Positions 1 through 64,000 are shown, counted from the stretch's first letter. The stretch: DNA of 64,000 nt from an uncultured Altererythrobacter sp. (GCA_947492235.1 CANLLZ010000001.1:558001-622000); one strand, 5' to 3'. Numbers and translations are program-made. The notes: generated by a model from the letters alone, not told the origin.

Positions 1-1
1 G

Positions 2-1282
2 GGCCTGCTGGGCCTTGCCCTGTGGCTGCTGTTCTGCCGCAATTATGCAGGCATTGCCGAGGCCATGAACCTCCCCGGACCGCGAGAGCCGCTGTCCGGT
101 CCCTATGCCGCGCTGGCCGCTCTGCTGTTCACCAGTGGCCCGATGGTCATCTGGTCGCTGCTGGTCGACAAGGTGCATCTGCGCGCTTCCACCGGCATCG
201 ACTGGTCGAACCCGCGCAAGATTTCCGAAATCCGCGATGTCTCGGTGGTGAAGCTCGCGGGCCTGTGGGCGACATGGGCGATTATTGCGGGGCTGTATTG
301 CCTTGCGCGCTGGTATTGGGACGGACGCTATCTGTTCGCCATGGAAGTGCTGGGCGCAGCCATCATTCCGCTGGTGATCCTGAGCATTCCCTATGTCCTG
401 TGGCTTGACCGCGTGATGGTCAATCCAAGGGACCACGCATGGCATTTCGGCGCAATGCTGCTTGGGCGCGAGGCGTTTGACGGCGAAGAAGTGAAAAAGC
501 ACTGGCGCGCCTGGATCATCAAGGGGTTCTTTGCCGCCTTCATGATCTCCATTCTGCCGGGCGGTTTCGCAGTGATCGTGAACGGACAGATTGGTGAGCT
601 GGCCAATGATCCGTTCCGCCTGTCGCTGTTCCTGATCGAGTTGCTGTTTGTGATCGACGTGCAGATCGGCACCGTCGGATACCTCGTCACCATGCGCCCG
701 CTCGATGCCCATATTCGCAGCGGCAATCCGTTTTTCGGCGGCTGGGTCGCGGCGCTGATCTGCTATCCACCGTTCGCCTGGGGCATCCTCGGCAATATCC
801 TCGCCTATGAAGTCGATACGATCGGCTGGGGCGGGGTGTTCGAGGGCAATGTCATGGCGCTCTCGCTTTGGGGCGCGTGGCTGATCCTGCTGACCGCGAT
901 TTATGCCTGGGCGACCGTGGTTTTCGGCATCCGCTTTTCCAACCTGACCTATCGCGGCGTCATCACCAATGGCCCCTACAAATGGACCCGCCATCCGGCA
1001 TACGTATCGAAAAATCTGTTCTGGTGGTGCGCGACCTTCCCGTTCATCGTGTCGACCGGCAATCCGGTGGACATGATCCGCAACACTTTCTTCCTCGGCT
1101 GCGTCAGCGCGATTTACTACTGGCGCGCGAGAACAGAGGAAGCGCATCTGCTGGGCGAGGACGCGAAATACCGCGAATACCACGCATGGATGGAGCAGAA
1201 CGGGGTGATCACCGCTCCGCTGGCACGCCTGCGCAACCGGCTGCGTCAGCGCGGCGCAACTGTGCAGGCGCCCGCCGAGTAA
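2..1282 (+). CDS. Membrane protein with C-terminal isoprenylcysteine/PE methyltransferase-like domain (5' end cut)
   Basis: The reading frame is already open at base 2, so the gene starts outside the window; 426 residues are visible. Most of it is a series of hydrophobic segments, so it is an integral inner-membrane protein. The C-terminal third carries the pattern NGPYKWTRHPAYVSKNL followed by a second hydrophobic stretch and RARTEEAHLL, which resembles the SAM-binding end of the isoprenylcysteine carboxyl methyltransferase / phospholipid methyltransferase superfamily. The substrate cannot be told from sequence. The first ATG, at 65, is internal rather than the true start because the upstream codons are also hydrophobic and in frame. 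It converges with the monooxygenase gene only 3 bases downstream. Confidence 0.75.
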   Translation, partial: GLLGLALWLLFCRNYAGIAEAMNLPGPREPLSGPYAALAALLFTSGPMVIWSLLVDKVHLRASTGIDWSNPRKISEIRDVSVVKLAGLWATWAIIAGLYCLARWYWDGRYLFAMEVLGAAIIPLVILSIPYVLWLDRVMVNPRDHAWHFGAMLLGREAFDGEEVKKHWRAWIIKGFFAAFMISILPGGFAVIVNGQIGELANDPFRLSLFLIELLFVIDVQIGTVGYLVTMRPLDAHIRSGNPFFGGWVAALICYPPFAWGILGNILAYEVDTIGWGGVFEGNVMALSLWGAWLILLTAIYAWATVVFGIRFSNLTYRGVITNGPYKWTRHPAYVSKNLFWWCATFPFIVSTGNPVDMIRNTFFLGCVSAIYYWRARTEEAHLLGEDAKYREYHAWMEQNGVITAPLARLRNRLRQRGATVQAPAE

Positions 1283-1285
1283 AGC

Positions 1286-1594
1286 CTACATCGGCTTCCC
1301 GTCATCGGTTTCGTAAATGCGCAGCTCGCGGCCAACCGGCGGCGTGGCGGCGATGGCTTTCTGGAACGCGGCCATGTGCTCGGACTTGCCGTGCGCTGCC
1401 AGCGCTTCCTTGTCGCGCCAGCGCTCGAAAATCACGATGCTGTCGGGGTCTGACAGGTCCTGCGCAAAGGTGTAATCGAGGCAGCCGTCCTCGGCGCGTG
1501 AGGCCGCGACCATCGTCTTGATCGCCTCCACCGTCTCCGGCGAGTTTGCGATGGTGCCGGGAGCCATGGTGAGTGTGCCGTTGATCTGGATCAT
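1286..1594 (-). CDS. Putative quinol monooxygenase (ABM domain, YgiN-like)
   Basis: This 102-residue protein is the usual size for a single antibiotic-biosynthesis-monooxygenase (ABM) domain. It shows the family pattern: an N-terminal strand (IQINGTLTM), a helix with ETVEAIKTMVAASRAEDGCL, then YTFAQDLSDPDSIVIFERW and a helix with HGKSEHM. Such dimeric cytoplasmic proteins oxidise quinols or other aromatics, or only bind them; the substrate is unknown here. It lies 18 bp downstream of gshA on the same strand and is probably the last gene of an rsmE-gshA transcription unit. The ATG at 1592-1594 is the only reasonable start. Confidence 0.75.
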   Translation of the reverse strand: MIQINGTLTMAPGTIANSPETVEAIKTMVAASRAEDGCLDYTFAQDLSDPDSIVIFERWRDKEALAAHGKSEHMAAFQKAIAATPPVGRELRIYETDDGKPM

Positions 1595-1612
1595 GTGTGG
1601 TCGTCTTTTCTG

Positions 1613-2983
1613 TCAGAAGCTGTATTTGTAGACTCGGCTGACATCGCCGTTCCATTCGCCGTGATATTTATCGAGCAGGCGCTGGGCGGGGACTTTGCCG
1701 CTTTCGACAATCTCGTCGAGCGTCGAGAGGAAACCGGTTTCGTTGTCGCCGCTCTGGCCCAGACGTCCGCGTGCGGCCAGACCGCTGCGGGCAATCGCTA
1801 GCGCGTCCTTCGCCAGATCCTGCAAGGTCCCGCCGCCGGGAATTTCCGCACCCAGCGCTTCTTTGGGCACGGCATTGCGCAATGCCTCGCGCTCTTCCAT
1901 CGTCCAGCCCTTGACCAGATCCCAAGCGGCATCCAGCGCGCCCTGATTGTATAGCAAGCCGACCCACAGGGCGGGCAGGGCGCAAATGCGGCTCCAAGGT
2001 CCGCCATCGGCCCCGCGCATTTCGAGAAAGCTCTTCAGACGCACTTCGGGGAAGGCGGTGGAGAGGTGATCCCACCAGTCGCTCTGCGTCGGCAATTCGC
2101 CGGGCAGGACGGACAATTCACCCTTCATGAAATCGCGGAAGCTGAGGCCCGCCGCGTCGATATACTGGCCGTCACGGACAACGAAATACATCGGCACGTC
2201 GAGCATATAATCGACCCAGCGCTCATATCCGAAGCCTTCCTCGAACACGAAGGGCAGCATGCCGGTGCGGTGCGGATCGGTGTCCGACCAGATATGGCTG
2301 CGATAGGAGAGGTAGCCGTTCGGCTTGCCTTCGGTGAACGGTGAATTGGCGAACAGCGCGGTAGCGAGCGGCTGGAGCGCGAGGCCGGTGCGGAACTTTT
2401 TGACCATGTCCGCCTCGCTCGAATAGTCGAGATTGACTTGAATGGTGCAGGTGCGCAGCATCATGTCGAGGCCCAGATTGCCGACCTTCGGCATGTGGTT
2501 CATCATGATGCCATACCGGCCCTTGGGCATCACCGGCAGCTCTTCGCGGGTCTTGTCCGGCCACATGCCAAGGCCAAGGAACCCGACGCCCATTTCGCCG
2601 CCCAGCTTCTTCACCTGCTCCAGATGACGGCCCGTTTCATTGCAGGTTTCATGCAGCGATTCGAGCGGTGCGCCGGACAGCTCAAGCTGGCCTGCTGGCT
2701 CCAGGCTGATATTGCCATCGGTGCCTTTGAGCGCGATGACCTTGCCGTTCTCCGTAATCGGCTCCCAGCCAAACTGTTGCATATTCAGCAGGATATCGCG
2801 GATACCGTTCTCCTCGTCGTAAGACGGGGCGGCGTGATCTTTGACGCGGTAGACCAGCTTTTCATGCTCGGTCCCGATGCGCCAGTCGGACTTGGCCTTC
2901 TCTCCGGCGATCATGGGGGCGACCAACTGGTCGCGGTTTTCGATGACGGGATCGGCTTTGTCGGATGCGTCGCGCGTGCTCAT
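1613..2983 (-). CDS. gshA: Glutamate-cysteine ligase (plant/alphaproteobacterial type)
   Basis: The protein has 456 residues, typical of the GCS2-type glutamate-cysteine ligase of alphaproteobacteria and plants. It performs the ATP-dependent joining of glutamate and cysteine, the first step of glutathione synthesis in the cytoplasm. Recognisable features are IGTEHEKLVY near the N-terminus, ISLEPAGQLELSG (substrate and metal binding), RYGIMMNHMPKVG and RTCTIQVNLDY. The second glutathione gene, gshB, is not in the window. It follows rsmE by 88 bp on the same strand, an arrangement often seen in alphaproteobacteria, and is opposite to ubiA. The start ATG at 2981-2983 gives the expected length. 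Confidence 0.93.
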   Translation of the reverse strand: MSTRDASDKADPVIENRDQLVAPMIAGEKAKSDWRIGTEHEKLVYRVKDHAAPSYDEENGIRDILLNMQQFGWEPITENGKVIALKGTDGNISLEPAGQLELSGAPLESLHETCNETGRHLEQVKKLGGEMGVGFLGLGMWPDKTREELPVMPKGRYGIMMNHMPKVGNLGLDMMLRTCTIQVNLDYSSEADMVKKFRTGLALQPLATALFANSPFTEGKPNGYLSYRSHIWSDTDPHRTGMLPFVFEEGFGYERWVDYMLDVPMYFVVRDGQYIDAAGLSFRDFMKGELSVLPGELPTQSDWWDHLSTAFPEVRLKSFLEMRGADGGPWSRICALPALWVGLLYNQGALDAAWDLVKGWTMEEREALRNAVPKEALGAEIPGGGTLQDLAKDALAIARSGLAARGRLGQSGDNETGFLSTLDEIVESGKVPAQRLLDKYHGEWNGDVSRVYKYSF

Positions 2984-3071
2984 ATTTCCGGCGTTAGGAA
3001 AGTTGGCGCGGTTGGCAAAGGAAATTCCGTTGCGCGATGCAACCGGCAGGGATGCGGATCGGGTCGGGGGC

Positions 3072-3821
3072 TCACTGCTTCCAGTCGCCGGAGACGGACA
3101 TCCATGCGGCCAGTGCGCCGAGTGCAGCGGTCTCGCCGCGCAGGATGCGGGGGCCTAGCGTAACGGGCCGGGCGGCGGGATGCGCGCGGATCGCGTCGCG
3201 CTCGGCATCGTCCCAGCCGCCTTCGGGGCCGATGAGAATGGCTGCGGGGCCGGAGTGTGAGGCGAAGGCGCGCAAGGCGTGTTCGCCTCCCAATTCATCG
3301 GCGAAGAACAGTGCGCGGTCGGCGGGCCAGTCGGCCAGCATGGCGCTGAGCGATTGCGGCGCGCATATTTCGGGCAGGGCGGTGCGGGCGCATTGCTCGG
3401 CCGCTTCGGTGGTAACGGTTCGTGCGCGGTCGAGATTGAGCTTGTCAGCCACGCAGCGGCGGGCAAGCACCGGGTGGATGGCGGCAACACCCAGCTCGGT
3501 GGCCTTTTCCAGCACCATGTCGAACCGGTCTTTCTTCAGCAGGGCAGGGCACAGCCAGATATCGGGCACGCTCTCGCGGGGCCGTAGCTTCTCTACGGGC
3601 TCCAGCGTCACGCTGCGCTTGTCGGCGGAGACAACACGGCAGGCCCATTCGCCCGTCACATCGTCGCATACGATCACTGCGTCCCCCTCGCGCACGCGCA
3701 TGACCCGGGTGAGGTAATGCGCGGGATTGCCTTCGATCACGAGCGGCTCGCCAGCCGCAACGGGGGCGGTGACAAACAGACGCGGTGCGGAGCGCGGAGG
3801 CCAGGCGGGAGTGGCGGGCAT
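3072..3821 (-). CDS. rsmE: 16S rRNA (uracil-1498-N3)-methyltransferase
   Basis: The 249-residue protein matches RsmE in length and order: an N-terminal PUA-like part (HYLTRVMRVREGDAVIVCDD) and a C-terminal SPOUT domain with the knot motifs IGPEGGWDDAERDAI and LGPRILRGETAALGAL. It methylates N3 of U1498 in 16S rRNA of the small ribosomal subunit, using SAM. A lone adenine-rich start context offers no alternative to the ATG at 3819-3821. It is divergent from the small membrane protein gene at 3861 and sits upstream of gshA in the same direction. Confidence 0.92.
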   Translation of the reverse strand: MPATPAWPPRSAPRLFVTAPVAAGEPLVIEGNPAHYLTRVMRVREGDAVIVCDDVTGEWACRVVSADKRSVTLEPVEKLRPRESVPDIWLCPALLKKDRFDMVLEKATELGVAAIHPVLARRCVADKLNLDRARTVTTEAAEQCARTALPEICAPQSLSAMLADWPADRALFFADELGGEHALRAFASHSGPAAILIGPEGGWDDAERDAIRAHPAARPVTLGPRILRGETAALGALAAWMSVSGDWKQ

Positions 3822-3860
3822 GGCTTTGCACTAGGCGCGGGCGGCGCTAGGGAGCAAGCC

Positions 3861-4247
3861 ATGAGCGCACGATTGGCACAATACGGGATCGCGGCAGTGT
3901 TCCTGATCCTGGGCGGATGGGCGCTGCTGGCGCCTGCCAGTGTGATCGAGCTGGCAGTGACGCCGAAATATCGGGATTCGTCCTATCTGACGGTCTTCAC
4001 GATGGCCTGTTTCGGTGCGCAGGCGGTGCTGTTTGGCACGATGGCGCTGGTGCTCAAATGGCCAGCGCGCGCCTTTGCGGTGTTTGCCGTGCTGTTGCTG
4101 CCGTTCTTCGTTTTCAACTGGTATTTCCATTACGAAGTGCCGGTGCTGACCTCTATCGGGATGCTCGATTTTGCGGGCAATGTGACCATGCTGGTGCTCG
4201 CGCTGATCGGATGGCGGGCGGCGAAACGGGGCGAGGGCGGGGCATGA
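3861..4247 (+). CDS. Small four-helix membrane protein of unknown function
   Basis: This 128-residue protein contains about four hydrophobic segments, at roughly residues 5-22, 40-60, 68-86 and 95-116, with a short basic tail (WRAAKRGEGGA). No family is recognised with certainty. The start chosen is the ATG at 3861, because upstream in-frame codons overlap the divergent rsmE promoter region. Its stop codon overlaps the ubiA start in an ATGA arrangement (4244-4247), so the two genes should be translationally coupled. That context suggests a membrane role linked to quinone metabolism, but this is only inference. Confidence 0.7.
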   Translation: MSARLAQYGIAAVFLILGGWALLAPASVIELAVTPKYRDSSYLTVFTMACFGAQAVLFGTMALVLKWPARAFAVFAVLLLPFFVFNWYFHYEVPVLTSIGMLDFAGNVTMLVLALIGWRAAKRGEGGA

Positions 4248-5170
4248 GCGACACACCCCTAGCCGAGGCCATCGTCCCCGATAGCCAGCATCGCGGGCTC
4301 ATCGAGCGCCTGCCGCAATTCCCGCGTGATCTGGCGCAGCTGGCGCGGTTTGACCGGCCGATCGGCTGGTGGTTGTTGTTCTGGCCATGCGTTTGGGGTG
4401 TGTGGCTGGCCGGCGCGGGCTGGCAATTCGCGCTGCTCGGCTGGCTGCTGTTGGGCAGTATCGCGATGCGCGGTGCGGGGTGCGTTTATAACGATATCGT
4501 CGATGCGAAGCTGGACGCCTCTGTGGCGCGCACGGCCAGTCGCCCTGTCGCGAGCGGGCGCATAAGCCGCAAGACCGCGTGGGGCTGGCTGCTGGCGCTG
4601 TGCCTGATCGGCCTCGTGGTGCTGATGCAATTGCGCTGGGAGGCGCAGCTCGTGGCGCTGGCGAGCCTTGCGCTGGTCGCTGCCTATCCCTTCATGAAGC
4701 GCATCACATGGTGGCCGCAGGCGTGGCTGGGCATGGTGTTCACCTGGGGGCTGCTGGTCGGCTGGACGCAATTGCGGTTCGACAATTGGGATGCGCTGGC
4801 CGCGATGTATGGCGGCGCGGCGCTGTGGGTGATTGGTTTCGATACGATCTATGCGCTGCAGGACCGGGAGGATGACGCGCTGGTCGGTATCCGGTCGAGC
4901 GCTTTGCGGATGGGGTCACGGGTGAAGGGCGGGGTGGCGCTGTTTTACGCAGGCGCGCTGGCGCTGTGGGGATTGGCGTTCTGGCTCTACCGCGCGGACG
5001 GGCTGGCGCTGCTGGCATTACTGCCCGCCGCGCTGCATCTGGGCTGGCAGGTTACAACATTGGATACCGAAGACGGCAGCAATCCGCTGGCGCGTTTCCG
5101 CAGCAATCGGTTGACCGGAGCCTTGGTGGCTGCAGCGTGTTTCGTGGTCGGAAATGCCGGAGCCGGTTAG
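4244..5170 (+). CDS. ubiA: 4-hydroxybenzoate polyprenyltransferase
   Basis: UbiA attaches the polyprenyl tail to 4-hydroxybenzoate in the inner membrane during ubiquinone synthesis. From the ATG at 4244 the protein has 308 residues and about eight hydrophobic segments. The two aspartate-rich motifs of the prenyltransferase superfamily are present: N83-D84-xx-D87-xxx-D91 (followed by ASVARTASRPVASG) and D207-xx-D210-D211 in YALQDREDD. The start overlaps the stop of the preceding membrane gene by ATGA. The tail donor would come from a polyprenyl diphosphate synthase such as the one at 61145-62182 in this window. Confidence 0.93.
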   Translation: MSDTPLAEAIVPDSQHRGLIERLPQFPRDLAQLARFDRPIGWWLLFWPCVWGVWLAGAGWQFALLGWLLLGSIAMRGAGCVYNDIVDAKLDASVARTASRPVASGRISRKTAWGWLLALCLIGLVVLMQLRWEAQLVALASLALVAAYPFMKRITWWPQAWLGMVFTWGLLVGWTQLRFDNWDALAAMYGGAALWVIGFDTIYALQDREDDALVGIRSSALRMGSRVKGGVALFYAGALALWGLAFWLYRADGLALLALLPAALHLGWQVTTLDTEDGSNPLARFRSNRLTGALVAAACFVVGNAGAG

Positions 5171-5202
5171 CGCAAAGGCGAGAGCGCAGGAAGCGCGCGG
5201 GC

Positions 5203-6408
5203 TCAATTACCCATCATCGCCAGACGCGGAGCGTCACGGCTGTAGATGTCCTCGCGGAAGTCAAAACCATCGGCGGTCGGCACGGCGGTGAAATAGGCAA
5301 CATAGACCGGCACAGGATCGGGGATATCGACCCGCTGCTCGGGCGCGCTGCCCATCGGCCTTGGCCGCTCTCCATAAAGCCACGTCGAAAGCCGTGCGTG
5401 GTCTTCCACCCGAATGCAGCCCGCGCTGAACATACGCTGCTCTTTGTCGAACAGCGCGCGCGAGGGCGTGTCGTGGAGATAAATGCCCAGCGCATTAGGG
5501 AACATGAATTTGATCGCGCCCATTCCGTTGCCCGGGCCGGGCAGCTGGCGCACGGTGATCTGGGTCTGTCCTGCAGCCGCCCCGCGCCAGTCCACCGAAG
5601 CCGGGTCCATCACCGCGCCCGAATCGTCCAGCACCTGAAAGCCGGTGCGTTTGAGATAGGGCCGCCCCTGCGCGAGATATTTGCGCGCGACGCTGCTCTG
5701 CGCCAGATCGAACGGCACATTCCAATAGGGGTTGAGCACCGAGTAGCGCAGAATGCCCGCCATCACCGGCGTCTGCGTGCTCGGTTTGCCAATCACGACT
5801 TTCATCGAATCGACGGTCTGCCCGTTCTCGACCATTTTCAGGGTCTGCGTGGTCAGATCCACGAGCGCATAGCGTCTGCCAAGATCGCTCGGTAAGCGCT
5901 TGAACCGCTTCAGGTTCAGATCGATCAGCGAGCGGTAATAATTGTGCCCGCGATTGAGCGAGGCGATCAGCCGATTATCGGCATGGGTGCCATCCTCCAG
6001 ATCATGCGCCGCGCGGTAGGCTGCAATCCGCGAACCCAGTTCGGCATCGAATTGCGATCCCGGAGAAAGGCCCAGGCGGACACGCAGATTGGCGACGCGG
6101 GGGCCCGATGCGCCGACATTCAATCGTGATCCTTCGCTCAAAGCGATCTGCGGCAGTCCGCCCCAATCCGCTTCGAAGCGCGCCGCGGCGGCTTCCATTT
6201 CGACTGTCAGGACATTGTCCGGCAGCCGCGTCGCGCTGGGAAAGATCTTGAGAAATTCTTCGGTCGGCGGGACGACCAGCTCGGCATCTGCGTAGTGCAT
6301 ATCCACTACGGATGCGCCCAGCGGTGACACGGACTGGGCCGAGGCCGAAACCGCTAAAGAGGCCGCGAGTGAAGCGGCAAGCGACAGAAAGGGCAATCTG
6401 CGTGACAT
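5203..6408 (-). CDS. Periplasmic L,D-transpeptidase (YkuD domain, YcbB-like)
   Basis: The 401-residue protein begins with a signal peptide ending near SASAQ (about residue 25). A peptidoglycan-binding-like stretch lies around residues 90-150 (GASGPRVANLRVRLGLSPGS). The YkuD domain runs from about residue 175 to 360 and has the catalytic signature HDTPSRALFDKEQ...FSAGCIRV with Cys331 as nucleophile. Such enzymes form 3-3 cross-links in peptidoglycan or attach proteins to it. The long insertion before the catalytic loop resembles the YcbB/LdtD group. It converges with ubiA. It is a monocistronic-looking gene; a separate secreted-protein gene follows upstream at 6473. Confidence 0.88.
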   Translation of the reverse strand: MSRRLPFLSLAASLAASLAVSASAQSVSPLGASVVDMHYADAELVVPPTEEFLKIFPSATRLPDNVLTVEMEAAAARFEADWGGLPQIALSEGSRLNVGASGPRVANLRVRLGLSPGSQFDAELGSRIAAYRAAHDLEDGTHADNRLIASLNRGHNYYRSLIDLNLKRFKRLPSDLGRRYALVDLTTQTLKMVENGQTVDSMKVVIGKPSTQTPVMAGILRYSVLNPYWNVPFDLAQSSVARKYLAQGRPYLKRTGFQVLDDSGAVMDPASVDWRGAAAGQTQITVRQLPGPGNGMGAIKFMFPNALGIYLHDTPSRALFDKEQRMFSAGCIRVEDHARLSTWLYGERPRPMGSAPEQRVDIPDPVPVYVAYFTAVPTADGFDFREDIYSRDAPRLAMMGN

Positions 6409-6472
6409 AATGCTGTTATATCAATCCGCAGATTGCCCTTTTCTGAAAGCTTAGGCTGACTTTGTCTTTACC

Positions 6473-6871
6473 TTATCCGCGCTCGCGCAGAACCGGCTCG
6501 GCTACCTGAGTCGGCGCAACGCCCAATGCGGTCCACTGAGCGGTGGTGTTGCACGAACTGGCAAGCGAAACCGGGCGATTGGCCTGGAAGCGCTGCGAAT
6601 AGTTCCAGCACTCGCTGGCACCGCCGGCCTGCAGGCACAGCTGGTTGCCGGAGACGCCCCATTTGGCATTGACCGGAGAAACATTCGGTCCCGAAATGAC
6701 GGCATTGCCATCGGACATGAAGCGGATCGTGTTGACTGTGCCGTCGGCAGAGCGGACCTGAACGGTCTGGCCGTAGAGCTCCTCACCCATGGGCATGCCC
6801 TGTGCGGCAGCGCCCGTGGCGCCCATCGCTGCGATGCCGATTGCGGCGGCGGTAAGAATTGCTGTCTTCAT
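6473..6871 (-). CDS. Small secreted protein of unknown function
   Basis: The 132-residue product has a clear signal peptide (MKTAILTAAAIGIAAMGATG, cleaved after AAAQ near residue 24). The mature part of about 108 residues carries short beta-like segments (GQTVQVRSADGTVNTIRFM, VNAKWGVSGNQLCLQAG) and three cysteines, in CLQAG, SECW and SSCN. It should be periplasmic or secreted. No family is recognised. Its promoter would lie in the motif-rich intergenic region 6872-7238, shared with the divergent gene at 7239. A GGAGGA ribosome-binding site precedes the ATG (6869-6871). Confidence 0.75.
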   Translation of the reverse strand: MKTAILTAAAIGIAAMGATGAAAQGMPMGEELYGQTVQVRSADGTVNTIRFMSDGNAVISGPNVSPVNAKWGVSGNQLCLQAGGASECWNYSQRFQANRPVSLASSCNTTAQWTALGVAPTQVAEPVLRERG

Positions 6872-7238
6872 GGATATTCCTCCGGTGTGAATCAGTCTCT
6901 CATCTCGTGCGAGGGCAAAGTAGACCCTCGCGCTTGATAGTGCATTAACCCATGGAGCGCCGCAGTGCCAGTCCGTTACAAGGTATTACATCGTTGAAAT
7001 CGCACAATTTCACGCAAAAATCACGCAATACTGCGGGGTTGGTGCCATAGCGTGAAAAATGCACTGCCAATTTCACGATTTTTTCACGCAGAATCATTAG
7101 GATTCCACGGTTTTTGTGCTTAACATCAACGTCGTTGGTGGGGCCAGAACATTGGGTAGAGTTGCTCGTCTGACCTGGGATCGCATCCGGGTTTGAAAAA
7201 ACACCATCTGCCTTAATCGCCTAAAGGATTTAAAACTT
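6872..7238. promoter_or_regulatory. Divergent intergenic region with phased TTTCACG motifs and two GANTC sites
   Basis: This 367-base gap separates two divergent genes for small exported proteins and holds no coding frame I would support. It carries TTTCACG at 7008, 7071 and 7082, a degenerate copy (AATCACGC) at 7019, and an inverted copy (CGTGAAA) at 7051-7057. The members of each direct pair start 11 bp apart, about one DNA turn. GAATC at 7091-7095 and GATTC at 7101-7105 are GANTC sites of the CcrM methyltransferase type. A transcription-factor site cluster is the simplest reading; the factor is unknown. Confidence 0.5.
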
Positions 7239-7574
7239 ATGACGTCCATTTCAAAACTCACGGTTGCAGCATTTACCGCTGCGGCGCTGATCGGCAGCAG
7301 CTCTGCACCTGCTTTCGCGTCGGCAGGCACGAAAGCTGCCGTTGTTTGTCAGGGCGGCCTGCAAGGGTGTGTCCTGCCGGTTGGTAACGCCGCTCCGCCG
7401 GCTCCGACGCCGCCTGCTGCGACACCGGCTCCCGCTCCTGCACCGGCGCCCGCACCGGTTGCTGCGTCGACCGGAACCAACTGGTTGCTTCCCGCACTTC
7501 TGGGTCTTGCTGCCATTATCGGTGGCATTTTCATCCTCGATGGCGGTGACGACGACGATCCGATTTCGCTCTGA
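7239..7574 (+). CDS. Small exported protein with Pro/Ala linker and C-terminal hydrophobic anchor
   Basis: The 111-residue protein has a signal peptide cleaved near FASAG (about residue 30), one CQGGLQGC pair, a Pro/Ala-rich linker (about residues 51-75), and a hydrophobic helix (WLLPALLGLAAIIGGIFIL) followed by a very acidic tail GGDDDDPIS. It is therefore probably anchored in the inner membrane by its C-terminus. A good ribosome-binding site (AAAGGA) precedes the ATG at 7239, and a strong terminator follows at 7618. The protein at 60403-60615 has the same kind of tail. No function is known. Confidence 0.75.
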   Translation: MTSISKLTVAAFTAAALIGSSSAPAFASAGTKAAVVCQGGLQGCVLPVGNAAPPAPTPPAATPAPAPAPAPAPVAASTGTNWLLPALLGLAAIIGGIFILDGGDDDDPISL

Positions 7575-7617
7575 TCGCTAACGACCCGGGCGCTTTGCCC
7601 GGGGCGGCCAACAAAGA

Positions 7618-7660
7618 GGCGCGCTGTTCCCTGGTGGTGGGCAGCGCGCCTTTTTCTTTT
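7618..7660 (+). terminator. Rho-independent terminator
   Basis: The 9-bp stem GGCGCGCTG (7618-7626) pairs with CAGCGCGCC (7642-7650), enclosing a 15-nt loop, and is followed by TTTTTCTTTT. It lies 44 bases after the stop codon of the small anchored protein and should end that single-gene transcript. Confidence 0.9.
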
Positions 7661-7770
7661 CCGGCGAAAGCCGGTGGCCGGTGGCGAGCCCGTGACGCAG
7701 GGCGGATCAGGGGCAAACCCGCCTAGCCTGTGTTTACTTTGCGTTGCGCCCATCGCATCGAAAGGGCGCA

Positions 7771-10560
7771 ATGTCTGCGACTGCCGCCATCCCTCTTCCC
7801 GCGCTCCACGCCAGCCATGCGGGCATCTGGCTGCGCGAGGCCAATGGCGAAACGCGCGGTGTGTCGAAGGGGCAGGCGATCAACCGCGCCGCGGATACGC
7901 CCGTCCTGATGATCAATGCGCCGCTGGTGGCATCGCGGCTGGGCTATCCCGATCTCAGCGGGCTGGATCTGCTGGAATTGTATGCCTTCATCCATCCCGC
8001 ACGGTTTTGCGTGCCCACGGCAAAGGGGCTCGCACAGGCGCTCGATATGGAGCCGCCGACAGGCGACGACGCGGTTGCCGAATTTTTGCAGAAAGCCGCC
8101 ACGCGCCTGTTGCAGGGATGCGAGGAGCCCGGCTGGGCCGAGCGCGAGGGCGCATGGAGCATCCTGCAATCGCTCGCCAAATTGCGTTGGCCATGGGCGC
8201 AGGTTGTCGCCCCGCATATCGCGAGGCCTGCACAGGCTGAGAAGTGGCTGTTCTCCCGCTTACCCGAATGGGAGGATGCGCCCGAACGGCCGCAGCCCAA
8301 GCAAGTCGCGATGGAGGATGAGGCGGTCGCCGCCAGTCTGACGCGGCTGACGGGTGAGGGGGCGGAACGGCGCGAGGGGCAGCGCGCCTATGCGCAGTCC
8401 GCCGCGCAGGTGTTTGCGCCGAGGGAGCGCGATGCACGGCCCCATGTGCTCCTCGCTCAGGCAGGCACAGGCATCGGCAAGACGCTGGGCTATCTCGCGC
8501 CCGCAGCCCATTGGGCGCAGGAAAGCGGCGGCACGGTGTGGGTCAGCACCTACACCAAGAACCTGCAGCGGCAATTGCGCAGCGAATCGCGCCGCGCCTG
8601 GCCCGACCGTCGCGGTGACGGGTCGCGGCCCGTGGTGGTGCGCAAGGGGCGGGAGAATTATCTCTGCCTGCTCAATCTGGAGGACGCGCTGCAAGGCGGC
8701 TTTACCGGTCGGCCCGCCATTCTGGCCCAGCTGGTGGCGCGCTGGGCCGCCTTCAGCGCCGATGGCGATATGATCGGCGGCGATCTGCCCGGCTGGCTGG
8801 GGACTTTGTTCCGCAAGCGCGGGATCACCGCGCTGACCGACCAGCGGGGCGAGTGCATCTACGCAGGCTGCCCGCATTACCGCAAATGCTTCATCGAGCG
8901 CAGCGCGCGGGCCTCTGCGCAGGCCGATCTGGTTATCGCCAATCATGCGCTGGTCATGATCAACGCGGCACGGGGCCGCCATCAGGGGCAGGCCCCGACG
9001 CGGGTGGTGTTCGACGAGGGGCATCATGTGTTCGATGCCGCCGACAGCACCTTTGCCGCCGCGTTGACGGGGCAGGAGGCAATCGAGCTCAGGCGCTGGA
9101 TCATCGGGCCGGAGCGCAATGCACGCGGGCGCAGGCGCGGGCTGGCCGCGCGGCTCGCCGATGTCGCGAGCTATGACGATGCGGGCGGCGAAGCGGTGGA
9201 GGCGGCGATCGAGGCGGCGGCGGCCTTGCCCTCGGACGGGTGGAACCAGCGGCTGATCGAGGGCGCGCCTTCCGGCCCGGTCGAGGCTTTGCTGGGGCAG
9301 GTGCGCAGCTTCACCTATGCCCGCGATGAAAGCGGCGCGCAGGATGCGGGCTACGGGATAGAGACGGAAATCGCACAGCTGGACGGCCCGCTGGTGGAGG
9401 CCGCGCAAGAGGCAGGCGCTGCTTTGGCCGCGATCCGCAAACCGCTGATGGCGCTGGGCGCACGGCTGGAAGCGGTGCTGGAGGATGCGCCCGATTGGCT
9501 GGACGGGCAGGGCCGTGCCCGCATCGAAGGTGCGCGTCATTCGCTGAGCTGGCGGGTCGATCTGGTGGCCACGTGGGAAAGCCTGCTGGCTCGGATGGGC
9601 GGCCCGGCGGACCCCGACTTTGTCGACTGGTTCGCGGTGGACCGCAACGACACGCGCGAGTTCGACATCGGCATCCACCGCCGCTGGCTCGACCCAATGA
9701 AACCCTTTGCCAAGGTGGTGCTGGAGCAGGCGCATGGGGTGATGCTGACCAGCGCCACGCTGACCGACCGCGCGGCGACCGGCGATGGCGGGCGGATCGA
9801 GGATTGGCCCCACGCCATTCAGCGCAGCGGCGCACCGCATATCGACCTCGCGCCCAAAACCGCCAACGCGGCCAGCCCGTTCGACTATGCAGGCCGCGCC
9901 GAAGTGCTGATCGTGAACGATCTGAAGCGCGGCGATCTGCCTGCATTGGCGGGGGCGTACGCTCGGCTGATCGAGGCGGCGGGTGGCGGCACGCTGGGGC
10001 TGTTCACCGCCATCAAACGCCTGCGCGCGGTGCACTCGCGAATTGCGGACCGTCTGGCGCGGGCTGGCCTGCCGCTTTACGCCCAGCATGTCGACCCGAT
10101 CGACACCGGCACGCTGACCGACATTTTCCGCGATGATCGCGCAGCCAGCTTGCTGGGCACCGATGCCTTGCGTGACGGTGTAGATGTGCCGGGCGAAAGC
10201 TTGCGATGCGTGGTTATGGAGGCGGTCCCATGGCCGCGCCCCACCATATTGCACCGCGCGCGGCGGCTGGCGGCGGTGGACGAGCAGGGCGGCGCGAAAA
10301 ACTACGATGATCGCATCATCCGCGCGCGGCTGGCGCAGGCATTCGGACGCCTGATCCGGAGCCGCGATGACGCGGGGCATTTTGTTGTGCTATCATCGGC
10401 ATTCCCCAGCCGGTTGCTCAGCGCTTTCCCGGAGGGCACGCCTGTCATAAGGCTGACACTGGATGCTGCTCTGGCACGGGTCGCTGCAGGGCCGCCGACC
10501 GGCGAAGCACCGTCGGCAGCGCAGGAGATGCAAATCGATGAGAAGGACATGCCTTACTAA
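7771..10560 (+). CDS. Iron-sulfur ATP-dependent DNA helicase, DinG/XPD (Rad3) family
   Basis: The 929-residue protein has the helicase motifs of the Rad3/XPD/DinG superfamily 2 group: Walker A AGTGIGKT (residues 231-238), DEGH at 415-418, and a C-terminal motif VI region AFGRLIRSRDD. Four cysteines, C299, C362, C367 and C373, lie between motifs I and II in the arrangement that binds a 4Fe-4S cluster in XPD and DinG. It should unwind DNA with a 5' tail in repair or replication. The N-terminal 200 residues are specific and unassigned. The ATG at 7771, preceded by GAAAGG, is preferred over the TTG at 7744. The next gene starts immediately after its stop. Confidence 0.88.
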   Translation: MSATAAIPLPALHASHAGIWLREANGETRGVSKGQAINRAADTPVLMINAPLVASRLGYPDLSGLDLLELYAFIHPARFCVPTAKGLAQALDMEPPTGDDAVAEFLQKAATRLLQGCEEPGWAEREGAWSILQSLAKLRWPWAQVVAPHIARPAQAEKWLFSRLPEWEDAPERPQPKQVAMEDEAVAASLTRLTGEGAERREGQRAYAQSAAQVFAPRERDARPHVLLAQAGTGIGKTLGYLAPAAHWAQESGGTVWVSTYTKNLQRQLRSESRRAWPDRRGDGSRPVVVRKGRENYLCLLNLEDALQGGFTGRPAILAQLVARWAAFSADGDMIGGDLPGWLGTLFRKRGITALTDQRGECIYAGCPHYRKCFIERSARASAQADLVIANHALVMINAARGRHQGQAPTRVVFDEGHHVFDAADSTFAAALTGQEAIELRRWIIGPERNARGRRRGLAARLADVASYDDAGGEAVEAAIEAAAALPSDGWNQRLIEGAPSGPVEALLGQVRSFTYARDESGAQDAGYGIETEIAQLDGPLVEAAQEAGAALAAIRKPLMALGARLEAVLEDAPDWLDGQGRARIEGARHSLSWRVDLVATWESLLARMGGPADPDFVDWFAVDRNDTREFDIGIHRRWLDPMKPFAKVVLEQAHGVMLTSATLTDRAATGDGGRIEDWPHAIQRSGAPHIDLAPKTANAASPFDYAGRAEVLIVNDLKRGDLPALAGAYARLIEAAGGGTLGLFTAIKRLRAVHSRIADRLARAGLPLYAQHVDPIDTGTLTDIFRDDRAASLLGTDALRDGVDVPGESLRCVVMEAVPWPRPTILHRARRLAAVDEQGGAKNYDDRIIRARLAQAFGRLIRSRDDAGHFVVLSSAFPSRLLSAFPEGTPVIRLTLDAALARVAAGPPTGEAPSAAQEMQIDEKDMPY

Positions 10561-11112
10561 ATGAAGAGACTGGGCATCCTGCGCCACGCAAAGTCCGATT
10601 GGGACGATATGGCCAAGCGCGATTTCGACCGCGGTCTGAACGATCGCGGACGGCGCGGCGCTGCGCTTATGGGCCGGCATATTCGCGAATATACGCGGGG
10701 CGAGGGGATGGAATGGGGCCTCCTGCTCGCCAGCCCCGCAGAGCGCGTGCAGCGCACGCTGGAGGCTGCCGACTTGCCGCTGGAGCCAAAGTGGAACCGC
10801 GCGCTGTATCTCGCCAGCGCAGAGACAATTGCGGAGGAAATCCGCGATGCGGCGGAGGCTCTGGACAGCGATCCCGGCGCGATTCTAGTCTCCGGCCACA
10901 ATCCCGGCCTGCAGGATCTGCTGCTGATGCTGGTCGCGCGGGACAAGGAGAATGCGCTGTTCAAGGAAGCGTGCATCAAATTCCCCACCGCCACCTTCGC
11001 CGTGCTGGATATCGCGATCGACAGCTGGGCGGAATTGGGCGGAGAAGCGGGCGAAGTCGTCCACTTCAAACGCCCGCGCGATCTGGATGCGGAGCTGGGG
11101 CCTGAGAGCTGA
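10561..11112 (+). CDS. SixA-like phosphohistidine phosphatase (histidine phosphatase family)
   Basis: The 183-residue protein begins with the RHG-type signature ILRHAKSDW, in which R8 and H9 would be the phospho-accepting pair, and has the later conserved SGHNPGLQDLL histidine segment. These place it in the SixA branch of the histidine phosphatase superfamily, which removes phosphate from phosphohistidine in phosphotransfer or PTS proteins. The actual substrate is unknown. The ATG directly abuts the TAA of the helicase gene, so the two are co-transcribed and probably translationally coupled. The 204 bases downstream show no gene. Confidence 0.85.
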   Translation: MKRLGILRHAKSDWDDMAKRDFDRGLNDRGRRGAALMGRHIREYTRGEGMEWGLLLASPAERVQRTLEAADLPLEPKWNRALYLASAETIAEEIRDAAEALDSDPGAILVSGHNPGLQDLLLMLVARDKENALFKEACIKFPTATFAVLDIAIDSWAELGGEAGEVVHFKRPRDLDAELGPES

Positions 11113-11316
11113 CAAGTCCCGAGGGACCAGGGGGCAGCGCATAACCACGACATATGCTGGGGTCAGCACATGCCGTGGCCACGGGTCGCAACAATGCGTT
11201 TGCATTGCAACGCCCGGCTAGCGCACGGGATTTCCGAAATCCTGATGGAAACCTGATGTTTAGAGGAAAAATTTGAAGTAGCCTGACCCGGCACATGGCG
11301 CGCCCCGCTTTGGTAC

Positions 11317-11757
11317 CTAGGCCAGCACCTGATTGGGGCCGGGGCCCTTCACAGCCAGCCGGTCATCCTTGTTGTACAGCGCGCATTTGCGCAACGAGAG
11401 GCAGCCGCACCCGATGCAGCCGTCCAGCCGGTCCCGCGTGCGTTGCAGTTCCGCGATGCGCTCATCCAATATCGCCCGGATGGCTCGGCTGATGCTGCGC
11501 CAGTCATGCGCAGTCGGCGTGCGCCCCTGCGGCAGGCGGGCCAGTTGGGCCTCGATTTCGCCCAGCGAGAGGCCCATCCGCTGGGCGATCAGAATAAAGC
11601 TCAGCCGCCTTATGTCGGAGCGCAGGAAGCGCCGCTGGTTGCCCGACGAGCGGAACGCCTCGACCAGTCCCTTCTCCTCGTAATAGCGAATGGCGGACAC
11701 CGAGAGGCCCGTCCGGCGCGATAATTCTCCGATAGGGAGCAGATCGTTCTTGTCCAT
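11317..11757 (-). CDS. soxR: Redox-sensing MerR-family activator SoxR
   Basis: SoxR senses redox-cycling compounds or superoxide through a 2Fe-2S cluster and twists its target promoter to activate it. The 146-residue protein has the MerR winged helix (IGELSRRTGLSVSAIRYYEEKG), a dimerisation helix, and the diagnostic cluster motif C114-xx-C117-x-C119-x5-C125. A near-perfect SoxR box (11787-11804) lies 30 bases upstream of the ATG, between soxR and a divergent VOC-family gene. No SoxS is present, as usual outside enterobacteria, so the VOC gene is the evident direct target. Confidence 0.95.
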   Translation of the reverse strand: MDKNDLLPIGELSRRTGLSVSAIRYYEEKGLVEAFRSSGNQRRFLRSDIRRLSFILIAQRMGLSLGEIEAQLARLPQGRTPTAHDWRSISRAIRAILDERIAELQRTRDRLDGCIGCGCLSLRKCALYNKDDRLAVKGPGPNQVLA

Positions 11758-11783
11758 CGGGTCACTCTAGTGAAATGAGACCT

Positions 11784-11815
11784 TGACCTCAAGTTAGCTT
11801 GAGGTTGCATAGACT
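11784..11815 (+). promoter_or_regulatory. SoxR box within a MerR-type promoter
   Basis: The sequence CCTCAAGTTAGCTTGAGG (11787-11804) has perfect 7-bp arms and matches the known SoxR operator. A TTGACC -35 element begins at 11784, overlapping the operator, and TAGACT at 11810-11815 would be the -10, giving a 20-bp spacer, long as expected for MerR-family-activated promoters. It reads towards the VOC-family gene at 11880 and also lies in front of soxR, allowing autoregulation. Confidence 0.9.
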
Positions 11816-11879
11816 TCAGCACTCGGCGTCGAAGCACCGCCATTCTGGTGGACGCGCAACGCAAACTATGGAGTGCAAT

Positions 11880-12275
11880 ATGACCAGCAAACCGGCCGTC
11901 GGCCATCTCGAACACGCCAACATTTCCTCGACCGAGCCGGAGCGGCTGGCCGCCTTGCTGGCCGATCTGCTGGGCTGGCAGGAGCGGTGGAGGGGGCCTT
12001 CGCAGAAATATGGCCGCTCGATCCATATCGGCAGCGGACCGGCGAATGGCGATGATTACCTCGCGATCTACACGGGCGATCACGTGAAGGGCGGATACAG
12101 CAAGGGCCAGCCGCTCAACCACCTCGCCTTCACCGTCGCCGATCTGGACGCCGCGGAAGAGGCGGTGCGCCGCGCCGGCCTAAAACCCTTAGACCGCGAA
12201 GCCTATGATCCGGGCGAGCGGTTCTACTTCTTCGACTGGGACGACATCGAATTCGAAGTGGTGTGCTATGAATGA
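11880..12275 (+). CDS. VOC-superfamily protein (glyoxalase/dioxygenase fold), likely SoxR target
   Basis: The 131-residue protein has two paired beta-alpha-beta-beta-beta modules of the vicinal-oxygen-chelate fold. Candidate metal ligands are the histidines in HLEHANI and HLAFTV and the glutamates near FEVV at the C-terminus. Family members act as glyoxalases, dioxygenases or antibiotic-binding proteins. The ATG at 11880 is chosen because GGAG lies 6 nt upstream; an in-frame ATG at 11868 lacks one. Expression from the SoxR-box promoter suggests a role in coping with redox-active compounds, which is inference. Confidence 0.82.
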   Translation: MTSKPAVGHLEHANISSTEPERLAALLADLLGWQERWRGPSQKYGRSIHIGSGPANGDDYLAIYTGDHVKGGYSKGQPLNHLAFTVADLDAAEEAVRRAGLKPLDREAYDPGERFYFFDWDDIEFEVVCYE

Positions 12276-12399
12276 GCCGATTTTGCGGGAGCCGATGTTT
12301 GGGGCTCCACCTGACAAGAAGAGAGAGGTCCGGGCCAAATCTCTTTCACCGCTAGAGCATCTGTTGGGGCGCTTGAACTCGGCGCTCAATCTCCCTTGA
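12268..12399 (+). CDS. Possible 43-residue ORF overlapping the VOC gene end
   Basis: An ATG inside the last codons of the VOC gene opens a 43-codon frame that encodes a basic peptide (PDKKREVRAK in the middle). It would be translationally coupled to the SoxR-regulated gene. It overlaps the 3' end of the opposite marR gene by 14 bases and has no recognised homology, so it may be a chance frame. Confidence 0.2.
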   Translation: MNEPILREPMFGAPPDKKREVRAKSLSPLEHLLGRLNSALNLP

Positions 12400-12889
12400 A
12401 ATCGGCGGGGATCGGGCAGTCGGTGCAGACCCGGTCGTCGCACAAACGGCAGAGCTGGCATCGCTCCAGATCGCTGGATGGCAACCCTGCCAAAATCCGC
12501 GAGAGAAGCGCACCAAGCTGATCCCGTTCTGACGGGGTGAGCGGCGATACGAGCGTCTTGATCGCAGCCAGTCGACCAGACAGCAGCTCTTCGCGCGCTA
12601 CGTGTCCCTTCTGCGTCAGATGCAAAGCCAAAGTTCGTCGGTCGCGCCCGCTGCGCCGTTCGACCAATCCATCCGCGACCAGCCGGTCCACCAGGCGGAC
12701 GGCGCCGGGATGCGACAGGCCGAGGATCGCGCGCAGCTGATCGTTCGAGGGCTGGGTACCGTAGCCGATGACGACCAAAGCAGCGGGGGTCTCGCCCGCG
12801 CGGCTCATGACCTGCCGAGCGGCTGCCTGAATCCGGTCAGCCACGGCCAGTCCGACGGCCCCGAGCAAATTTGATGTCCTGTCCAACAT
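12386..12889 (-). CDS. MarR-family regulator with C-terminal cysteine cluster
   Basis: The 167-residue protein has a MarR winged-helix domain (helix-turn-helix around residues 48-70, QLRAILGLSHPGAVRLVDRL, and the wing ERRSGRDRRTLALHL). The C-terminus holds five cysteines at 144, 147, 150, 155 and 158 in a CxxCxxC-x4-CxxC pattern, which suggests metal or iron-sulfur binding or a redox switch. The ATG at 12887-12889 is preferred to longer frames because upstream codons run into the palindromic operator. It is divergent from the SnoaL-like gene at 12987, its likely target. Confidence 0.85.
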   Translation of the reverse strand: MLDRTSNLLGAVGLAVADRIQAAARQVMSRAGETPAALVVIGYGTQPSNDQLRAILGLSHPGAVRLVDRLVADGLVERRSGRDRRTLALHLTQKGHVAREELLSGRLAAIKTLVSPLTPSERDQLGALLSRILAGLPSSDLERCQLCRLCDDRVCTDCPIPADFKGD

Positions 12890-12910
12890 CAGGCCCAGAT
12901 ACGTGCCTCC

Positions 12911-12954
12911 CGCACATTTTTCAATTGACGTTATGTGCGCCCCGCACATATGCA
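12911..12954 (+). promoter_or_regulatory. Promoter with palindromic operator, probable MarR site
   Basis: The inverted repeat ATGTGCG-CCC-CGCACAT (12933-12949) lies between TTGACG (-35, 12925-12930) and TATGCA (-10, 12949-12954) of a promoter reading towards 12987. A third half-site CGCACAT stands at 12911-12917. A dimeric MarR repressor bound there would block RNA polymerase. The assignment to the adjacent MarR protein is inference from position. Confidence 0.65.
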
Positions 12955-12986
12955 GGGCATACGACAGCCGATCAAAGGAGTTCACC

Positions 12987-13388
12987 ATGACCGACGCAGG
13001 CAAGGATCCGGAACACGCCGATTTTTACGAGCGCTTCTGCGCCTTTTGGAAAGATCCTTCCGGGGAGCGCGTTCTGGAGATCATTGCACCAGACGCCTCT
13101 ATCCACTTCACCGGCGCGGGCTTCATGTCAGGGACGCAGTACGCCGCTTTCATGGGGGAAACACTCGCGGCTCTGGAAGAGCTGGTGGTCACACCGATGG
13201 ACTGCGCCGGCAATGGCGACATGCTCTATATCGCGTGGGAAGCGGCGGCCAATATTCACGGGGAGCGGCGCACCTATCGCGGCGTCGACCGCTTCCGCCT
13301 GAAAGACGGAATGGCAGTGGAAGAGCACGTGATTTTCGATTCCGCAGTGCTCTTGCCAGAAGGGCGGGGTGGTATCGAGCAGGTTTGA
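12987..13388 (+). CDS. SnoaL-like (NTF2-fold) polyketide-cyclase-type protein
   Basis: The 133-residue protein fits the SnoaL/NTF2 alpha-beta barrel: an N-terminal helix (DFYERFCAFWKDP), a strand with DASIHFTGAGF, then the typical TLAALEELVV, YIAWEAAANI and GVDRFRLKDGMAVEEHVIFD segments. Such small proteins bind or isomerise hydrophobic or steroid-like ligands. GGAG at 12977-12980 fixes the ATG at 12987. It lies next to the MarR-type operator and would be induced by the MarR ligand. Confidence 0.8.
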   Translation: MTDAGKDPEHADFYERFCAFWKDPSGERVLEIIAPDASIHFTGAGFMSGTQYAAFMGETLAALEELVVTPMDCAGNGDMLYIAWEAAANIHGERRTYRGVDRFRLKDGMAVEEHVIFDSAVLLPEGRGGIEQV

Positions 13389-13472
13389 GTGTGGAGAGTG
13401 CCTCGCATTAAGAGAAGGCGCTCAATCAAAAACCCCTGTCCTACACGCGCGAAATTTGCATTAGGCTCTTCG

Positions 13473-14162
13473 ATGAGCAAACCGGAAAACAGCTTCGCCC
13501 CCGATACCGCCTCGCAAGACACTGCCGGGCAGCCGTATCTCCCGATCACCAGAAATCGCGGCTGGACCCCGCATAAGCAGGCGGCGTTTCTGCATGCGCT
13601 GTGCAGCACGCACAATGTCGCGGCGGCGGCGCGGGCGGTGGGGATGAGCCGGCAATCGGCCTATGCTTTGCGCGCTCGATTGCGCGGTCAGCCGTTTGAC
13701 CGGGCGTGGGACGGGGCGTTTTCGGGCCGGTTCGATGCGCTGGCGGAGGCGGCGATGGACCGCGCGCTTAACGGGGTGGAGGTGCCGCATCTGCACAGGG
13801 GCGAAGTCGTCCATGTCTCGCGCCGCTATGACGAGAAGCTGACGCTGGGCCTGCTGAAACTGCGCGCTGATCTGTTGCGGCCAAGCCCTCCGCGTCACGA
13901 GCCCGGCACGATCTATTCGCCCAGCGATCTGGCCGAGCTGATCAGCCGCGTCGCGCAGGGGCCGGAAACGTGGCTCGACTCAAAAGAAGAAGAATTGCGG
14001 GCCTGGTTCGACCGCGATCCGCATGAAGGCAAGGACGGGTATTATCCCGAGGCGGAAGTCGTCGATGAAATGGATGAATATGGCGAGGCTTCGTCCGAGG
14101 TCCTGCGCGCCGCCCGGGAAAAACGCGGGGGCAATGTGTCAAGCAAATCCAACCCGAAATAA
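13473..14162 (+). CDS. Helix-turn-helix protein of unknown role
   Basis: The 229-residue protein shows an N-terminal helix-turn-helix around residues 40-63 (NVAAAARAVGMSRQSAYALRAR). The rest is helical and unassigned, with an acidic C-terminal part. Related-looking proteins are common in Sphingomonadales but their targets are not known to me. The ATG at 13473 is chosen; a GTG at 13389 is further upstream and follows the previous stop directly. The final codons (SSKSNPK) are encoded by a 16-bp sequence repeated exactly 80 bp downstream in the gap before lysK. Confidence 0.7.
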   Translation: MSKPENSFAPDTASQDTAGQPYLPITRNRGWTPHKQAAFLHALCSTHNVAAAARAVGMSRQSAYALRARLRGQPFDRAWDGAFSGRFDALAEAAMDRALNGVEVPHLHRGEVVHVSRRYDEKLTLGLLKLRADLLRPSPPRHEPGTIYSPSDLAELISRVAQGPETWLDSKEEELRAWFDRDPHEGKDGYYPEAEVVDEMDEYGEASSEVLRAAREKRGGNVSSKSNPK

Positions 14163-14233
14163 TATCATAAAAACAGTGGGTTGTGTGATTTTCCCTGCTT
14201 GACAGGGTGTCAAAAACGTCAAGCAAATCCAAC
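14138..14233. repeat. 16-bp direct repeat flanking a TTGACA-GGG-TGTCAA palindrome
   Basis: GTCAAGCAAATCCAAC occurs at 14138-14153 and at 14218-14233, exactly 80 bp apart. Between them lies the perfect palindrome TTGACAGGGTGTCAA (14199-14213), and GCTTGAC (14197-14203) forms an inverted pair with the GTCAAGC of the second repeat. The array lies in the gap between the HTH gene and lysK and overlaps the end of the HTH gene. It could be an operator array or a remnant of a small mobile element. Confidence 0.55.
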
Positions 14234-14311
14234 AGCAATTCCGGGCGCGCATAGCCGCCTGTTTGCGCTTCGCACTTGCAACATCGTGCGCGCGTGGCAT
14301 GGCAGCCCGCT

Positions 14312-15964
14312 ATGAGTATGCAAGAACTGATCGACGCCGCCCGTAACTCCAAGGCCTGGCCTTTTCAGGAGGCCCAGCGCCTGCTGAAACGCTATCCCGA
14401 CGGCGCGAAACCCGACGGCTCGCCGATCCTTTTCGAAACCGGTTACGGCCCCAGCGGCCTGCCGCATATCGGCACGTTTCAGGAAGTGCTGCGCACCACC
14501 TTCGTGCGCCGCGCCTTCGAGGCGCTGATCGGGGCCAAGCCGGAAGACGGCAAGACCCGGCTGGTGGCGTTTTCCGACGATATGGACGGCTTCCGCAAAG
14601 TGCCGACCAATCTGCCCAATCAGGATATGCTGGCGCAGCATCTGCACAAGCCGCTGTGCCGCGTGCCGGATCCTTTTGATGCAGGTCATGAAAGCTTTGC
14701 CGCGCACAACAATGCGAAGCTGCGCGAATTTCTCGACCGGTTCGGGTTCGAGTACGAATTCATCGCCTCGTCCGACCGCTATCAGTCGGGCGCGTTCGAT
14801 GATGCGCTGCGCAATGTGCTGGCGCATAATCAGGCGATTCTGGATATCATGCTGCCGACCCTCAGGGCCGAGCGGGCGGCGACCTATTCGCCAATCATGC
14901 CGATCTCGCCATCGACCGGTCATGTGCTGCAGGTGCCGGTGGAAGTGGTGGATGCCGCAGAGGGCATGATCCGCTTCACCGACGAGGATGGCAGCGTGGT
15001 CGAGCAGAGCGCGCTGGGCGGCATGGCCAAGCTGCAATGGAAGGTCGACTTCGCCATGCGCTGGGTCGCGCTGGGCGTCGATTACGAGATGTATGGCAAG
15101 GATCTGACCGACACCGGCGTGCAATCGGGCAAGATTGCCAAGGTGCTGGGCGGGCGCAAGCCGGATGGGCTGATTTACGAGCTGTTCCTCGACGAGAACG
15201 GCGAAAAGATCAGCAAGTCCAAGGGCAATGGCCTGACGATCGAGCAATGGCTGGATTACGGCAGTCAGGAGAGCCTGGGCTTCTACATCTTCCCCAATCC
15301 CAAAAGCGCCAAGCAGCTGCATGGCGGGGTGATCCCGCGCGCGGTGGATGATTACTGGGCCTTCCGCGAGCGGCTGGCCGAACAGCCGCTGGACAAGCAG
15401 CTGGGCAATCCGGTGTGGCATCTGGCGCGGGCCAATGGCGGCTTTGCCAATGATGAAGTGGGGCCTTCCGAGGCACCGGGAGCGGGCGACAATCAGCCGG
15501 TGACCTTTGCGTTGCTGCTCAATCTGGTCGGCGTGCTGGGGGCAGAGGCGGACAAGGATCAGGTTTGGTCCTACCTTGCCAATTATGTCGAGGATGCGGA
15601 CCCGGCGAAGCATCCGATGCTGGACGATCTGATCGACAATGCGCTGGCCTATAACCGCGATTTCATCGCCCCGACTCTGGAGCGGCGCGCGCCGACAGAG
15701 ACCGAGGCGGCGGCCTTGCGGGAGCTGGACGGGGTGCTGGCCGATGTGCCCGGCGATATCACGGCGGAGGATTTGCAGACGCAGGTCTACGAGATCGGCA
15801 AGCGGGAGGAGTTCGGTTTCGAGAACCTGCGGGACTGGTTCACGGCGCTGTACCAGATCTTGCTGGGGGCCGATCAGGGCCCGCGCATGGGCAGCTTCAT
15901 CCGGCTTTACGGGATCGAGAACTCGCGGGCGTTGATCTCCGATGCGCTAGGGAAGGGGGGCTAA
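14312..15964 (+). CDS. lysK: Class I lysyl-tRNA synthetase
   Basis: This 550-residue enzyme charges tRNA-Lys. It is the class I (archaeal/alphaproteobacterial) form, unrelated to the class II LysS. The HIGH motif appears as HIGT (residues 52-55) after TGYGPSGLP, and the KMSKS motif as KISKS (299-303) followed by KGNG. The ATG at 14312 is chosen; 14318 is possible. It is downstream of the repeat array, which may include its promoter. It converges with the oxygenase gene 17 bp later. Confidence 0.95.
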   Translation: MSMQELIDAARNSKAWPFQEAQRLLKRYPDGAKPDGSPILFETGYGPSGLPHIGTFQEVLRTTFVRRAFEALIGAKPEDGKTRLVAFSDDMDGFRKVPTNLPNQDMLAQHLHKPLCRVPDPFDAGHESFAAHNNAKLREFLDRFGFEYEFIASSDRYQSGAFDDALRNVLAHNQAILDIMLPTLRAERAATYSPIMPISPSTGHVLQVPVEVVDAAEGMIRFTDEDGSVVEQSALGGMAKLQWKVDFAMRWVALGVDYEMYGKDLTDTGVQSGKIAKVLGGRKPDGLIYELFLDENGEKISKSKGNGLTIEQWLDYGSQESLGFYIFPNPKSAKQLHGGVIPRAVDDYWAFRERLAEQPLDKQLGNPVWHLARANGGFANDEVGPSEAPGAGDNQPVTFALLLNLVGVLGAEADKDQVWSYLANYVEDADPAKHPMLDDLIDNALAYNRDFIAPTLERRAPTETEAAALRELDGVLADVPGDITAEDLQTQVYEIGKREEFGFENLRDWFTALYQILLGADQGPRMGSFIRLYGIENSRALISDALGKGG

Positions 15965-15981
15965 TTTACGCGGGGCGCGCG

Positions 15982-16653
15982 CTAGCCCCATTTGCGCACG
16001 CGGTACCAGCGGGTGATGACGTATTTCTCGCCCTCTGACACTGGGGTCCCGGCGTGGAGTGTGTCCTGATTGGGGCTGCCATCGGGTGAGTGATTGTTCC
16101 ACACCAGCAGCACGCCCGGCTTGGGCTCTATATCGATGCCGACATTGGTGAAATTGGTCGCACCGCCGCTTTCGACCTCGTTGAGAAACATCATCGCCGT
16201 CCAGCTGCGCTGGCCCCCGCGTTTGCGCTCTGCCTTCCAGTAGTCTTCGCTGGGATAGAAGAAATCGTGGTGTGGCTTGAACTGCTGGCCGACCAGATAA
16301 CGCTGCCCCTGCATCCGCTCGCCCAGCTCACCCGGCAGGCCGAGCAAATCATCGACCCGGCGGGAAATGCCGCGCACAAACGGGTCCTCGTCTTTGAAAT
16401 TGCCGGAATAGGAGGTGCGAAAGCCCTCGACATAAGCGCCCTCGTGCAGCTGGCTGGGCTGCGCCACGGCGTCGATCATGTCGCGCAGGCGCTGGCATTC
16501 GCTGAGGGTCAGAAAGTCTCCGATCGCATAGATTTCCGCGAGATCGGTGGGCACTTTATAAGCCTTGGGATCGATATCGAGCCGATTCCGGACCTGTTTG
16601 CCAAGACGGGCGAGGGCGGCCTGATCGGGAATGTCGGTGGTCGTTTGAGTCAT
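15982..16653 (-). CDS. 2-oxoglutarate/Fe(II)-dependent oxygenase (prolyl 4-hydroxylase type)
   Basis: The 223-residue protein has the prolyl-4-hydroxylase alpha-subunit fold. The iron triad is readable: H128-x-D130 in HHDFF and H200 in TLHAGTP, followed by a lysine and TRWYR that bind 2-oxoglutarate. Other family features are MMFLNEVESGGATNF and GVLLVWNNH. It uses Fe(II), O2 and 2-oxoglutarate to hydroxylate a protein or other substrate, unknown here. No signal peptide is present, so it is cytoplasmic. A terminator of the upstream gene lies behind its start. Confidence 0.88.
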   Translation of the reverse strand: MTQTTTDIPDQAALARLGKQVRNRLDIDPKAYKVPTDLAEIYAIGDFLTLSECQRLRDMIDAVAQPSQLHEGAYVEGFRTSYSGNFKDEDPFVRGISRRVDDLLGLPGELGERMQGQRYLVGQQFKPHHDFFYPSEDYWKAERKRGGQRSWTAMMFLNEVESGGATNFTNVGIDIEPKPGVLLVWNNHSPDGSPNQDTLHAGTPVSEGEKYVITRWYRVRKWG

Positions 16654-16706
16654 TTCGGTAATCTGTATCGCAGGTGCGGTTCAGTTCAAGCCAAAGCGTG
16701 ACAGAC

Positions 16707-16745
16707 AAAGGCCCCCGCGCAGCATGGCTGGCGGGGGCCCTTGTT
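16707..16745 (-). terminator. Rho-independent terminator of the RcnB-like gene
   Basis: GGCCCCCGC (16710-16718) pairs with GCGGGGGCC (16731-16739) and, in the minus direction, is followed by TTTGTCTGT. The strong stem, 20 bases after the stop of the RcnB-like gene, should end its transcript. Confidence 0.75.
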
Positions 16746-16764
16746 GGTGGTGCGATCTGGCGAC

Positions 16765-17796
16765 TTACCAGAAGAAGTCGTGGATCACGTCGACGGTCTG
16801 GCCGGTGTAGATATTCACCAGGATCACGTCGTCGTAATAGCGGATCCAGCGATACGGGCCGTAAACCTGCGGGAGGCGGTAGGAATACGGATCGTTGATC
16901 CAGTACCGGCTGCCGAAGAACGCGCTATCGAGAAAGAACCCGATATTGATCCGGCTGTAGCGGTAATTGCGATAAGGCGCATAATACCGGCCCAGACGGA
17001 ACAGGCTGCGGTTCGAATAGCGGTGATGGTTCCAGTTGTACCGGCGGTCACCGCGCCAGCCAGTGTTCCAGCGGCGGTAATCACCACCCCGGTAATCGCG
17101 GCGGGCCTGACGGTAGCCTTGCTCGTAACCATTACGCCGGATCTGCCGATTTTCGCGGCGGTCATTGCGGTTCGCATCGCGGTAGCCCTGCTGATAGCCG
17201 TTGCGGCGGATCTGCCGGTTCTCGCGGCGATCACCCCGGCGTTCCACCACCCGGCCGTCACGGCGACCTTCGCGGTAGGCCTGGCGGGTTGGTGTCACAG
17301 TACGCTGGCGGGTGTTCTGACGGGTGGCCTGACGAGTCGTGCGGCGTTCCACGCGCTGTTGCCTCGGCTGTGCCTGCACCCGCTGTCCGCGCTGGGCGCG
17401 TTGGGCGCGATCCTGTGCGAAAGTGGGGCGCTGATTGGCGCTGACGGTGCGGGTATCACCCGACGGACGGCGGGTCTGGTCCGCTCTGTTGCTTTGCGCG
17501 ATTGTGCGCTGGGCAGCGGGACGCGACACCTGACGGGGCTGACGAGCCTGACGCGATTGCCGCGCTTGCTGCCTGTTCTGGCCGCGCGCCTGCTGGCGGC
17601 TGGCCCGCTGTGCACGGGCCTGATTACGATTGCCGCGGTTCTGGCGTGCCTGCTGGCCGCCGCCGCCACGTTGGCGATCTGCGCGCTGTTCTGCATCCGC
17701 CTCGGCCGCAACAGCCTGCGCCGGCATCGCGGCAAAAGACAGGGCTGCAGCCAGCGCGGTGAGCCCGCTCGCTTCGAGAAGTTTTTGAATAGTCAC
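16765..17796 (-). CDS. RcnB-family-like exported protein with long Arg/Gln-rich region
   Basis: The C-terminal 110 residues (WNHHRYSNRSLFRLGRYYAP onward, to VDVIHDFFW) resemble the periplasmic RcnB domain linked to nickel/cobalt homeostasis in enterobacteria. Normal RcnB is about 110 residues; here about 190 residues rich in Arg, Gln and Asn precede it, with repeated RRENRQIRRNGY elements. A signal peptide (TIQKLLEASGLTALAAALSF) follows a GTG at 17794-17796, with AAGGGGA upstream; longer ATG starts at 17832 or 17853 would give an unlikely leader. Metal binding is not proven. Confidence 0.72.
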   Translation of the reverse strand: MTIQKLLEASGLTALAAALSFAAMPAQAVAAEADAEQRADRQRGGGGQQARQNRGNRNQARAQRASRQQARGQNRQQARQSRQARQPRQVSRPAAQRTIAQSNRADQTRRPSGDTRTVSANQRPTFAQDRAQRAQRGQRVQAQPRQQRVERRTTRQATRQNTRQRTVTPTRQAYREGRRDGRVVERRGDRRENRQIRRNGYQQGYRDANRNDRRENRQIRRNGYEQGYRQARRDYRGGDYRRWNTGWRGDRRYNWNHHRYSNRSLFRLGRYYAPYRNYRYSRINIGFFLDSAFFGSRYWINDPYSYRLPQVYGPYRWIRYYDDVILVNIYTGQTVDVIHDFFW

Positions 17797-17972
17797 CTTG
17801 CGGTTCCCCTTGATTGAGCCGCGCCCACCCATGATGCGGCGTTGTTGATACACTCCTGATACAAACGAGTCGGTGAGCGAAGTCTGAACAAAGGGTTACG
17901 GCTTTTGTTCAGGTTCGGGCGCTTTTTTCTGAATTCTTGACAGGCGCGGTTCATTCGGGCGGGGAAGCAGGC

Positions 17973-18569
17973 ATGCTCGAAACACTCGATGATGTCCGCG
18001 CCGATATCGCCAGCCGTCTTGCCCGCGCAGCGAAGGATCGCAAGTCCGCCATGCATACGCCGGTTGTGGCAACGGGCGATGCGGATGCGCGGGTCATGGT
18101 CCTGCGTGCCTTCGATGCGGCGGCGTGGACTTTGCGTTTCCACACCGATGCGCGGGCTCCAAAGGTTTCCGTGGTTAAGGACGACCCGCGGATCGGCCTG
18201 TTGTTTTACGACAAGGCGCAGAAGGTGCAGCTGCGACTGCGGGGGCGGGGGCGCATTGTGCGAGACGGCGACATGGTCGACGCGGCGTGGGAGGCGAGCA
18301 CCAATTTCGCCCGCCGCTGCTATCTGGGCGAGGGACCGGGCGCATCCAGCGATACGCCAACCAGCGGCATTCCCGAAGCGTTCGAAGGGACCGAACCGGA
18401 AGATGCCGAGCTGGTCCCGGCGCGGCCGAACTTTGCCCTGCTGATGGTCGAGCTGCAATCGCTCGACTGGTTTCATCTCGCCCATACCGGCCATCGCCGC
18501 GCGCAGTTTGATCGCGCCCAAACCGGTCATGGCAGCGGGAGCTGGGAAGGGCGCTGGGTTTCGCCCTGA
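17973..18569 (+). CDS. Pyridoxamine 5'-phosphate oxidase-like flavoprotein
   Basis: The 198-residue protein fits the split-barrel PNPOx-like fold, with DARVMVLRAFDAAAWTLRFHTDARAPKV near the N-terminus (motif RVMVLRAF) and a C-terminal HRRAQFDR segment. It binds FMN in the family, but its substrate is not certain and it need not be the true PdxH. GGGGA precedes the ATG at 17973. It is divergent from the RcnB-like gene by 176 bases and is cytoplasmic. Confidence 0.75.
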   Translation: MLETLDDVRADIASRLARAAKDRKSAMHTPVVATGDADARVMVLRAFDAAAWTLRFHTDARAPKVSVVKDDPRIGLLFYDKAQKVQLRLRGRGRIVRDGDMVDAAWEASTNFARRCYLGEGPGASSDTPTSGIPEAFEGTEPEDAELVPARPNFALLMVELQSLDWFHLAHTGHRRAQFDRAQTGHGSGSWEGRWVSP

Positions 18570-18646
18570 ACCTGTTGGAGAAAGGGATTTGGGCGGAAAT
18601 GTGATTGGAAACCGGGTTTTAACACGCGGGAGTTAGACCCGCCCTC

Positions 18647-18898
18647 ATGCAGTGCAATCGCAAAACCGCCGTGCTCGCGTCGATGGGATTTGGCGGCATT
18701 CTCGCATTCTATGCGGCCACCACCGACGCGCCGGAGACGCCGCTGGCGGGAAGGGCCGCTCGCGGGACCGGGGACATCATCAACTCGACCGTAGAAGCGC
18801 TCGGCCCCACCGGCGCCGCAGTGGCATTCCTGATGCTAGGCGCGGTGATGGCCGTCATTTCGGCCGCGCTCTGTCCGTCATCGCGGCAACGGCGCTGA
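18647..18898 (+). CDS. Small membrane protein, hypothetical
   Basis: An 83-codon frame with two hydrophobic segments (TAVLASMGFGGILAFYAA near residues 7-24 and GAAVAFLMLGAVMAVISAAL near 56-75). It has no recognised family. It follows the PNPOx-like gene by 77 bp and converges with the gene ending at 18923. A short GGGAG-like site stands further upstream than usual, so translation is uncertain. Confidence 0.45.
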   Translation: MQCNRKTAVLASMGFGGILAFYAATTDAPETPLAGRAARGTGDIINSTVEALGPTGAAVAFLMLGAVMAVISAALCPSSRQRR

Positions 18899-18922
18899 GA
18901 CCGCGCCAAGACGCTCTCCAGT

Positions 18923-19354
18923 CTAGCACCCCTGCCAATAGTCGAACGCCCGCTGCTGCACGCCTTCGATGAAACGCAGCGCTTCCTTACCCTCCCACGC
19001 GCCGGTATAGCCCAGCCGGTCGGCCACACCGACCCACCATCCTTGGCCCGGCAGCCGATCACTTTCGCGCACCACCAGCACCGCGAGTTCCGGCTCGCCC
19101 GCCGCCCGTCCTGTCTCGTCAATGGCATCGAGCGAACGGCACAGAGTGCGCATTTTCGGGCGGGTGAAGCGAAAGCCCAGCTGCCCCAGCATGTCGGAAT
19201 AGCTGACCGAATGCCCGGCGCGCGCGGCCTCCAGCAGCAGCGCGCGAATGCGCGGCAAATCCTTCAGCGCTGCCGGATCGGCTGCCGGCACAATGCCCTC
19301 TGTCTCCAGCCATTCGGCCAGCGATCCGTCAGGTGTGGATGGCTTACGACTCAT
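18923..19354 (-). CDS. Conserved hypothetical cytoplasmic protein
   Basis: The 143-residue product has a helical N-terminus and a mixed C-terminal part (RTLCRSLDAIDETGRAAGEPE, ending in FDYWQGC). Similar proteins occur in Sphingomonadales but I do not know a tested function. The ATG at 19352-19354 is preferred over upstream frames, which are unusually rich in Arg and His. The gene is divergent from the OmpA-family gene with a 204-bp gap. Confidence 0.65.
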   Translation of the reverse strand: MSRKPSTPDGSLAEWLETEGIVPAADPAALKDLPRIRALLLEAARAGHSVSYSDMLGQLGFRFTRPKMRTLCRSLDAIDETGRAAGEPELAVLVVRESDRLPGQGWWVGVADRLGYTGAWEGKEALRFIEGVQQRAFDYWQGC

Positions 19355-19558
19355 TTTCTGCCCGTTTCGTCGCATCGGTGGTGTGCGCAAATGGCGATGT
19401 GTGCGAACCCTCTTGGCAGCATATGCGTGGGCGCCGGGCAAGGCCCGATCTGCCGCCGCATGGGCTCGGCGGGTCGCATGCGCCGTTACGCAGACCGCAG
19501 CGACCGGATGCTCCCGGTTGGAAAGGGGAGTTGGAAGGGGGCTTGAAAGGAACGAGCG

Positions 19559-20428
19559 ATGAAAGCCATGACCACCACTTCAAAAGGGCTCTGCGCCCTT
19601 GCTCTGGCCGCCATGCCGATGGGCGCGGCGGTGTCGGCGCAGGATTACAGTGACGAGCAAAATTACAGCGACCAGCAAATCGATGTGTTCGGACAGGCGC
19701 TTGTCGAGGGGCCTGATGTCGAAGGCGTCATCACTGCGCGGCGCGATAACATGGTGCAGATCACCGCGCCGGGCGGGCAGCAGACCGTGATCGAGATCAA
19801 TGAAGAGACCGATATTCGCGCGAAAGGCGGGTTTCTGGGCCTCAGCCGCAAATCGCTCGGCGCGGATTCGCTGATGAACGGCCTGCCCGTATCGGTCGAG
19901 ACGATGCGGGCGGGCGATGCTCTCTATGCCAGCCGTGTGCGCCTCGATAACAGCGATCTCGAAATGGCCGAGATGATCCGCGCCGGTACCGCCCAAGGCT
20001 TTGCCGAGCAGACCGCCGCGACCGAGGCTCTGCGCGGCCGGGTGGGCGACATCGACAAATACAGTATCAAGGGCACCACCAACGTCTATTTTGGCACCAA
20101 TGAATGGTCCCTCTCGCCGGGTGACGAACAGCGCCTGTGCAGCGCGGTCAATCAGGCGGATGCGATGGATAATGCGCTGCTTCTGGTGGTGGGTTATACC
20201 GACTCGACGGGCAGTCAGGAATACAACCAGATCCTGAGCGAACGCCGCGCGGGCCGTGTGGTCAACCACATCCAGCAGGCCTGCGGCTGGCAGCCCTGGC
20301 GGATGCTGACCCCCACCGGCATGGCCGAAGCCGACCCGGCGGCGGACAATTCCACCGAATACGGCAAGTCGCAAAACCGGCGAGTGGCGGTGAATATCCT
20401 GGTCAGCAAGGCGACCGAGGGGTTGTAG
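19559..20428 (+). CDS. OmpA-family outer-membrane/periplasmic protein
   Basis: The 289-residue protein has a signal peptide (cut near VSAQD, residue 28). Residues 50-130 form a DUF5666-like beta-rich part (VEGVITARRDNMVQI). The C-terminal 120 residues form an OmpA-like peptidoglycan-binding domain with YFGTNEWSLSPGDEQRL, VVGYTDSTGSQEYN, LSERRAGRVVNHI and SQNRRVAV. It probably links the outer membrane to peptidoglycan, as do other OmpA-domain proteins. A AAAGGA site precedes the ATG at 19559. The following stem (20448-20468) has no T-run. Confidence 0.85.
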   Translation: MKAMTTTSKGLCALALAAMPMGAAVSAQDYSDEQNYSDQQIDVFGQALVEGPDVEGVITARRDNMVQITAPGGQQTVIEINEETDIRAKGGFLGLSRKSLGADSLMNGLPVSVETMRAGDALYASRVRLDNSDLEMAEMIRAGTAQGFAEQTAATEALRGRVGDIDKYSIKGTTNVYFGTNEWSLSPGDEQRLCSAVNQADAMDNALLLVVGYTDSTGSQEYNQILSERRAGRVVNHIQQACGWQPWRMLTPTGMAEADPAADNSTEYGKSQNRRVAVNILVSKATEGL

Positions 20429-20483
20429 CTTCAAGGAAATTAAGGGCAGGGCGGGCTGAGGCTCGCCCCGTAGTCCTACCCGA

Positions 20484-21308
20484 TCATTCTTCTTCGGGAA
20501 GATCAATTACGTTGTGGACCGCTACAAGTCTGTAAGCGATTGGCATATCGCCGCGCATCTCGACATTAACATCAACGTCGAAGGCCTTCTTGTAGACGTT
20601 CTCATCTGTGCCCGCGATCTCGTGACGAATGCGCTCTTCGGCCAACTTTGAGGCGTACACGATAGGAAGTGGCTTTTTATGTAGAGCCTCGATTTCGACC
20701 AGTTCGCCTGAACGTTTTCCAGTCGTCGCATGCTCGACATTGGTGCGGGTAAAGACCATCAACATGCGCTCGTAGTCTGCCTGATCAGTGCGCTCCAATT
20801 CAAGACCTTGTTCGATCAGATTGGCTTCTGCCATGCGCGCCTGTTGCGTATCAAATTCAAAAGCAATGCGCCTATCGTCGTCCTCGTAAACCGCCAGTGA
20901 CAGTGACCCATTTGAGTCGTGGGCGACTGATCGTACAGTTTTGAGGTAGTCACTCAATTCGCCTTTGGTCGGGTTGGCTAGTCGTCCTTTAGGTTTGGTT
21001 AAGGAGCTAATGCCTGATCGCACATTCTTTACGAATGATATGAGATCATTTGCATGTTTGATCCCAGCTAAGGCGCCACCGGCAAGCACCCCACCGGGCA
21101 CGATGTAGGGTGTGAGTTCCGCAATGATCGAGCCTTTGCGAATCTCTTGTACGTAAAATTTAGCAGTGCCGCGAACGACGCCATGTTCGCGAGCATAGTG
21201 TAACTCAAATTGGTTGCCCAACCCTACGAAGAGGCCGACAAACTCACGCAATTCGATCGGTTTTCTAGTGTCTATCGTGAGTACTAAACGTGACTTTATG
21301 CTCTCCAT
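20484..21308 (-). CDS. A+T-rich orphan gene of unknown function
   Basis: The 274-residue protein is cytoplasmic, with a beta-rich N-terminal part (SRLVLTIDTRKPIELREF, then QEIRKGSIIAELTPYIVPGG), a short hydrophobic stretch around residues 70-85, and a beta-rich C-terminal half. No family is recognised. Two counted lines of the gene are 48-50% G+C, against about 65% in flanking ettA, which suggests recent acquisition. ATG at 21308 is chosen; the frame also opens with a TTG at 21317. A perfect TATAAT lies upstream (see the promoter entry). Confidence 0.6.
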   Translation of the reverse strand: MESIKSRLVLTIDTRKPIELREFVGLFVGLGNQFELHYAREHGVVRGTAKFYVQEIRKGSIIAELTPYIVPGGVLAGGALAGIKHANDLISFVKNVRSGISSLTKPKGRLANPTKGELSDYLKTVRSVAHDSNGSLSLAVYEDDDRRIAFEFDTQQARMAEANLIEQGLELERTDQADYERMLMVFTRTNVEHATTGKRSGELVEIEALHKKPLPIVYASKLAEERIRHEIAGTDENVYKKAFDVDVNVEMRGDMPIAYRLVAVHNVIDLPEEE

Positions 21309-21345
21309 TGGTTCCAAAGAGCAGGCGCTTCAACGTAAAGCAACA

Positions 21346-21375
21346 ATTATAATAGTAGCGTGGGCTAGCGCGTCA
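21346..21375 (-). promoter_or_regulatory. Probable promoter of the A+T-rich orphan gene
   Basis: Reading the minus strand, CTGACG (21375-21370) stands 18 bp upstream of TATAAT (21351-21346). The -10 is perfect. The -35 falls inside the last codons of ettA. It would start transcription about 30 bases ahead of the ATG at 21308. Confidence 0.6.
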
Positions 21376-23041
21376 GCTTCTTATAAGCCAACCGCGTAGG
21401 CCGATCCGCCGCATCGCCAAGACGGCGCCGCTTGTCTTCCTCATACGCTTCGAAGTTCCCTTCGAACCATTCCACGTGGCTGTTGCCCTCAAACGCCAGA
21501 ATATGCGTCGCGAGGCGGTCCAGGAAGAAGCGATCGTGCGAGATCACCACGGCGCAGCCGGCGAAGTTCTCGATGGCGTCTTCCAGCGCGCGGAGGGTTT
21601 CGACGTCGAGATCGTTGGTCGGTTCGTCCAGCAGCAGCACATTGCCGCCTTGCTTAAGCATCTTGGCCATGTGCACGCGGTTGCGTTCACCGCCCGACAG
21701 TTTGCCGACGTTTTTCTGCTGGTCCTGCCCCTTGAAGTTGAACGCGCCCACGTAAGCACGCGTGCTCATGTCGTGGCCGTTGACCTGCATGTAATCGAGC
21801 CCGTCGGAGATTTCCTCCCAGACATTGTTGCTCGCCGTCAGATCGTCGCGGCTCTGGTCGACATAGCCCAGATGCACGGTGTCCCCGATCTTGATGCTGC
21901 CGCTGTCGGGCTCTTCCTGCCCGGTGATGATTTTGAAAAGCGTGGACTTACCCGCGCCATTGGGGCCGATGATGCCGACAATGCCGCCCGGGGGCAGGGT
22001 GAAGCTGAGGTCTTCGAACAGCAGCTTGTCGCCGAACGCCTTGGAGATGCCGTGCGCTTCGATCACCTGTGAACCCAGACGCTCGGGCACTTGAATGACG
22101 ATCTGCGCCTTGCCCGGCTTGCGGTCCTGCTGCGCGTCCTGCAGCTGCTCGAACTTGCGCAGGCGGGCCTTCGATTTGGTCTGGCGACCTTTCGGGTTCT
22201 GCCGGATCCACTCCAGCTCCTCGTTCAGTGCCTTCTGGCGGCCGGTATCCTCGCGCTCTTCCTGCGCAAGACGCTTGGCCTTCTTGTCGAGATAGGTCGA
22301 GTAATTGCCTTCATACGGATAGTAAGTTCCGCGATCGAGCTCCAGAATCCATCCCACCACATTGTCGAGGAAGTAGCGATCGTGGGTGATCATCAGGACG
22401 GCGCCGGCATATTCCTTCAGGTGGTTTTCGAGCCACGTGACGGATTCCGCATCGAGGTGGTTGGTCGGCTCGTCCAGCAGCAGGATGCCCGGCTTCTGGA
22501 TCAGCAGGCGGGTCAGCGCCACGCGGCGCTTCTCGCCGCCCGAAAGGTTCTCGACGCTGGCATCGGACGGCGGGCAGCGCAGGGCCTCCATCGCGATCTC
22601 GAGCTGGTTGTCGAGCGTCCACCCGTCGACCGCGTCGATCTCTTCCTGCAGCGTGCCCATCTCTTCCATCAGCGCGTCGAAATCGTCGCGGTCCGGGTCG
22701 CCCATCAGGCCGGTGATTTCGTTGAAACGGTCCACCTTGTCGGCCACTTCGCGTGCGCCATCCTTGACGTTTTCGAGCACGGTCTTGCTCTCGTCCAGCT
22801 GCGGTTCCTGCGGCAGGTAGCCGACGGTGATGTTCTCGCCTGCCCATGCTTCGCCGGTAATGTCGGTGTCGATGCCCGCCATGATCTTGATCAGGGTCGA
22901 TTTGCCCGCACCATTGGGGCCGACAATGCCGATCTTCGCGCCCTGATAGAACTGAAGATTGATGTCCTTCAGCACCGGCTTGGGGGCACCGGGAAAAGTC
23001 TTGGTCATGTTCTTCATGACATAGGCGTATTGCGCGGCCAT
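21365..23041 (-). CDS. ettA: ABC-F energy-dependent translational throttle protein
   Basis: The 558-residue protein has two ABC ATPase domains and no membrane segment, as in EttA, which binds the ribosomal E site and gates elongation in response to ATP/ADP. Seen are Walker A VGPNGAGKSTL and IGPNGAGKSTL, signatures NLSGGEKRRVAL and KLSGGERNRVHM, and Walker B LLLDEPTNHLD and LLLDEPTNDLD. The ATG at 23041, with AAGGAC upstream, gives the standard EttA length; the longer frame to 23134 is excluded. It is divergent from the TonB receptor with a 316-bp gap. Confidence 0.93.
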   Translation of the reverse strand: MAAQYAYVMKNMTKTFPGAPKPVLKDINLQFYQGAKIGIVGPNGAGKSTLIKIMAGIDTDITGEAWAGENITVGYLPQEPQLDESKTVLENVKDGAREVADKVDRFNEITGLMGDPDRDDFDALMEEMGTLQEEIDAVDGWTLDNQLEIAMEALRCPPSDASVENLSGGEKRRVALTRLLIQKPGILLLDEPTNHLDAESVTWLENHLKEYAGAVLMITHDRYFLDNVVGWILELDRGTYYPYEGNYSTYLDKKAKRLAQEEREDTGRQKALNEELEWIRQNPKGRQTKSKARLRKFEQLQDAQQDRKPGKAQIVIQVPERLGSQVIEAHGISKAFGDKLLFEDLSFTLPPGGIVGIIGPNGAGKSTLFKIITGQEEPDSGSIKIGDTVHLGYVDQSRDDLTASNNVWEEISDGLDYMQVNGHDMSTRAYVGAFNFKGQDQQKNVGKLSGGERNRVHMAKMLKQGGNVLLLDEPTNDLDVETLRALEDAIENFAGCAVVISHDRFFLDRLATHILAFEGNSHVEWFEGNFEAYEEDKRRRLGDAADRPTRLAYKKLTR

Positions 23042-23357
23042 CGAATTGGTCCTTCGGGTAGGCGGGAATGTGACAGGAAATTGCTGCGCTGCAGATAGGG
23101 CGGAGCGGCGGCAGGAGCAAGGGCGAGATGGCAATCCGGCGATCCGTGATGCCTAGGGCCGGGACGCGTGCTGCCCTTTAGTCCCGTGACCTTTCCGCCA
23201 CGGTAGCGCGATGACCGCGCGCGGGCACGCCTGCCCCGATTGACGCGGTGCAGCATTGTTGCGATTTTATGACTGTCATCAACACGCAGCGATACCTGCA
23301 CGACACCCCTTGCAAGCGCGCGGCACACCCCGCGACCAACGAAGGATACCCTGAAAA
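23042..23357. other. Intergenic region, no gene seen
   Basis: This 316-base stretch lies between the divergent ettA and TonB-receptor genes and contains the promoters of both. I see no convincing coding frame, RNA gene or strong palindrome. GAAGGA around 23341 is the likely ribosome-binding site of the receptor gene. Confidence 0.5.
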
Positions 23358-25712
23358 ATGAAAACCACCCGCTTCCTATGCGCCGCCGCTGGTGCTGCGA
23401 TTGCCGCTGCGTTCACCGTAACCCCCGTGATGGCGCAGGACGTGGATACCGTTGCTGCGGAAACCGCAGAAGCCGAGCAGGGCGGGGTGGGAACCATCGT
23501 GGTGACCGCGCAGCGCCGCGAGGAGAACCTCCAAGACGTGCCGGTCTCTGTCAGCGCGATCAATCAGGACGCGCTGACGGCGATCAATTCCAGCGGCGCG
23601 GATATCCGCGCTCTGTCGGGCCGGGTGCCCAGTCTGCTGGTCGAATCCTCTTTCGGGCGGACGTTCCCGCGCTTCTATATTCGCGGCCTCGGCAACACCG
23701 ATTTCGATCTGAATGCGGCCCAGCCGGTCAGCCTGGTGTATGACGATGTCGTGCTGGAAAACCCGATCCTGAAGGGTTTCCCGATCTTCGATATGCAGCA
23801 GGTCGAAGTGCTGCGCGGCCCGCAGGGCACGCTGTTTGGACGCAACACGCCTGCGGGCATCGTGAAGTTCGATTCCGTGAAGCCGCGCGATTACGCGGAT
23901 GGTTATCTGACAGCGACCTATGGCCGGTTCGACGCGTTCAATCTGGAAGGCGCTGTGGGCGGCCCGCTGGGCGACAATGTCAGTGTGCGCCTGTCTGCTC
24001 TTTATCAGAGCCAGAACAATTACGTCGATAACGTGCTGCCTTCTGGCACACAGAGCAACGCGCTGGGTGCCTATGACGACTTTGCTCTGCGCGCACAGGC
24101 GGAGATTCGCCTCGCCGACAATCTGGAAGTTCTGCTGACTGGCCAGTTCCGCGATCTGGACGGCACGGCGCGTCTTTTCCGGGCCAACAATTTCACCCGC
24201 GGCGAAGAAGGGCTCAATGCCAATTTCGATCGTTTTGCCGTATCGACCGACGGCCAGAACGAGAACGAGCTGCGCACCACCAATGCATCGGCCCGGGTTA
24301 CGTGGGACGTTGGCCCAGTCAGCCTGATCTCGGTCACCAGCCTGTGGGACGGCAATTCGACCTCGGTTGGCGATATCGATGGCGGCTTCGGGGCGAACTT
24401 CCTGCCCGCCGGTTTGTTCGGTCCGGGCAATATTCCCTTCACTGCCGAAACGCGCGATTCCGTGCCCGAGCTGGAGCAGTTCACGCAGGAATTGCGGATC
24501 GCCAGCAACACCAGCGGCCCGCTGAGCTATCAGGCCGGGTTCTTCTACTTCAACGAGAACCTGAGCATCGTCAGCGAGAACTATTCGACTCTGGGCGACC
24601 CGCTGAACGCACCGGGCGGGGTGAACATCCTCGTCAGTCAGGAGCAGAACAGCAAGGCTTACGGCCTGTTCGGCTCGCTGACCTACGAATTGACCGATCA
24701 GCTGAGCGTGACCGGTGGTATCCGCTACAATGACGACAGCCGCGATTTCGTGGTGGTCCGCAGTCAGGATACGCAATTCCCGACCTTCCTGCAGAACCCG
24801 CTGGGCACCGTCACCCGCGAAGTGAGCGACGATACGATCACGTGGGATGCCAGCATCACCTATGCAGCGACCGACGATGTGAACCTCTATGCCCGCGTGG
24901 CGCGTGGCTATCGCGCTCCCTCGATTCAGGGCCGCATCCTGTTCCCGCCGGCCACCGCGACACCGCTGGAAGACGGCGTCTCGATCGCGGATTCGGAAAC
25001 GATCACGTCCTACGAGGCGGGGATCAAGTCGATCCTGCTGGGCGGCAATGCGCGCGTGAATCTGTCGGGCTTCTACTACAATCTCAACGATGCGCAGCTG
25101 ACCGCCGTGGGCGGAAACGTGAATGCCAACCGGCTGGTCAATGCTGACAATGTGCGCGGCTATGGCTTTGAACTGGATGCGGAATACACGCCGGTCGACA
25201 ATCTCTATTTCACCGCTGGGGTGAGCTACAACAACACCGAGATTCAGGACACTGGCCTGACCACAGCGGCCTGCGGCGGTACACGGGTCGATACGTTCCC
25301 CAATGTTTCGCTGTGCACGGTGCTTGACCCGGTTGTGACGCCCGCTGCGCCGTTCTCGGCCGCGATTGTCAGCATCGATGGCAACAGCCTGCCGCAGAGC
25401 CCGCGCTGGATTGCCAATGTGACGGCGCGCTACAATATCCCTGTCGGCGATGGTGATCTGTATCTCTACACCGACTGGGCTTACCGTTCGAAGATCAACT
25501 TCTTCCTGTATGAATCCGTCGAGTTTCAGGACAAGCGGCTGCTCGAAGGCGGCGTGCGGATTGGCTACGAGACGGACAATTACGAATTCGCCGCTTTCGT
25601 ACGCAACATCACCAACGACACCTCGGCAGTCAGCGGGATTGATTTCAACAATCTGACCGCCATGGTGAATGAGCCGCGCGTGTGGGGTGTGACAGCTGGC
25701 GTGAAGTTCTAG
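23358..25712 (+). CDS. TonB-dependent outer-membrane receptor
   Basis: The 784-residue protein has a signal peptide (cut near MAQDV, residue 25), a TonB-box-like GTIVVTAQRREENLQD segment, a plug domain (about 60-170, with GPQGTLFGRNTPAG), and a large beta-barrel ending in TAGVKF, with the terminal Phe typical of outer-membrane barrels. The barrel contains aromatic-rich strands throughout. The substrate is unknown; these receptors are abundant in Sphingomonadales and import large or scarce nutrients. An M28 peptidase gene follows 73 bp downstream, which may point to peptide-derived substrates. Confidence 0.92.
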   Translation: MKTTRFLCAAAGAAIAAAFTVTPVMAQDVDTVAAETAEAEQGGVGTIVVTAQRREENLQDVPVSVSAINQDALTAINSSGADIRALSGRVPSLLVESSFGRTFPRFYIRGLGNTDFDLNAAQPVSLVYDDVVLENPILKGFPIFDMQQVEVLRGPQGTLFGRNTPAGIVKFDSVKPRDYADGYLTATYGRFDAFNLEGAVGGPLGDNVSVRLSALYQSQNNYVDNVLPSGTQSNALGAYDDFALRAQAEIRLADNLEVLLTGQFRDLDGTARLFRANNFTRGEEGLNANFDRFAVSTDGQNENELRTTNASARVTWDVGPVSLISVTSLWDGNSTSVGDIDGGFGANFLPAGLFGPGNIPFTAETRDSVPELEQFTQELRIASNTSGPLSYQAGFFYFNENLSIVSENYSTLGDPLNAPGGVNILVSQEQNSKAYGLFGSLTYELTDQLSVTGGIRYNDDSRDFVVVRSQDTQFPTFLQNPLGTVTREVSDDTITWDASITYAATDDVNLYARVARGYRAPSIQGRILFPPATATPLEDGVSIADSETITSYEAGIKSILLGGNARVNLSGFYYNLNDAQLTAVGGNVNANRLVNADNVRGYGFELDAEYTPVDNLYFTAGVSYNNTEIQDTGLTTAACGGTRVDTFPNVSLCTVLDPVVTPAAPFSAAIVSIDGNSLPQSPRWIANVTARYNIPVGDGDLYLYTDWAYRSKINFFLYESVEFQDKRLLEGGVRIGYETDNYEFAAFVRNITNDTSAVSGIDFNNLTAMVNEPRVWGVTAGVKF

Positions 25713-25759
25713 GACTGCTGGAGTTGGGCCTGCTGGACTGGGGCCGACTGGACTTGGGG
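25713..25759 (+). repeat. Three imperfect copies of a 15-16-bp repeat
   Basis: The gap between the receptor and peptidase genes contains GACTGCTGGAGTTGGG, CCTGCTGGACTGGGG and CCGACTGGACTTGGGG in tandem (25713-25759). They are similar but not identical, and have no known role. Confidence 0.5.
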
Positions 25760-25785
25760 ACGCGCTGTCGATAGCAGCGCTCCCC

Positions 25786-27204
25786 ATGAAAACAGTCTCT
25801 CTGCTGCTCGCCAGCGCGCTTGTCGCGCTTACACCCGCCGCTGCACAGGATGTCGGCTCCGTCTCGCTGGAAGACATGGCCGACGGGGCACTGGCGGGCG
25901 ACACCATTGCGTGGGATTTCGTTGAAGGGATCACCACCGAAGTCGGCCCGCGCCAGGCGGGGACCGAGGCGGAAAAGCGCGGGCGCGACTGGGCGGTCGC
26001 ATGGCTGCGTGCGCAAGGCTTTGCCAATGTCGCGGACGAACCGTTTGAAATGGAAACATGGGTCCCGGGTGACCTGCACAAGGCCGAGATCATCAGCCCG
26101 TTTCCGCAACCGCTGGTGATCCAGCCATTGGGCGGCAGCGCCTCGACCGGCCCCGATGGTATCACTGCCGAAGTGGTCGAGTTTGAGAACATCGGCGCGC
26201 TGATGGCCGCGCCCGAGGGCAGCCTGACCGGCAAGATCGCCTATATCTCGCATTCGATGACCCCGACACAGGACGGTTCGCAATACGGATTTGCCGGGCC
26301 AGCGCGCTGGATCGGCGCAGGCGTTGCCAAGAACAAGGGCGCGATTGCCACGGTGATCAAATCGGTCGGTACGGATTATCACCGCAATCCGCATGTCGGC
26401 GGCACAACCTTCCGCAATGCCGATGGATCGAGCGATGTAGGGCGCCCCGTGCCAACACCGGCTGGCGCGCTGAGCCTGCCCGATGCAGCCAATCTGGGAC
26501 GGATGTTCGACCGCGCTGATGGCCGCCCGATCAAGATGAAACTGACGCTGACACCGCAGGATCTCGGCACCACCACCAGCGGCAATGTTGTCGGCGAAAT
26601 TGTCGGGCGCGATCCATCGCTGCCGCCGGTATTGGTCGCCTGCCATATCGACAGCTGGTGGAACGGGCCGGGCGCTTTCGACGACGGTGCGGGCTGCGGC
26701 ATCGTTGCGGCGGCTGCACTCCATGTCAGCCACACCGGTCAGCCCCTGCGCACGATCCGCGTGCTGATGGCCGGGGCAGAGGAAGTCGGCCTGTTCGGCA
26801 GCGTCGCTTACAGCAAGGCGCATATCGACGAGAAAATCGGCGTCGGTCTGGAAAGCGATTTCGGGGCGGACCGGATCTGGCGCTTCGAAAGCAATTTCCG
26901 CGACACCAATCCGGCACTCCACGCAAAGCTGGCGGCGTCGGTTGCGCGCTTCGGCGTGGCCGACAGCACCATCGTCGCGCGCGGTGGGGCGGACATCAAT
27001 ATCAGCCGCGATCAGAGCGGCGCGATCATTGACCTACAACAGGATGGCACCCGCTATTTCGATCTGCACCACACGCCGGACGATACGCTGGACAAGATCG
27101 ACCCCGTGCAGCTTCGCCAGAATGTCGCGGTGTGGACGCAGGTGGTCGGTATCCTCGCAAACGAGCCGGGCTCGATTCAGAATGGACCGGATACTCCTGA
27201 GTAA
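25786..27204 (+). CDS. Exported M28-family zinc peptidase
   Basis: The 472-residue protein has a signal peptide (residues 1-20), then an M28 catalytic domain. The metal and catalytic residues can be read as the His in ACHIDSW, the Asp pair in FDDGAG, the Glu pair in GAEEVGLFG, a later Asp in ESDFGADRI, and the His in HHTPDDT. Between the two halves (about residues 100-180) sits an inserted domain of the PA type. It would cleave amino-terminal residues or peptides in the periplasm. Its close distance to the TonB receptor suggests co-expression. Confidence 0.87.
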   Translation: MKTVSLLLASALVALTPAAAQDVGSVSLEDMADGALAGDTIAWDFVEGITTEVGPRQAGTEAEKRGRDWAVAWLRAQGFANVADEPFEMETWVPGDLHKAEIISPFPQPLVIQPLGGSASTGPDGITAEVVEFENIGALMAAPEGSLTGKIAYISHSMTPTQDGSQYGFAGPARWIGAGVAKNKGAIATVIKSVGTDYHRNPHVGGTTFRNADGSSDVGRPVPTPAGALSLPDAANLGRMFDRADGRPIKMKLTLTPQDLGTTTSGNVVGEIVGRDPSLPPVLVACHIDSWWNGPGAFDDGAGCGIVAAAALHVSHTGQPLRTIRVLMAGAEEVGLFGSVAYSKAHIDEKIGVGLESDFGADRIWRFESNFRDTNPALHAKLAASVARFGVADSTIVARGGADINISRDQSGAIIDLQQDGTRYFDLHHTPDDTLDKIDPVQLRQNVAVWTQVVGILANEPGSIQNGPDTPE

Positions 27205-27284
27205 GGCCCATTTGCGCGATTGCGCAGAAACCAGGTGTTAACCATTAATTCGTAGGCAATTTCTCGAAGTACCGGGGGATTGTC

Positions 27285-28502
27285 GTGCAACAACAGATCA
27301 TGGGGCTAATGAATCCGGCGATCTCGCTGGTTTTCGCCCTGCTGTTCCTGTTCGCCTGGCAACGCGACCGTTCCCGCAAGCATATTGTCTTCTTCTCGAT
27401 CGCCTATTCCACGCTGGCGATAGGCTTTCTGATCTTTCACTTCGTGCCCGATCCCGCCGCGCGCGGACCCATCCTGACGATGCATCTGTTCTATACCGCC
27501 GGTTGCGCGCTGCTCGCCCATGGTGCTGCTCGCAGGGTAGGGCAGACGATCCAGCCAAGCTATTTTGTCGCGGTCGCCGTAATCAGTTCTCTGCTGATGA
27601 TCGCGTCTACCTACGGGCTCGATCAGAACCCCCGGTTGTACATCGCCAATTCCGCTTACGGACTGATTTTCATTCTGGGAGCCCATGCGATGGGGCTGGC
27701 CGCGCGGCATGAGCCGATCGACCGGATCATCTTCTGGCTGTTCGCCGCTACAGCCGTGCAATTCTTCGTCCGACCGGCAGCGACATTCATCTTGGAGGAA
27801 TCGCTCTCGGCGAGTGAATACCGCGATTCCACCTATTATGCGGTGATGATCATGGTGGTGGCGCTGTTCTCGCTGCTGCTTGCTCTCGCTCTTCTCGCGG
27901 CGGTGATGCTTGATCAGATCAAGGTCGACCGCAAGATGGCAGAGACCGATCTGCTGACCGGCCTGCGCAGTCGCCGATCATTCGAACAGGAAGCGCTGGC
28001 GATGCTGGCGCGGTCGAAATCGCGCAACGTGCCCGTCAGTCTGATCGTGGCCGATCTCGATTTCTTTAAACAGGTCAATGATATCTGGGGCCATCAGGTG
28101 GGCGACAACGCCATCGGCGCGTTCGGCAAGCTGATCGGGTCGACCATCAGGACCACCGATGTTGCCGGGAGGATTGGCGGCGAGGAGTTCTGCATTGTCG
28201 TGTGGAATTGTACCGGCACGGCTGCCGCGCGCCTGGCAGACCGTATCCGGCTGGCTCTGACCGAGACCGAGATCGACGGCATTCCCGATGACATCCATCT
28301 GACCGCCAGTTTCGGCGTTGCCGCGTTCTCCGGCGGCGAGGGATATGGCCGGCTGTTCGGACAAGCCGATGCGGCCATGTATTCCGCGAAAGAAGGGGGC
28401 CGGAACTGCGTGCATTACGACGGCGAGGCGGAACTCGAAGACGAGACCAAACGGGTCCGCAAACCCTTCCGAGGCGCTGAATCGGTCACGCTCGCCGCCT
28501 GA
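27285..28502 (+). CDS. Membrane-bound diguanylate cyclase (GGDEF)
   Basis: The 405-residue protein starts with about six hydrophobic segments (residues 5-215) and ends with a GGDEF domain. The active-site signature is GGEEF at 298-302, and an inhibitory-type RxxD (RTTD, 289-292) lies five residues before it, so product inhibition by c-di-GMP is likely. It should make c-di-GMP from two GTP in response to a signal from its membrane part. The GTG at 27285, with GGGGGA upstream, is chosen; ATG 27300 is the alternative. Confidence 0.9.
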   Translation: MQQQIMGLMNPAISLVFALLFLFAWQRDRSRKHIVFFSIAYSTLAIGFLIFHFVPDPAARGPILTMHLFYTAGCALLAHGAARRVGQTIQPSYFVAVAVISSLLMIASTYGLDQNPRLYIANSAYGLIFILGAHAMGLAARHEPIDRIIFWLFAATAVQFFVRPAATFILEESLSASEYRDSTYYAVMIMVVALFSLLLALALLAAVMLDQIKVDRKMAETDLLTGLRSRRSFEQEALAMLARSKSRNVPVSLIVADLDFFKQVNDIWGHQVGDNAIGAFGKLIGSTIRTTDVAGRIGGEEFCIVVWNCTGTAAARLADRIRLALTETEIDGIPDDIHLTASFGVAAFSGGEGYGRLFGQADAAMYSAKEGGRNCVHYDGEAELEDETKRVRKPFRGAESVTLAA

Positions 28503-28512
28503 GCGCCGGGGA

Positions 28513-29856
28513 TCAACGCGGGCCGAATGTGCGGCTAAGCTGGCGCGGCATAAGGGCCCATTGCAGCAGCGCGCGCACCACCAGAAACAGCGTGAAACTG
28601 AACCACAGCCCAGCATTGCCCCAGCTCCATGTCAGCCACAGCGAAGCGGCAAAGACCAGCGCGGCTCCGACCATGGTGGCGAGCAGAGCGCCCGTCCAGC
28701 TCGCACCCACATACACCCCGTCGAAGACAAATCCCGCGACTCCGGCAAAGGGGATGATCACCAGCCAGATCGCAGCATCCTGTGCCACAACGCGCACGCC
28801 GTCCGTGGCGGCAAAGCTTGCCAGAACCGGATCGGCCAGCAGCGCAAAGCCCAGCGCCACGAAGCCCGCTGCGGCCAGACTGCGCAGCAGGATCGCTTTG
28901 ACATAGGCGACGAACCCCCGCCGGTCCTTCGCGCCCAGTCGCTCTCCATTCAGCACCTGCGCCGCGTTCTCGAACCCGTCGAGCAGCAGGGCGGTGAAGA
29001 CGAACATCTGGTAGAGAATGCCGTTCGCAGCCAGCACTTCCGGCCCGCGCTCCGCGCTCAGGCGGGTGAGGGCGCCCAGCGCGATCATCAGGATGACGGT
29101 GCGCAGGAACAGGTCACGATTAACGCCGAGAAACGGTTTGAGGCTGGCCCAGCGCAGCACCGCCGTATTGCGCAGTGTTTCAAACAGGTCCGGTGCCCCG
29201 CGCCACACGAATAGTCCCACGGCCACCAGCTTGGCATATTCGGCGATGAAGCTGGACCAGCCAATCCCGGCGATGCCCATATCCAGCGCCAGCACGAACC
29301 ACAGCCCCAGCCCGACATTGACTGCGTTGTAGACAATCTCGAACAGCAGCACCGCCTTCATCTGCCGCCGACCGACCATGTAGCCGATCAGCGCCAGGTT
29401 CAGCAGGACACCGGGCGCAGTCCAGTACCGGATGTCGGCATAAATCCGCGCTGCGCCAAGCACCTCGCCTTGCGCGCCGAGCGCCCCCAGCAAGGCCGGC
29501 AGGAGCAGCGGCTTCGCAATCAGCAGCAGCGCGGCGATGCCCAGCGCGATGGCCAGACCGCGCAGCAAAGTGGCGTGCTGAGCCGCAACACCCTCCCGCG
29601 TGCCGTCCTGTGCGACCAGACCGGTGGTGCCGGTCTTCAGGAAATTCATCACCGTGAACAGGATTGCGAAGGTCCGCGCGCCGACATCGACGGCACCTTG
29701 CGTCGCGGCATCGTTCAGCCGCCCGACGATCCACATATCGCCAATGCCGATTAGCGCCGTGGCGACGTTGGTGACCATGGCGGGCAGAGCAATCGCCCAG
29801 ATCGCGCGCGTATCCAGCGTGAATTTTGCAGCGGTGGTTTTGGCGAAGTTGGTCAC
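28513..29856 (-). CDS. MATE-family efflux transporter
   Basis: The 447-residue integral membrane protein has about twelve hydrophobic helices and the MATE (multi-antimicrobial extrusion) layout, with IWAIALPAMVTNVATALIGI near the N-terminus (motif ALPAMVTNV) and WIVGRLNDAATQG after it. MATE proteins export cationic or aromatic compounds in exchange for Na+ or H+. The start is a GTG at 29854-29856. The gene converges with the diguanylate cyclase by 10 bp, and its start is close to the tRNA genes on the same strand. The substrate is unknown. Confidence 0.88.
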   Translation of the reverse strand: MTNFAKTTAAKFTLDTRAIWAIALPAMVTNVATALIGIGDMWIVGRLNDAATQGAVDVGARTFAILFTVMNFLKTGTTGLVAQDGTREGVAAQHATLLRGLAIALGIAALLLIAKPLLLPALLGALGAQGEVLGAARIYADIRYWTAPGVLLNLALIGYMVGRRQMKAVLLFEIVYNAVNVGLGLWFVLALDMGIAGIGWSSFIAEYAKLVAVGLFVWRGAPDLFETLRNTAVLRWASLKPFLGVNRDLFLRTVILMIALGALTRLSAERGPEVLAANGILYQMFVFTALLLDGFENAAQVLNGERLGAKDRRGFVAYVKAILLRSLAAAGFVALGFALLADPVLASFAATDGVRVVAQDAAIWLVIIPFAGVAGFVFDGVYVGASWTGALLATMVGAALVFAASLWLTWSWGNAGLWFSFTLFLVVRALLQWALMPRQLSRTFGPR

Positions 29857-29906
29857 GGGCCTCGCTCCCTATGCTGCCCCTGTGGGCGGGACAGGGCCGA
29901 AAATAG

Positions 29907-29983
<77 letters not shown>

Positions 29984-30044
29984 ACACTATTTGGCCGACA
30001 CTATCTGGTCGAAACCATCCGGACCGGCACACCCGAAAGTGTCC

Positions 30045-30121
30045 TGGTGGGCCCGGCAGGACTCGAACCCGCGACCTAGCCGTTATGAGCGGCCAGCTCT
30101 AACCAACTGAGCTACAGGCCC
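30045..30121 (-). tRNA. tRNA with CAT anticodon, most likely tRNA-Ile2
   Basis: The minus strand forms a cloverleaf of 77 nt with the acceptor stem GGGCCTG/CGGGCCC and encoded CCA. The anticodon loop CTCATAA gives CAU. Pairs C4-G69 and C5-G68 in the acceptor stem match known recognition elements for TilS, the enzyme that turns C34 into lysidine, so the isoleucine reading is favoured over elongator methionine. A direct check against tRNA databases would settle it. Confidence 0.85.
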
Positions 30122-30240
30122 TCCCGGACACGAGGCTCGTCACCTCGTGCCGCGCGCCTAGCGGGGTGTGAGCCTTGCTGCAACCAAATCCGCGCCTCTT
30201 TTCGTGGTGCAGCGCAATTTATTGCCCGCTCATTGTCCGC

Positions 30241-31248
30241 TCACTGTCCGCGGGGCAGGACCACATGCTCCATGATCTCGCTGACGCTTGTCGGTTTCAC
30301 GCCGCGCTGGCCGAGATAGGCGTACACCTCGCGGAACCAGTCATACAGCGTGTCGACCCCGGTTTCGCTGGTCACATAGGGCGTATGGCCGGGGGCGAGC
30401 GAGGGGCTGTGAAACGACAGGACGAGCAAGGGCAATCCATCGTCCAGTGCGATATCGATGCCGCGCAGCGCTTCTTCTGCGGTCACGCCTTCCGGCGTCA
30501 GCGCAATACGTTCCAGGATTCCGAAACGGGCCATAGCGCCGCGCAAGGCTGGAATGCGGTCGATCACGGATTGCAAGGCCGGTCCCTGACGACGCAGCAT
30601 ACCCCAGTAAACAGTGGTCAGCGGCAATTCGAGCAGCTGGTGCTGTGCGCCGGTCCAATAGGGCTGCAGCGGGTGCCGTGTGTAATCGGCGCCGCCGTCC
30701 CCGGAATAGTCGAAGCCGCTTCGCACTGACGTATCCACCCCAATGCCATTGTCGCTCAGCAATTGTGCGGTTTGTGGCCCCAGACCATAGCGCCCGGCGC
30801 GGTAGATCATCGGGGCGGAACCGAATTTCTCGGTAATGGCATCGCGCAGCCGGACGAATTTCTCCCGCTCCAGCGCCGGGGGAAGGTTGCCAGCATAGCT
30901 GTTATGGGCGCTCACTTCCTCCTCATGCGGTGGATTGACCCATGGGTGCAGCTGGATACCGATTTCGGCCTTGCCGCGCTTCACCGCATCGCCCAGCACT
31001 TCCTGCGCCATGGGCGCATGGGCAATTGGCCAGTCGACCAGATAGACAGGGCTGATGCCTAGGTTTTCGCAGAACTCCTGAAAGGAGCGGAGGTGGCGCA
31101 CATGATCCAGCCCGTGCTCGGTGGCGCTGAATGGCTTGTCCCAGTCGAACTCTTCCTCGGTATCGATAGTCAACAGGGCGCGCTGGCCGAAACCTTCGGC
31201 AAATTTCGCAATGCTGTTGGCCGATGGCGGCACGAGCATATTGGTCAC
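30241..31248 (-). CDS. Polysaccharide deacetylase-family protein (WalW-like)
   Basis: The 335-residue protein contains the NodB-like start of the catalytic motif (ALLTIDTEEEFDW), the His-containing IGIQLHPWVNPP segment, and RAGRYGLGP as in polysaccharide deacetylases that remove N-acetyl groups from cell-wall or capsular sugars. The GTG at 31248 opens the frame, with an ATG at 31239 as alternative; it has no clear signal peptide. It follows a kinase-like gene by 31 bp and is probably in its transcript. Confidence 0.78.
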   Translation of the reverse strand: MTNMLVPPSANSIAKFAEGFGQRALLTIDTEEEFDWDKPFSATEHGLDHVRHLRSFQEFCENLGISPVYLVDWPIAHAPMAQEVLGDAVKRGKAEIGIQLHPWVNPPHEEEVSAHNSYAGNLPPALEREKFVRLRDAITEKFGSAPMIYRAGRYGLGPQTAQLLSDNGIGVDTSVRSGFDYSGDGGADYTRHPLQPYWTGAQHQLLELPLTTVYWGMLRRQGPALQSVIDRIPALRGAMARFGILERIALTPEGVTAEEALRGIDIALDDGLPLLVLSFHSPSLAPGHTPYVTSETGVDTLYDWFREVYAYLGQRGVKPTSVSEIMEHVVLPRGQ

Positions 31249-31279
31249 AAAATTGCAGTCCGGCGCCCGAAGGGAAGGA

Positions 31280-33061
31280 TCATTTGGACCGGGCGGCGCG
31301 CCCCGTCGCTGTTGCTGGGCTAGGTTCAGCCTCGCTATCGGTCAAGCGCGGCAGGTCCATAACCAGCCGCGTGTCCACTCTTGCTAGGTCGCCGCCTGCC
31401 GCCCTTGCCTCTGCCCGTGCCAGCCGAAGCGCAAAGGCCGGGCCAAAAGTGCCGGAACTGGCCGCGCCCTTGGATTTGCTGCGGGATTTGCCGTTCGAGA
31501 GAGCGAAGATATCGTCCGACACCACCAGAGCGGCCGGCAGGGCAACCTCTAGCCAGCTGGTGTCGCGGTCTCCGACCAGTGTCAGCTCGATTTTCTCGCC
31601 CGGCGCCATGGAAGCGGCCAAAGAGGCCAGCATGCGCCAGGTCATCGCTTCCAGATCGGACTGCCCCAGCGTGACCCGGATCTGCTCAACCAGATTGAGC
31701 TTGAACCCGGCATTGCGCGGCTCGAGGATCGCGGCGAGGCGCTCCGACACAGCGGCGATAACACCGGAATGATCGGCGTCGCCGGGCTCCATTTCCAGCG
31801 CGCCGCTTTCCAGTTTCGCCAGCCGGTCCAGCTCGTCGAACCCAGCCAGCATCCGCGCACTGTCCCCGGCGATATTGGCCGCCAGCGCGCGGTATTCATG
31901 CGGCACGGGGCCGAACAATTGCTGCTGGATCAGCTCGGCAAAGCCCTGAATCGCGTTTACCGGGGTACGCAGCTCGTGCAGCAATTGGCGCAGGCCGTCG
32001 CTCTGGGCATTGGGCGCAGCGGCCCCAGCGGCGAGCGCGGACGCCGCAGCGCTGGCGGGGCGGCGCAGGCGGCCGGCATATCCGAAGAAGCGCCCACCAT
32101 CGCTCGTAAAGCGCGGCGCAGCTTCGCAGATCCACTCGCCGCTGATGACCGGCGCACCCTCGATCGTGATCGGTGCGCCATCGATGGTCTGGCGCTGCAT
32201 GAAAGCGCGGCGGTAGCTATCGGGCAGCAAGGATGGCACCGCCATATGCATCACCGATGGCGCGACATGCGGTTCCGCCCAGTCGATCCGGCCAACGGCA
32301 TCGGTGGTGAAGGCAAAGCCGAGCAAGGGCGGGGTGCCTTGCGCGTCTTCTTCTGTGGGCAGCAGCGGCGGGGCGGCTGTTGTGCCGGTTTTCTCAGACA
32401 CGCGCTTGGCGCGCTCACGCTGGAATGCCTCGATACGCTGGACCAGCGTGCCGATGGCGGTGGGCTGCGCCGCATTGGCAGTGTCGACGGCAATCTCTTC
32501 CGGTTCCGCAGCATCATTGGCGGGCACGGGCGGAAGTGTCGGAGTATCGGTTACAGGCGCTTCTGCGTCGGTTTCCCCCGGCACCTCAGCGATCTCGTCC
32601 GTTTCCCCTATGGTCACGATGGGCTCCGGCAATCCGCGATCGCTGATCCCCAGCCGGTCCAGCAGACGCGTCGCGCCGGGCGGCAAATCGTTGCGCAGCC
32701 GCAGGAACCCGCGCGCACGGATCGGCAGGCGCGGGATAAGCGCTTCCCAATCGTCTTCGCGCAATTGCGCCACGCCCAGGGCAGCGGCGGCGACGGCGGG
32801 CTCGTCCTCGGCGAAATGCGCGGCCAGTTCGGGGCTGTGGAAGCGCAAAGCCGGATCGCGAATCATCTGGGCGCGGCCAGTGGCCGGAATTGTCTCGCCC
32901 AGAGCGCCCAGACGGAGCCAGGCCGCCGCGCGCAGGCTTTCGTCACTGCCGCGCTGGCGGCGGCCCAGCAGGTCCAGCAATTGCCGGAACTGCGTGCGCG
33001 CCGCGCGCTCGCCCGATGCGCGGTGGCGCAGCACGGTAGCAAGGCGATCGTCGAACAGCAT
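31280..33061 (-). CDS. Soluble histidine-kinase-like protein with degenerate ATPase domain
   Basis: The 593-residue protein has no membrane segment. An N-terminal helical part (1-190) and an acidic linker lead into a PAS-like section (about 290-335) and a HisKA domain with LLHELRTPVNAIQGFAEL, whose His is the expected phospho-acceptor. The following ATPase region lacks the N-box Asn (TWRMLASLAASM) and the DxGxG loop (DDIFALSNGKS), and has GTFGPAFAL in place of GTGLGL. ATP binding is therefore doubtful, and it may act as a phosphotransfer or scaffolding protein. It precedes the deacetylase gene. Confidence 0.8.
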   Translation of the reverse strand: MLFDDRLATVLRHRASGERAARTQFRQLLDLLGRRQRGSDESLRAAAWLRLGALGETIPATGRAQMIRDPALRFHSPELAAHFAEDEPAVAAAALGVAQLREDDWEALIPRLPIRARGFLRLRNDLPPGATRLLDRLGISDRGLPEPIVTIGETDEIAEVPGETDAEAPVTDTPTLPPVPANDAAEPEEIAVDTANAAQPTAIGTLVQRIEAFQRERAKRVSEKTGTTAAPPLLPTEEDAQGTPPLLGFAFTTDAVGRIDWAEPHVAPSVMHMAVPSLLPDSYRRAFMQRQTIDGAPITIEGAPVISGEWICEAAPRFTSDGGRFFGYAGRLRRPASAAASALAAGAAAPNAQSDGLRQLLHELRTPVNAIQGFAELIQQQLFGPVPHEYRALAANIAGDSARMLAGFDELDRLAKLESGALEMEPGDADHSGVIAAVSERLAAILEPRNAGFKLNLVEQIRVTLGQSDLEAMTWRMLASLAASMAPGEKIELTLVGDRDTSWLEVALPAALVVSDDIFALSNGKSRSKSKGAASSGTFGPAFALRLARAEARAAGGDLARVDTRLVMDLPRLTDSEAEPSPATATGRAARSK

Positions 33062-33218
33062 GGGGTGGCGGGCGGGTCCTTAAGCGCGGCGTCGGGGCAA
33101 GTCTGAAAGCACGCAACTTTGCGCACTTTCCTGTTCGCACCTGTTACCAGCAAATACCCCGCGCGTGGCCTGAACGGGGGACGCGTTGCAAAGCGGGACA
33201 ATTGCTGGCAGGAAAAAT

Positions 33219-33242
33219 AATCTTGTTGAATGCCGCAAGATT
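33219..33242. promoter_or_regulatory. Inverted repeat upstream of the Lrp-family gene
   Basis: AATCTTG (33219-33225) and CAAGATT (33236-33242) are perfect inverted 7-mers with a 10-bp spacer, 113 bases ahead of the Lrp/AsnC ATG. Lrp-type regulators often bind their own promoters, so self-control is plausible, but the site is not proven. The whole gap 33062-33355 shows no gene. Confidence 0.4.
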
Positions 33243-33355
33243 CCGGTTTTTCATTACACGAATCAGGGCGCGATTTTGCGCGCGAATCGTGCGGCGCTGA
33301 TTGTTAGAGCGCAGGGGCGGCAATGCCTCTGGCAGCAATGCGGGGAACGGGTGAT

Positions 33356-33820
33356 ATGGCAAGCCTCGATGAAATCGATATGCGTCTGCTGGCTGAATTG
33401 CAGAACGAAGGGCGAATCACCAATGTCGAGCTTGCCCAGCGCGTCGGTCTGACCGCGCCGCCCTGCCTGCGCCGGGTGCGCGCATTGGAAGAGGCCGGCG
33501 TCATTCGCGGCTATCACGCAGAGCTGGAGCCTTCGCGGTTGGGCTTTGCCCTGACGGTGTTCGCGATGGTCAGCCTGAAAAGCCAGGCGGAAGCCGATCT
33601 GCGCGAGTTTGAACAGGCCATGCGCGATCTGCCCGAAGTGCGCGAAGTGCATATGCTCAACGGTGAAATCGACTTTATTCTCAAGATCGTAAGTCAGGAC
33701 CTTCAGAGCTTTCAGGAATTCCTGACTAGCAAACTGACGCCTGCACCCAATGTGGCGAGCGTAAAGACGTCGCTGACGATCCGGACCAGCAAGCTGGAGC
33801 CGGGCGTGCCTTTGGGGTGA
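33356..33820 (+). CDS. Lrp/AsnC-family transcriptional regulator
   Basis: The 154-residue protein begins with the AsnC-type helix-turn-helix (LDEIDMRLLAELQNEGRI, then ELAQRVGLTAPPCLRRVRAL) and ends with the RAM effector-binding domain (LTVFAMVSLKSQAEADLREF). Such regulators sense amino acids and form dimers to octamers. The ATG at 33356 follows CGGGGAAC; a longer frame opens at 33323. It converges with the MFS gene 3 bp later. Which genes it controls is unknown. Confidence 0.9.
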   Translation: MASLDEIDMRLLAELQNEGRITNVELAQRVGLTAPPCLRRVRALEEAGVIRGYHAELEPSRLGFALTVFAMVSLKSQAEADLREFEQAMRDLPEVREVHMLNGEIDFILKIVSQDLQSFQEFLTSKLTPAPNVASVKTSLTIRTSKLEPGVPLG

Positions 33821-33823
33821 GAA

Positions 33824-35038
33824 TTATGCGTGCCGGGCAAGTGTACGCCACAAAATCGTAATTGCGACAATAATCAGAACTGTCGACATGATGTAGGGCG
33901 CACCGGGGAAAACTACACCGCTATTGTCAGTGAAATGCCCGAAAATCTGCGTCATGATGATCGGCCCCACTATCGATGTCAGGCTGATAGTGCTGGCAAT
34001 CGCCCCTTGTAGTTCACCCTGCGCATCTTCATCCACCTGCAATGTCATCAGGCTTTGCATGGCGGGAAATGTCATGCCGGTCACGCAGCCAACCACAATG
34101 GCGAGCAGGGCCACCGGCGTTGTCGTTGCGACGGCTAGCAAAAGATACGACGGTATCCCGAACATCAATGACCATTTCGCCGTTCGGACAGCACCGAAGC
34201 GTGCGATCGACCAGCCAGTCAGAACGCCTTGGGTGAGCGCCAGCATGATCCCGTAGAGTGCTACAGTCAGGCCGTTCATCAGCGGTGTCCAACCAAACTG
34301 CAACTCTCCCCAGTAGGCCCATATCGAAAGCTGGGCCTGGCTGCTCAATTGCATAAAAAATGCCGCGATCAGGCACCCGATGACGAGAGGGGTCGCGGAT
34401 AGCTGTCTGATCGAGCCAAGCGGGTTGGCACGGCTAAGGTCGAAACGCCGACGTTTTTCCTTCGGCAATGTCTCTTTCAGGACAAAGTAGCCAAGCACCG
34501 CGCCAGTGAGGGCGAGTAGGGCGGCAATAACGAACGGCAGGCGTGTATCAAACTCGCCTGCCAGCCCACCGATCGCCGGGCCGAGAACAAAGCCTGCAGC
34601 ACCTGCGCCCCCCAATGCACCAAAGGCGGCTCCCCGATGATCGCGGGGAATGCAGTCGGCGACGCAGCTATTGGCGGCGGTCCAGCTTGCACCCATAATT
34701 CCCGATAGTAGGCGCCCGATAAACAGCCATGCCAATGTCGGGGCGATGGCCATAATGGCGTAGTCGATACTCAGAATAAGCAGCATGATCAGCAGGACCG
34801 GCCTGCGTCCGAACCGATCGCTGAGGCCGCCGACAATCGGTGCGAATAAAAACTGCATCGCCGCATAGGCGAGCATCAAATAGCCGCCGATTTCCGCTGC
34901 CCGGCTCACGCCGACGTCGCTCACGTCGCCGATAAGACGCGGCATAACCGGCAGAATGAGCCCGATGCCGAGCATATCGATGAAGACAATGAACGCAACA
35001 AGCGCAAGGATACGCTTCGTCCGGGGACTCAAGTCCAT
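33824..35038 (-). CDS. MFS efflux transporter, TetA-like (DHA1 type)
   Basis: The 404-residue membrane protein has twelve hydrophobic segments and the DHA1 signatures FIDMLGIGLILPVMP (first helix, motif GxGLxxPVxP) and GGLSDRFGRRPVLL between helices 2 and 3. It should be a proton-driven drug exporter of the tetracycline-resistance type. Two counted lines in its 3' half average about 50-55% G+C, lower than neighbours. The ATG at 35038 is preferred over 35095. It follows accC by 69 bp in the same direction. Confidence 0.85.
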   Translation of the reverse strand: MDLSPRTKRILALVAFIVFIDMLGIGLILPVMPRLIGDVSDVGVSRAAEIGGYLMLAYAAMQFLFAPIVGGLSDRFGRRPVLLIMLLILSIDYAIMAIAPTLAWLFIGRLLSGIMGASWTAANSCVADCIPRDHRGAAFGALGGAGAAGFVLGPAIGGLAGEFDTRLPFVIAALLALTGAVLGYFVLKETLPKEKRRRFDLSRANPLGSIRQLSATPLVIGCLIAAFFMQLSSQAQLSIWAYWGELQFGWTPLMNGLTVALYGIMLALTQGVLTGWSIARFGAVRTAKWSLMFGIPSYLLLAVATTTPVALLAIVVGCVTGMTFPAMQSLMTLQVDEDAQGELQGAIASTISLTSIVGPIIMTQIFGHFTDNSGVVFPGAPYIMSTVLIIVAITILWRTLARHA

Positions 35039-35107
35039 CAGTTTTTTCCGCCTCTGTGACAAGAAATGCCTCGGAGACAGGCCGGGCTGCGCCAATGTCG
35101 CCTGAAA

Positions 35108-36457
35108 CTAACCCTCGCGCGTTTCCAGCCATTCTTCGAGCCATTTGATCGAGTAGTCGCCGCTCAGCACGTCGTCCTGTTTGATCAGTTCCTGATGCAG
35201 GGGGATCGAGGTTTTGACACCCTCTACGACCATCTCTTCCAGCGCGCGGCGCAGGCGCATGATGCATTTCTCGCGAGTGCGGCCATAGACGATCAGCTTG
35301 GCGATCATCGAATCGTAATAGGGCGGGATGCGGTATCCGGCGTAGAGGCCGCTATCGACCCGCACATGCATGCCGCCTGCCGCGTGGTAGGATGTTACTT
35401 CGCCGGGGGAGGGCGCGAAGGTGAACGGGTCCTCAGCGTTGATCCGGCATTCGATGGCGTGGCCTGCGAAAATCACCTCGCTTTGCGTGACCGACAGCGG
35501 TTTGCCGGCGGCGATGCGGATCTGCTCGCGCACCAGATCGATGCCGGTGATCATTTCGGTCACCGGATGCTCCACCTGCAGGCGGGTGTTCATCTCGATG
35601 AAGTAGAACTCGCCGTCTTCCCACAGGAACTCGATGGTTCCGGCCCCGCGATAACCCATATCGGACATCGCTTTGGAGCAAATTTCACCCATTCGGTGAC
35701 GGTCTTCGCTAGAAAGTACCGGAGAGGGCGCTTCTTCCAGAACCTTCTGGTGGCGCCGCTGAAGCGAGCAATCCCGCTCGCCCAGATGGATGGCGGTGCC
35801 TTCGCCGTCGCCGAAAACCTGAAATTCGATGTGGCGCGGATTGCCGAGATATTTCTCGATATAGACGGTGGCATCGCCGAACGCAGCTTTCGCTTCGCTT
35901 CCCGCCTGCTTCATCAGCGTCTCGAGCTGGTCCTCCGCCTCGCAGACCTTCATGCCGCGCCCGCCGCCGCCGCTGGCCGCCTTGATAATCACCGGGTAGC
36001 CGATTTCCGCCGCAATCTTGCGCGCTTCGGAAACCTCGGACACTGCCCCGTCGCTGCCCGGGACCAGCGGCAGGCCGAGCTTCCCGGCGGTGCGCTTGGC
36101 CTCCACCTTGTCGCCCATCGTGCGGATATGTTCCGGCTTGGGGCCGATCCACTTGATGTCGTGCGCCTCGACGATCTCGGCAAATTTCGCATTTTCGGAC
36201 AGAAACCCGTAGCCAGGATGAATGGCGTCGCAATGCGCCACCTCGGCCGCGGAGATGATCGCTGCTACGTTGAGATAGCTCTCGGTCGCAGAGGGCGGGC
36301 CGATACACACCGCATGGTCGGCAAGCCGCACATGCATGGCGTCGGCATCGGCGGTGGAGTGCACCGCGACGGTCTCGATGCCCATTTCATGCGCTGCACG
36401 GTGGATGCGCAGGGCGATTTCGCCGCGATTGGCGATCAGGATGCGGTTGATAGCCAC
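35108..36457 (-). CDS. accC: Acetyl-CoA carboxylase biotin carboxylase subunit
   Basis: The 449-residue subunit carries out the ATP-dependent carboxylation of biotin on AccB. It starts with [15 protein letters not shown], has the [14 protein letters not shown] motif, the glycine-rich loop [11 protein letters not shown], and [17 protein letters not shown]. The GTG at 36455-36457 is chosen because GAAGG lies upstream; it gives the normal AccC length. It follows accB by 10 bp and aroQ, the classic aroQ-accB-accC operon order. Confidence 0.96.
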
Positions 36458-36467
36458 GCTGCGGCCT

Positions 36468-36965
36468 TCAGGAGATGACGACGAGCGGCTGACCGAATTC
36501 GATCGGCTGCGCATTGTCGACCAAGATTTGTTTGACCGTGCCGGACCGGTCGGCTGCGATCGGGTTCATCACCTTCATCGCCTCCACGATCAGCAGCGTG
36601 TCGCCTTCCTTCACCTTGTCGCCCACTGCCACAAACGGCGGGGCGCCGGGTTCGGAGGAGAGATAGGCGGTGCCCACCATGGGGGACGTCATCGCATCGG
36701 CAACAGAGGCATCATCGCCGCCGCTATCGCCCATAGCCGGAGCCGCTGCCGGGGCCGCCGGAGCGGGGGCCGGGGCGGGCGCTGCAACGGCGGCAGGCGC
36801 GGCCGCAGCAGACATCTGCCGCGCAACCCGCACCTTCCGATCACCATCCTCGACTTCGATTTCGCTCAGCCCGGTTTCCCCGAGCAATTCGGCCAGTTCG
36901 CGCACCAGTTTGGTGTCGACATTCATTCCGTTCTTGCGCGCAGTGTTCGATTTGGTTTCGGCCAT
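36468..36965 (-). CDS. accB: Biotin carboxyl carrier protein of acetyl-CoA carboxylase
   Basis: The 165-residue protein carries biotin on Lys131 in the motif EAMKVMNP within the C-terminal lipoyl/biotinyl domain. The Pro/Ala-rich linker occupies residues 53-78 and contains repeats of APAPAPA. It shuttles the carboxyl group between AccC and the carboxyltransferase (AccA-AccD), which are not in this window. It lies between aroQ and accC. Confidence 0.96.
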
Positions 36966-37063
36966 TGTGGTCCCGCTATTTGCCAGAACCTTTGCCTATG
37001 CGCAGCCACGGCCATTCTGGCAAGAGGCGGGACTGCCCGATGTGAACGCATTTGCCACCGCGA

Positions 37064-37498
37064 TCACAACTGGGCCGCGTGCTCCAGCGCCTGAATATAG
37101 GACTGCGGGCCAAGGCCCTGAACCGTATGGGCCGCCGCCATGCCGACATAGGAGTTATGCCGGAAATCCTCGCGCGTATGCGGGTCCGACAGGTGGACTT
37201 CGATCACAGGAATGCCAATGGCCTTGATGGCATCGAGCAGGGCGATGGAAGTGTGGGTGTAGGCCGCCGCATTGAGTAACACCGCCCGCGCGCCCGCCGC
37301 ATCCGCCTCATGCAGCCAATCGACCAGCGTGCCTTCGTGATTGGTCTGGCGGAAATCAGCGGTGAGACCCAGAGCCTGCGCCTTATCGCGGCACTGGGCC
37401 TCTATTTCGGCCAAAGTCGTGCGTCCGTAAATGTCCGGCTCCCGCTGGCCAAGCAGGTTGAGATTGGGACCATTTAGGATGAAAACTGTGGTGCTCAT
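37064..37498 (-). CDS. aroQ: 3-dehydroquinate dehydratase, type II
   Basis: The 144-residue protein is the type II enzyme of the shikimate pathway, converting 3-dehydroquinate to 3-dehydroshikimate, normally as a dodecamer. The motif NGPNLNLLG and the catalytic tyrosine Y24 (DIYG), together with H102 in EVHLSDP, are present. It is the first gene of the aroQ-accB-accC unit, with 98 bp to accB. A holin gene lies 40 bp upstream on the same strand. Confidence 0.95.
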   Translation of the reverse strand: MSTTVFILNGPNLNLLGQREPDIYGRTTLAEIEAQCRDKAQALGLTADFRQTNHEGTLVDWLHEADAAGARAVLLNAAAYTHTSIALLDAIKAIGIPVIEVHLSDPHTREDFRHNSYVGMAAAHTVQGLGPQSYIQALEHAAQL

Positions 37499-37538
37499 CC
37501 CCTCCGTCTAGCGGGCGAGCGGCGCTCGGCAAGCAGGT

Positions 37539-37952
37539 TTACCGGTCCACGCCCTTGGCTTTTCCCCATTGGCGCGCGGCCGTGTAGCCGAGATAGCCGG
37601 TGCCGAAGAGGGCATAGAGCGGCTCCGGCAGGCCGCCGAGATAGGCATTCATGCCGGTGGCGATGTCGTGGGCCGATTGGGGGCTGATCGCGGCCAACAC
37701 GCCCATTGGCAGCGCGGCCAGAATGATGACGTACATGACGTAGAGAAAGCTGGGCCGGGCGCGGCTGGTCCACGGATCGGCCGACTGCGCCTCTGCGACA
37801 ATCGCGGACAGGCGGGCCTCGATCGCTTTCAGTTCGTGCGTGCCTTCCAGCTTAAGCAGTTCCAGCTTGGCCGCAGCCCGCGCATTTTTGTCTGGAATGA
37901 TCTTGTCGATGATGGAGGCGATGGGGCCAATAAGCGATTCGACGAGGGGCAT
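37539..37952 (-). CDS. GTA-type 3TM holin-like protein
   Basis: The 137-residue protein resembles the 3TM holin family first linked to the gene transfer agent of Rhodobacter. An amphipathic N-terminal helix (LIGPIASIIDKIIPD), the conserved QSADPWTSRARPSFLYVMYV, and two to three hydrophobic helices are present. Holins make inner-membrane holes for endolysin release. No capsid, portal, terminase or other GTA genes are near; it sits in front of aroQ in the same direction. Its role here is therefore open. Confidence 0.7.
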   Translation of the reverse strand: MPLVESLIGPIASIIDKIIPDKNARAAAKLELLKLEGTHELKAIEARLSAIVAEAQSADPWTSRARPSFLYVMYVIILAALPMGVLAAISPQSAHDIATGMNAYLGGLPEPLYALFGTGYLGYTAARQWGKAKGVDR

Positions 37953-38051
37953 TGGGTCTCTCCCGGAAAATGGAAGCGACTCAGATAACCATATCGGTTT
38001 GTGTAGGACAGCGAAAAGTGTGCTTTCGGCGAGCTCGCTTCTAGCCGGGTC

Positions 38052-40094
38052 TCACTGGATGGTGCCTTCGTAAGTCACCGCCACCGTCTCCCCGCCCGGA
38101 AGCTCCGGTACGGCGATGGTGATCGTTCCCGAATTGAACGACACTCCGGTAAAATCGGTGTCGTCTGTCCCGACAGCATCGTCGTCCTCCTCGACGGTGG
38201 CCGCCGCGCAGGTTGCGCCCGATTTTATCGTGCCGGGATTGTAGGTCAGATTGGCCGGAAGCGTATCATTCGCCGTCACGCTTCGCGCAGACGCTGTGCC
38301 TGTGTTCGTGATGAGGATGCAGTAGCGCAGAACCGCGTCGGGAATGGCAAACGCATCGCTCGTCTCGCCCGAAACAGGGTCGCTGACCGGCGTGCTGGAC
38401 TTGGAAACGGTAAGATCGGTGTTGGCGTTGCAAACCTGAATATTGCCGGACATCTGGATGGCCTGCCCGTCGGGGTCGGCGGGTGCCATGCCGTGGTTGC
38501 CATAATCGATGACAATCGTGTCCACCGCGCTGGTGAACGTCGCCACCACATTGCCGTTTGTTTGCGTGTCGCTCGATGATTGATCCCCGAATGCGGTATT
38601 GCCAATCACATAGTTCGACAGTCCGTTGGTCAGGATCGGGATGACATCCGCGCCGTTCAGCTTGCCGGTGACAGTGACCTTGTCGGCGAAGTCATTGGCG
38701 GCGAAATCGACGTCGAAGATGGTGAACTGAGCTCCGTCAACGACTTCTCCCAGCGATATTGTGGTGGTTGCAACCTCAAACCGGTTGTTGAAATCGACCG
38801 CCAGCGACAGCGATGTCGTGCTTTGGACCGCGGTGGTCAGACGAGGATGCGCGCCCCCATAGGCGGCAATGTCGAGATAAGGGGCAGGGCTGGTAAGATC
38901 CCAGTCGAACGCGCCAAAACCCGCGAGATTGTAATCGTTGCTCGTGCTGCCGGGGGTCCAGGTGCGGCCCGCCCAGTCGAAGGCGATCGAACCGTCTGGA
39001 CAGGTAAGAGCGGGCGGTACTCCGGCAGTGCGCGTCCCCTGAACGGTGAAGCTGGCCGATGCGTCATCGTCTTCGCTGGTGGATCCGTTGCCGGAAGTCG
39101 AATCGATGTCGGTGATGCTGGAGGTCCACACCTCTGCATTGTTCACGACTATCGAGCCGGGACCAGCCACCACGTCTACTGTAATGACCAGCGTCCGCGA
39201 GGTGTTCGGGGCAAGCGCCGTTACCGTCCAGTCGCCAGTCGCCGGGTCATAGGCGCCGCCGCTATCGTCGCTGAGATAACTTACGCCAGCAGGCAGCACA
39301 TCGCGAATGATCGCGTTTGCGGTCGCAGTAGAGCTCGAAGCATTGGTCACGGTCACAGTATAAGTGATGTCCTGACCGAACACCGGGCTGGCGGTGCTGA
39401 CCGCTTTGGTCACGGAAAGATCGGCGAAGGGGGCGGTCTGGGGTGTCAGATACAGAGTTGCCTGGCGGAAGATACCATTATCTTCCGTCGGATAGCTGTC
39501 ACACATCAGCAGCGTCCACGTGCCGGCGCTCGATTTGCCGTTGAACGCCGAAAGGGCGTTGTCCGGGATGAAATTGTGCTGGTATCCCCCGTTCACAGCG
39601 GTCGAAAGGTGGTTGGTGGTGTTGCCGTCCGTGTTGACCAGCTGGGTCCCGCCATCGTTCAGGCGGAAATTGAAATTGTCCCCCGAAACCGAGCCGTTGC
39701 CGTCGAGGATCAGCACAGTTGTCCCGTCCGGATGGCGCAATGCCGCGCGTACGTCCCCGCGATAGGTATGCGACCCGCGCATCCCGATATCGACATCGCC
39801 CAGCAGAAAATCGCTCGCCACCGAAAATGTCCGCGTCATTGCGGCATTGCAGGGCGTGGTGCTGTCGAGCGCGCCGGTGGTCGTATTGTTGAACGTCTGG
39901 GTCTGGGCGCTGGCAGGTGCCGCGACCAGCACGGATGCGAGCGCGACAAGAGCGAAAACTCCCACACGCACCGCGAGGAACGTGATGAATTCAAAGCCGG
40001 AATGGACAGCGCGTTGCATGCGGGCAGGACTAATCCGCGCAAGGTTAAGAGGCAGTAACCTTTGGGCGTTTGATACAAGATCTAACGTGCTCAT
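38052..40094 (-). CDS. Exported P-domain plus DUF11-repeat protein (last gene of surface cluster)
   Basis: The 680-residue protein has an unusually long leader (hydrophobic 37-64, cut after ASAQ). Residues 66-218 form a P-domain (proprotein convertase Homo-B-like: FSVASDFLLGDVDIGM, YRGDVRAALRHPDGT, SSAGTWTLLMCDSY) without any protease next to it. DUF11 modules follow around 222-315 (DITYTVTVTNASSST) and 570-680 (ending VAVTYEGTIQ). Its ATG overlaps the stop of the giant barrel gene (ATGA at 40094-40091), so the two are translationally coupled. An internal ATG at 40019 would shorten the leader but has no ribosome site. Function unknown. Confidence 0.75.
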   Translation of the reverse strand: MSTLDLVSNAQRLLPLNLARISPARMQRAVHSGFEFITFLAVRVGVFALVALASVLVAAPASAQTQTFNNTTTGALDSTTPCNAAMTRTFSVASDFLLGDVDIGMRGSHTYRGDVRAALRHPDGTTVLILDGNGSVSGDNFNFRLNDGGTQLVNTDGNTTNHLSTAVNGGYQHNFIPDNALSAFNGKSSAGTWTLLMCDSYPTEDNGIFRQATLYLTPQTAPFADLSVTKAVSTASPVFGQDITYTVTVTNASSSTATANAIIRDVLPAGVSYLSDDSGGAYDPATGDWTVTALAPNTSRTLVITVDVVAGPGSIVVNNAEVWTSSITDIDSTSGNGSTSEDDDASASFTVQGTRTAGVPPALTCPDGSIAFDWAGRTWTPGSTSNDYNLAGFGAFDWDLTSPAPYLDIAAYGGAHPRLTTAVQSTTSLSLAVDFNNRFEVATTTISLGEVVDGAQFTIFDVDFAANDFADKVTVTGKLNGADVIPILTNGLSNYVIGNTAFGDQSSSDTQTNGNVVATFTSAVDTIVIDYGNHGMAPADPDGQAIQMSGNIQVCNANTDLTVSKSSTPVSDPVSGETSDAFAIPDAVLRYCILITNTGTASARSVTANDTLPANLTYNPGTIKSGATCAAATVEEDDDAVGTDDTDFTGVSFNSGTITIAVPELPGGETVAVTYEGTIQ

Positions 40095-43000
40095 CGGCCG
40101 AGCCCCAGGAGGTTGAAGCTGTCGTCATCCAGCTTGATCCGGACGCTGGCGAACAGGCCCTTGTCGGTCGATCGCGCATTCTGGAAATCGGGGTCGCGGA
40201 AGCCGACGATATTGTACCCAACGCTGAGCAGCACATTGTCGGTCGGGACAAAGCCGATTTCGGGGCCCACGGAGAACGCTGTGGTGCCCGACGAAAGATC
40301 ATGGCGTACGCTGGCCTTGCCGCCGATTTCGATCCGGTCGGTCAGGCCGATGCGCAGGTCGAGACCGCCAAGCAGCGTGGTCGTGCCGAGATCGAAGCCT
40401 TCAACTCGGTCGAAATTATGGCGCAGGCCGGCGAACACGCCCACTTCGGTGCGGGCGGACTGGCCGTCTTCCTCGTCCCGGTCGATGGGCGACCAGTTGG
40501 TGGAGACGCTGCCGATCAGGCGGCGCAGTTTCGCATCGCCGGATGTGAGCAGGGCAGTCTGGCCAGCGGCGCCGACAAAACCGTCGACTGCGCCGGTCAC
40601 TTCGTCGCTGCGATATTCTACCTTCGAGAGGAACGAGAATGCGGAGCTTGCGGGACGATGCGCGACAGAAAGTGCCGCGTCGACAATCTGTGTGGTCCCG
40701 CCGGTTTCGTTTTCTGCGCGGGTCCAGGTTGCGCCGCCGCCGACAACGCTGCCTGCGCCCAGACGGCGGATGATCGCGAGATCGGCACCGGTGCGATCAG
40801 CCAGTTCGCCATCGCGGTATTCGCCGCGAGCGCGGGCATTCCAGTCACCGGCGCTCCACGCCGCGCCCAGAGTAAAGGCGGTGAAGTCTTCGCCCAGCAG
40901 GCCGTTGCCATCGAACTGGCCGCCGCTTGGCTCGGGCTGCGCAGGGTTCACCGTGTCGGCGAGCGCGATGCCGCCCGATAGGGTTTTGTTACCGTCCAGC
41001 GTAGCATCTATCAGCAAACGTTCGCCCACGCGGAAGCTGTGGCCCAGAGCGAAGGCTGCGAAAGTGCGGTTCGCGTCGGCTTCTTGCGGGCCGCGACCGA
41101 TGGTGTCCTGCCCGATGGAGCTGACCACACGGCCACCCTCCCAAGGGGTGATCTCTGCGCCGACTTTCACCGTATTGGCGTCGATCGCATCGCCGCGAGC
41201 AATCTCGTAGCTGCCGATGACTTTCACGTCGCGCGAGACTGTGTAGCGCACGCCCAGCGTATGGCGTGTGGGCAGGGCGATGGAGCCCGTGCCGCCCAGC
41301 GGAACGCTGGTTGCGCCGGTGACTTCCAGCGTGTTGTCGAGCAGGCGCTGCGTGCCGCCGGCCTGCAGGATCGTGGAGTTGGTTTTACGACCGTCGGCCA
41401 GCGTGTCGGCGACGTGAGCGACGCCTGCATAGGCATCGGTTTCTGCGGTCTGCCATACGGCGCGCACTTCTACTGCGTCGCGCTTGGCCGTGTCGATCAG
41501 GCTTTCATCGTGCCATGCGCTGGCGACGACGCTGAATTCTTCGGTCAGACGCGCGCGGCCATCCACGCCGACACGGCGGCGGCCACGGTCGGCCACGTTT
41601 TGTTGGCCGACACCGTAATCGGCATCGGTGTGACGGACATAGGCGAGCAGATCGAACGGGCCGGAGGCATGCTCGACTTCGGCGAGATAGGCGTTGGACG
41701 TCGCGCCGTTCTGGCGGCTCATCGCGGCTTCTGCGCGCACTTCGGTCTGTTCACCGATGCGCACCCGCGCATCGACTGCGCCCAGATTGGTGCGCTGCTC
41801 GTCGCCCTTTTCGGTGAGGCCGGTGAAGCCGACGCGCACGCTGTCATCCTCGGTCGACCAGGTCACACGGCCGCCTGCATTCCATTCCTTCTGGCCCAGC
41901 GCATCGACATCGTAATTCACGACGATGAATTGCGGGTTGAGGGCCGGATCGCGGCTGAGCACGGGCTGGGCAAAGGTGATGGTGCCCGACAGCAGGTCGA
42001 CATCGTAGTCGATGAAGCGGGTAAGCGTCTGGCTGCTGACGATCACGTCGCTGCGCAGGCGGTCGCGCACTTCGATGGTCACCGTTTCGCTGTTGGGCAC
42101 AATGCGGCGCGCGCTGAGGCGATAGGGGCCGGAGATACCCTGACCCTGAATTTCGTCGCGGCGCTGGCGCGAACCGATCTTGGCAGCGAAGCCCTGCGCT
42201 TCGACCTGGCCAAAGCGGCCCTCGGCCTTCACGCCGGTCGCGATGCGCTGATAGCGCGCCAGATCCGTCTCATCGAAGCCGGTCTCGAAATCGCCATACA
42301 GAGCGTAGAAGGTGCTGCTTTCCACGCGGACATAGATCTTGTCGCGGCTGGCGGCGTCGAAGAAACGCTGCGAATTGTCGCCGAACACAGTGTAATAGGC
42401 AGCAGGATCGATCGTGCCGAGGAGGCGCTGATCGGATTCCTGCTTGGCGCTGTCATAGGCGATGGTGGCGAGGTATTTGCCCAGCACGCGGCCCTTCGCA
42501 TAAAATGCGACGCGGGCATTGTCGCCCAGATGGCTGTCGAAGTCGCCTTCTCGCTCCATGTTCTCGGCCACATTGCGTGCACCGATGGAACCCTCGGCCA
42601 GGCCGATCAGAGTCCACGGCTGGTCGCCGGGCTCGACCCACGCTTCCAGACGCTCTTCGCGCGTGGTTTCGCCATCGGTAAAGGTGAAGTTCGCGCGCAG
42701 AGCGCCGCTGACCAGCGTCGGGGCCAGTTCGATATAGGCGATGCCATCATCCCCCTCGACCAGCCAGCTGGCCGAAGCATTGCCGAACCCGCTCAGCTCG
42801 CGGCTTTGTGCGGCCTCGATGGCGCTGCGGGTCTGGTACGGGCTGTCGATTGTCAGCGAACCAGCGATGCCTGCGTGGACGGGGCGGCCATTGCGGTCGG
42901 TCATGCGCACGGCCAGCACGGGTGCGGAGGCACCATCGGCGATCAGGCGTGACTGTTCCGGCACGATCTGCGCGCGCAAAGGCGTCGTCGAATAATAGAC

Positions 43001-45151
43001 AGGCCGATCGTATGTTTCGAGCGTGCTGCCATCGGCGTTCTGAATTTCCGCGCGCAGCCGGGTGGTCGGGCCTTCCAAAGGAATGCCGCGATAGATGCTG
43101 ACCGCAAAGGTTTTGTCGGCGCTGGTTTTGGTCCCGTCGAACGCCAGTCCGGAAACGAGCTCGCCGTCGGCGTGCAGGGCTACCCGCTGGCCTGCACGGT
43201 GGCGCACGACTACGCGGATGGAAGGCGAGCGCGGATTGTGGTCCACCTCGGGGAAGATAAAGCCGTCCGGCCCGTCGCCCAGTGCAAGGAAATCGGTCGA
43301 AGCGCCCGATGCCGCGATATTGTCACGCTCTTCGCGTTCCCGCGCTGCATTCTGGGCGATATCTGCGCTGGCCGGGAGAACGGCATGGAAGTCTGCACGC
43401 ACCAGCGATCCGCCCTGGCCGCTGACGAAGCGGGAGATGGGGCTGCCGGCGCTGCGGGTGGAGCGCGTGCAATCCACGAACTCGCCGCCTTCGGGCAGAG
43501 TATAGCGGATGGCCTGCACCACATGGTTGCCCGGCACGACGCCTTCGAAGTGATAGCGGCCGTCATAGTCGGTGATGGCAAAGCTGCCGTCTTCCATCAT
43601 GACGCGCACGCCGGGAATGCCGCGGACTTCGCCGTCGGGGCGGCATCCGCCATCCACGATGCGGCCAATGATCGTCATCCGCGCGGTCAATCCGTCGCGT
43701 TCGATGCGAATTCCGGCCTGTGCGGTGGCGGTGTTGCCGTCGGGTGCAGTGATCGAGGCCAGGTTCTCCGCGTCACCAATGGGCGCATCGTCGCGCACCG
43801 TCATGGCGTAGGTGACCCGGCGGGTCATGCCGCCATTGATGGCGTCGAGTGCGAGGGAGAAGCCGTTGCCGTCGGCGTCCGGCGTCAGTCCTTCGGCGAC
43901 CGGCTGCCCGTCGACACGGATGGAGTCTGTCTGCAAGCGCAAGCCGGGGGCAGCGCGGTCGGTCAGCGTCACGCCGCGCGAAGCCCGCGACGGGTTCGTG
44001 TTGCGCAGCGTGACGGTGTAGAACACGGCGTCGCCCGGCTGAACGATTTCGCGCGAGGCGCGCTTGTCGATCGACACATCACCGCCCGGTGCATCCAGAG
44101 GGTAGTCGATCTGGACAGGGATTACCGAGTCGACAGCAAATGTGGCGCCATAGGAGGCGTCCGAAATCTGGAATGCGCCGCCGGAAGGTGCGGTCAGCTG
44201 CGCCAGTTCTGCCGGGGTTGCAACGGACGGGCCGGTATAGGGCGCGGGCGGCGTGACCTGCAGGCGATAGTTGCCGAATGCGACAAGCGGGAAACGATAT
44301 TCGCCGGGCGCAAAGGCATATACATCGCCATTGGCGTCAGTAGCATTGGAGCCGCTGATCACGGTATTGGGGTAGGGCGTCACGCCGTCGAAGGAGAATA
44401 CTTCGGCTGGCTGTCCGGTAGCGACATCGATCAGAGTCACGGTCGCGCCATCGACAGGCTTTCCGTCGAGGCTGTCGAACACGACACCGAACGGATCGGC
44501 CAGCGCGTCCATCGCACCGGTCAGGAACGGAGTTTCGTTGCCGCGGATGAAGGCTGCGATGCCGATTTCTTCGCCGTCGCGCAGGCTAAGGCGGCAATCG
44601 CCGGTCACCGGGGCGGGGTTCAGCGGCAGGGTGCCAATGGATGCGAAGAAGATTCCGCTGTCGATGCTGTCTTCAACGGCAGTCAGCGTCTCGACGTCGC
44701 CGCTGGGCGTAGTCAGTTCGAGGCGCAGTTCATCGCGCGCGGCGGGGTCGAAATTGGCCGATTGCGCGTTGATCCGCAACACGAGGTTCTGGCCAACCCG
44801 CACAGTGCGCGTGGGGAGGATGTCGGTCTGGTGTGCGCCTTCCGGCGCGCCAGCGATCGTCAGACGCGACGGTGCCGTCGCGCTGGAGCAATAGGATGCG
44901 TTCAGCTCTGCGCTTTGCGGAGCAGAAGGGAAGGGGACGAAAGTGGTCAGTTCCACTTCGGGCTGGGTCACATCGAATGTGACCGTGTTGGAGCCGACCG
45001 TCTGGTCGCGGCCGCCATCGTTCCACGAAGCGGTGGCCGTGTTGGTCACCTGCCGCTCGGATGCGAAGGACGCTTCAGGCGTCAGCACCAGCGCAGTGAA
45101 AGCTGCGAGGAGTGCCGATCCGGCGTGGAAGAGGGATGGGTGCGACCGCAT
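40091..45151 (-). CDS. Giant surface protein: DUF11 and SdrB-like modules with C-terminal outer-membrane barrel
   Basis: The 1686-residue protein starts with a signal peptide (cut near FASERQ, residue 31). A DUF11 domain lies near 354-480 (GDAVFYTVTLRNTNP), a carboxypeptidase-regulatory/Cna-B-like module near 495-545 (TDYDGRYHFEGVVPGNHVV), and a conserved section at 915-1065 (VFGDNSQRFFDAASRDKIYV, YGDFETGF, FIDYDVDLLSGTI). From about 1085 alternating aromatic strands suggest a large outer-membrane beta-barrel, ending in VRIKLDDDSFNLLGLGR, without the usual terminal Phe. ATG 45151 is chosen because it opens on a signal peptide; the longer frame is not. The position inside an all-exported cluster suggests an anchor or export pore for the neighbours; this is inference. 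Confidence 0.75.
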   Translation of the reverse strand: MRSHPSLFHAGSALLAAFTALVLTPEASFASERQVTNTATASWNDGGRDQTVGSNTVTFDVTQPEVELTTFVPFPSAPQSAELNASYCSSATAPSRLTIAGAPEGAHQTDILPTRTVRVGQNLVLRINAQSANFDPAARDELRLELTTPSGDVETLTAVEDSIDSGIFFASIGTLPLNPAPVTGDCRLSLRDGEEIGIAAFIRGNETPFLTGAMDALADPFGVVFDSLDGKPVDGATVTLIDVATGQPAEVFSFDGVTPYPNTVISGSNATDANGDVYAFAPGEYRFPLVAFGNYRLQVTPPAPYTGPSVATPAELAQLTAPSGGAFQISDASYGATFAVDSVIPVQIDYPLDAPGGDVSIDKRASREIVQPGDAVFYTVTLRNTNPSRASRGVTLTDRAAPGLRLQTDSIRVDGQPVAEGLTPDADGNGFSLALDAINGGMTRRVTYAMTVRDDAPIGDAENLASITAPDGNTATAQAGIRIERDGLTARMTIIGRIVDGGCRPDGEVRGIPGVRVMMEDGSFAITDYDGRYHFEGVVPGNHVVQAIRYTLPEGGEFVDCTRSTRSAGSPISRFVSGQGGSLVRADFHAVLPASADIAQNAAREREERDNIAASGASTDFLALGDGPDGFIFPEVDHNPRSPSIRVVVRHRAGQRVALHADGELVSGLAFDGTKTSADKTFAVSIYRGIPLEGPTTRLRAEIQNADGSTLETYDRPVYYSTTPLRAQIVPEQSRLIADGASAPVLAVRMTDRNGRPVHAGIAGSLTIDSPYQTRSAIEAAQSRELSGFGNASASWLVEGDDGIAYIELAPTLVSGALRANFTFTDGETTREERLEAWVEPGDQPWTLIGLAEGSIGARNVAENMEREGDFDSHLGDNARVAFYAKGRVLGKYLATIAYDSAKQESDQRLLGTIDPAAYYTVFGDNSQRFFDAASRDKIYVRVESSTFYALYGDFETGFDETDLARYQRIATGVKAEGRFGQVEAQGFAAKIGSRQRRDEIQGQGISGPYRLSARRIVPNSETVTIEVRDRLRSDVIVSSQTLTRFIDYDVDLLSGTITFAQPVLSRDPALNPQFIVVNYDVDALGQKEWNAGGRVTWSTEDDSVRVGFTGLTEKGDEQRTNLGAVDARVRIGEQTEVRAEAAMSRQNGATSNAYLAEVEHASGPFDLLAYVRHTDADYGVGQQNVADRGRRRVGVDGRARLTEEFSVVASAWHDESLIDTAKRDAVEVRAVWQTAETDAYAGVAHVADTLADGRKTNSTILQAGGTQRLLDNTLEVTGATSVPLGGTGSIALPTRHTLGVRYTVSRDVKVIGSYEIARGDAIDANTVKVGAEITPWEGGRVVSSIGQDTIGRGPQEADANRTFAAFALGHSFRVGERLLIDATLDGNKTLSGGIALADTVNPAQPEPSGGQFDGNGLLGEDFTAFTLGAAWSAGDWNARARGEYRDGELADRTGADLAIIRRLGAGSVVGGGATWTRAENETGGTTQIVDAALSVAHRPASSAFSFLSKVEYRSDEVTGAVDGFVGAAGQTALLTSGDAKLRRLIGSVSTNWSPIDRDEEDGQSARTEVGVFAGLRHNFDRVEGFDLGTTTLLGGLDLRIGLTDRIEIGGKASVRHDLSSGTTAFSVGPEIGFVPTDNVLLSVGYNIVGFRDPDFQNARSTDKGLFASVRIKLDDDSFNLLGLGR

Positions 45152-45191
45152 GGGGTGTGCTCTGGCTTCAGATTTTTCCTGTAAGCCGGAG

Positions 45192-45219
45192 GGAGGACGC
45201 CCGATGTCAGGCGCCCTCC
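45192..45219 (-). other. Stem-loop between surface-cluster genes 3 and 4
   Basis: In the minus-strand transcript GGAGGGCGC (45219-45211) pairs with GCGTCCTCC (45200-45192) with one G-U wobble; in the plus orientation the same position would be an A-C mismatch. There is no T-run, so it is more likely an RNA processing or partial attenuation element than a terminator. It lies in the 82-bp gap before the giant barrel gene. Confidence 0.5.
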
Positions 45220-45233
45220 AACCGTTTTCCTGC

Positions 45234-46322
45234 TTAGTTGATGGTAGCGCGGAAGATGAGAGACTGCTGTTCGCCGCCAGCGAGCGAGCCGATGGTGCCG
45301 GACACCACGCCGCCGCTGAAGCTGCCGGCGGTACCGCCCGGAGTGTCGCAATCAGCGCCGCCGACGCGGACACCGAATGCGGGGACATAAGTCACCTCGG
45401 CGGGCAGCGTATCGGAGATGGTCACATTGGTGGCCGTCGCGCTTCCGGCAACGTTGGCTACCAGAATGCAATATTCCATCGTTGCGCCCGGCAGATAGGT
45501 GCCGCTGTTATCGCCGCCAAAGGCACCGACAACCACTGCACTGGACTTGGTCGCGGTGAGGCCTGCTGCCAGCACGACATAATCGTCCGTATCGAAGGCA
45601 GCGCCGTCATTGGCGATCTGGCCGTCGGCATCGGTGTCGGCAAACACGGTGTCCACGGTGAGCGGATCGGCCGAGTTGGCGGTCGCCACAGTGAACGAGC
45701 CACCCAGCGCGGTCGTGCCGTCATCAACGCGGGCAATCGCGCTCAGCGTGATGGCTGCGCGGTCATCGGTGCTCAGACCACCCTCGATGTTGGAAACAAC
45801 GTGGATGATGGCCGAGTCGCCGGAAGGCAGCGCATCGATATGCGTGATAACCGTATCGCTGGCGTCGAACACGCCCGGCGTACCGGCAGACGGGTTGTCG
45901 AGGTAATAGGTGAAGCCGCCCGTTGCGTCGAAATTGTCGCTCGCGGTGCCGTCCAGTTCGGATGCCGTGCCGGTTGCGACGTTTGTGGCGTCAAGCTGGA
46001 AATCCACCGCGTCGTTCGACTCGTTCGTGACGACATAGGTGACAGCCGCGCCGGTTTCGCCCGGCGTAACCTGGGTGCCGGTGTTGTCGGTACGAGCCAC
46101 GGTCAGGTTGATCTTGCGGTCAACTGCGACCTCGTCCTGTGCTTCCACAGGGTCCTGAGCCACGGCGTCAGGGCCGCTGCCGATGTTGTAGTTCACGGTT
46201 ACTTCGTTGAGGATCGTCTCGCCGACCTGGGTGCCGACAGGGGCAGCCATGGCCGGGGTGGCGAGAGCCAGGGTGCCGAGTACGACACCCAGAGCGCTGC
46301 CATGGGCAAAAGTTCTGGTCAT
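45234..46322 (-). CDS. Exported DUF11-like protein (third gene of surface cluster)
   Basis: The 362-residue protein has a signal peptide (cut near AMAAP, residue 27) and a beta-rich body. Its N-terminal start (VGETILNEVTVNYNIGSG) looks like that of the 328-residue protein at 46925. The C-terminal DUF11-like module (about 255-362) contains ATMEYCILVANVAGSATAT and ends QSLIFRATIN. No anchor or sorting signal is visible. It is likely secreted or bound at the surface with its neighbours. The 123-bp gap to the second gene contains another stem-loop. Confidence 0.7.
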   Translation of the reverse strand: MTRTFAHGSALGVVLGTLALATPAMAAPVGTQVGETILNEVTVNYNIGSGPDAVAQDPVEAQDEVAVDRKINLTVARTDNTGTQVTPGETGAAVTYVVTNESNDAVDFQLDATNVATGTASELDGTASDNFDATGGFTYYLDNPSAGTPGVFDASDTVITHIDALPSGDSAIIHVVSNIEGGLSTDDRAAITLSAIARVDDGTTALGGSFTVATANSADPLTVDTVFADTDADGQIANDGAAFDTDDYVVLAAGLTATKSSAVVVGAFGGDNSGTYLPGATMEYCILVANVAGSATATNVTISDTLPAEVTYVPAFGVRVGGADCDTPGGTAGSFSGGVVSGTIGSLAGGEQQSLIFRATIN

Positions 46323-46408
46323 TGGTGGTCTCCGTTATGCGTTCGGACGGTCCGCGTTCCCGAAGGACAACGGCCGGTTTTGGTTGACGCCTGAAGGGCG
46401 GCTTTCGC

Positions 46409-46430
46409 GGGGGCGCTGGTCTTCGCCCCC
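46409..46430 (-). other. Stem-loop between surface-cluster genes 2 and 3
   Basis: GGGGGCG (46409-46415) and CGCCCCC (46424-46430) form a perfect 7-bp stem with an 8-nt loop in the 123-bp gap after the 151-residue gene. There is no T-run on either strand. It may protect or process the mRNA so that upstream genes are expressed more strongly. Confidence 0.5.
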
Positions 46431-46445
46431 GGGAAACTTTGAAAT

Positions 46446-46901
46446 TTATTTGACGGTCGCGCGGTAGCTGACGACGCCTTCGGCCTTGGGGGCCATCTGG
46501 GCGACGACCCAGCGCAGATGCGTGACATCCTCTGCCGTTGCCGGACGCGAGGACTGGTCTTCAGCAGTGACCGTCAGGCTCGCGAGCGGGCCCCACACGG
46601 TTCCGCCATCCACCGACACTTCCAGCGAAGCAGCTGAAGCCGGCGTCAACGTAACGTGCTGGGGGACGGGGCTGACGACCGTGAAGTCGCTGATCGTGGC
46701 GCCCGTGCGGTTGCTGTAGTTGGTCTGAAACTCCAGCACGTCGCCCGGCACGACACTGGCCGGATCGACCAGTTTCTCGCCGGCATCGCTTTGGCTCACC
46801 AGCTGGATGGCGCTGGTCAGTTCGATCGGCTTGTCCTGCGCGGCGGCCGGAACGGCCATCGACGAGATTGCAAGAGCAGCGATGATACTTCTGATATTCA
46901 T
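46446..46901 (-). CDS. Small exported DUF11-like protein (second gene of surface cluster)
   Basis: The 151-residue protein has a signal peptide (cut near AAAQD, residue 21) and a single Ig-like/DUF11-type module: DVLEFQTNYSNRTGATISDF, then VPQHVTLTPASAASLEV and the end VVSYRATVK. It is the simplest member of the cluster and could be a subunit. GAGGAAA upstream fixes the ATG at 46901. It lies 23 bp after the first gene. Confidence 0.72.
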   Translation of the reverse strand: MNIRSIIAALAISSMAVPAAAQDKPIELTSAIQLVSQSDAGEKLVDPASVVPGDVLEFQTNYSNRTGATISDFTVVSPVPQHVTLTPASAASLEVSVDGGTVWGPLASLTVTAEDQSSRPATAEDVTHLRWVVAQMAPKAEGVVSYRATVK

Positions 46902-46924
46902 GGGGTTTTTCCTCGTCCGAAAGA

Positions 46925-47911
46925 TCATTCGTCGATCTTGACTTTGAAGGTGATGATGGTGCTGGTGCCACCGGCCACCGTGCCGAGGTCGACATTGACC
47001 TGTGTGCCGTCTGCGGTGACTGCGTCCCCGTCTGCGGCATCGGTCAGGCGTACGCCGCCGACCCGCGTGGTGCTGGGGATGTAGGTGGTGTTGACCGGGA
47101 TCGGATCGTTCACGACCAACCCGTCGACCGAGCCGGAGCCCGATACGCGTGCGATCAGACGGTAGGTGACGATCGAGCCGGGAATGGTCTGGCTGCCGCC
47201 GAAAGGATCGAGCACGGTTGCGCTCTTGGTCAGCGTTACAGCGCTGACCTGGGCAATGAGCGTGCCGATATCGTCGTCAATCGCTGTGGTCAGACCGACG
47301 ACCGCGTCGACCCCGTCGACACCCTGGCCGGCAAACACCGTACCCGGCGTGCCGCTGCCGGTCACAGCTGTGGCTGTCAGGCGGACATCGGCAGTGTCGC
47401 CATTGCCCGGCGCCGCGCCATCAAACTCTGTAATTACAAACATGCGCAGCGAGCCGTCGGCTGCGATTTCCGGCGTGCTGCCGCCAGCCGGGATCACGAT
47501 GTCTACGCCTTCGTCGTAAACGCCATTGCCGTTGCTGTCATAAGCGAACTTCACGATTGCGGGGTCGAAGTCGTCTCCGGTCAGAGCGGGATCGACATCG
47601 ATGTTGTATGCTTCGGGGCCGTTGCCCGTATTGTTGACCTGAAATGTGAGAACCGCGCCTGCAGCTGTAAGTACGACTTCGCCGGCGTCCAGCGACTGGA
47701 CGGCGACATCAAGGATCTCGTCGACCTTGACTGTTACCTTGTTCGAAGGGACCGTTTCGGTCGCTCCACCAATCGTATAGGTCGCCTCGGCGGTGTTATC
47801 GATCGGTGTACCTGCAGGGACGCCCTCGGCCATTGCGGCGGAGGGCAGGGCGATGGCGGTAAGGCCGGCAGAGGCTGCCAACAATACGCTTCTGGTGTGG
47901 CTACGTGTCAT
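46925..47911 (-). CDS. Exported DUF11-like protein (first gene of surface cluster)
   Basis: The 328-residue protein has a signal peptide (cut near AMAEG, residue 29), an N-terminal part typical of DUF11-associated proteins (TPIDNTAEATYTIGGATET), a middle with acidic, calcium-binding-like DSNGNGVYDEG, and a C-terminal DUF11-like module (about 225-328) ending TIITFKVKIDE. It opens the five-gene cluster; its promoter would be in 47912-48298. Function is unknown, with surface location inferred. Confidence 0.72.
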   Translation of the reverse strand: MTRSHTRSVLLAASAGLTAIALPSAAMAEGVPAGTPIDNTAEATYTIGGATETVPSNKVTVKVDEILDVAVQSLDAGEVVLTAAGAVLTFQVNNTGNGPEAYNIDVDPALTGDDFDPAIVKFAYDSNGNGVYDEGVDIVIPAGGSTPEIAADGSLRMFVITEFDGAAPGNGDTADVRLTATAVTGSGTPGTVFAGQGVDGVDAVVGLTTAIDDDIGTLIAQVSAVTLTKSATVLDPFGGSQTIPGSIVTYRLIARVSGSGSVDGLVVNDPIPVNTTYIPSTTRVGGVRLTDAADGDAVTADGTQVNVDLGTVAGGTSTIITFKVKIDE

Positions 47912-48298
47912 AACGCAGCTCTGATGGGCCTAATTCGTTAACATCCGTTTCAACATGGCCTTCAAAGGCTCGTTATCTTGTGTTCACAAAGGCTGAAATG
48001 GCGTGGTGACGTCGTTCTCGATTAGTTCGAGAAAGGCCATATAAAGCTCTATAATGACGACATTTCTAGGATTCCATATCGACCGTCTTGCGGCGGCTCC
48101 GAGCAGATGTTTTGCCGCCATGGTGCCAAATGTATAACGTTGTAAACAGCGCGGTCAGGGGGATTGCGTACGTTTCGACCCAGTATTTTCTCGTCCGTCA
48201 ACGAAATGTCAGGATATGCAGAATCGTGCCTGGCGCGCGCTCTCGGCCCCGCAAAAGCGTGCGTTTCCATGGCAACTAGCGATGTGAGGAAAGTCCAC
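47912..48298. promoter_or_regulatory. Upstream region of the surface cluster with a 19-bp palindrome
   Basis: This 387-base gap lies between tRNA-Pro(GGG) and the first cluster gene and has no coding frame I support. It is visibly A+T-richer than its surroundings. It holds the perfect inverted repeat TTCTCGA-TTAGT-TCGAGAA (48015-48033) and two CAAAGGCT repeats close to 47966 and 47989. The palindrome is a candidate operator for the cluster. I could not assign -35 and -10 boxes with confidence. Confidence 0.5.
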
Positions 48299-48375
48299 TG
48301 GTCGGGACGATAGGATTCGAACCTACGACCCCCACACCCCCAGTGTGGTGCGCTACCAGACTGCGCTACGTCCCG
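48299..48375 (-). tRNA. tRNA-Pro (anticodon GGG)
   Basis: The minus strand folds into a 77-nt cloverleaf with acceptor stem CGGGACG/CGTCCCG, anticodon stem CCACA/TGTGG and loop CTGGGGG, giving GGG for proline. The T-arm contains GGTTCGAATCC and the CCA end is encoded. It is the second proline tRNA of the window. Confidence 0.96.
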
Positions 48376-48596
48376 ATCAGTGGAAGGCGCGCCTATAGGG
48401 TTGTGCCATTCCGGTGGCAAGTATCCTTCGCGCTGCGTGAGCACGGCGGTGTTGGCTTGCCGGCACCCTTTCGCAATTCATTGCCCCGCCATGGCAATCT
48501 TGCTAGGCGCGCGGCGACAGGGTGCACAAGGCGATGTTTGTCGTCCGGACGCACCCCATATACGCGTCGTCACAACCGGTATCGGATACCAATTAC

Positions 48597-48920
48597 ATGC
48601 TCGATATTCTCGCCGCCGCGGCCAGCGCTGAAGCGCCGCCTGCATGGGTCCAATTTCTGCCGCTGATCGGCATGGGCCTGATCTTCTGGTTCCTGATCAT
48701 CCGCCCGCAAATGAAGCGGCAGAAGGAACATCAGGCCAAGGTTGCCGGGCTTAAGAAAGGCGATCAGGTCGTCACCGCAGGCGGGCTGGTCGGCAAGGTC
48801 GTGAAGGTGGACGATGATTATGCCGATATCGATCTCGGCGGCGGCACGCGCGTCAAAGCGGTGAAGGCAACGATTGGCGATGTGATCCCGCCAGCGGGCG
48901 CCAAGCCTGCGAACGATTGA
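48597..48920 (+). CDS. yajC: Sec translocase accessory subunit YajC
   Basis: The 107-residue protein has one hydrophobic helix (FLPLIGMGLIFWFLIIRPQ) and a basic plus beta-rich cytoplasmic tail (KVAGLKKGDQVVTAGGLVGKV). It associates with SecDF in the inner membrane. The ATG at 48597 gives the normal length. It is the first gene of yajC-secD-secF with a 17-bp gap to secD. Confidence 0.95.
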   Translation: MLDILAAAASAEAPPAWVQFLPLIGMGLIFWFLIIRPQMKRQKEHQAKVAGLKKGDQVVTAGGLVGKVVKVDDDYADIDLGGGTRVKAVKATIGDVIPPAGAKPAND

Positions 48921-48937
48921 TCGGGGCTTAGAACACA

Positions 48938-50536
48938 ATGCTCGAATTTCCGCGTTGGAAGAAGATCTGGCTGTGGGGCATCACCGCGCTGTGTTGCCTC
49001 GCGGCTATGCCTTCCGTGCTGTCGTCCACCGGTGTTACGTGGCCCGAGGCACTGCCGAACCCGACTGTCAATCTGGGTCTGGACCTCGCCGGCGGGAGCC
49101 ACATCCTGCTGGAAGCCGAGCCGGATCAGGTGGCGGCCCAGCGGCTGGAGAATATGGAGGAGGGCGTGCGCAGCGTGCTGCGCGATGCCGAGCCGCGCAT
49201 CCGTATCGGCGATGTCTCGACGGGTGAGGGGCAGCTGTCCTTCATGCTGGAGAACAGCAGCGATATCGACCGTGCCCGCGAGCTGCTGACCCCGCTGATG
49301 AATGGCGATGGGCTGGTGCAGGAATGGGAACTGACGGTCGTCGATTCCTCCCGCATGGTGCTGACACAAACCGCCGCAGGGCTGGAAACGGCCATAACGC
49401 AGGCGATGGACAGCGCCACCGAGGTGGTCCGCAAGCGTATCGACGAGCTGGGTACACGCGAGCCGACGATCATCCGGCAGGGCGATACCCGCATCGTGGT
49501 GCAGGTGCCGGGTCTGCAGGATCCCGATCAGCTAAAGGATTTGCTGGGCCAGACGGCCAAGCTGGAGTTTAAGCTTGTCGACCAGTCCGCACTGCCGAGC
49601 GATATCGAACAGGGCATTGCGCCTCCGGGTAGCCAGATTTTCCCCTTCGCCGAGGGCACTCCAGAGCAGGGCACGTCCATTGCTGTGCTGCGGCTTGGCG
49701 GGATTCAGGGCGACAATCTGATCAATGCGCAGGCAGGCATCGATTCCCAGAACCAGCAGAATGTCGTCAACATCACTTTCGACCAGCAGGGCGGGCAGCG
49801 TTTCGCCCAGCTGACGACGCAGAATGTGAACAAGCCATTCGCGATTATTCTGGATGGCGAAGTCTTGTCTGCGCCCAATATTCGAGAGCCAATTCTTGGG
49901 GGTAGCGCGCAAATCTCAGGTAGTTTCACGGCAGAAAGCGCCAATGCCCTGTCGATCTCGCTGCGCTCTGGCGCCTTGCCGGTCGATCTGGCGGTGGTCG
50001 AGGAGCGGACGGTCGGACCCGATCTGGGTGCGGACTCGATCCGGCGCGGGATGCTGGCCATGGCGCTGGGCTCGGCGTTGGTCATCGGCCTGATGATGCT
50101 GACCTATGGCCGTTTCGGGGTCTACGCGACCATAGCTTTGGTCTTTAACGTACTGATGATCCTCGGAATCATGGCTGTGCTGAACACCACGCTGACCTTG
50201 CCAGGGATCGCCGGGTTCGTGCTGACGATTGGCGCAGCGGTGGATGCCAACGTGCTGATCAACGAGCGTATCCGTGAGGAGCGCAGGCGCGGCAGGCGGG
50301 TCGTGGCGGCAGTCGAGAATGGCTACAAGGAAGCAAGCCGGGCGATTTATGATGCCAACATCACCAACTTCATTGCCGGTGTGTTGCTTTTCCTGTTCGG
50401 CTCCGGTCCGATCCGCGGCTTTGCCGTCGTTCTGATCATCGGCCTGTTCACCAGCGTCTTCACCGCGGTTGTGCTGACGCGGATGTGGGTGGCCGGATGG
50501 CTGCGGGCCAAGCGTCCGTCAGAGCTGTATATTTAA
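48938..50536 (+). CDS. secD: Protein translocase subunit SecD
   Basis: The 532-residue inner-membrane protein has one N-terminal helix, a large periplasmic domain starting with the conserved LGLDLAGGSHILLEA, and five C-terminal helices with GAAVDANVLINERIREE. With SecF it uses the proton gradient to pull proteins out of the Sec channel on the periplasmic side, which matters for the many exported proteins of this window. The length is normal. Confidence 0.96.
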   Translation: MLEFPRWKKIWLWGITALCCLAAMPSVLSSTGVTWPEALPNPTVNLGLDLAGGSHILLEAEPDQVAAQRLENMEEGVRSVLRDAEPRIRIGDVSTGEGQLSFMLENSSDIDRARELLTPLMNGDGLVQEWELTVVDSSRMVLTQTAAGLETAITQAMDSATEVVRKRIDELGTREPTIIRQGDTRIVVQVPGLQDPDQLKDLLGQTAKLEFKLVDQSALPSDIEQGIAPPGSQIFPFAEGTPEQGTSIAVLRLGGIQGDNLINAQAGIDSQNQQNVVNITFDQQGGQRFAQLTTQNVNKPFAIILDGEVLSAPNIREPILGGSAQISGSFTAESANALSISLRSGALPVDLAVVEERTVGPDLGADSIRRGMLAMALGSALVIGLMMLTYGRFGVYATIALVFNVLMILGIMAVLNTTLTLPGIAGFVLTIGAAVDANVLINERIREERRRGRRVVAAVENGYKEASRAIYDANITNFIAGVLLFLFGSGPIRGFAVVLIIGLFTSVFTAVVLTRMWVAGWLRAKRPSELYI

Positions 50537-50549
50537 GGGAACGCGCGCG

Positions 50550-51533
50550 ATGAAACTTCTCAAACTCGTCCCTGACGACACAAACATCAAATTCCTGAAA
50601 TGGCGTGTGCCGTTCTACGTCGTCAGCCTCCTGCTGATGGCCGCGAGCTGGGGCCTCGTGCTGACCAAAGGCCTCAATTACGGGGTCGATTTTGCCGGCG
50701 GTCAGGAAATTCGCGCGACCTTCGTAGGCGAGGCCTCTGCGCCTATCCCCGAAATCCGCGAGTCATTGACCTCCATCGAGAACGTCGGCGATCCGGTGGT
50801 GCAGCGCTTCGGTGCGGAGAACGAGGTGTCGATCCGCGTGAAGCTGCCTCCGGAGGCCGAGGGCGACAAGGAGTTTGCCGACCGGTTGACTCGGGACATC
50901 ACCGATACGCTGAAAGAGGATCACCCGCAGGTGCGGATCGACGGGGTGGACTCGGTATCGGGCAAGGTTTCGGGTGAGTTCCGCTCGGCCGCTGTCTGGG
51001 CTTTGCTCGCAGCGATGGTGGCGATTGCGCTCTACATCTGGATCCGGTTCGAATGGCAATTCGGGGTCGGGGCGCTGTTCGCTCTGGCGCATGACGTTTC
51101 GCTGGCGCTGGGCATGTTTGCGCTGTTCCAGATGGAATTCAGCCTGCAGATCATCGCCGCGATTCTGGCGATCATCGGTTATTCGCTGAACGACACGATC
51201 GTGGTGTATGACCGCATCCGCGAGAACCTGAAGAAGTTCCGCAAGATGCCGATGCCCGAACTGCTCGATCTGTCGGTGAATGAGACGCTGGCGCGCACGG
51301 TGATGACCTCGCTGACGCTGCTGGTGGCCTTGCTGCCGCTGCTGTTCTTTGGCCCTGCCAGCCTGTTCGGACTGGTCGCGGCGATTGTGCTGGGCCTCTT
51401 CGTCGGGACCTACAGCTCGGTCTATATGGCCGCGCCGATCCTGATCTGGCTGGGTGTGTCGAGCGACAGCTTCGTGCCGCAGGAAACCGAGGCCGACCGG
51501 CAGGAGAAGATTGCGCGAGGCGAAACCGCCTGA
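50550..51533 (+). CDS. secF: Protein translocase subunit SecF
   Basis: The 327-residue protein has an N-terminal helix, LNYGVDFAGGQEIRATF, a short periplasmic part and five further helices with IIGYSLNDTIVVYDRIREN. It follows secD by 13 bp and forms the SecDF complex. It ends 7 bp from the convergent glycosyltransferase gene. Confidence 0.96.
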   Translation: MKLLKLVPDDTNIKFLKWRVPFYVVSLLLMAASWGLVLTKGLNYGVDFAGGQEIRATFVGEASAPIPEIRESLTSIENVGDPVVQRFGAENEVSIRVKLPPEAEGDKEFADRLTRDITDTLKEDHPQVRIDGVDSVSGKVSGEFRSAAVWALLAAMVAIALYIWIRFEWQFGVGALFALAHDVSLALGMFALFQMEFSLQIIAAILAIIGYSLNDTIVVYDRIRENLKKFRKMPMPELLDLSVNETLARTVMTSLTLLVALLPLLFFGPASLFGLVAAIVLGLFVGTYSSVYMAAPILIWLGVSSDSFVPQETEADRQEKIARGETA

Positions 51534-51540
51534 GCAGCGA

Positions 51541-52731
51541 TCAGGTCCTGTGGGCCGCGACCAGCGCGTCGTAATATTCGCCCAGCTTCGCGCCGTTCAC
51601 GCGCCAGTCGAAAGGCTCGGCCATGGCGACGGTGGCCTGTCTGTCCGGCGGATCGGCCAGAACGGCGCGGATGGCGGATGCTATCGCCCCGGCGTTGCGC
51701 TCGACGATCCTACCAGCCGCTTCATCCGTCACCAGCTCGCGTGCGCCGCCCGCATCGGTGATGACCAGCGGCGTTCCGCAGGCCAGGGCTTCGACCCACG
51801 CATTGGCGAGCCCTTCGCTGGCGGACGGCAATACCATCGCATCCGCGGCAGAGAGCACCAGCGGCAGGAGATCGTGATCGAGCAGGCCGAGGAAATGCAC
51901 ACGATCAGCGACGCCGTGTTCCTTCGCCAGAGCGCGCAGGGAAGCCTCATCCTCTCCCTTGCCCACCAGCAGCAATTGCGCACCGGGAATAGTGGCCAGT
52001 GCTTCGATCACAAACGCCTGACCCTTGCGCTCGATCAGCGCGCCCACGGTGGCGAGAATGGGCGCATCGCCTGACAGGGGTAGTCCCAATTCATCCGAAA
52101 GCCTGTCGCGCAGTTTGGTGTGGTTGAGCGGGCGAAACTTGTCGCGGTCCAGTCCTGTGTAGTGAATTGTGATCTTTTCGCGCGGGAGGCCGATGCCCGC
52201 CATGTCATCCGCCAGCGCCTCGCAGACAGCGAGCAACCCGCCCGCCTGAGCACTCGCGCTGCGCATCGCGCGATTGGCATAGGGTTTTGCGCCCCAGAAA
52301 TGGATGTCCGCCCCGCGCGCCTTGATCGACAGGGGTAACCCGAGTGCCTCAGCGATAGTCGCTGCGGCAGGCCCGTCCGGATAAAAGAACTGCGCATCGA
52401 CAACATCGAAGGGCCGCTCGGCATGCAGGCGCTTTGCCAGAGGCAAGACGGACCGCGCAATCATGGACGGGTTCAATCTCCCGCCGATTTTGGGCAGAAG
52501 CGTGAAAGTGGGGCGGTGCACATGGACGCCGTGCTCTTCTCCATCGACCGCCGCATTCGCCAGCGCAGTGTATTCGCCGAACAGGACAGGAGGCACGCCG
52601 ATGGGATTGATCACGGTCACGTCCCAATCGCCGTGCGCTGCCAAAGCCTCCAGAGACCGCGCGACGAATGTCCCGAAACGGGGCCGCGCGGCATTGGGAT
52701 AGAGCGTGGAAAGCGAGAGAACGCGCTTCAT
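51541..52731 (-). CDS. Glycosyltransferase family 4 protein
   Basis: The 396-residue cytoplasmic protein has the GT-B fold. The N-terminal half has LYPNAARPRFGTFVARSLEA, and the C-terminal donor-binding half has ILATVGALIERKGQ and the EGLANAWVEALACGTPLVITD motif with its E-x7-E pair. It would transfer a sugar from a nucleotide donor to a surface polysaccharide or lipid; the product is unknown. The ATG at 52731 is chosen over 52782. No other polysaccharide genes are adjacent. Confidence 0.88.
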   Translation of the reverse strand: MKRVLSLSTLYPNAARPRFGTFVARSLEALAAHGDWDVTVINPIGVPPVLFGEYTALANAAVDGEEHGVHVHRPTFTLLPKIGGRLNPSMIARSVLPLAKRLHAERPFDVVDAQFFYPDGPAAATIAEALGLPLSIKARGADIHFWGAKPYANRAMRSASAQAGGLLAVCEALADDMAGIGLPREKITIHYTGLDRDKFRPLNHTKLRDRLSDELGLPLSGDAPILATVGALIERKGQAFVIEALATIPGAQLLLVGKGEDEASLRALAKEHGVADRVHFLGLLDHDLLPLVLSAADAMVLPSASEGLANAWVEALACGTPLVITDAGGARELVTDEAAGRIVERNAGAIASAIRAVLADPPDRQATVAMAEPFDWRVNGAKLGEYYDALVAAHRT

Positions 52732-52742
52732 GCTACCGGTGC

Positions 52743-53315
52743 TCACAAGCGGCGCACCAACATCTCGCACACAGCGATCCATGGCGGATCATCCACCACC
52801 TGCTGTTTCTGGCCCATGCCGGGCGGGAGCAGGCCGACCATGCTGCCCTGCCGGTCGATCAACCGGCCAAAGGCGAAACGGCCACCAGGGCGGGGCACCA
52901 GCACATCGCGATTGATCGCGCGGGCCGCTTTCGATGGATCGACCTGACGCAGCCAGATCTGGTCACCGGGCAAATAGGCGCCGCTCGCAACCTCCACATT
53001 CATCACGGTGAGCACGCCTTCACCGGCGAGATCGGAGGGCAATATCGCATCCAGCGGCTTGGCCAGCGCCTCCGGGCCGCTAGCGCCCAGACTGGCGATG
53101 ATCTGCGGATGATCCGCATTGTCCGAACGCACCAGCGTTTCCGGATCGACTTCCAGCGCGGCCGCAATCCGCTCCATCCATTTCAGCGAGACATTCCGCA
53201 TGCCCGTTTCCAGTCGGCCAATCGTCTGGGCGGTTGTCGGCGGTTCGCAGGCGGCGGCAAGCTGAGCAAGGGTAAGCCCGCGATCCTTCCGGATGGCTCT
53301 GATACGATTAATCAT
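52743..53315 (-). CDS. XRE-family regulator with S24-like C-terminal domain lacking a clear catalytic serine
   Basis: The 190-residue protein starts with an XRE helix-turn-helix (RIRAIRKDRGLTLAQLAAAC to SLKWMERIAAALEVD). The C-terminal half resembles the LexA/S24 domain (VASGAYLPGDQIWLRQ) but the SM nucleophile position of LexA is not evident, so self-cleavage is unlikely. The ATG is at 53315. It is divergent from the DUF6456 gene, with 102 bp between; the short inverted pair AGTGCG (53316) and CGCACT (53364) lies there. Confidence 0.78.
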   Translation of the reverse strand: MINRIRAIRKDRGLTLAQLAAACEPPTTAQTIGRLETGMRNVSLKWMERIAAALEVDPETLVRSDNADHPQIIASLGASGPEALAKPLDAILPSDLAGEGVLTVMNVEVASGAYLPGDQIWLRQVDPSKAARAINRDVLVPRPGGRFAFGRLIDRQGSMVGLLPPGMGQKQQVVDDPPWIAVCEMLVRRL

Positions 53316-53417
53316 AGTGCGTTCCTGAACCGAAATGGTGAGAAAACACTTTCCTACACGATGCGCACTTTGGCAAGTCACGATTCGCCATATTGGTTAT
53401 TCTTCAGGAGAACAGCA

Positions 53418-53900
53418 TTGCCGCAGAACCTCGTCGAACGTGCACTGACGTCCGAAGGCCCGGCGAGAGGAGGCGGTGCCGCGCCTCGCGCGGGCCGCGC
53501 CCGCCGGACAGTCACGGTCAATGCCAGCGAGTCGCCGGTGGCCTGGCTGCATTCGCGAGGGCATCTGGAGGACCGGCTGTTCGATGCAGGCGAGCGCCTG
53601 AGGGCGGATTACGAGCGGGCGCAATTGGGGCCCAGCGTCACCATGCGATGGGATCCGGTGCGGGTGAAGGGCGGCGAGGCGGGCCTGACCCCGACCGAGC
53701 GCCAGATTTCGGCGAAGCGCCGCTTCGATGAGGCTTTGGCTCAGGCCGGCACGGGGCTGGCCGACATTCTGTGGCGCGTCGTATGCGCGGGCGAAAGCCT
53801 ATCGCTGGCCGAAAAGGCACTCGAATGGCCCACCCGGTCGGGCAAGCTGGTGCTCAAGCTCGCGCTCGACCGGGTGGCCGATTACTACCGCATCCGCTGA
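53418..53900 (+). CDS. DUF6456-family protein
   Basis: The 160-residue cytoplasmic protein has a disordered basic N-terminus (PARGGGAAPRAGRARR) and a helical C-terminal DUF6456-like domain (FDAGERLRADYERAQLGP, then SAKRRFDEALAQAG and ILWRVVCAGESL). The TTG at 53418 is preferred since AGGAG stands 7 nt upstream; ATG 53361 is an alternative. It resembles proteins found throughout alphaproteobacteria, sometimes linked to helix-turn-helix regulators, but the function is not established. Confidence 0.78.
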   Translation: MPQNLVERALTSEGPARGGGAAPRAGRARRTVTVNASESPVAWLHSRGHLEDRLFDAGERLRADYERAQLGPSVTMRWDPVRVKGGEAGLTPTERQISAKRRFDEALAQAGTGLADILWRVVCAGESLSLAEKALEWPTRSGKLVLKLALDRVADYYRIR

Positions 53901-53909
53901 GGCAAGCGC

Positions 53910-54263
53910 TCAGCCCTGCGGATAGAAGAACCGCTCTTCGACGATCTTGTCGTTCTCGACCGTGTAGATGCCGACTTCCTTCATCTGGCTGCGCTCGCCA
54001 TCCATGGTGACGTCCATCCCGTAATGCACGGCGAACTGGTTGCCGGTGACAAACGGGCCCTCGGTGGTGGTGTCGTGCACCTCGGTGTTCTCGAACCACC
54101 AGGCGTGCTTCTGGAGCAGCGCTTCGCGGCCCTCGCATCGCGACATCGGGCCATCGCCCGGCTCGATGCTGACGATATCGTCGGACCAGTGGGACTGATA
54201 GCCTTCCGCATTGTCCTCGGCGACGGCCTTGGTGAATTCCTGTGCGACGGTTTCAACAGACAT
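53910..54263 (-). CDS. SnoaL/NTF2-like protein
   Basis: The 117-residue protein fits the SnoaL-like NTF2 fold: VAQEFTKAVAEDNAEGYQSH at the N-terminus, DDIVSIEPGDGP, KHAWWFENTEVHD and the typical end IYTVENDKIVEERFFYPQG. It is a small cytoplasmic ligand-binding protein or isomerase. It stands alone between two convergent or parallel neighbours. It is a different protein from the SnoaL-like one at 12987. Confidence 0.8.
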   Translation of the reverse strand: MSVETVAQEFTKAVAEDNAEGYQSHWSDDIVSIEPGDGPMSRCEGREALLQKHAWWFENTEVHDTTTEGPFVTGNQFAVHYGMDVTMDGERSQMKEVGIYTVENDKIVEERFFYPQG

Positions 54264-54326
54264 GATGATCTCCTCTCAGGACTTCGATTTTAGCCAAAGA
54301 AGGCGGCAATTTCATGACGCGGGAGA

Positions 54327-54905
54327 TTAGCCCACACGGCGCAGTCTGCGCGCAACCTGCCGTCGGAGCTCCGGCAGCACCTCACCTTCGAACCAAGGGT
54401 TTTTGCGCATGAAGATTGTGCTGCGCCATGCCGGATGGGGCAGGGGGAGGACGCCGGGCAGGAAGTCACGGTAGGCCTGCACCCGGTCAGTGAGCGTCCA
54501 TCGGCGCGTTTCGGGCAGATAATACGCCTGCGCGTATGTGCCGACGAGCAGCGTCAAACGGTCTTGCGGCAGCGAGGCGAGCACGCGCTCATGCCACAAA
54601 GGCGCGCATTCCGGGCGTGGCGGATTGTCACCGCCCGTTGCCTTGCCCGGATAGCAGAAGCCCATCGGTACCAGAGCGACCTGCGCCGGATCGTACATCT
54701 GCGCTTTAGTCAGGCCGGTCCATTCGCGCAGGCGAACCCCGCTAGCATCGTCCCACGGAATGCCGCTGGCATGCACCTTCGATCCCGGAGCTTGCCCGAT
54801 GATCAGCAGACGCGCGGTGGAGGAGAAGGAGACCACTGGGCGTACCCCGTGCGGCAGAGCGCCGGCGCATACGGTGCACGCGGCAATTTCCGCCTGCAGG
54901 CTCAC
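54327..54905 (-). CDS. Uracil-DNA glycosylase superfamily protein
   Basis: The 192-residue protein shows the superfamily motif 1 in IGQAPGSKVHASGIPWDD and motif 2 in LPLPHPAWRS (His of the HPS-type motif). This variant group is distinct from classical Ung. It may excise uracil or other damaged bases from DNA. No cysteine set for a 4Fe-4S cluster is obvious beyond ACTVCAG. The start is a GTG at 54903-54905, overlapping the stop of the Uup-like gene by four bases, so the two are translationally coupled. Confidence 0.83.
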   Translation of the reverse strand: MSLQAEIAACTVCAGALPHGVRPVVSFSSTARLLIIGQAPGSKVHASGIPWDDASGVRLREWTGLTKAQMYDPAQVALVPMGFCYPGKATGGDNPPRPECAPLWHERVLASLPQDRLTLLVGTYAQAYYLPETRRWTLTDRVQAYRDFLPGVLPLPHPAWRSTIFMRKNPWFEGEVLPELRRQVARRLRRVG

Positions 54906-56716
54906 GCGTTTTCGACGCGTTCGGCCAATTCCAACCAGCGTTCCTCTGCAGCGTCTTTTTCAGCGCGGGCATTCTCCAAGCCCTTCGAGATATTCGCGAA
55001 TTTCTGCGGATCGGCGGTGAACAGGTCGGGGTCGGACAGGATCTGCTCGCCGCGAGTGATGGCGTTTTCCAGTTCCTCGATACGGGCGGGCAACAGATCG
55101 TAATCGCGCTGCTCGTTGAAGGAGAGCTTGTCTGCGCGGGGCGGCGGGGGAGGGGGCGGCGCGCTGACCTGGGCAGGCTCCGATTTGCCCGCGCGCGATT
55201 TGCCGATCACGCGGGTCTGGCGTTTGCGCTCCCAATCCTCGTAACCACCGGCGACCACATCGACTGATCCGCTGCCATCGAGGCCGAGCGTCACGGTGAC
55301 GGTCTTGTCCAGAAAATCGCGATCATGGCTGACGATCAGCACGGTGCCTTCGTAATCCGCGATCACTTCCTGCAACAGGTCGAGCGTTTCCAGATCGAGA
55401 TCGTTTGTCGGTTCGTCCAGCACCAGAAGATTGGACTTCGCGGCAAATTCACGGGCCAGCAGCAGGCGCGATTTCTCGCCGCCCGACAGAATGCCGACCT
55501 TGGTATCGACGATCTTCGGGTCGAACAGGAAATCCTTCAGGTGCGCTTGCACATGCTTGCGATTGCCCTGCACATCGATCCAGTCGCCGCCCTCGGCCAG
55601 AATGTCGCGGACGGTTCTATCGGGTTCCATCATGCTGCGCTGCTGGTCGATCATCACGCCGGTCAGTTTCTTGGAGATTTCCACCGAGCCGCTGTCGGGC
55701 TCCAGCTCTCCGGTCAGCATCTTGAGCAAAGTCGTCTTGCCCGCGCCGTTTGATCCGACGATCCCGATCCGGTCGCCGCGCTGAATGCGCAGGGAAAACG
55801 GCTTGATGACAGCGCGCCCGTCATAGGTCTTGGCGATATCCTTCGCCACGATGACGGACTTGCTCTTGAAGTCCTCTTCCACCGTCAGCTTCAGCTTCGC
55901 GGTGCCGGATGTGTCGATCATTGCGGCGCGGGTGGCGCGCAGTTTCCATAGCGCTTCCAACCGGCCCTGGTTGCGTTTGCGCCGGGCGGTCACTCCGCGC
56001 TCCAGCCAGCGCGCTTCCTGCTTCAGCTTGACGTCCATCCGCTCGGCCATGCGCGCCTCTTCGGCATAGACCTGCTCTTCCCATGCCTCGTATCCGCCAA
56101 AGCCGACTTCCTTGCGCCGGACGATCCCGCGATCAAGCCACAGCGTCGCGCGGGTCAGGCGTTTTAGGAAGGTCCGGTCGTGGCTGATGACCACAAACGC
56201 ACCGGTATAGCGCTCCAGCCAGCCTTCCAGCCATTCGATGGCGCTCAGATCTAAATGGTTGGTCGGTTCGTCCATCAGCAGCAGATCGGGGTCCTGCGCC
56301 AGCGCGCGGGCAATCGCTGCGCGGCGGCGTTCCCCTCCGCTGGCACCGGGGGCGGGCGTGGTCATGTCGATGCCGAGCTGACCGGCAATGGCATCGACCG
56401 CGTATTCTTCCGGCGGGCTATCACCGGACAGCGCGAAATCCATCAGGGTGGCAAACCCTGTCATATCGGGGTCCTGCTCCAGCACGACGATCTGCGTGTT
56501 GGCCTTGACCTTGCGAATGCCCTGATCGGCCTCAAGCACACCCTCGATCAGGCGGAACAGCGTGGTCTTGCCCGCGCCATTGCGCCCGATCAGCGCCAGC
56601 CGGTCGCGCGGGCCGATATGCAGATCGATATTGTCGCGCTCCGGCCCGCCCAGCAGCCAGCGGCCGCCCTGCTGCAGGCCTAATCCTTCCCAAGAGAGTA
56701 TCGGTGGTTGCGCCAT
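54902..56716 (-). CDS. uup: ABC-F ATPase, Uup type
   Basis: The 604-residue soluble protein has two ABC domains: Walker A IGRNGAGKTTLF and VGSNGAGKTTLL, signatures GASGGERRRAAI and ILSGGEKSRLLL, Walker B LLMDEPTNHLD and LVLDEPTNDLD. The C-terminal coiled-coil region (about 525-604) with DLLPARIEELENAITR matches Uup, which binds DNA and influences transposon excision, replication and ribosome function. This second ABC-F protein is distinct from EttA in the window. A GTGA overlap joins it to the UDG gene. Confidence 0.88.
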   Translation of the reverse strand: MAQPPILSWEGLGLQQGGRWLLGGPERDNIDLHIGPRDRLALIGRNGAGKTTLFRLIEGVLEADQGIRKVKANTQIVVLEQDPDMTGFATLMDFALSGDSPPEEYAVDAIAGQLGIDMTTPAPGASGGERRRAAIARALAQDPDLLLMDEPTNHLDLSAIEWLEGWLERYTGAFVVISHDRTFLKRLTRATLWLDRGIVRRKEVGFGGYEAWEEQVYAEEARMAERMDVKLKQEARWLERGVTARRKRNQGRLEALWKLRATRAAMIDTSGTAKLKLTVEEDFKSKSVIVAKDIAKTYDGRAVIKPFSLRIQRGDRIGIVGSNGAGKTTLLKMLTGELEPDSGSVEISKKLTGVMIDQQRSMMEPDRTVRDILAEGGDWIDVQGNRKHVQAHLKDFLFDPKIVDTKVGILSGGEKSRLLLAREFAAKSNLLVLDEPTNDLDLETLDLLQEVIADYEGTVLIVSHDRDFLDKTVTVTLGLDGSGSVDVVAGGYEDWERKRQTRVIGKSRAGKSEPAQVSAPPPPPPPRADKLSFNEQRDYDLLPARIEELENAITRGEQILSDPDLFTADPQKFANISKGLENARAEKDAAEERWLELAERVENA

Positions 56717-56821
56717 GATGGAAGGCAGGTAGGGGTGTGCGAGGATGACAGCAAGGCGGTTCAGCCGAGTGTAACCGGCAGTGGCCCAGCTTGGCTGTCA
56801 TAGACAGACAGGAGAACGCTC

Positions 56822-57586
56822 ATGTTTCGCCCCATATTCCGCCCCTCGATCCGCGCCGGATTGATCGCCGCCAGCCTGCCTTTTGCCGCGATGACCAGCC
56901 CTCTGGCCGCAGCAACGGTGGAGATTACCGCCACCAATCCCGTGATCGAACTGAGCGTGTACGAGCAGGTCGAAGTGGCCCCGGATATCGTCACATTGGG
57001 TGCGGGCGTATCGACCGAAGCGCCCACAGCGGTGGAAGCCCTGCGGCGCAATTCGGCGGAGATGCGCCGCGTGGTGGACCTGATCAAGGCGCTGGGCATC
57101 GATGCGCGCGATATCCAGACGACCGGCATCAATCTCAATGCGCGCTACGATTATGACCGCAGTAGCCAGAAACAGGTGTTCCGCGGCTATCAGGCATCAA
57201 ACCGGGTGAGCCTGCGGCTGCGCGAAATCGAGCGGGCAGGCGAAGTGCTCGACGCGCTCGTATCCGCAGGTGCAACCGACATTAACGGCCCCAGCTTCTC
57301 GGTCGAAGATGACACGGCTGCCAAGGACGAGGCACGCGGCCGGGCGATGGCCAGCGCGCAGGCGCGGGCCGAGGCCTATGCACAGATGGCGGGATATTCC
57401 GGCGTGCGTATCCTGCAAATCTCCGAAACCATTCGCAACAGCGCGCCGCGCGGTGAGGCGATCATGGTGACCGCCTCGCGCATGGCTGATGCTGCCGCTC
57501 CGCCGCCGATCGAGCCGGGAATGGTCGGCACGGGCGTATCGGTATCGGTAACGTATGAAATGATCGGCGCACCGGTTGTCGGCTGA
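56822..57586 (+). CDS. Periplasmic SIMPL-domain (DUF541) protein
   Basis: The 254-residue protein has a signal peptide (cut near LAAAT, residue 33) and a SIMPL/DUF541 domain with VAPDIVTLGAGVSTEAPTAV, IDARDIQTTGINLNARYDY and the C-terminal SVSVTYEM. Related proteins help with stress and some outer-membrane functions; the precise role is not known. It precedes the PepSY-like gene by 79 bp. Confidence 0.82.
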   Translation: MFRPIFRPSIRAGLIAASLPFAAMTSPLAAATVEITATNPVIELSVYEQVEVAPDIVTLGAGVSTEAPTAVEALRRNSAEMRRVVDLIKALGIDARDIQTTGINLNARYDYDRSSQKQVFRGYQASNRVSLRLREIERAGEVLDALVSAGATDINGPSFSVEDDTAAKDEARGRAMASAQARAEAYAQMAGYSGVRILQISETIRNSAPRGEAIMVTASRMADAAAPPPIEPGMVGTGVSVSVTYEMIGAPVVG

Positions 57587-57665
57587 CAAGCCTGCCCGGC
57601 TGAACAATCCGCACCGCGCATATTCACGGCGTGTTCAATGGTTTCGTCCTAATAGTGGAAGCGTA

Positions 57666-57968
57666 ATGAAAACAGCACTTCTCTCTCTGGCCGCTGCCAC
57701 GCTTGCTTTGACGGGCTTTTCTGCTCCGGCAGAGGCGCAGCAACGCAAACCGCAGGACGAGGCTCGCAAGGAAATGCGGGCCGGTAACGTGCTGTCGCTG
57801 CGAGAGATCGAGCGCCGCATCCTGCCGACCATGCGCGGGGCGGAATATCTCGGCCCGGCTTACGATTCGACGGCGGTCGCCTATCGCCTGAAATTCATCC
57901 GCAAGGGTAAGGTCACTTTCGTCGATGTGGATGCGCGCACCGGCCGGGTGCTGCGCCGCTCCAACTGA
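57666..57968 (+). CDS. Exported PepSY-like protein
   Basis: The 100-residue protein has a signal peptide (MKTALLSLAAATLALTGFSA, cut after AEAQ) and a PepSY-type module with SLREIERRILPTMRGAEYLG and VTFVDVDARTGRVLRR. PepSY proteins often bind or inhibit proteases or act beside two-component sensors. It is 109 bp upstream of a response regulator and sensor kinase; such trios are common in proteobacteria. The ATG at 57666 is chosen. Confidence 0.82.
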   Translation: MKTALLSLAAATLALTGFSAPAEAQQRKPQDEARKEMRAGNVLSLREIERRILPTMRGAEYLGPAYDSTAVAYRLKFIRKGKVTFVDVDARTGRVLRRSN

Positions 57969-58077
57969 GCCGCATCCCGGTGAGCCACGAAAATGCGCAG
58001 AAACCGCGTCGCGCATTGACGCAGCGCGGGCTTACGCGCCACAAGGCACGCCATATTATAGGGGGCTTTGAGCGACC

Positions 58078-58755
58078 ATGCGCATTCTGATTGTCGAAGA
58101 CGAACCCACTCTGGGCCAGCAGCTGAAAAGCACGCTGGAGCAAAACGGGTATGCTGTTGATCTGTCCACCGATGGGGAGGACGGGCATTTTCTCGGCTCG
58201 ACTGAAAATTACGATGCCGTAATTCTCGATCTGGGCCTGCCGGAAATCGACGGGCTGACCGTGCTGGGCATGTGGCGCAAGGAAGGCCGCGACTTTCCCG
58301 TGCTGGTCCTGACCGCGCGCGACAGCTGGTCCGACAAGGTGGCAGGGCTGGATGCAGGCGCGGATGATTATCTCGCCAAACCGTTCCAGACCGAAGAATT
58401 GATCGCCCGTCTGCGCGCGCTCATCCGCCGTGCATCTGGCAACACTTCCAGCGAGCTTATGGCGGGCGATGTCCGGCTCGATACCCGCAGCGGCCGTGTC
58501 ACGCTGAAGGGCGAGCCGGTGAAACTGACGGCGCAGGAGTACAAGCTGCTGAGCTATCTGATCCATCACAAGGGCAAGGTGGTCAGCCGCACGGAACTGA
58601 TCGAGCATATTTACGATCAGGATTTCGACCGCGATTCCAATACGATCGAAGTGTTCGTGACGCGCATCCGCAAGAAGCTGGGTGCCGAAGTCATCACCAC
58701 TATTCGCGGCCTTGGCTACAGTCTCGACGATCCTGCCGACGCGCCCAGGGCCTGA
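58078..58755 (+). CDS. OmpR/PhoP-type response regulator
   Basis: The 225-residue protein has a receiver domain (D51 as phospho-acceptor in ILDLGLPE, conserved K101 in LAKPF) and a C-terminal winged helix (LTAQEYKLLSYLIHHKGKVV). It is activated by phosphorylation, presumably by the kinase gene 2 bp downstream. The two coding regions are separated by the bases TA only. The genes it controls are unknown; PepSY and SIMPL neighbours are candidates. Confidence 0.93.
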   Translation: MRILIVEDEPTLGQQLKSTLEQNGYAVDLSTDGEDGHFLGSTENYDAVILDLGLPEIDGLTVLGMWRKEGRDFPVLVLTARDSWSDKVAGLDAGADDYLAKPFQTEELIARLRALIRRASGNTSSELMAGDVRLDTRSGRVTLKGEPVKLTAQEYKLLSYLIHHKGKVVSRTELIEHIYDQDFDRDSNTIEVFVTRIRKKLGAEVITTIRGLGYSLDDPADAPRA

Positions 58756-58756
58756 T

Positions 58757-60223
58757 ATGAATGCGCCTGATCGCATAAGCGCATCATTGGGCGCGGGCGA
58801 GGCAGGCACTGGCAATGAGCCGGGCGCGGCAGGCGAGAACTTAGGAGAGCGCGCGCCGCCGCATACGGGCAGTCTGGCCCGGCGGATGATGGTGATATCC
58901 GCCGTCTGGGTCAGCATTCTGCTGCTGAGTGGTGGTTTCGCGCTGGACCGGACGCTGGTTGCGCTGGTGGAGCGCAATTTCGACGACCAGCTCGAATACG
59001 TGCAGACAGCGCTGATCGCGTCCTCCGAAATCGGGCCGGATGGGGAAGTTCTGCTCTACCGTCCGCTTGGCGATCAACGGTTTTTGGAGCCCAATAGCGG
59101 GCTTTATTGGCAGATCAGCGGTGAGGGCCATGATGACTGGCCGAGCCGTTCGCTGTGGGACCGGACCTTGCAAGTGCGCCAGCAGAGCCCCGGGGACGAG
59201 GCCGAGTTCTACAATAGCAGCCAGTTTTCCGACGAACCGCTGCGTATGGTAGAACGCAGCGTCATTTTGCCCGGCAGCGATACCAGCTGGACCTTCGCCG
59301 TTGCCTCCGCGCGGGAGGAACTGGATGCGCAGATCGCCCGCATCCGCTCGATTCTGTTCTGGAGTTTCGCGGTTCTGGCCATCGGCCTGCTGATTCTCGC
59401 AGCGCTGCAAAGCTATTTCGGCCTGCGCCCCTTGCGCCGCGTGCGCGAGGCGATCCAGCGTATCCGCACCACCGGCACCAACCGGGTCACTGATCCGCTG
59501 CCCTACGAAGTTCAGCCGCTGGTGCAGGAATTGAATGCTTTGCTCGCGCATTCCGAGCGGCAGGCAGAGGAAGCGCGCACCCACGCGGGCAATCTCGCCC
59601 ATGCGCTCAAGACTCCGCTGACCGTAGTGAACAATGCGGCGACCGCCCATGCCGACGACCTTGCGGATACAGTCATCCGCGAGGCGCGGACAATGCGCCG
59701 CCATGTCGATCACCACCTTGCGCGGGCGAGGGCAGTGGGGCGGCGGGCCACGGGTCTGGCCCGCACATCATTGAACGACAGCGCAGCGGCGGTGCAGCGC
59801 GCGGTCGAGCGGCTGTATGCACATGTCCGCTTTGATATCGATGGGCCCGCTGATCTGCTGGTGGCGATCGAGCGGCAGGATCTCGATGAAATCCTTGGGA
59901 ATCTGATCGAAAACGCAGCCAAGTATGGCGGCGGGAGTGTGTTCGTGACGCTCGATGCGGAAAGCGATGGCAGCGGCACCGATCCGTGCGTGATCTGGGT
60001 CGAGGATGACGGAATGGGCATTCCCGAAGAGGAGCGCATCCGCATTTTCGACCGTGGCGCGCGGCTGGACACGGGCAAGCCTGGCACCGGTCTCGGCCTC
60101 GCCATCGTGCGCGATGTGGCAGAGATCTACGGCGGCACTGTCACTCTCGGCGAAAGCGAGGACCTAGGCGGGCTGCTCGTGCGGTTGGTTCTGCCACGGG
60201 CGGAGCAGCTTCGACCGGACTAG
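58757..60223 (+). CDS. Membrane sensor histidine kinase (PhoQ-like)
   Basis: The 488-residue protein has two hydrophobic helices (about 45-68 and 198-220) around a periplasmic sensor of about 130 residues, then a HisKA domain with H282 in LAHALKTPL and a complete ATPase domain (NLIENAAKYG, VEDDGMGIPEEER, GTGLGLAIV). It should phosphorylate the response regulator before it. The ATG at 58757 follows the regulator stop directly. In contrast with the protein at 31280, its ATPase motifs are intact. Confidence 0.92.
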   Translation: MNAPDRISASLGAGEAGTGNEPGAAGENLGERAPPHTGSLARRMMVISAVWVSILLLSGGFALDRTLVALVERNFDDQLEYVQTALIASSEIGPDGEVLLYRPLGDQRFLEPNSGLYWQISGEGHDDWPSRSLWDRTLQVRQQSPGDEAEFYNSSQFSDEPLRMVERSVILPGSDTSWTFAVASAREELDAQIARIRSILFWSFAVLAIGLLILAALQSYFGLRPLRRVREAIQRIRTTGTNRVTDPLPYEVQPLVQELNALLAHSERQAEEARTHAGNLAHALKTPLTVVNNAATAHADDLADTVIREARTMRRHVDHHLARARAVGRRATGLARTSLNDSAAAVQRAVERLYAHVRFDIDGPADLLVAIERQDLDEILGNLIENAAKYGGGSVFVTLDAESDGSGTDPCVIWVEDDGMGIPEEERIRIFDRGARLDTGKPGTGLGLAIVRDVAEIYGGTVTLGESEDLGGLLVRLVLPRAEQLRPD

Positions 60224-60349
60224 GTTCGCCGCTGACCGCGGCGTGTCCCCGTTCGACCTTTTCCAGCCCTTTTACGAAACTCGTCGGCCGATCTGGATTT
60301 CTTCGCTGAGCACCGGTGGAGAGCCAACAGGCCAGTCTGGAACGCAGAC

Positions 60350-60380
60350 AAAAAAAGGGGCCCCGTGAGGGACCCCTTTC
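60350..60380 (-). terminator. Rho-independent terminator of the small anchored protein gene
   Basis: On the minus strand AAAGGGG and CCCCTTT arms enclose a small stem-loop, followed by TTTTTTT (60356-60350). It lies just 20 bases after the stop codon of the gene at 60403. The same sequence is weaker on the plus strand. Confidence 0.85.
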
Positions 60381-60402
60381 AAAATTCAAAGGCGTCAGCC
60401 GA

Positions 60403-60615
60403 TTAGTTGCTGATCGGCTCGTCGTCGCCGCCGGCACCAATGGCAATCGCCAGAGCCAGAACACCGAACAGTGCGAGGATCGCACCAGCCTTGCCACCAG
60501 CTTCGCTTTCGCCGCTGATCGGAGCAGAACGATCAGCTACCGTGGCCTGTGCCGCGATCGGGGCGACCGCGAGGGTGCCGGCGGCGAGGACTGCAGTGAG
60601 CTTACCAAATTTCAT
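60403..60615 (-). CDS. Small anchored protein with acidic PIS tail
   Basis: The 70-residue protein has a signal peptide (MKFGKLTAVLAAGTLAVAPI, cut near AQATV), a short linker and a C-terminal hydrophobic helix (AILALFGVLALAIAIGA) followed by GGDDEPISN. It closely resembles the C-terminal layout of the protein at 7239-7574 (GGDDDDPIS). It is likely anchored in the inner membrane. Strong terminator and AGACAAAAGA-like leader suggest a single-gene transcript. No function is known. Confidence 0.72.
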   Translation of the reverse strand: MKFGKLTAVLAAGTLAVAPIAAQATVADRSAPISGESEAGGKAGAILALFGVLALAIAIGAGGDDEPISN

Positions 60616-60773
60616 TCTTTTGTCTCCGTATGTCTAAATCTGCATATCCTGATATGGCGCGGCCTTCGCACTTGCAACAGAAAATGGGCCGAGGCGGGAT
60701 GAAATGTGGCGATTCAGCGGCGATGCGCGATGATTTGCGGCGTTTTTGCCACATGCCCGGTCAGTCCGGCGCC

Positions 60774-61091
60774 TCATTTGGACCGCGCCTGTTCGTGATG
60801 CCGAATCACTTCGTCGATAATGAAGCGCAGAAACTTCTCTGAAAATTCGGGATCGAGATGCGCTTCCTCGGCCAGCGCGCGCAATCGCTGGACCTGTCGC
60901 TTCTCGCGATCCGGGTCGGCTGGCGGAAGCGCCGCCTTTGCCTTGTAGTCGCCCACAGCCTGCGTGATTCGGAACCGTTCCGCCAGCATATGGATAAGGG
61001 CCGCGTCGATATTATCGATCGACCGGCGATACGTCACAAGGACTGTGTCCTCATCCGTAGGCAGCGGGGCGGGTGCATCGTGATTGCTCAT
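60774..61091 (-). CDS. Chorismate mutase, AroQ class
   Basis: The 105-residue helical protein catalyses chorismate to prephenate for phenylalanine and tyrosine synthesis. The conserved YRRSIDNIDAALIHMLAERF (core RRSIDNID), TQAVGDYKAKAA and PDREKRQVQRLRAL, with later FSEKFLRFIIDEVIRHH, match the AroQ fold. It is monofunctional and has no signal peptide. AAGGGG upstream fixes the ATG at 61091. It is divergent from the polyprenyl diphosphate synthase gene. Confidence 0.9.
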   Translation of the reverse strand: MSNHDAPAPLPTDEDTVLVTYRRSIDNIDAALIHMLAERFRITQAVGDYKAKAALPPADPDREKRQVQRLRALAEEAHLDPEFSEKFLRFIIDEVIRHHEQARSK

Positions 61092-61144
61092 ATGCCCCTT
61101 AGCTAGCAGCAATTCGTGCCTTGCCAAGCGCGCGGGCACGCCGC

Positions 61145-62182
61145 ATGAACATTGCCACGATGAGCGCAGACATCCTGACTTTCCCCAAGGGGCCCGAAGC
61201 TCCGCAGCCGTCTCTCGACCCCATGCTGGCGCTCACGGCGTCAGGTATGAACGCGGTGAACTCGGTCATTCTCGACCGGATGCAGAGTGAGATTCCGCTC
61301 ATTCCGCGCCTTGCCGGCCATTTGATAGCAGGCGGCGGGAAGCGTCTGCGCCCGATGCTGACGCTGTCCGGAGCAGAGCTGGTCGGGTATCAGGGCACGC
61401 GCCATTACAAACTGGCCGCTGCCGTCGAGTTCATTCACACGGCGACTTTGCTGCATGACGATGTGGTCGATGGCAGCGAGCTGCGGCGCGGGAAAGCCGC
61501 GGCCAATATCATCTTCGGCAACCCCGCTACCGTGCTGGTTGGCGATTTCCTGTTCAGCCGCTCGTTCGAGCTGATGACGGAGGATGGAAGCCTGAAGGTT
61601 CTGAAGATCCTGTCCTCCGCCAGTGCCGTGATTGCGGAAGGGGAAGTGGCCCAGCTATCCGCCCAGCGCCGGATTGCCACGAGCGAGGCGAAGTATCTCC
61701 ACATCATCGGCGCAAAAACCGCTGCGCTGTTTGCCGCTGCCAGCCGGATATCGGCCGTCGTCGCCGAATGCGATGAGGCGCAGGAACAGGCGCTCGACGA
61801 TTATGGACGCAATCTGGGCGTGGCCTTTCAGCTGATCGACGATGCGTTGGATTACGATGCGGATGCCGCACAGATGGGCAAGGATCGCGGGGATGATTTC
61901 CGCGAGGGCAAGATGACCCTGCCGGTGATCCTGGCCTATGCGAGGGGCGATGCGGAGGAACGCAAGTTCTGGGAAGCGGCGATTGGCGGCCACCGGACGT
62001 CGGACGCCGATCTGGATCACGCGATCGAGCTGATTGGCCGCCATGGCGCGGTCGAGGCGACGCGCGAGCGGGCGCGCCACTTTGCCCAGCAGGCCGCCGA
62101 CAGCCTGTCGATCTTTCCCGATGGAGAGGCCCGCGCGGCTATGGTCGAGGCCGCCCAGTTCGCCGTTTCGCGGGGCTATTGA
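61145..62182 (+). CDS. Trans-polyprenyl diphosphate synthase (ubiquinone side chain)
   Basis: The 345-residue cytoplasmic enzyme condenses isopentenyl units into a long prenyl chain. Both aspartate-rich motifs are present: D105-D106-xx-D109 in LLHDDVVDG and D232-D233-xx-D236 in LIDDALDYDAD, along with GGGKRLRPML. Sphingomonadales use ubiquinone-10, so a decaprenyl product is likely but cannot be read from the sequence. ATG 61145 or 61160 could be the start. Its product would feed UbiA. Confidence 0.88.
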   Translation: MNIATMSADILTFPKGPEAPQPSLDPMLALTASGMNAVNSVILDRMQSEIPLIPRLAGHLIAGGGKRLRPMLTLSGAELVGYQGTRHYKLAAAVEFIHTATLLHDDVVDGSELRRGKAAANIIFGNPATVLVGDFLFSRSFELMTEDGSLKVLKILSSASAVIAEGEVAQLSAQRRIATSEAKYLHIIGAKTAALFAAASRISAVVAECDEAQEQALDDYGRNLGVAFQLIDDALDYDADAAQMGKDRGDDFREGKMTLPVILAYARGDAEERKFWEAAIGGHRTSDADLDHAIELIGRHGAVEATRERARHFAQQAADSLSIFPDGEARAAMVEAAQFAVSRGY

Positions 62183-62214
62183 TTCCGGACGACGGTTTGA
62201 GAGAGGAGGGTGCT

Positions 62215-64000
62215 GTGAGCCAGCTTCCTGTCCACGCTGTCCTGCCCGATCTGCTCGATGCGCTGCGGTCCGGCAATGGCTCGGTTCTCGTCGCCCCGCC
62301 GGGAGCGGGCAAGACCACGGCAATCGCGCCTGCGCTGCTCAATGAAGAATGGTGCGGGGGCGAGATTTTGCTCCTTAGTCCGCGCAGGGTTGCAGCCCGC
62401 GCCGCAGCCGAGCGTATGGCACAGAATGCCGGAGAGAGTACAGGAAAAACAGTCGGTTATACGACGCGCCTCGACACAAAGCGAAGCTCTGCCACCCGCG
62501 TCACGGTGCTTACCGAGGCGATTTTCGTCAACCGGATTGCCGATGATCCGGAGCTGAAAGGGGTCAGCGCGGTGCTGTTCGATGAAGCGCATGAGCGCAA
62601 TCTCGACAGCGATCTGGGGCTGGCTCTGGCGATCGAGACCCAGCAGATTCTCCGCCCCGATCTGCGCATTCTGGTCATGTCGGCCACGATTGACGGCGCG
62701 CGGTTTGCCCGGCTGCTGGGCGAAGATACGCCGGTACTTGAAAGCGAGGGGCGCAGCTTTCCGCTGGAAATCGAATGGCTTGGCGCGGATCCTTCGCAGC
62801 GCATTGAAGACGCCATGACGTCAGCCATCCGGACGGCGTGGGCGGATACCGGGGGCGATATTCTGGCGTTCCTTCCCGGCTTGCGGGAGATTGCGCGGGT
62901 ACAGGAACGGTGCGAAGCGGTCTTTCCCGACACGCCCATCCTTCCATTGCACGGACAAGTGGAGCCGGCGGCGCAGCGTCACGCCATCCAGCGCGACCCG
63001 CAGGGCCGCCGCCGGATTGTGCTTGCGAGCGCCATTGCCGAGACTTCGCTGACCCTCGATGGTGTCTCGGTCGTGGTCGATAGCGGCTTGTCGCGGCAGG
63101 CTTTTTTCGATCCCGTCGGCGGCGCGACGCGGCTGGAAACTGTCCGCGCTAGCCAGGCATCGGCGGACCAGCGGGCGGGGCGCGCTGCGCGGCAGGGTCC
63201 GGGGATCGCCTATCGCCTGTGGAACGAGGCGGGCCATGCGGGGCGGCCAGCTTACTCGCCGCCCGATATCGAGACCGCCGATCTGGCACCCCTGCTGCTG
63301 ACGCTGGCCAATTGGGGTGCGGGCGATCCATCTGCTCTGCCCTGGCTCGATCCGCCGCCGCTGGCTTCGCTTGCCTCCGCGCGGGATCGCTTGGCGAAAC
63401 TGGGCGCGCTGGATGATGCCGGGCGCATCACGCCTGCCGGGAAGGACATTGCCAGCTTGCCGCTCGATCCGGCATCGGCTGCGGCGGTGCTGGCGGGTGC
63501 CCAGGCGGGCCAGGCGCTGGAGGCGGCCAAGCTGGTCCTGTTGCAGCAGGAACGCGGGCTCGGCGGACGAAGCGAGGATCTGGGGCGGCGATTGAGCGCG
63601 TGGAATGCCGATCGCGGAAAGCGGGCGCAGGCCACGCGGCAATTGGCCCAGAGATGGGCGAAAGCAGCGGAGCGTCTGGCGACGGCACGTGAGGCGGAGC
63701 ATCGCAGTCCGGCTTTGTTCCTCGCAGCCGCCCGGCCCGATTTCATCGCGCGCCGACGCAATGCTTCGGGTGAGGACTGGCTCTCGGCGGGCGGGCGTGG
63801 CTATCGGCTGGATCCGGTGTCGCCGCTGGCCCGCGCGGAGTGGATCGTGATCGGCGATGCACAGGGCCATGCACAGGGCGCTCGCATTACTTCCGGCATC
63901 GAACTGGATGCGCAGGAGCTGGAAGCGCATCTTGGGCATTTGATCGAAGAGAAACGATCAGTCCGTTGGAATACCAAGGAAAAACGTATCGAAGCGCGGC
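62215..64000 (+). CDS. hrpB: ATP-dependent RNA helicase HrpB (3' end cut)
   Basis: The frame is open from GTG 62215 (AGGAGGG upstream) to the last base; 595 codons are visible of about 820. Walker A PPGAGKTT (K33), DEAH at 123-126 in LFDEAHERNL, the SAT motif VMSATIDG, and ASAIAETSLT and QRAGRAARQGPG identify the DEAH/RHA HrpB family. The role of HrpB in bacteria is not well defined. The gene begins 32 bp after the prenyl synthase stop. Confidence 0.93.
   Translation, partial: MSQLPVHAVLPDLLDALRSGNGSVLVAPPGAGKTTAIAPALLNEEWCGGEILLLSPRRVAARAAAERMAQNAGESTGKTVGYTTRLDTKRSSATRVTVLTEAIFVNRIADDPELKGVSAVLFDEAHERNLDSDLGLALAIETQQILRPDLRILVMSATIDGARFARLLGEDTPVLESEGRSFPLEIEWLGADPSQRIEDAMTSAIRTAWADTGGDILAFLPGLREIARVQERCEAVFPDTPILPLHGQVEPAAQRHAIQRDPQGRRRIVLASAIAETSLTLDGVSVVVDSGLSRQAFFDPVGGATRLETVRASQASADQRAGRAARQGPGIAYRLWNEAGHAGRPAYSPPDIETADLAPLLLTLANWGAGDPSALPWLDPPPLASLASARDRLAKLGALDDAGRITPAGKDIASLPLDPASAAAVLAGAQAGQALEAAKLVLLQQERGLGGRSEDLGRRLSAWNADRGKRAQATRQLAQRWAKAAERLATAREAEHRSPALFLAAARPDFIARRRNASGEDWLSAGGRGYRLDPVSPLARAEWIVIGDAQGHAQGARITSGIELDAQELEAHLGHLIEEKRSVRWNTKEKRIEAR

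Follow-up and report, generated by a model that had tools for sequence, protein, structure and literature searches.

Five consecutive genes in the genome of an uncultured Altererythrobacter sp. probably encode a fibrillar adhesin made in pieces. Its chain would run tip (g5)-g1-g3-barrel, its subunits would be completed in trans, and its joints would probably be locked covalently without a sortase or chaperone (we put this reading at roughly 60%). By sequence, the parts of the DUF11 (CLIPPER, isopeptide-forming) domain and its Lys-Asp-Asn triad are distributed over different genes, a feature that the initial annotation had missed. Since the triad is divided between genes, an order of assembly is implied. 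The window analysed is the whole 64,000-nucleotide stretch GCA_947492235.1 CANLLZ010000001.1:558001-622000, in which the genes are as follows:

46925-47911, minus strand: g1, 328 aa, conserved first gene of the core; predicted exported shaft subunit with an N-terminal donor and a C-terminal incomplete DUF11 acceptor
46446-46901, minus strand: g2, 151 aa, from the ATG at 46901; small, exported, acceptor-like
45234-46322, minus strand: g3, 362 aa; predicted exported shaft subunit with donor and acceptor
40091-45151, minus strand: barrel protein, 1686 aa; a donor precedes Ig-like and carboxypeptidase-regulatory modules and one complete DUF11, and the predicted giant barrel follows
38052-40094, minus strand: g5, 680 aa; putative tip protein with a P-domain, one complete DUF11 and a C-terminal acceptor

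Re-reading of the window's ORFs confirmed five minus-strand genes in the order g1, g2, g3, barrel, g5, separated by gaps of 23, 123 and 82 bp and, between the barrel stop and g5, a 4-bp overlap. All five proteins start with a Sec-type signal peptide as judged by eye, with cleavage sites read in the same way as AMA|EGV (g1), AAA|QDK (g2), AMA|APV (g3), SFA|SER (barrel) and ASA|QTQ (g5). The initial annotation had described this layout, the signal peptides and the gaps correctly. It had also been right that usher, chaperone and sortase are absent: the five proteins have no Pfam or NCBIfam match to any of these families, FimD being a weak structural match. Its interpretation as a whole is supported in part. 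Pfam and NCBIfam match DUF11 in g3, the barrel protein and g5, together with CarboxypepD_reg/SdrD_B-like modules in the barrel protein and a P-domain in g5, while the likeness is weaker in g1, which reaches the TIGR01451 cut-off only, and in g2, which stays below cut-off in both databases.

The C-termini of g1, g3 and g5 are DUF11 domains that lack the last strands and have the reactive Lys and the catalytic Asp. After the signal peptide, the N-termini of g1, g3 and the barrel protein carry the missing strands with the reactive Asn, in the form xINTAxAxYxxGG...SNxVxxxV. The barrel protein has a donor and no acceptor, and g2 and g5 have an acceptor and no donor. The split parts, with the one complete DUF11 of the barrel protein, are located as follows:

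47714-47827, minus strand: g1 donor strands, aa 29-66; Asn39, codon 47797-47795
46928-47242, minus strand: g1 incomplete DUF11 acceptor, aa 224-328; Lys229, Asp269
46107-46244, minus strand: g3 donor strands, aa 27-72; Asn39
45237-45569, minus strand: g3 incomplete DUF11 acceptor, aa 252-362; Lys259, Asp304
44954-45061, minus strand: barrel donor strands, aa 31-66; Asn37
43700-44098, minus strand: the barrel protein's complete DUF11, in which one chain holds Lys363, Asp398 and Asn463
38055-38423, minus strand: g5 incomplete DUF11 acceptor, aa 558-680; Lys565, Asp610

The crystallised CLIPPER (DUF11) domain has its bond between Lys715 and Asn806, and Asp748 is the putative catalyst (PMC12617251). 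In the cluster, DUF11 domains carry these three residues at the corresponding positions of a putative bond, in one chain in the barrel protein and divided between the acceptors and donors. All three residues are strongly conserved across loci. The acceptor Lys is kept in 144/144 g1 and 149/149 g3 sequences and the acceptor Asp in 142/144 and 146/149; the donor Asn is kept in 132/142 g1, 146/146 g3 and 144/146 barrel sequences (some held-out duplicates, e.g. L178 and L050, may remain in these counts). The small g2 departs from this pattern. Its profile match covers DUF11 positions 17-102 of 133, the Asp position is Asn in 79/87, and the Lys position is Lys in just 33 sequences. Lacking both reactive residues, g2 is acceptor-like and may serve as a cap or chaperone.

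Joining an acceptor to the donor of another gene lengthened the domain match. On their own, the acceptors of g1 and g3 match Pfam DUF11 up to 84/114 and that of g5 up to 64; with another gene's donor the match reaches 98-112 and gains 3 to 15 bits, versus 0-2 for controls. The g3 acceptor scores 39.3 bits alone; the barrel donor lifts it to 54.5 and the g1 donor to 44.6 (control segment, 40.3). For the g1 acceptor, 21.6 bits alone, the barrel donor gives 32.4 and the g3 donor 25.0 (control segment, 23.4), and the g1 donor takes the g5 acceptor from 28.7 to 31.8. At a second locus, the Pfam gains were +8.9/+7.0 for the barrel donor and +3.2/+3.5 for the g1/g3 donors, against +1.9/+0.2 for a control that was an arbitrary made-up sequence, not a real protein segment. 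A test over 83 loci used a model derived from the complete DUF11 domains of the barrel proteins. With this model, the g1 acceptor gained 8.3 bits with the g1 donor, 7.0 with the g3 donor and 0.9 with shuffled sequence; the g3 acceptor gained 6.0 with the g1 donor, 4.6 with the g3 donor and about 0 with shuffled sequence; and the gain from the barrel donor was small (+2.3 versus +1.3 bits). No donor gave a gain with a g5-derived DUF11 model, and isolated donor profiles did not match the DUF11 profile significantly. The split-domain claim therefore rests on the completion tests and on co-loss of the triad residues.

The gene that follows the barrel is usually acceptor-ended with a variable N-terminus. 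In the first set, 42 loci have the tip Lys and Asp intact, and there the g1 donor Asn is present wherever g1 is readable; the g1 Asn has become Ser in L044, L048, L104 and L112, all of which have lost both Lys and Asp of the tip. We extended the comparison with 60 held-out loci and with unlinked tips from genomes that have no linked tip. The tip Lys/Asp and the g1 Asn were both lost in 8 cases and both kept in 93; the tip residues alone were lost in 1 (L164), and the g1 Asn alone in 0 (Fisher test, P-value = 4e-11, uncorrected for relatedness). For unlinked tips the tip-cluster pairing is assumed, the tip Asp of L092, which is Glu, is scored as intact, and duplicates were removed from the table automatically apart from L168, which was taken out by hand. 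On the tree, the tip losses fall into four independent lineages and loss of the g1 Asn accompanies them in 4/4; a tree-based sign test on four pairs is unable to reach 0.05. There are exceptions on both sides: L164, a near relative, retains the g1 Asn with the tip Lys/Asp gone, and L143, a distant locus, retains the tip Lys and Asp with the g1 Asn gone. In L044/L048 the Asp of g1 and the Asp of g3 are lost together with the barrel Asn. One genus has a second cluster type (L104, L162-L165, L167 and L221), whose barrel protein has also lost Lys and Asn from its complete DUF11. At L236 (G062:C3:231400-238200), three tandem tip genes lie beside the cluster on the opposite strand, none with the reactive Lys and Asp.

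Natural fusions and a model of one joint bear on the pairing of donors with acceptors. In L150 and L151 two subunits are fused in one chain; the joint, read by eye, is a complete DUF11 with its Asn, and the fused chain keeps a donor at its start and an acceptor at its end. As a model of a joint, g3 of L074 was read through into the barrel donor, both genes being in one frame. The barrel donor strands were predicted at pLDDT ~80-86 and the linker at ~45; the g3 protein's own donor was also well ordered, so that on this model either donor could occupy the groove of g3. Nearest folds found by Foldseek include the C-terminal domains of streptococcal AgI/II proteins, among them SspB, which has two intramolecular isopeptide bonds. 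Sequence, co-loss and fusion data speak for the predicted completion of an incomplete Ig-like subunit by the N-terminal strand of another.

The giant protein had been proposed to contain a beta-barrel, and structure prediction agrees. The parts concerned are:

40127-42613, minus strand: predicted beta-barrel, aa ~847-1675, ~40 strands, from an AlphaFold2 model and Foldseek
41936-42145, minus strand: plug-like beta insertion, aa ~1003-1072, between predicted strands 8 and 9

The AlphaFold2 model of aa 600-1686, built on 46 aligned relatives (mean pLDDT 78, pTM 0.71), contains Ig-like domains followed by ~40 long strands at aa 847-1675. The strand number was taken from the secondary-structure string of the model, and closure of the barrel is putative. 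Foldseek matches are to the outer-membrane barrels SlpA, LptD, BtuB, FimD and SprA at low TM scores, which makes the giant protein a probable outer-membrane barrel with no close relative of solved structure. Sequence searches of the PDB with the barrel protein and with g5 returned no match. The plug-like insertion falls inside the barrel block common to distant relatives. In L152, L154, L156 and L157 the conserved barrel block (aa ~850-1150) occurs in separate barrel genes beside very large DUF11 proteins.

We found the core g1-g2-g3-barrel in this order at ~145 loci of one alphaproteobacterial family, with differing flanks. This count comprises ~85 distinct loci and ~60 more that were read as a held-out set and of which a few duplicate earlier ones; loci fetched twice include L035, L053, L055, L056, L058, L066, L078 and L168. 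The core genes keep the same order on one strand in nearly every complete locus examined, so the arrangement is not due to chance; deviations come from contig ends, from broken genes and from a few loci with g2 under the cut-off. The genes had been proposed to form one unit, a view that scattered copies in relatives could have overturned; in relatives' loci the order is kept. Relatives of the barrel protein were found in 14/60 relatives, in 90/299 genomes of the family (~30%) and in 41/96 genera. In the order search, every listed match came from the same family; the class search matched 11/337 genomes and the phylum search 53/398, both including close relatives of the window's genome. Elsewhere in Pseudomonadota the cluster occurs in reduced or fused form, and distant loci retain the barrel, g2 and one shaft subunit or two, in some cases with a tip (L142, L143, L145-L149). 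In L100 and L103, g3 is duplicated in tandem between g2 and the barrel. A related operon on plasmid p4 of Acinetobacter haemolyticus (L160, CP085288.1 187584-204910) has a g2-like gene, shaft pieces that read as several fragments, a 2020-aa barrel, an OmpA-family protein and an acceptor-tailed tip. A conjugative Novosphingobium plasmid (L161, NZ_CP028348.1 6085-25101) carries the core with barrel and g3 in pieces.

The tips carry varied domains, namely P-domain, right-handed beta-helix, CshA_NR2 with SpaA_3, DUF7933 and ice-binding-like, and some tip N-terminal domains are known from adhesins; the ice-binding-like domain was seen in a distant tip (L142:606-1817). Genomes without a linked tip have acceptor-tailed tips elsewhere, at times several. 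A surface layer, one of the structures raised by the initial annotation, is less likely than a short chain from tip to anchor, the last protein being an exchangeable tip whose N-terminal domains are of types known from adhesins. We considered an S-layer and did not favour it, the tip-shaft-anchor logic speaking against it.

We propose that the acceptor ending one protein would be completed by the donor starting the next, from the tip (g5) to g1, to g3 and to the barrel. The assembled chain would resemble one continuous DUF11 adhesin reaching from an adhesive tip, interchangeable at the g5 position, to an outer-membrane anchor. At each joint, Lys and the catalytic Asp from the acceptor and Asn from the donor would form a self-locking Lys-Asn isopeptide with no need of sortase or chaperone. 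The tip-g1 joint is the best supported by sequence, through co-loss; the g3-barrel joint is suggested by one lineage (L044/L048), and the g1-g3 joint by elimination and by the fusions. Because these joints would use every donor, g2 would be left as a non-reactive acceptor, which might temporarily bind donor strands in the periplasm as a cap or chaperone. The ~40-strand barrel would serve as the anchor of the fibre and perhaps as its passage across the outer membrane. Covalent bonds, surface location and export via the barrel are suggested by the families involved; surface exposure of the other proteins, their passage through the barrel and an outward barrel N-terminus are likewise putative. 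That the cluster represents a new Gram-negative fibre system, with trans-completed split isopeptide domains, autocatalytic covalent joints, swappable tips and g2 as a donor cap, is a more tentative proposal, to which we give slightly less than even odds. Under it, separately exported proteins would assemble outside the cell or during transit through the ~40-strand barrel.

The same parts could be put together otherwise. Since g1 and g3 each hold both halves in one chain, and the g3 protein's own donor is well ordered in the L074 model, their N-terminal strands might fill their own C-terminal domains, leaving separate surface or periplasmic monomers that share an operon. We regard such self-completion as very improbable. 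The barrel donor has no acceptor and the g2 and g5 acceptors have no donor, so at least these must pair in trans. Moreover, loss of the g1 Asn follows the tip Lys/Asp (8/9) and not the Lys and Asp of g1 itself, whose retention in most co-loss loci argues against it. The chain could also be joined in trans with Lys, Asp and Asn serving a structural role and forming no isopeptide bond. The triad is missing at certain joints in some loci, so a bond-free fibre seems viable, and bond-free DUF11 domains are mentioned in a survey (PMC12617251). Against this, the triad is near-invariant on both sides of each joint, its three residues are lost jointly, and the solved DUF11 relative has exactly these bond residues; we hold a non-covalent fibre to be improbable.

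A pilus built like those of the chaperone-usher type, with many copies of g1 and/or g3, g5 at its tip and the barrel serving as assembly pore, is a variant of the chain made in pieces and differs from it in stoichiometry. The donor and acceptor present in both g1 and g3, the tandem g3 genes of L100 and L103 and the single shaft subunit of some distant loci (L148) are in its favour. However, co-loss ties the g1 donor to the tip, and the natural fusions join two subunits once and show no long repeats. Repeated polymerisation is thus unlikely, if a more serious contender than the two readings above, and we prefer the short chain tip-g1-g3-barrel.

Like chaperone-usher pili (type 1, P, archaic), the cluster has C-terminal incomplete Ig-like domains, N-terminal extensions as putative donors, a putative tip adhesin and a predicted outer-membrane barrel with a plug-like insertion. 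Unlike in those pili, the donor is a strand pair with an Asn, the proposed joint has an isopeptide triad, and the barrel is larger and itself bears a donor. CLIPPER/DUF11 fibrillar adhesins (PMC12617251) share with the cluster the domain, the Lys-Asp-Asn triad, an adhesive N-terminus, a stalk and an outer-membrane anchor. However, their triad is intramolecular and they are one polypeptide, whereas here the triad is divided between genes, and the tip, the shafts and the anchor each have a gene of their own. The bonds dealt with in the 2025 survey of isopeptide domains are intramolecular, and those of CLIPPER are described as such (PMC12617251). The archaeal thread Saci_0406 (PMC9715654), compared by description only, is reported to use donor-strand complementation without a chaperone and to have apparent covalent links between subunits, described as an unusual isopeptide. 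It differs in that these links run from the N-terminal alpha-amino group to an Asn two subunits away, and in having one repeating subunit and no barrel.

Sortase-assembled Gram-positive pili share the isopeptide chemistry, but their subunits are linked enzymatically. We found no sortase among the five proteins (Pfam, NCBIfam) and no LPXTG-type sorting signal, the subunits ending at the acceptor strand. The split isopeptide domain of SpyTag/SpyCatcher was engineered, and the Spy and Dog tags result from artificial splitting, whereas the split in the cluster would be natural. Type V pili of Bacteroidota (Mfa) form from lipoprotein precursors by protease-triggered strand exchange. They are Gram-negative pili with an isopeptide in the tip protein, and no split triad has been described for them; the isopeptide of Mfa5 is intramolecular (PMC7835359). 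Among the open-licence PMC papers searched, we found no description of this gene set or assembly system.

If the proposed assembly is correct, it would be a natural route to a covalently locked surface fibre that needs neither sortase nor chaperone, and it would occur in ~30% of the genomes sampled from one alphaproteobacterial family as well as in relatives from across the Pseudomonadota. It would also give a function to many unannotated "DUF11 domain-containing" and giant barrel proteins. A natural in-trans isopeptide domain would supply orthogonal ligation pairs and would be directly testable with purified fragments.

A scan for regulatory sites gave 6 promoter-like sites versus 3.0 expected and 8 terminator-like sites versus 9.5 expected, numbers that speak neither for nor against an operon. 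Directly downstream of g5 lies a 137-aa gene that is holin-like by inspection (37539-37952, minus strand), and a holin-like gene also follows the cluster in L020, a locus from the same genus. Upstream of g1 is a tRNA-Pro(ggg) gene (48299-48375, minus strand); many loci have other neighbours.
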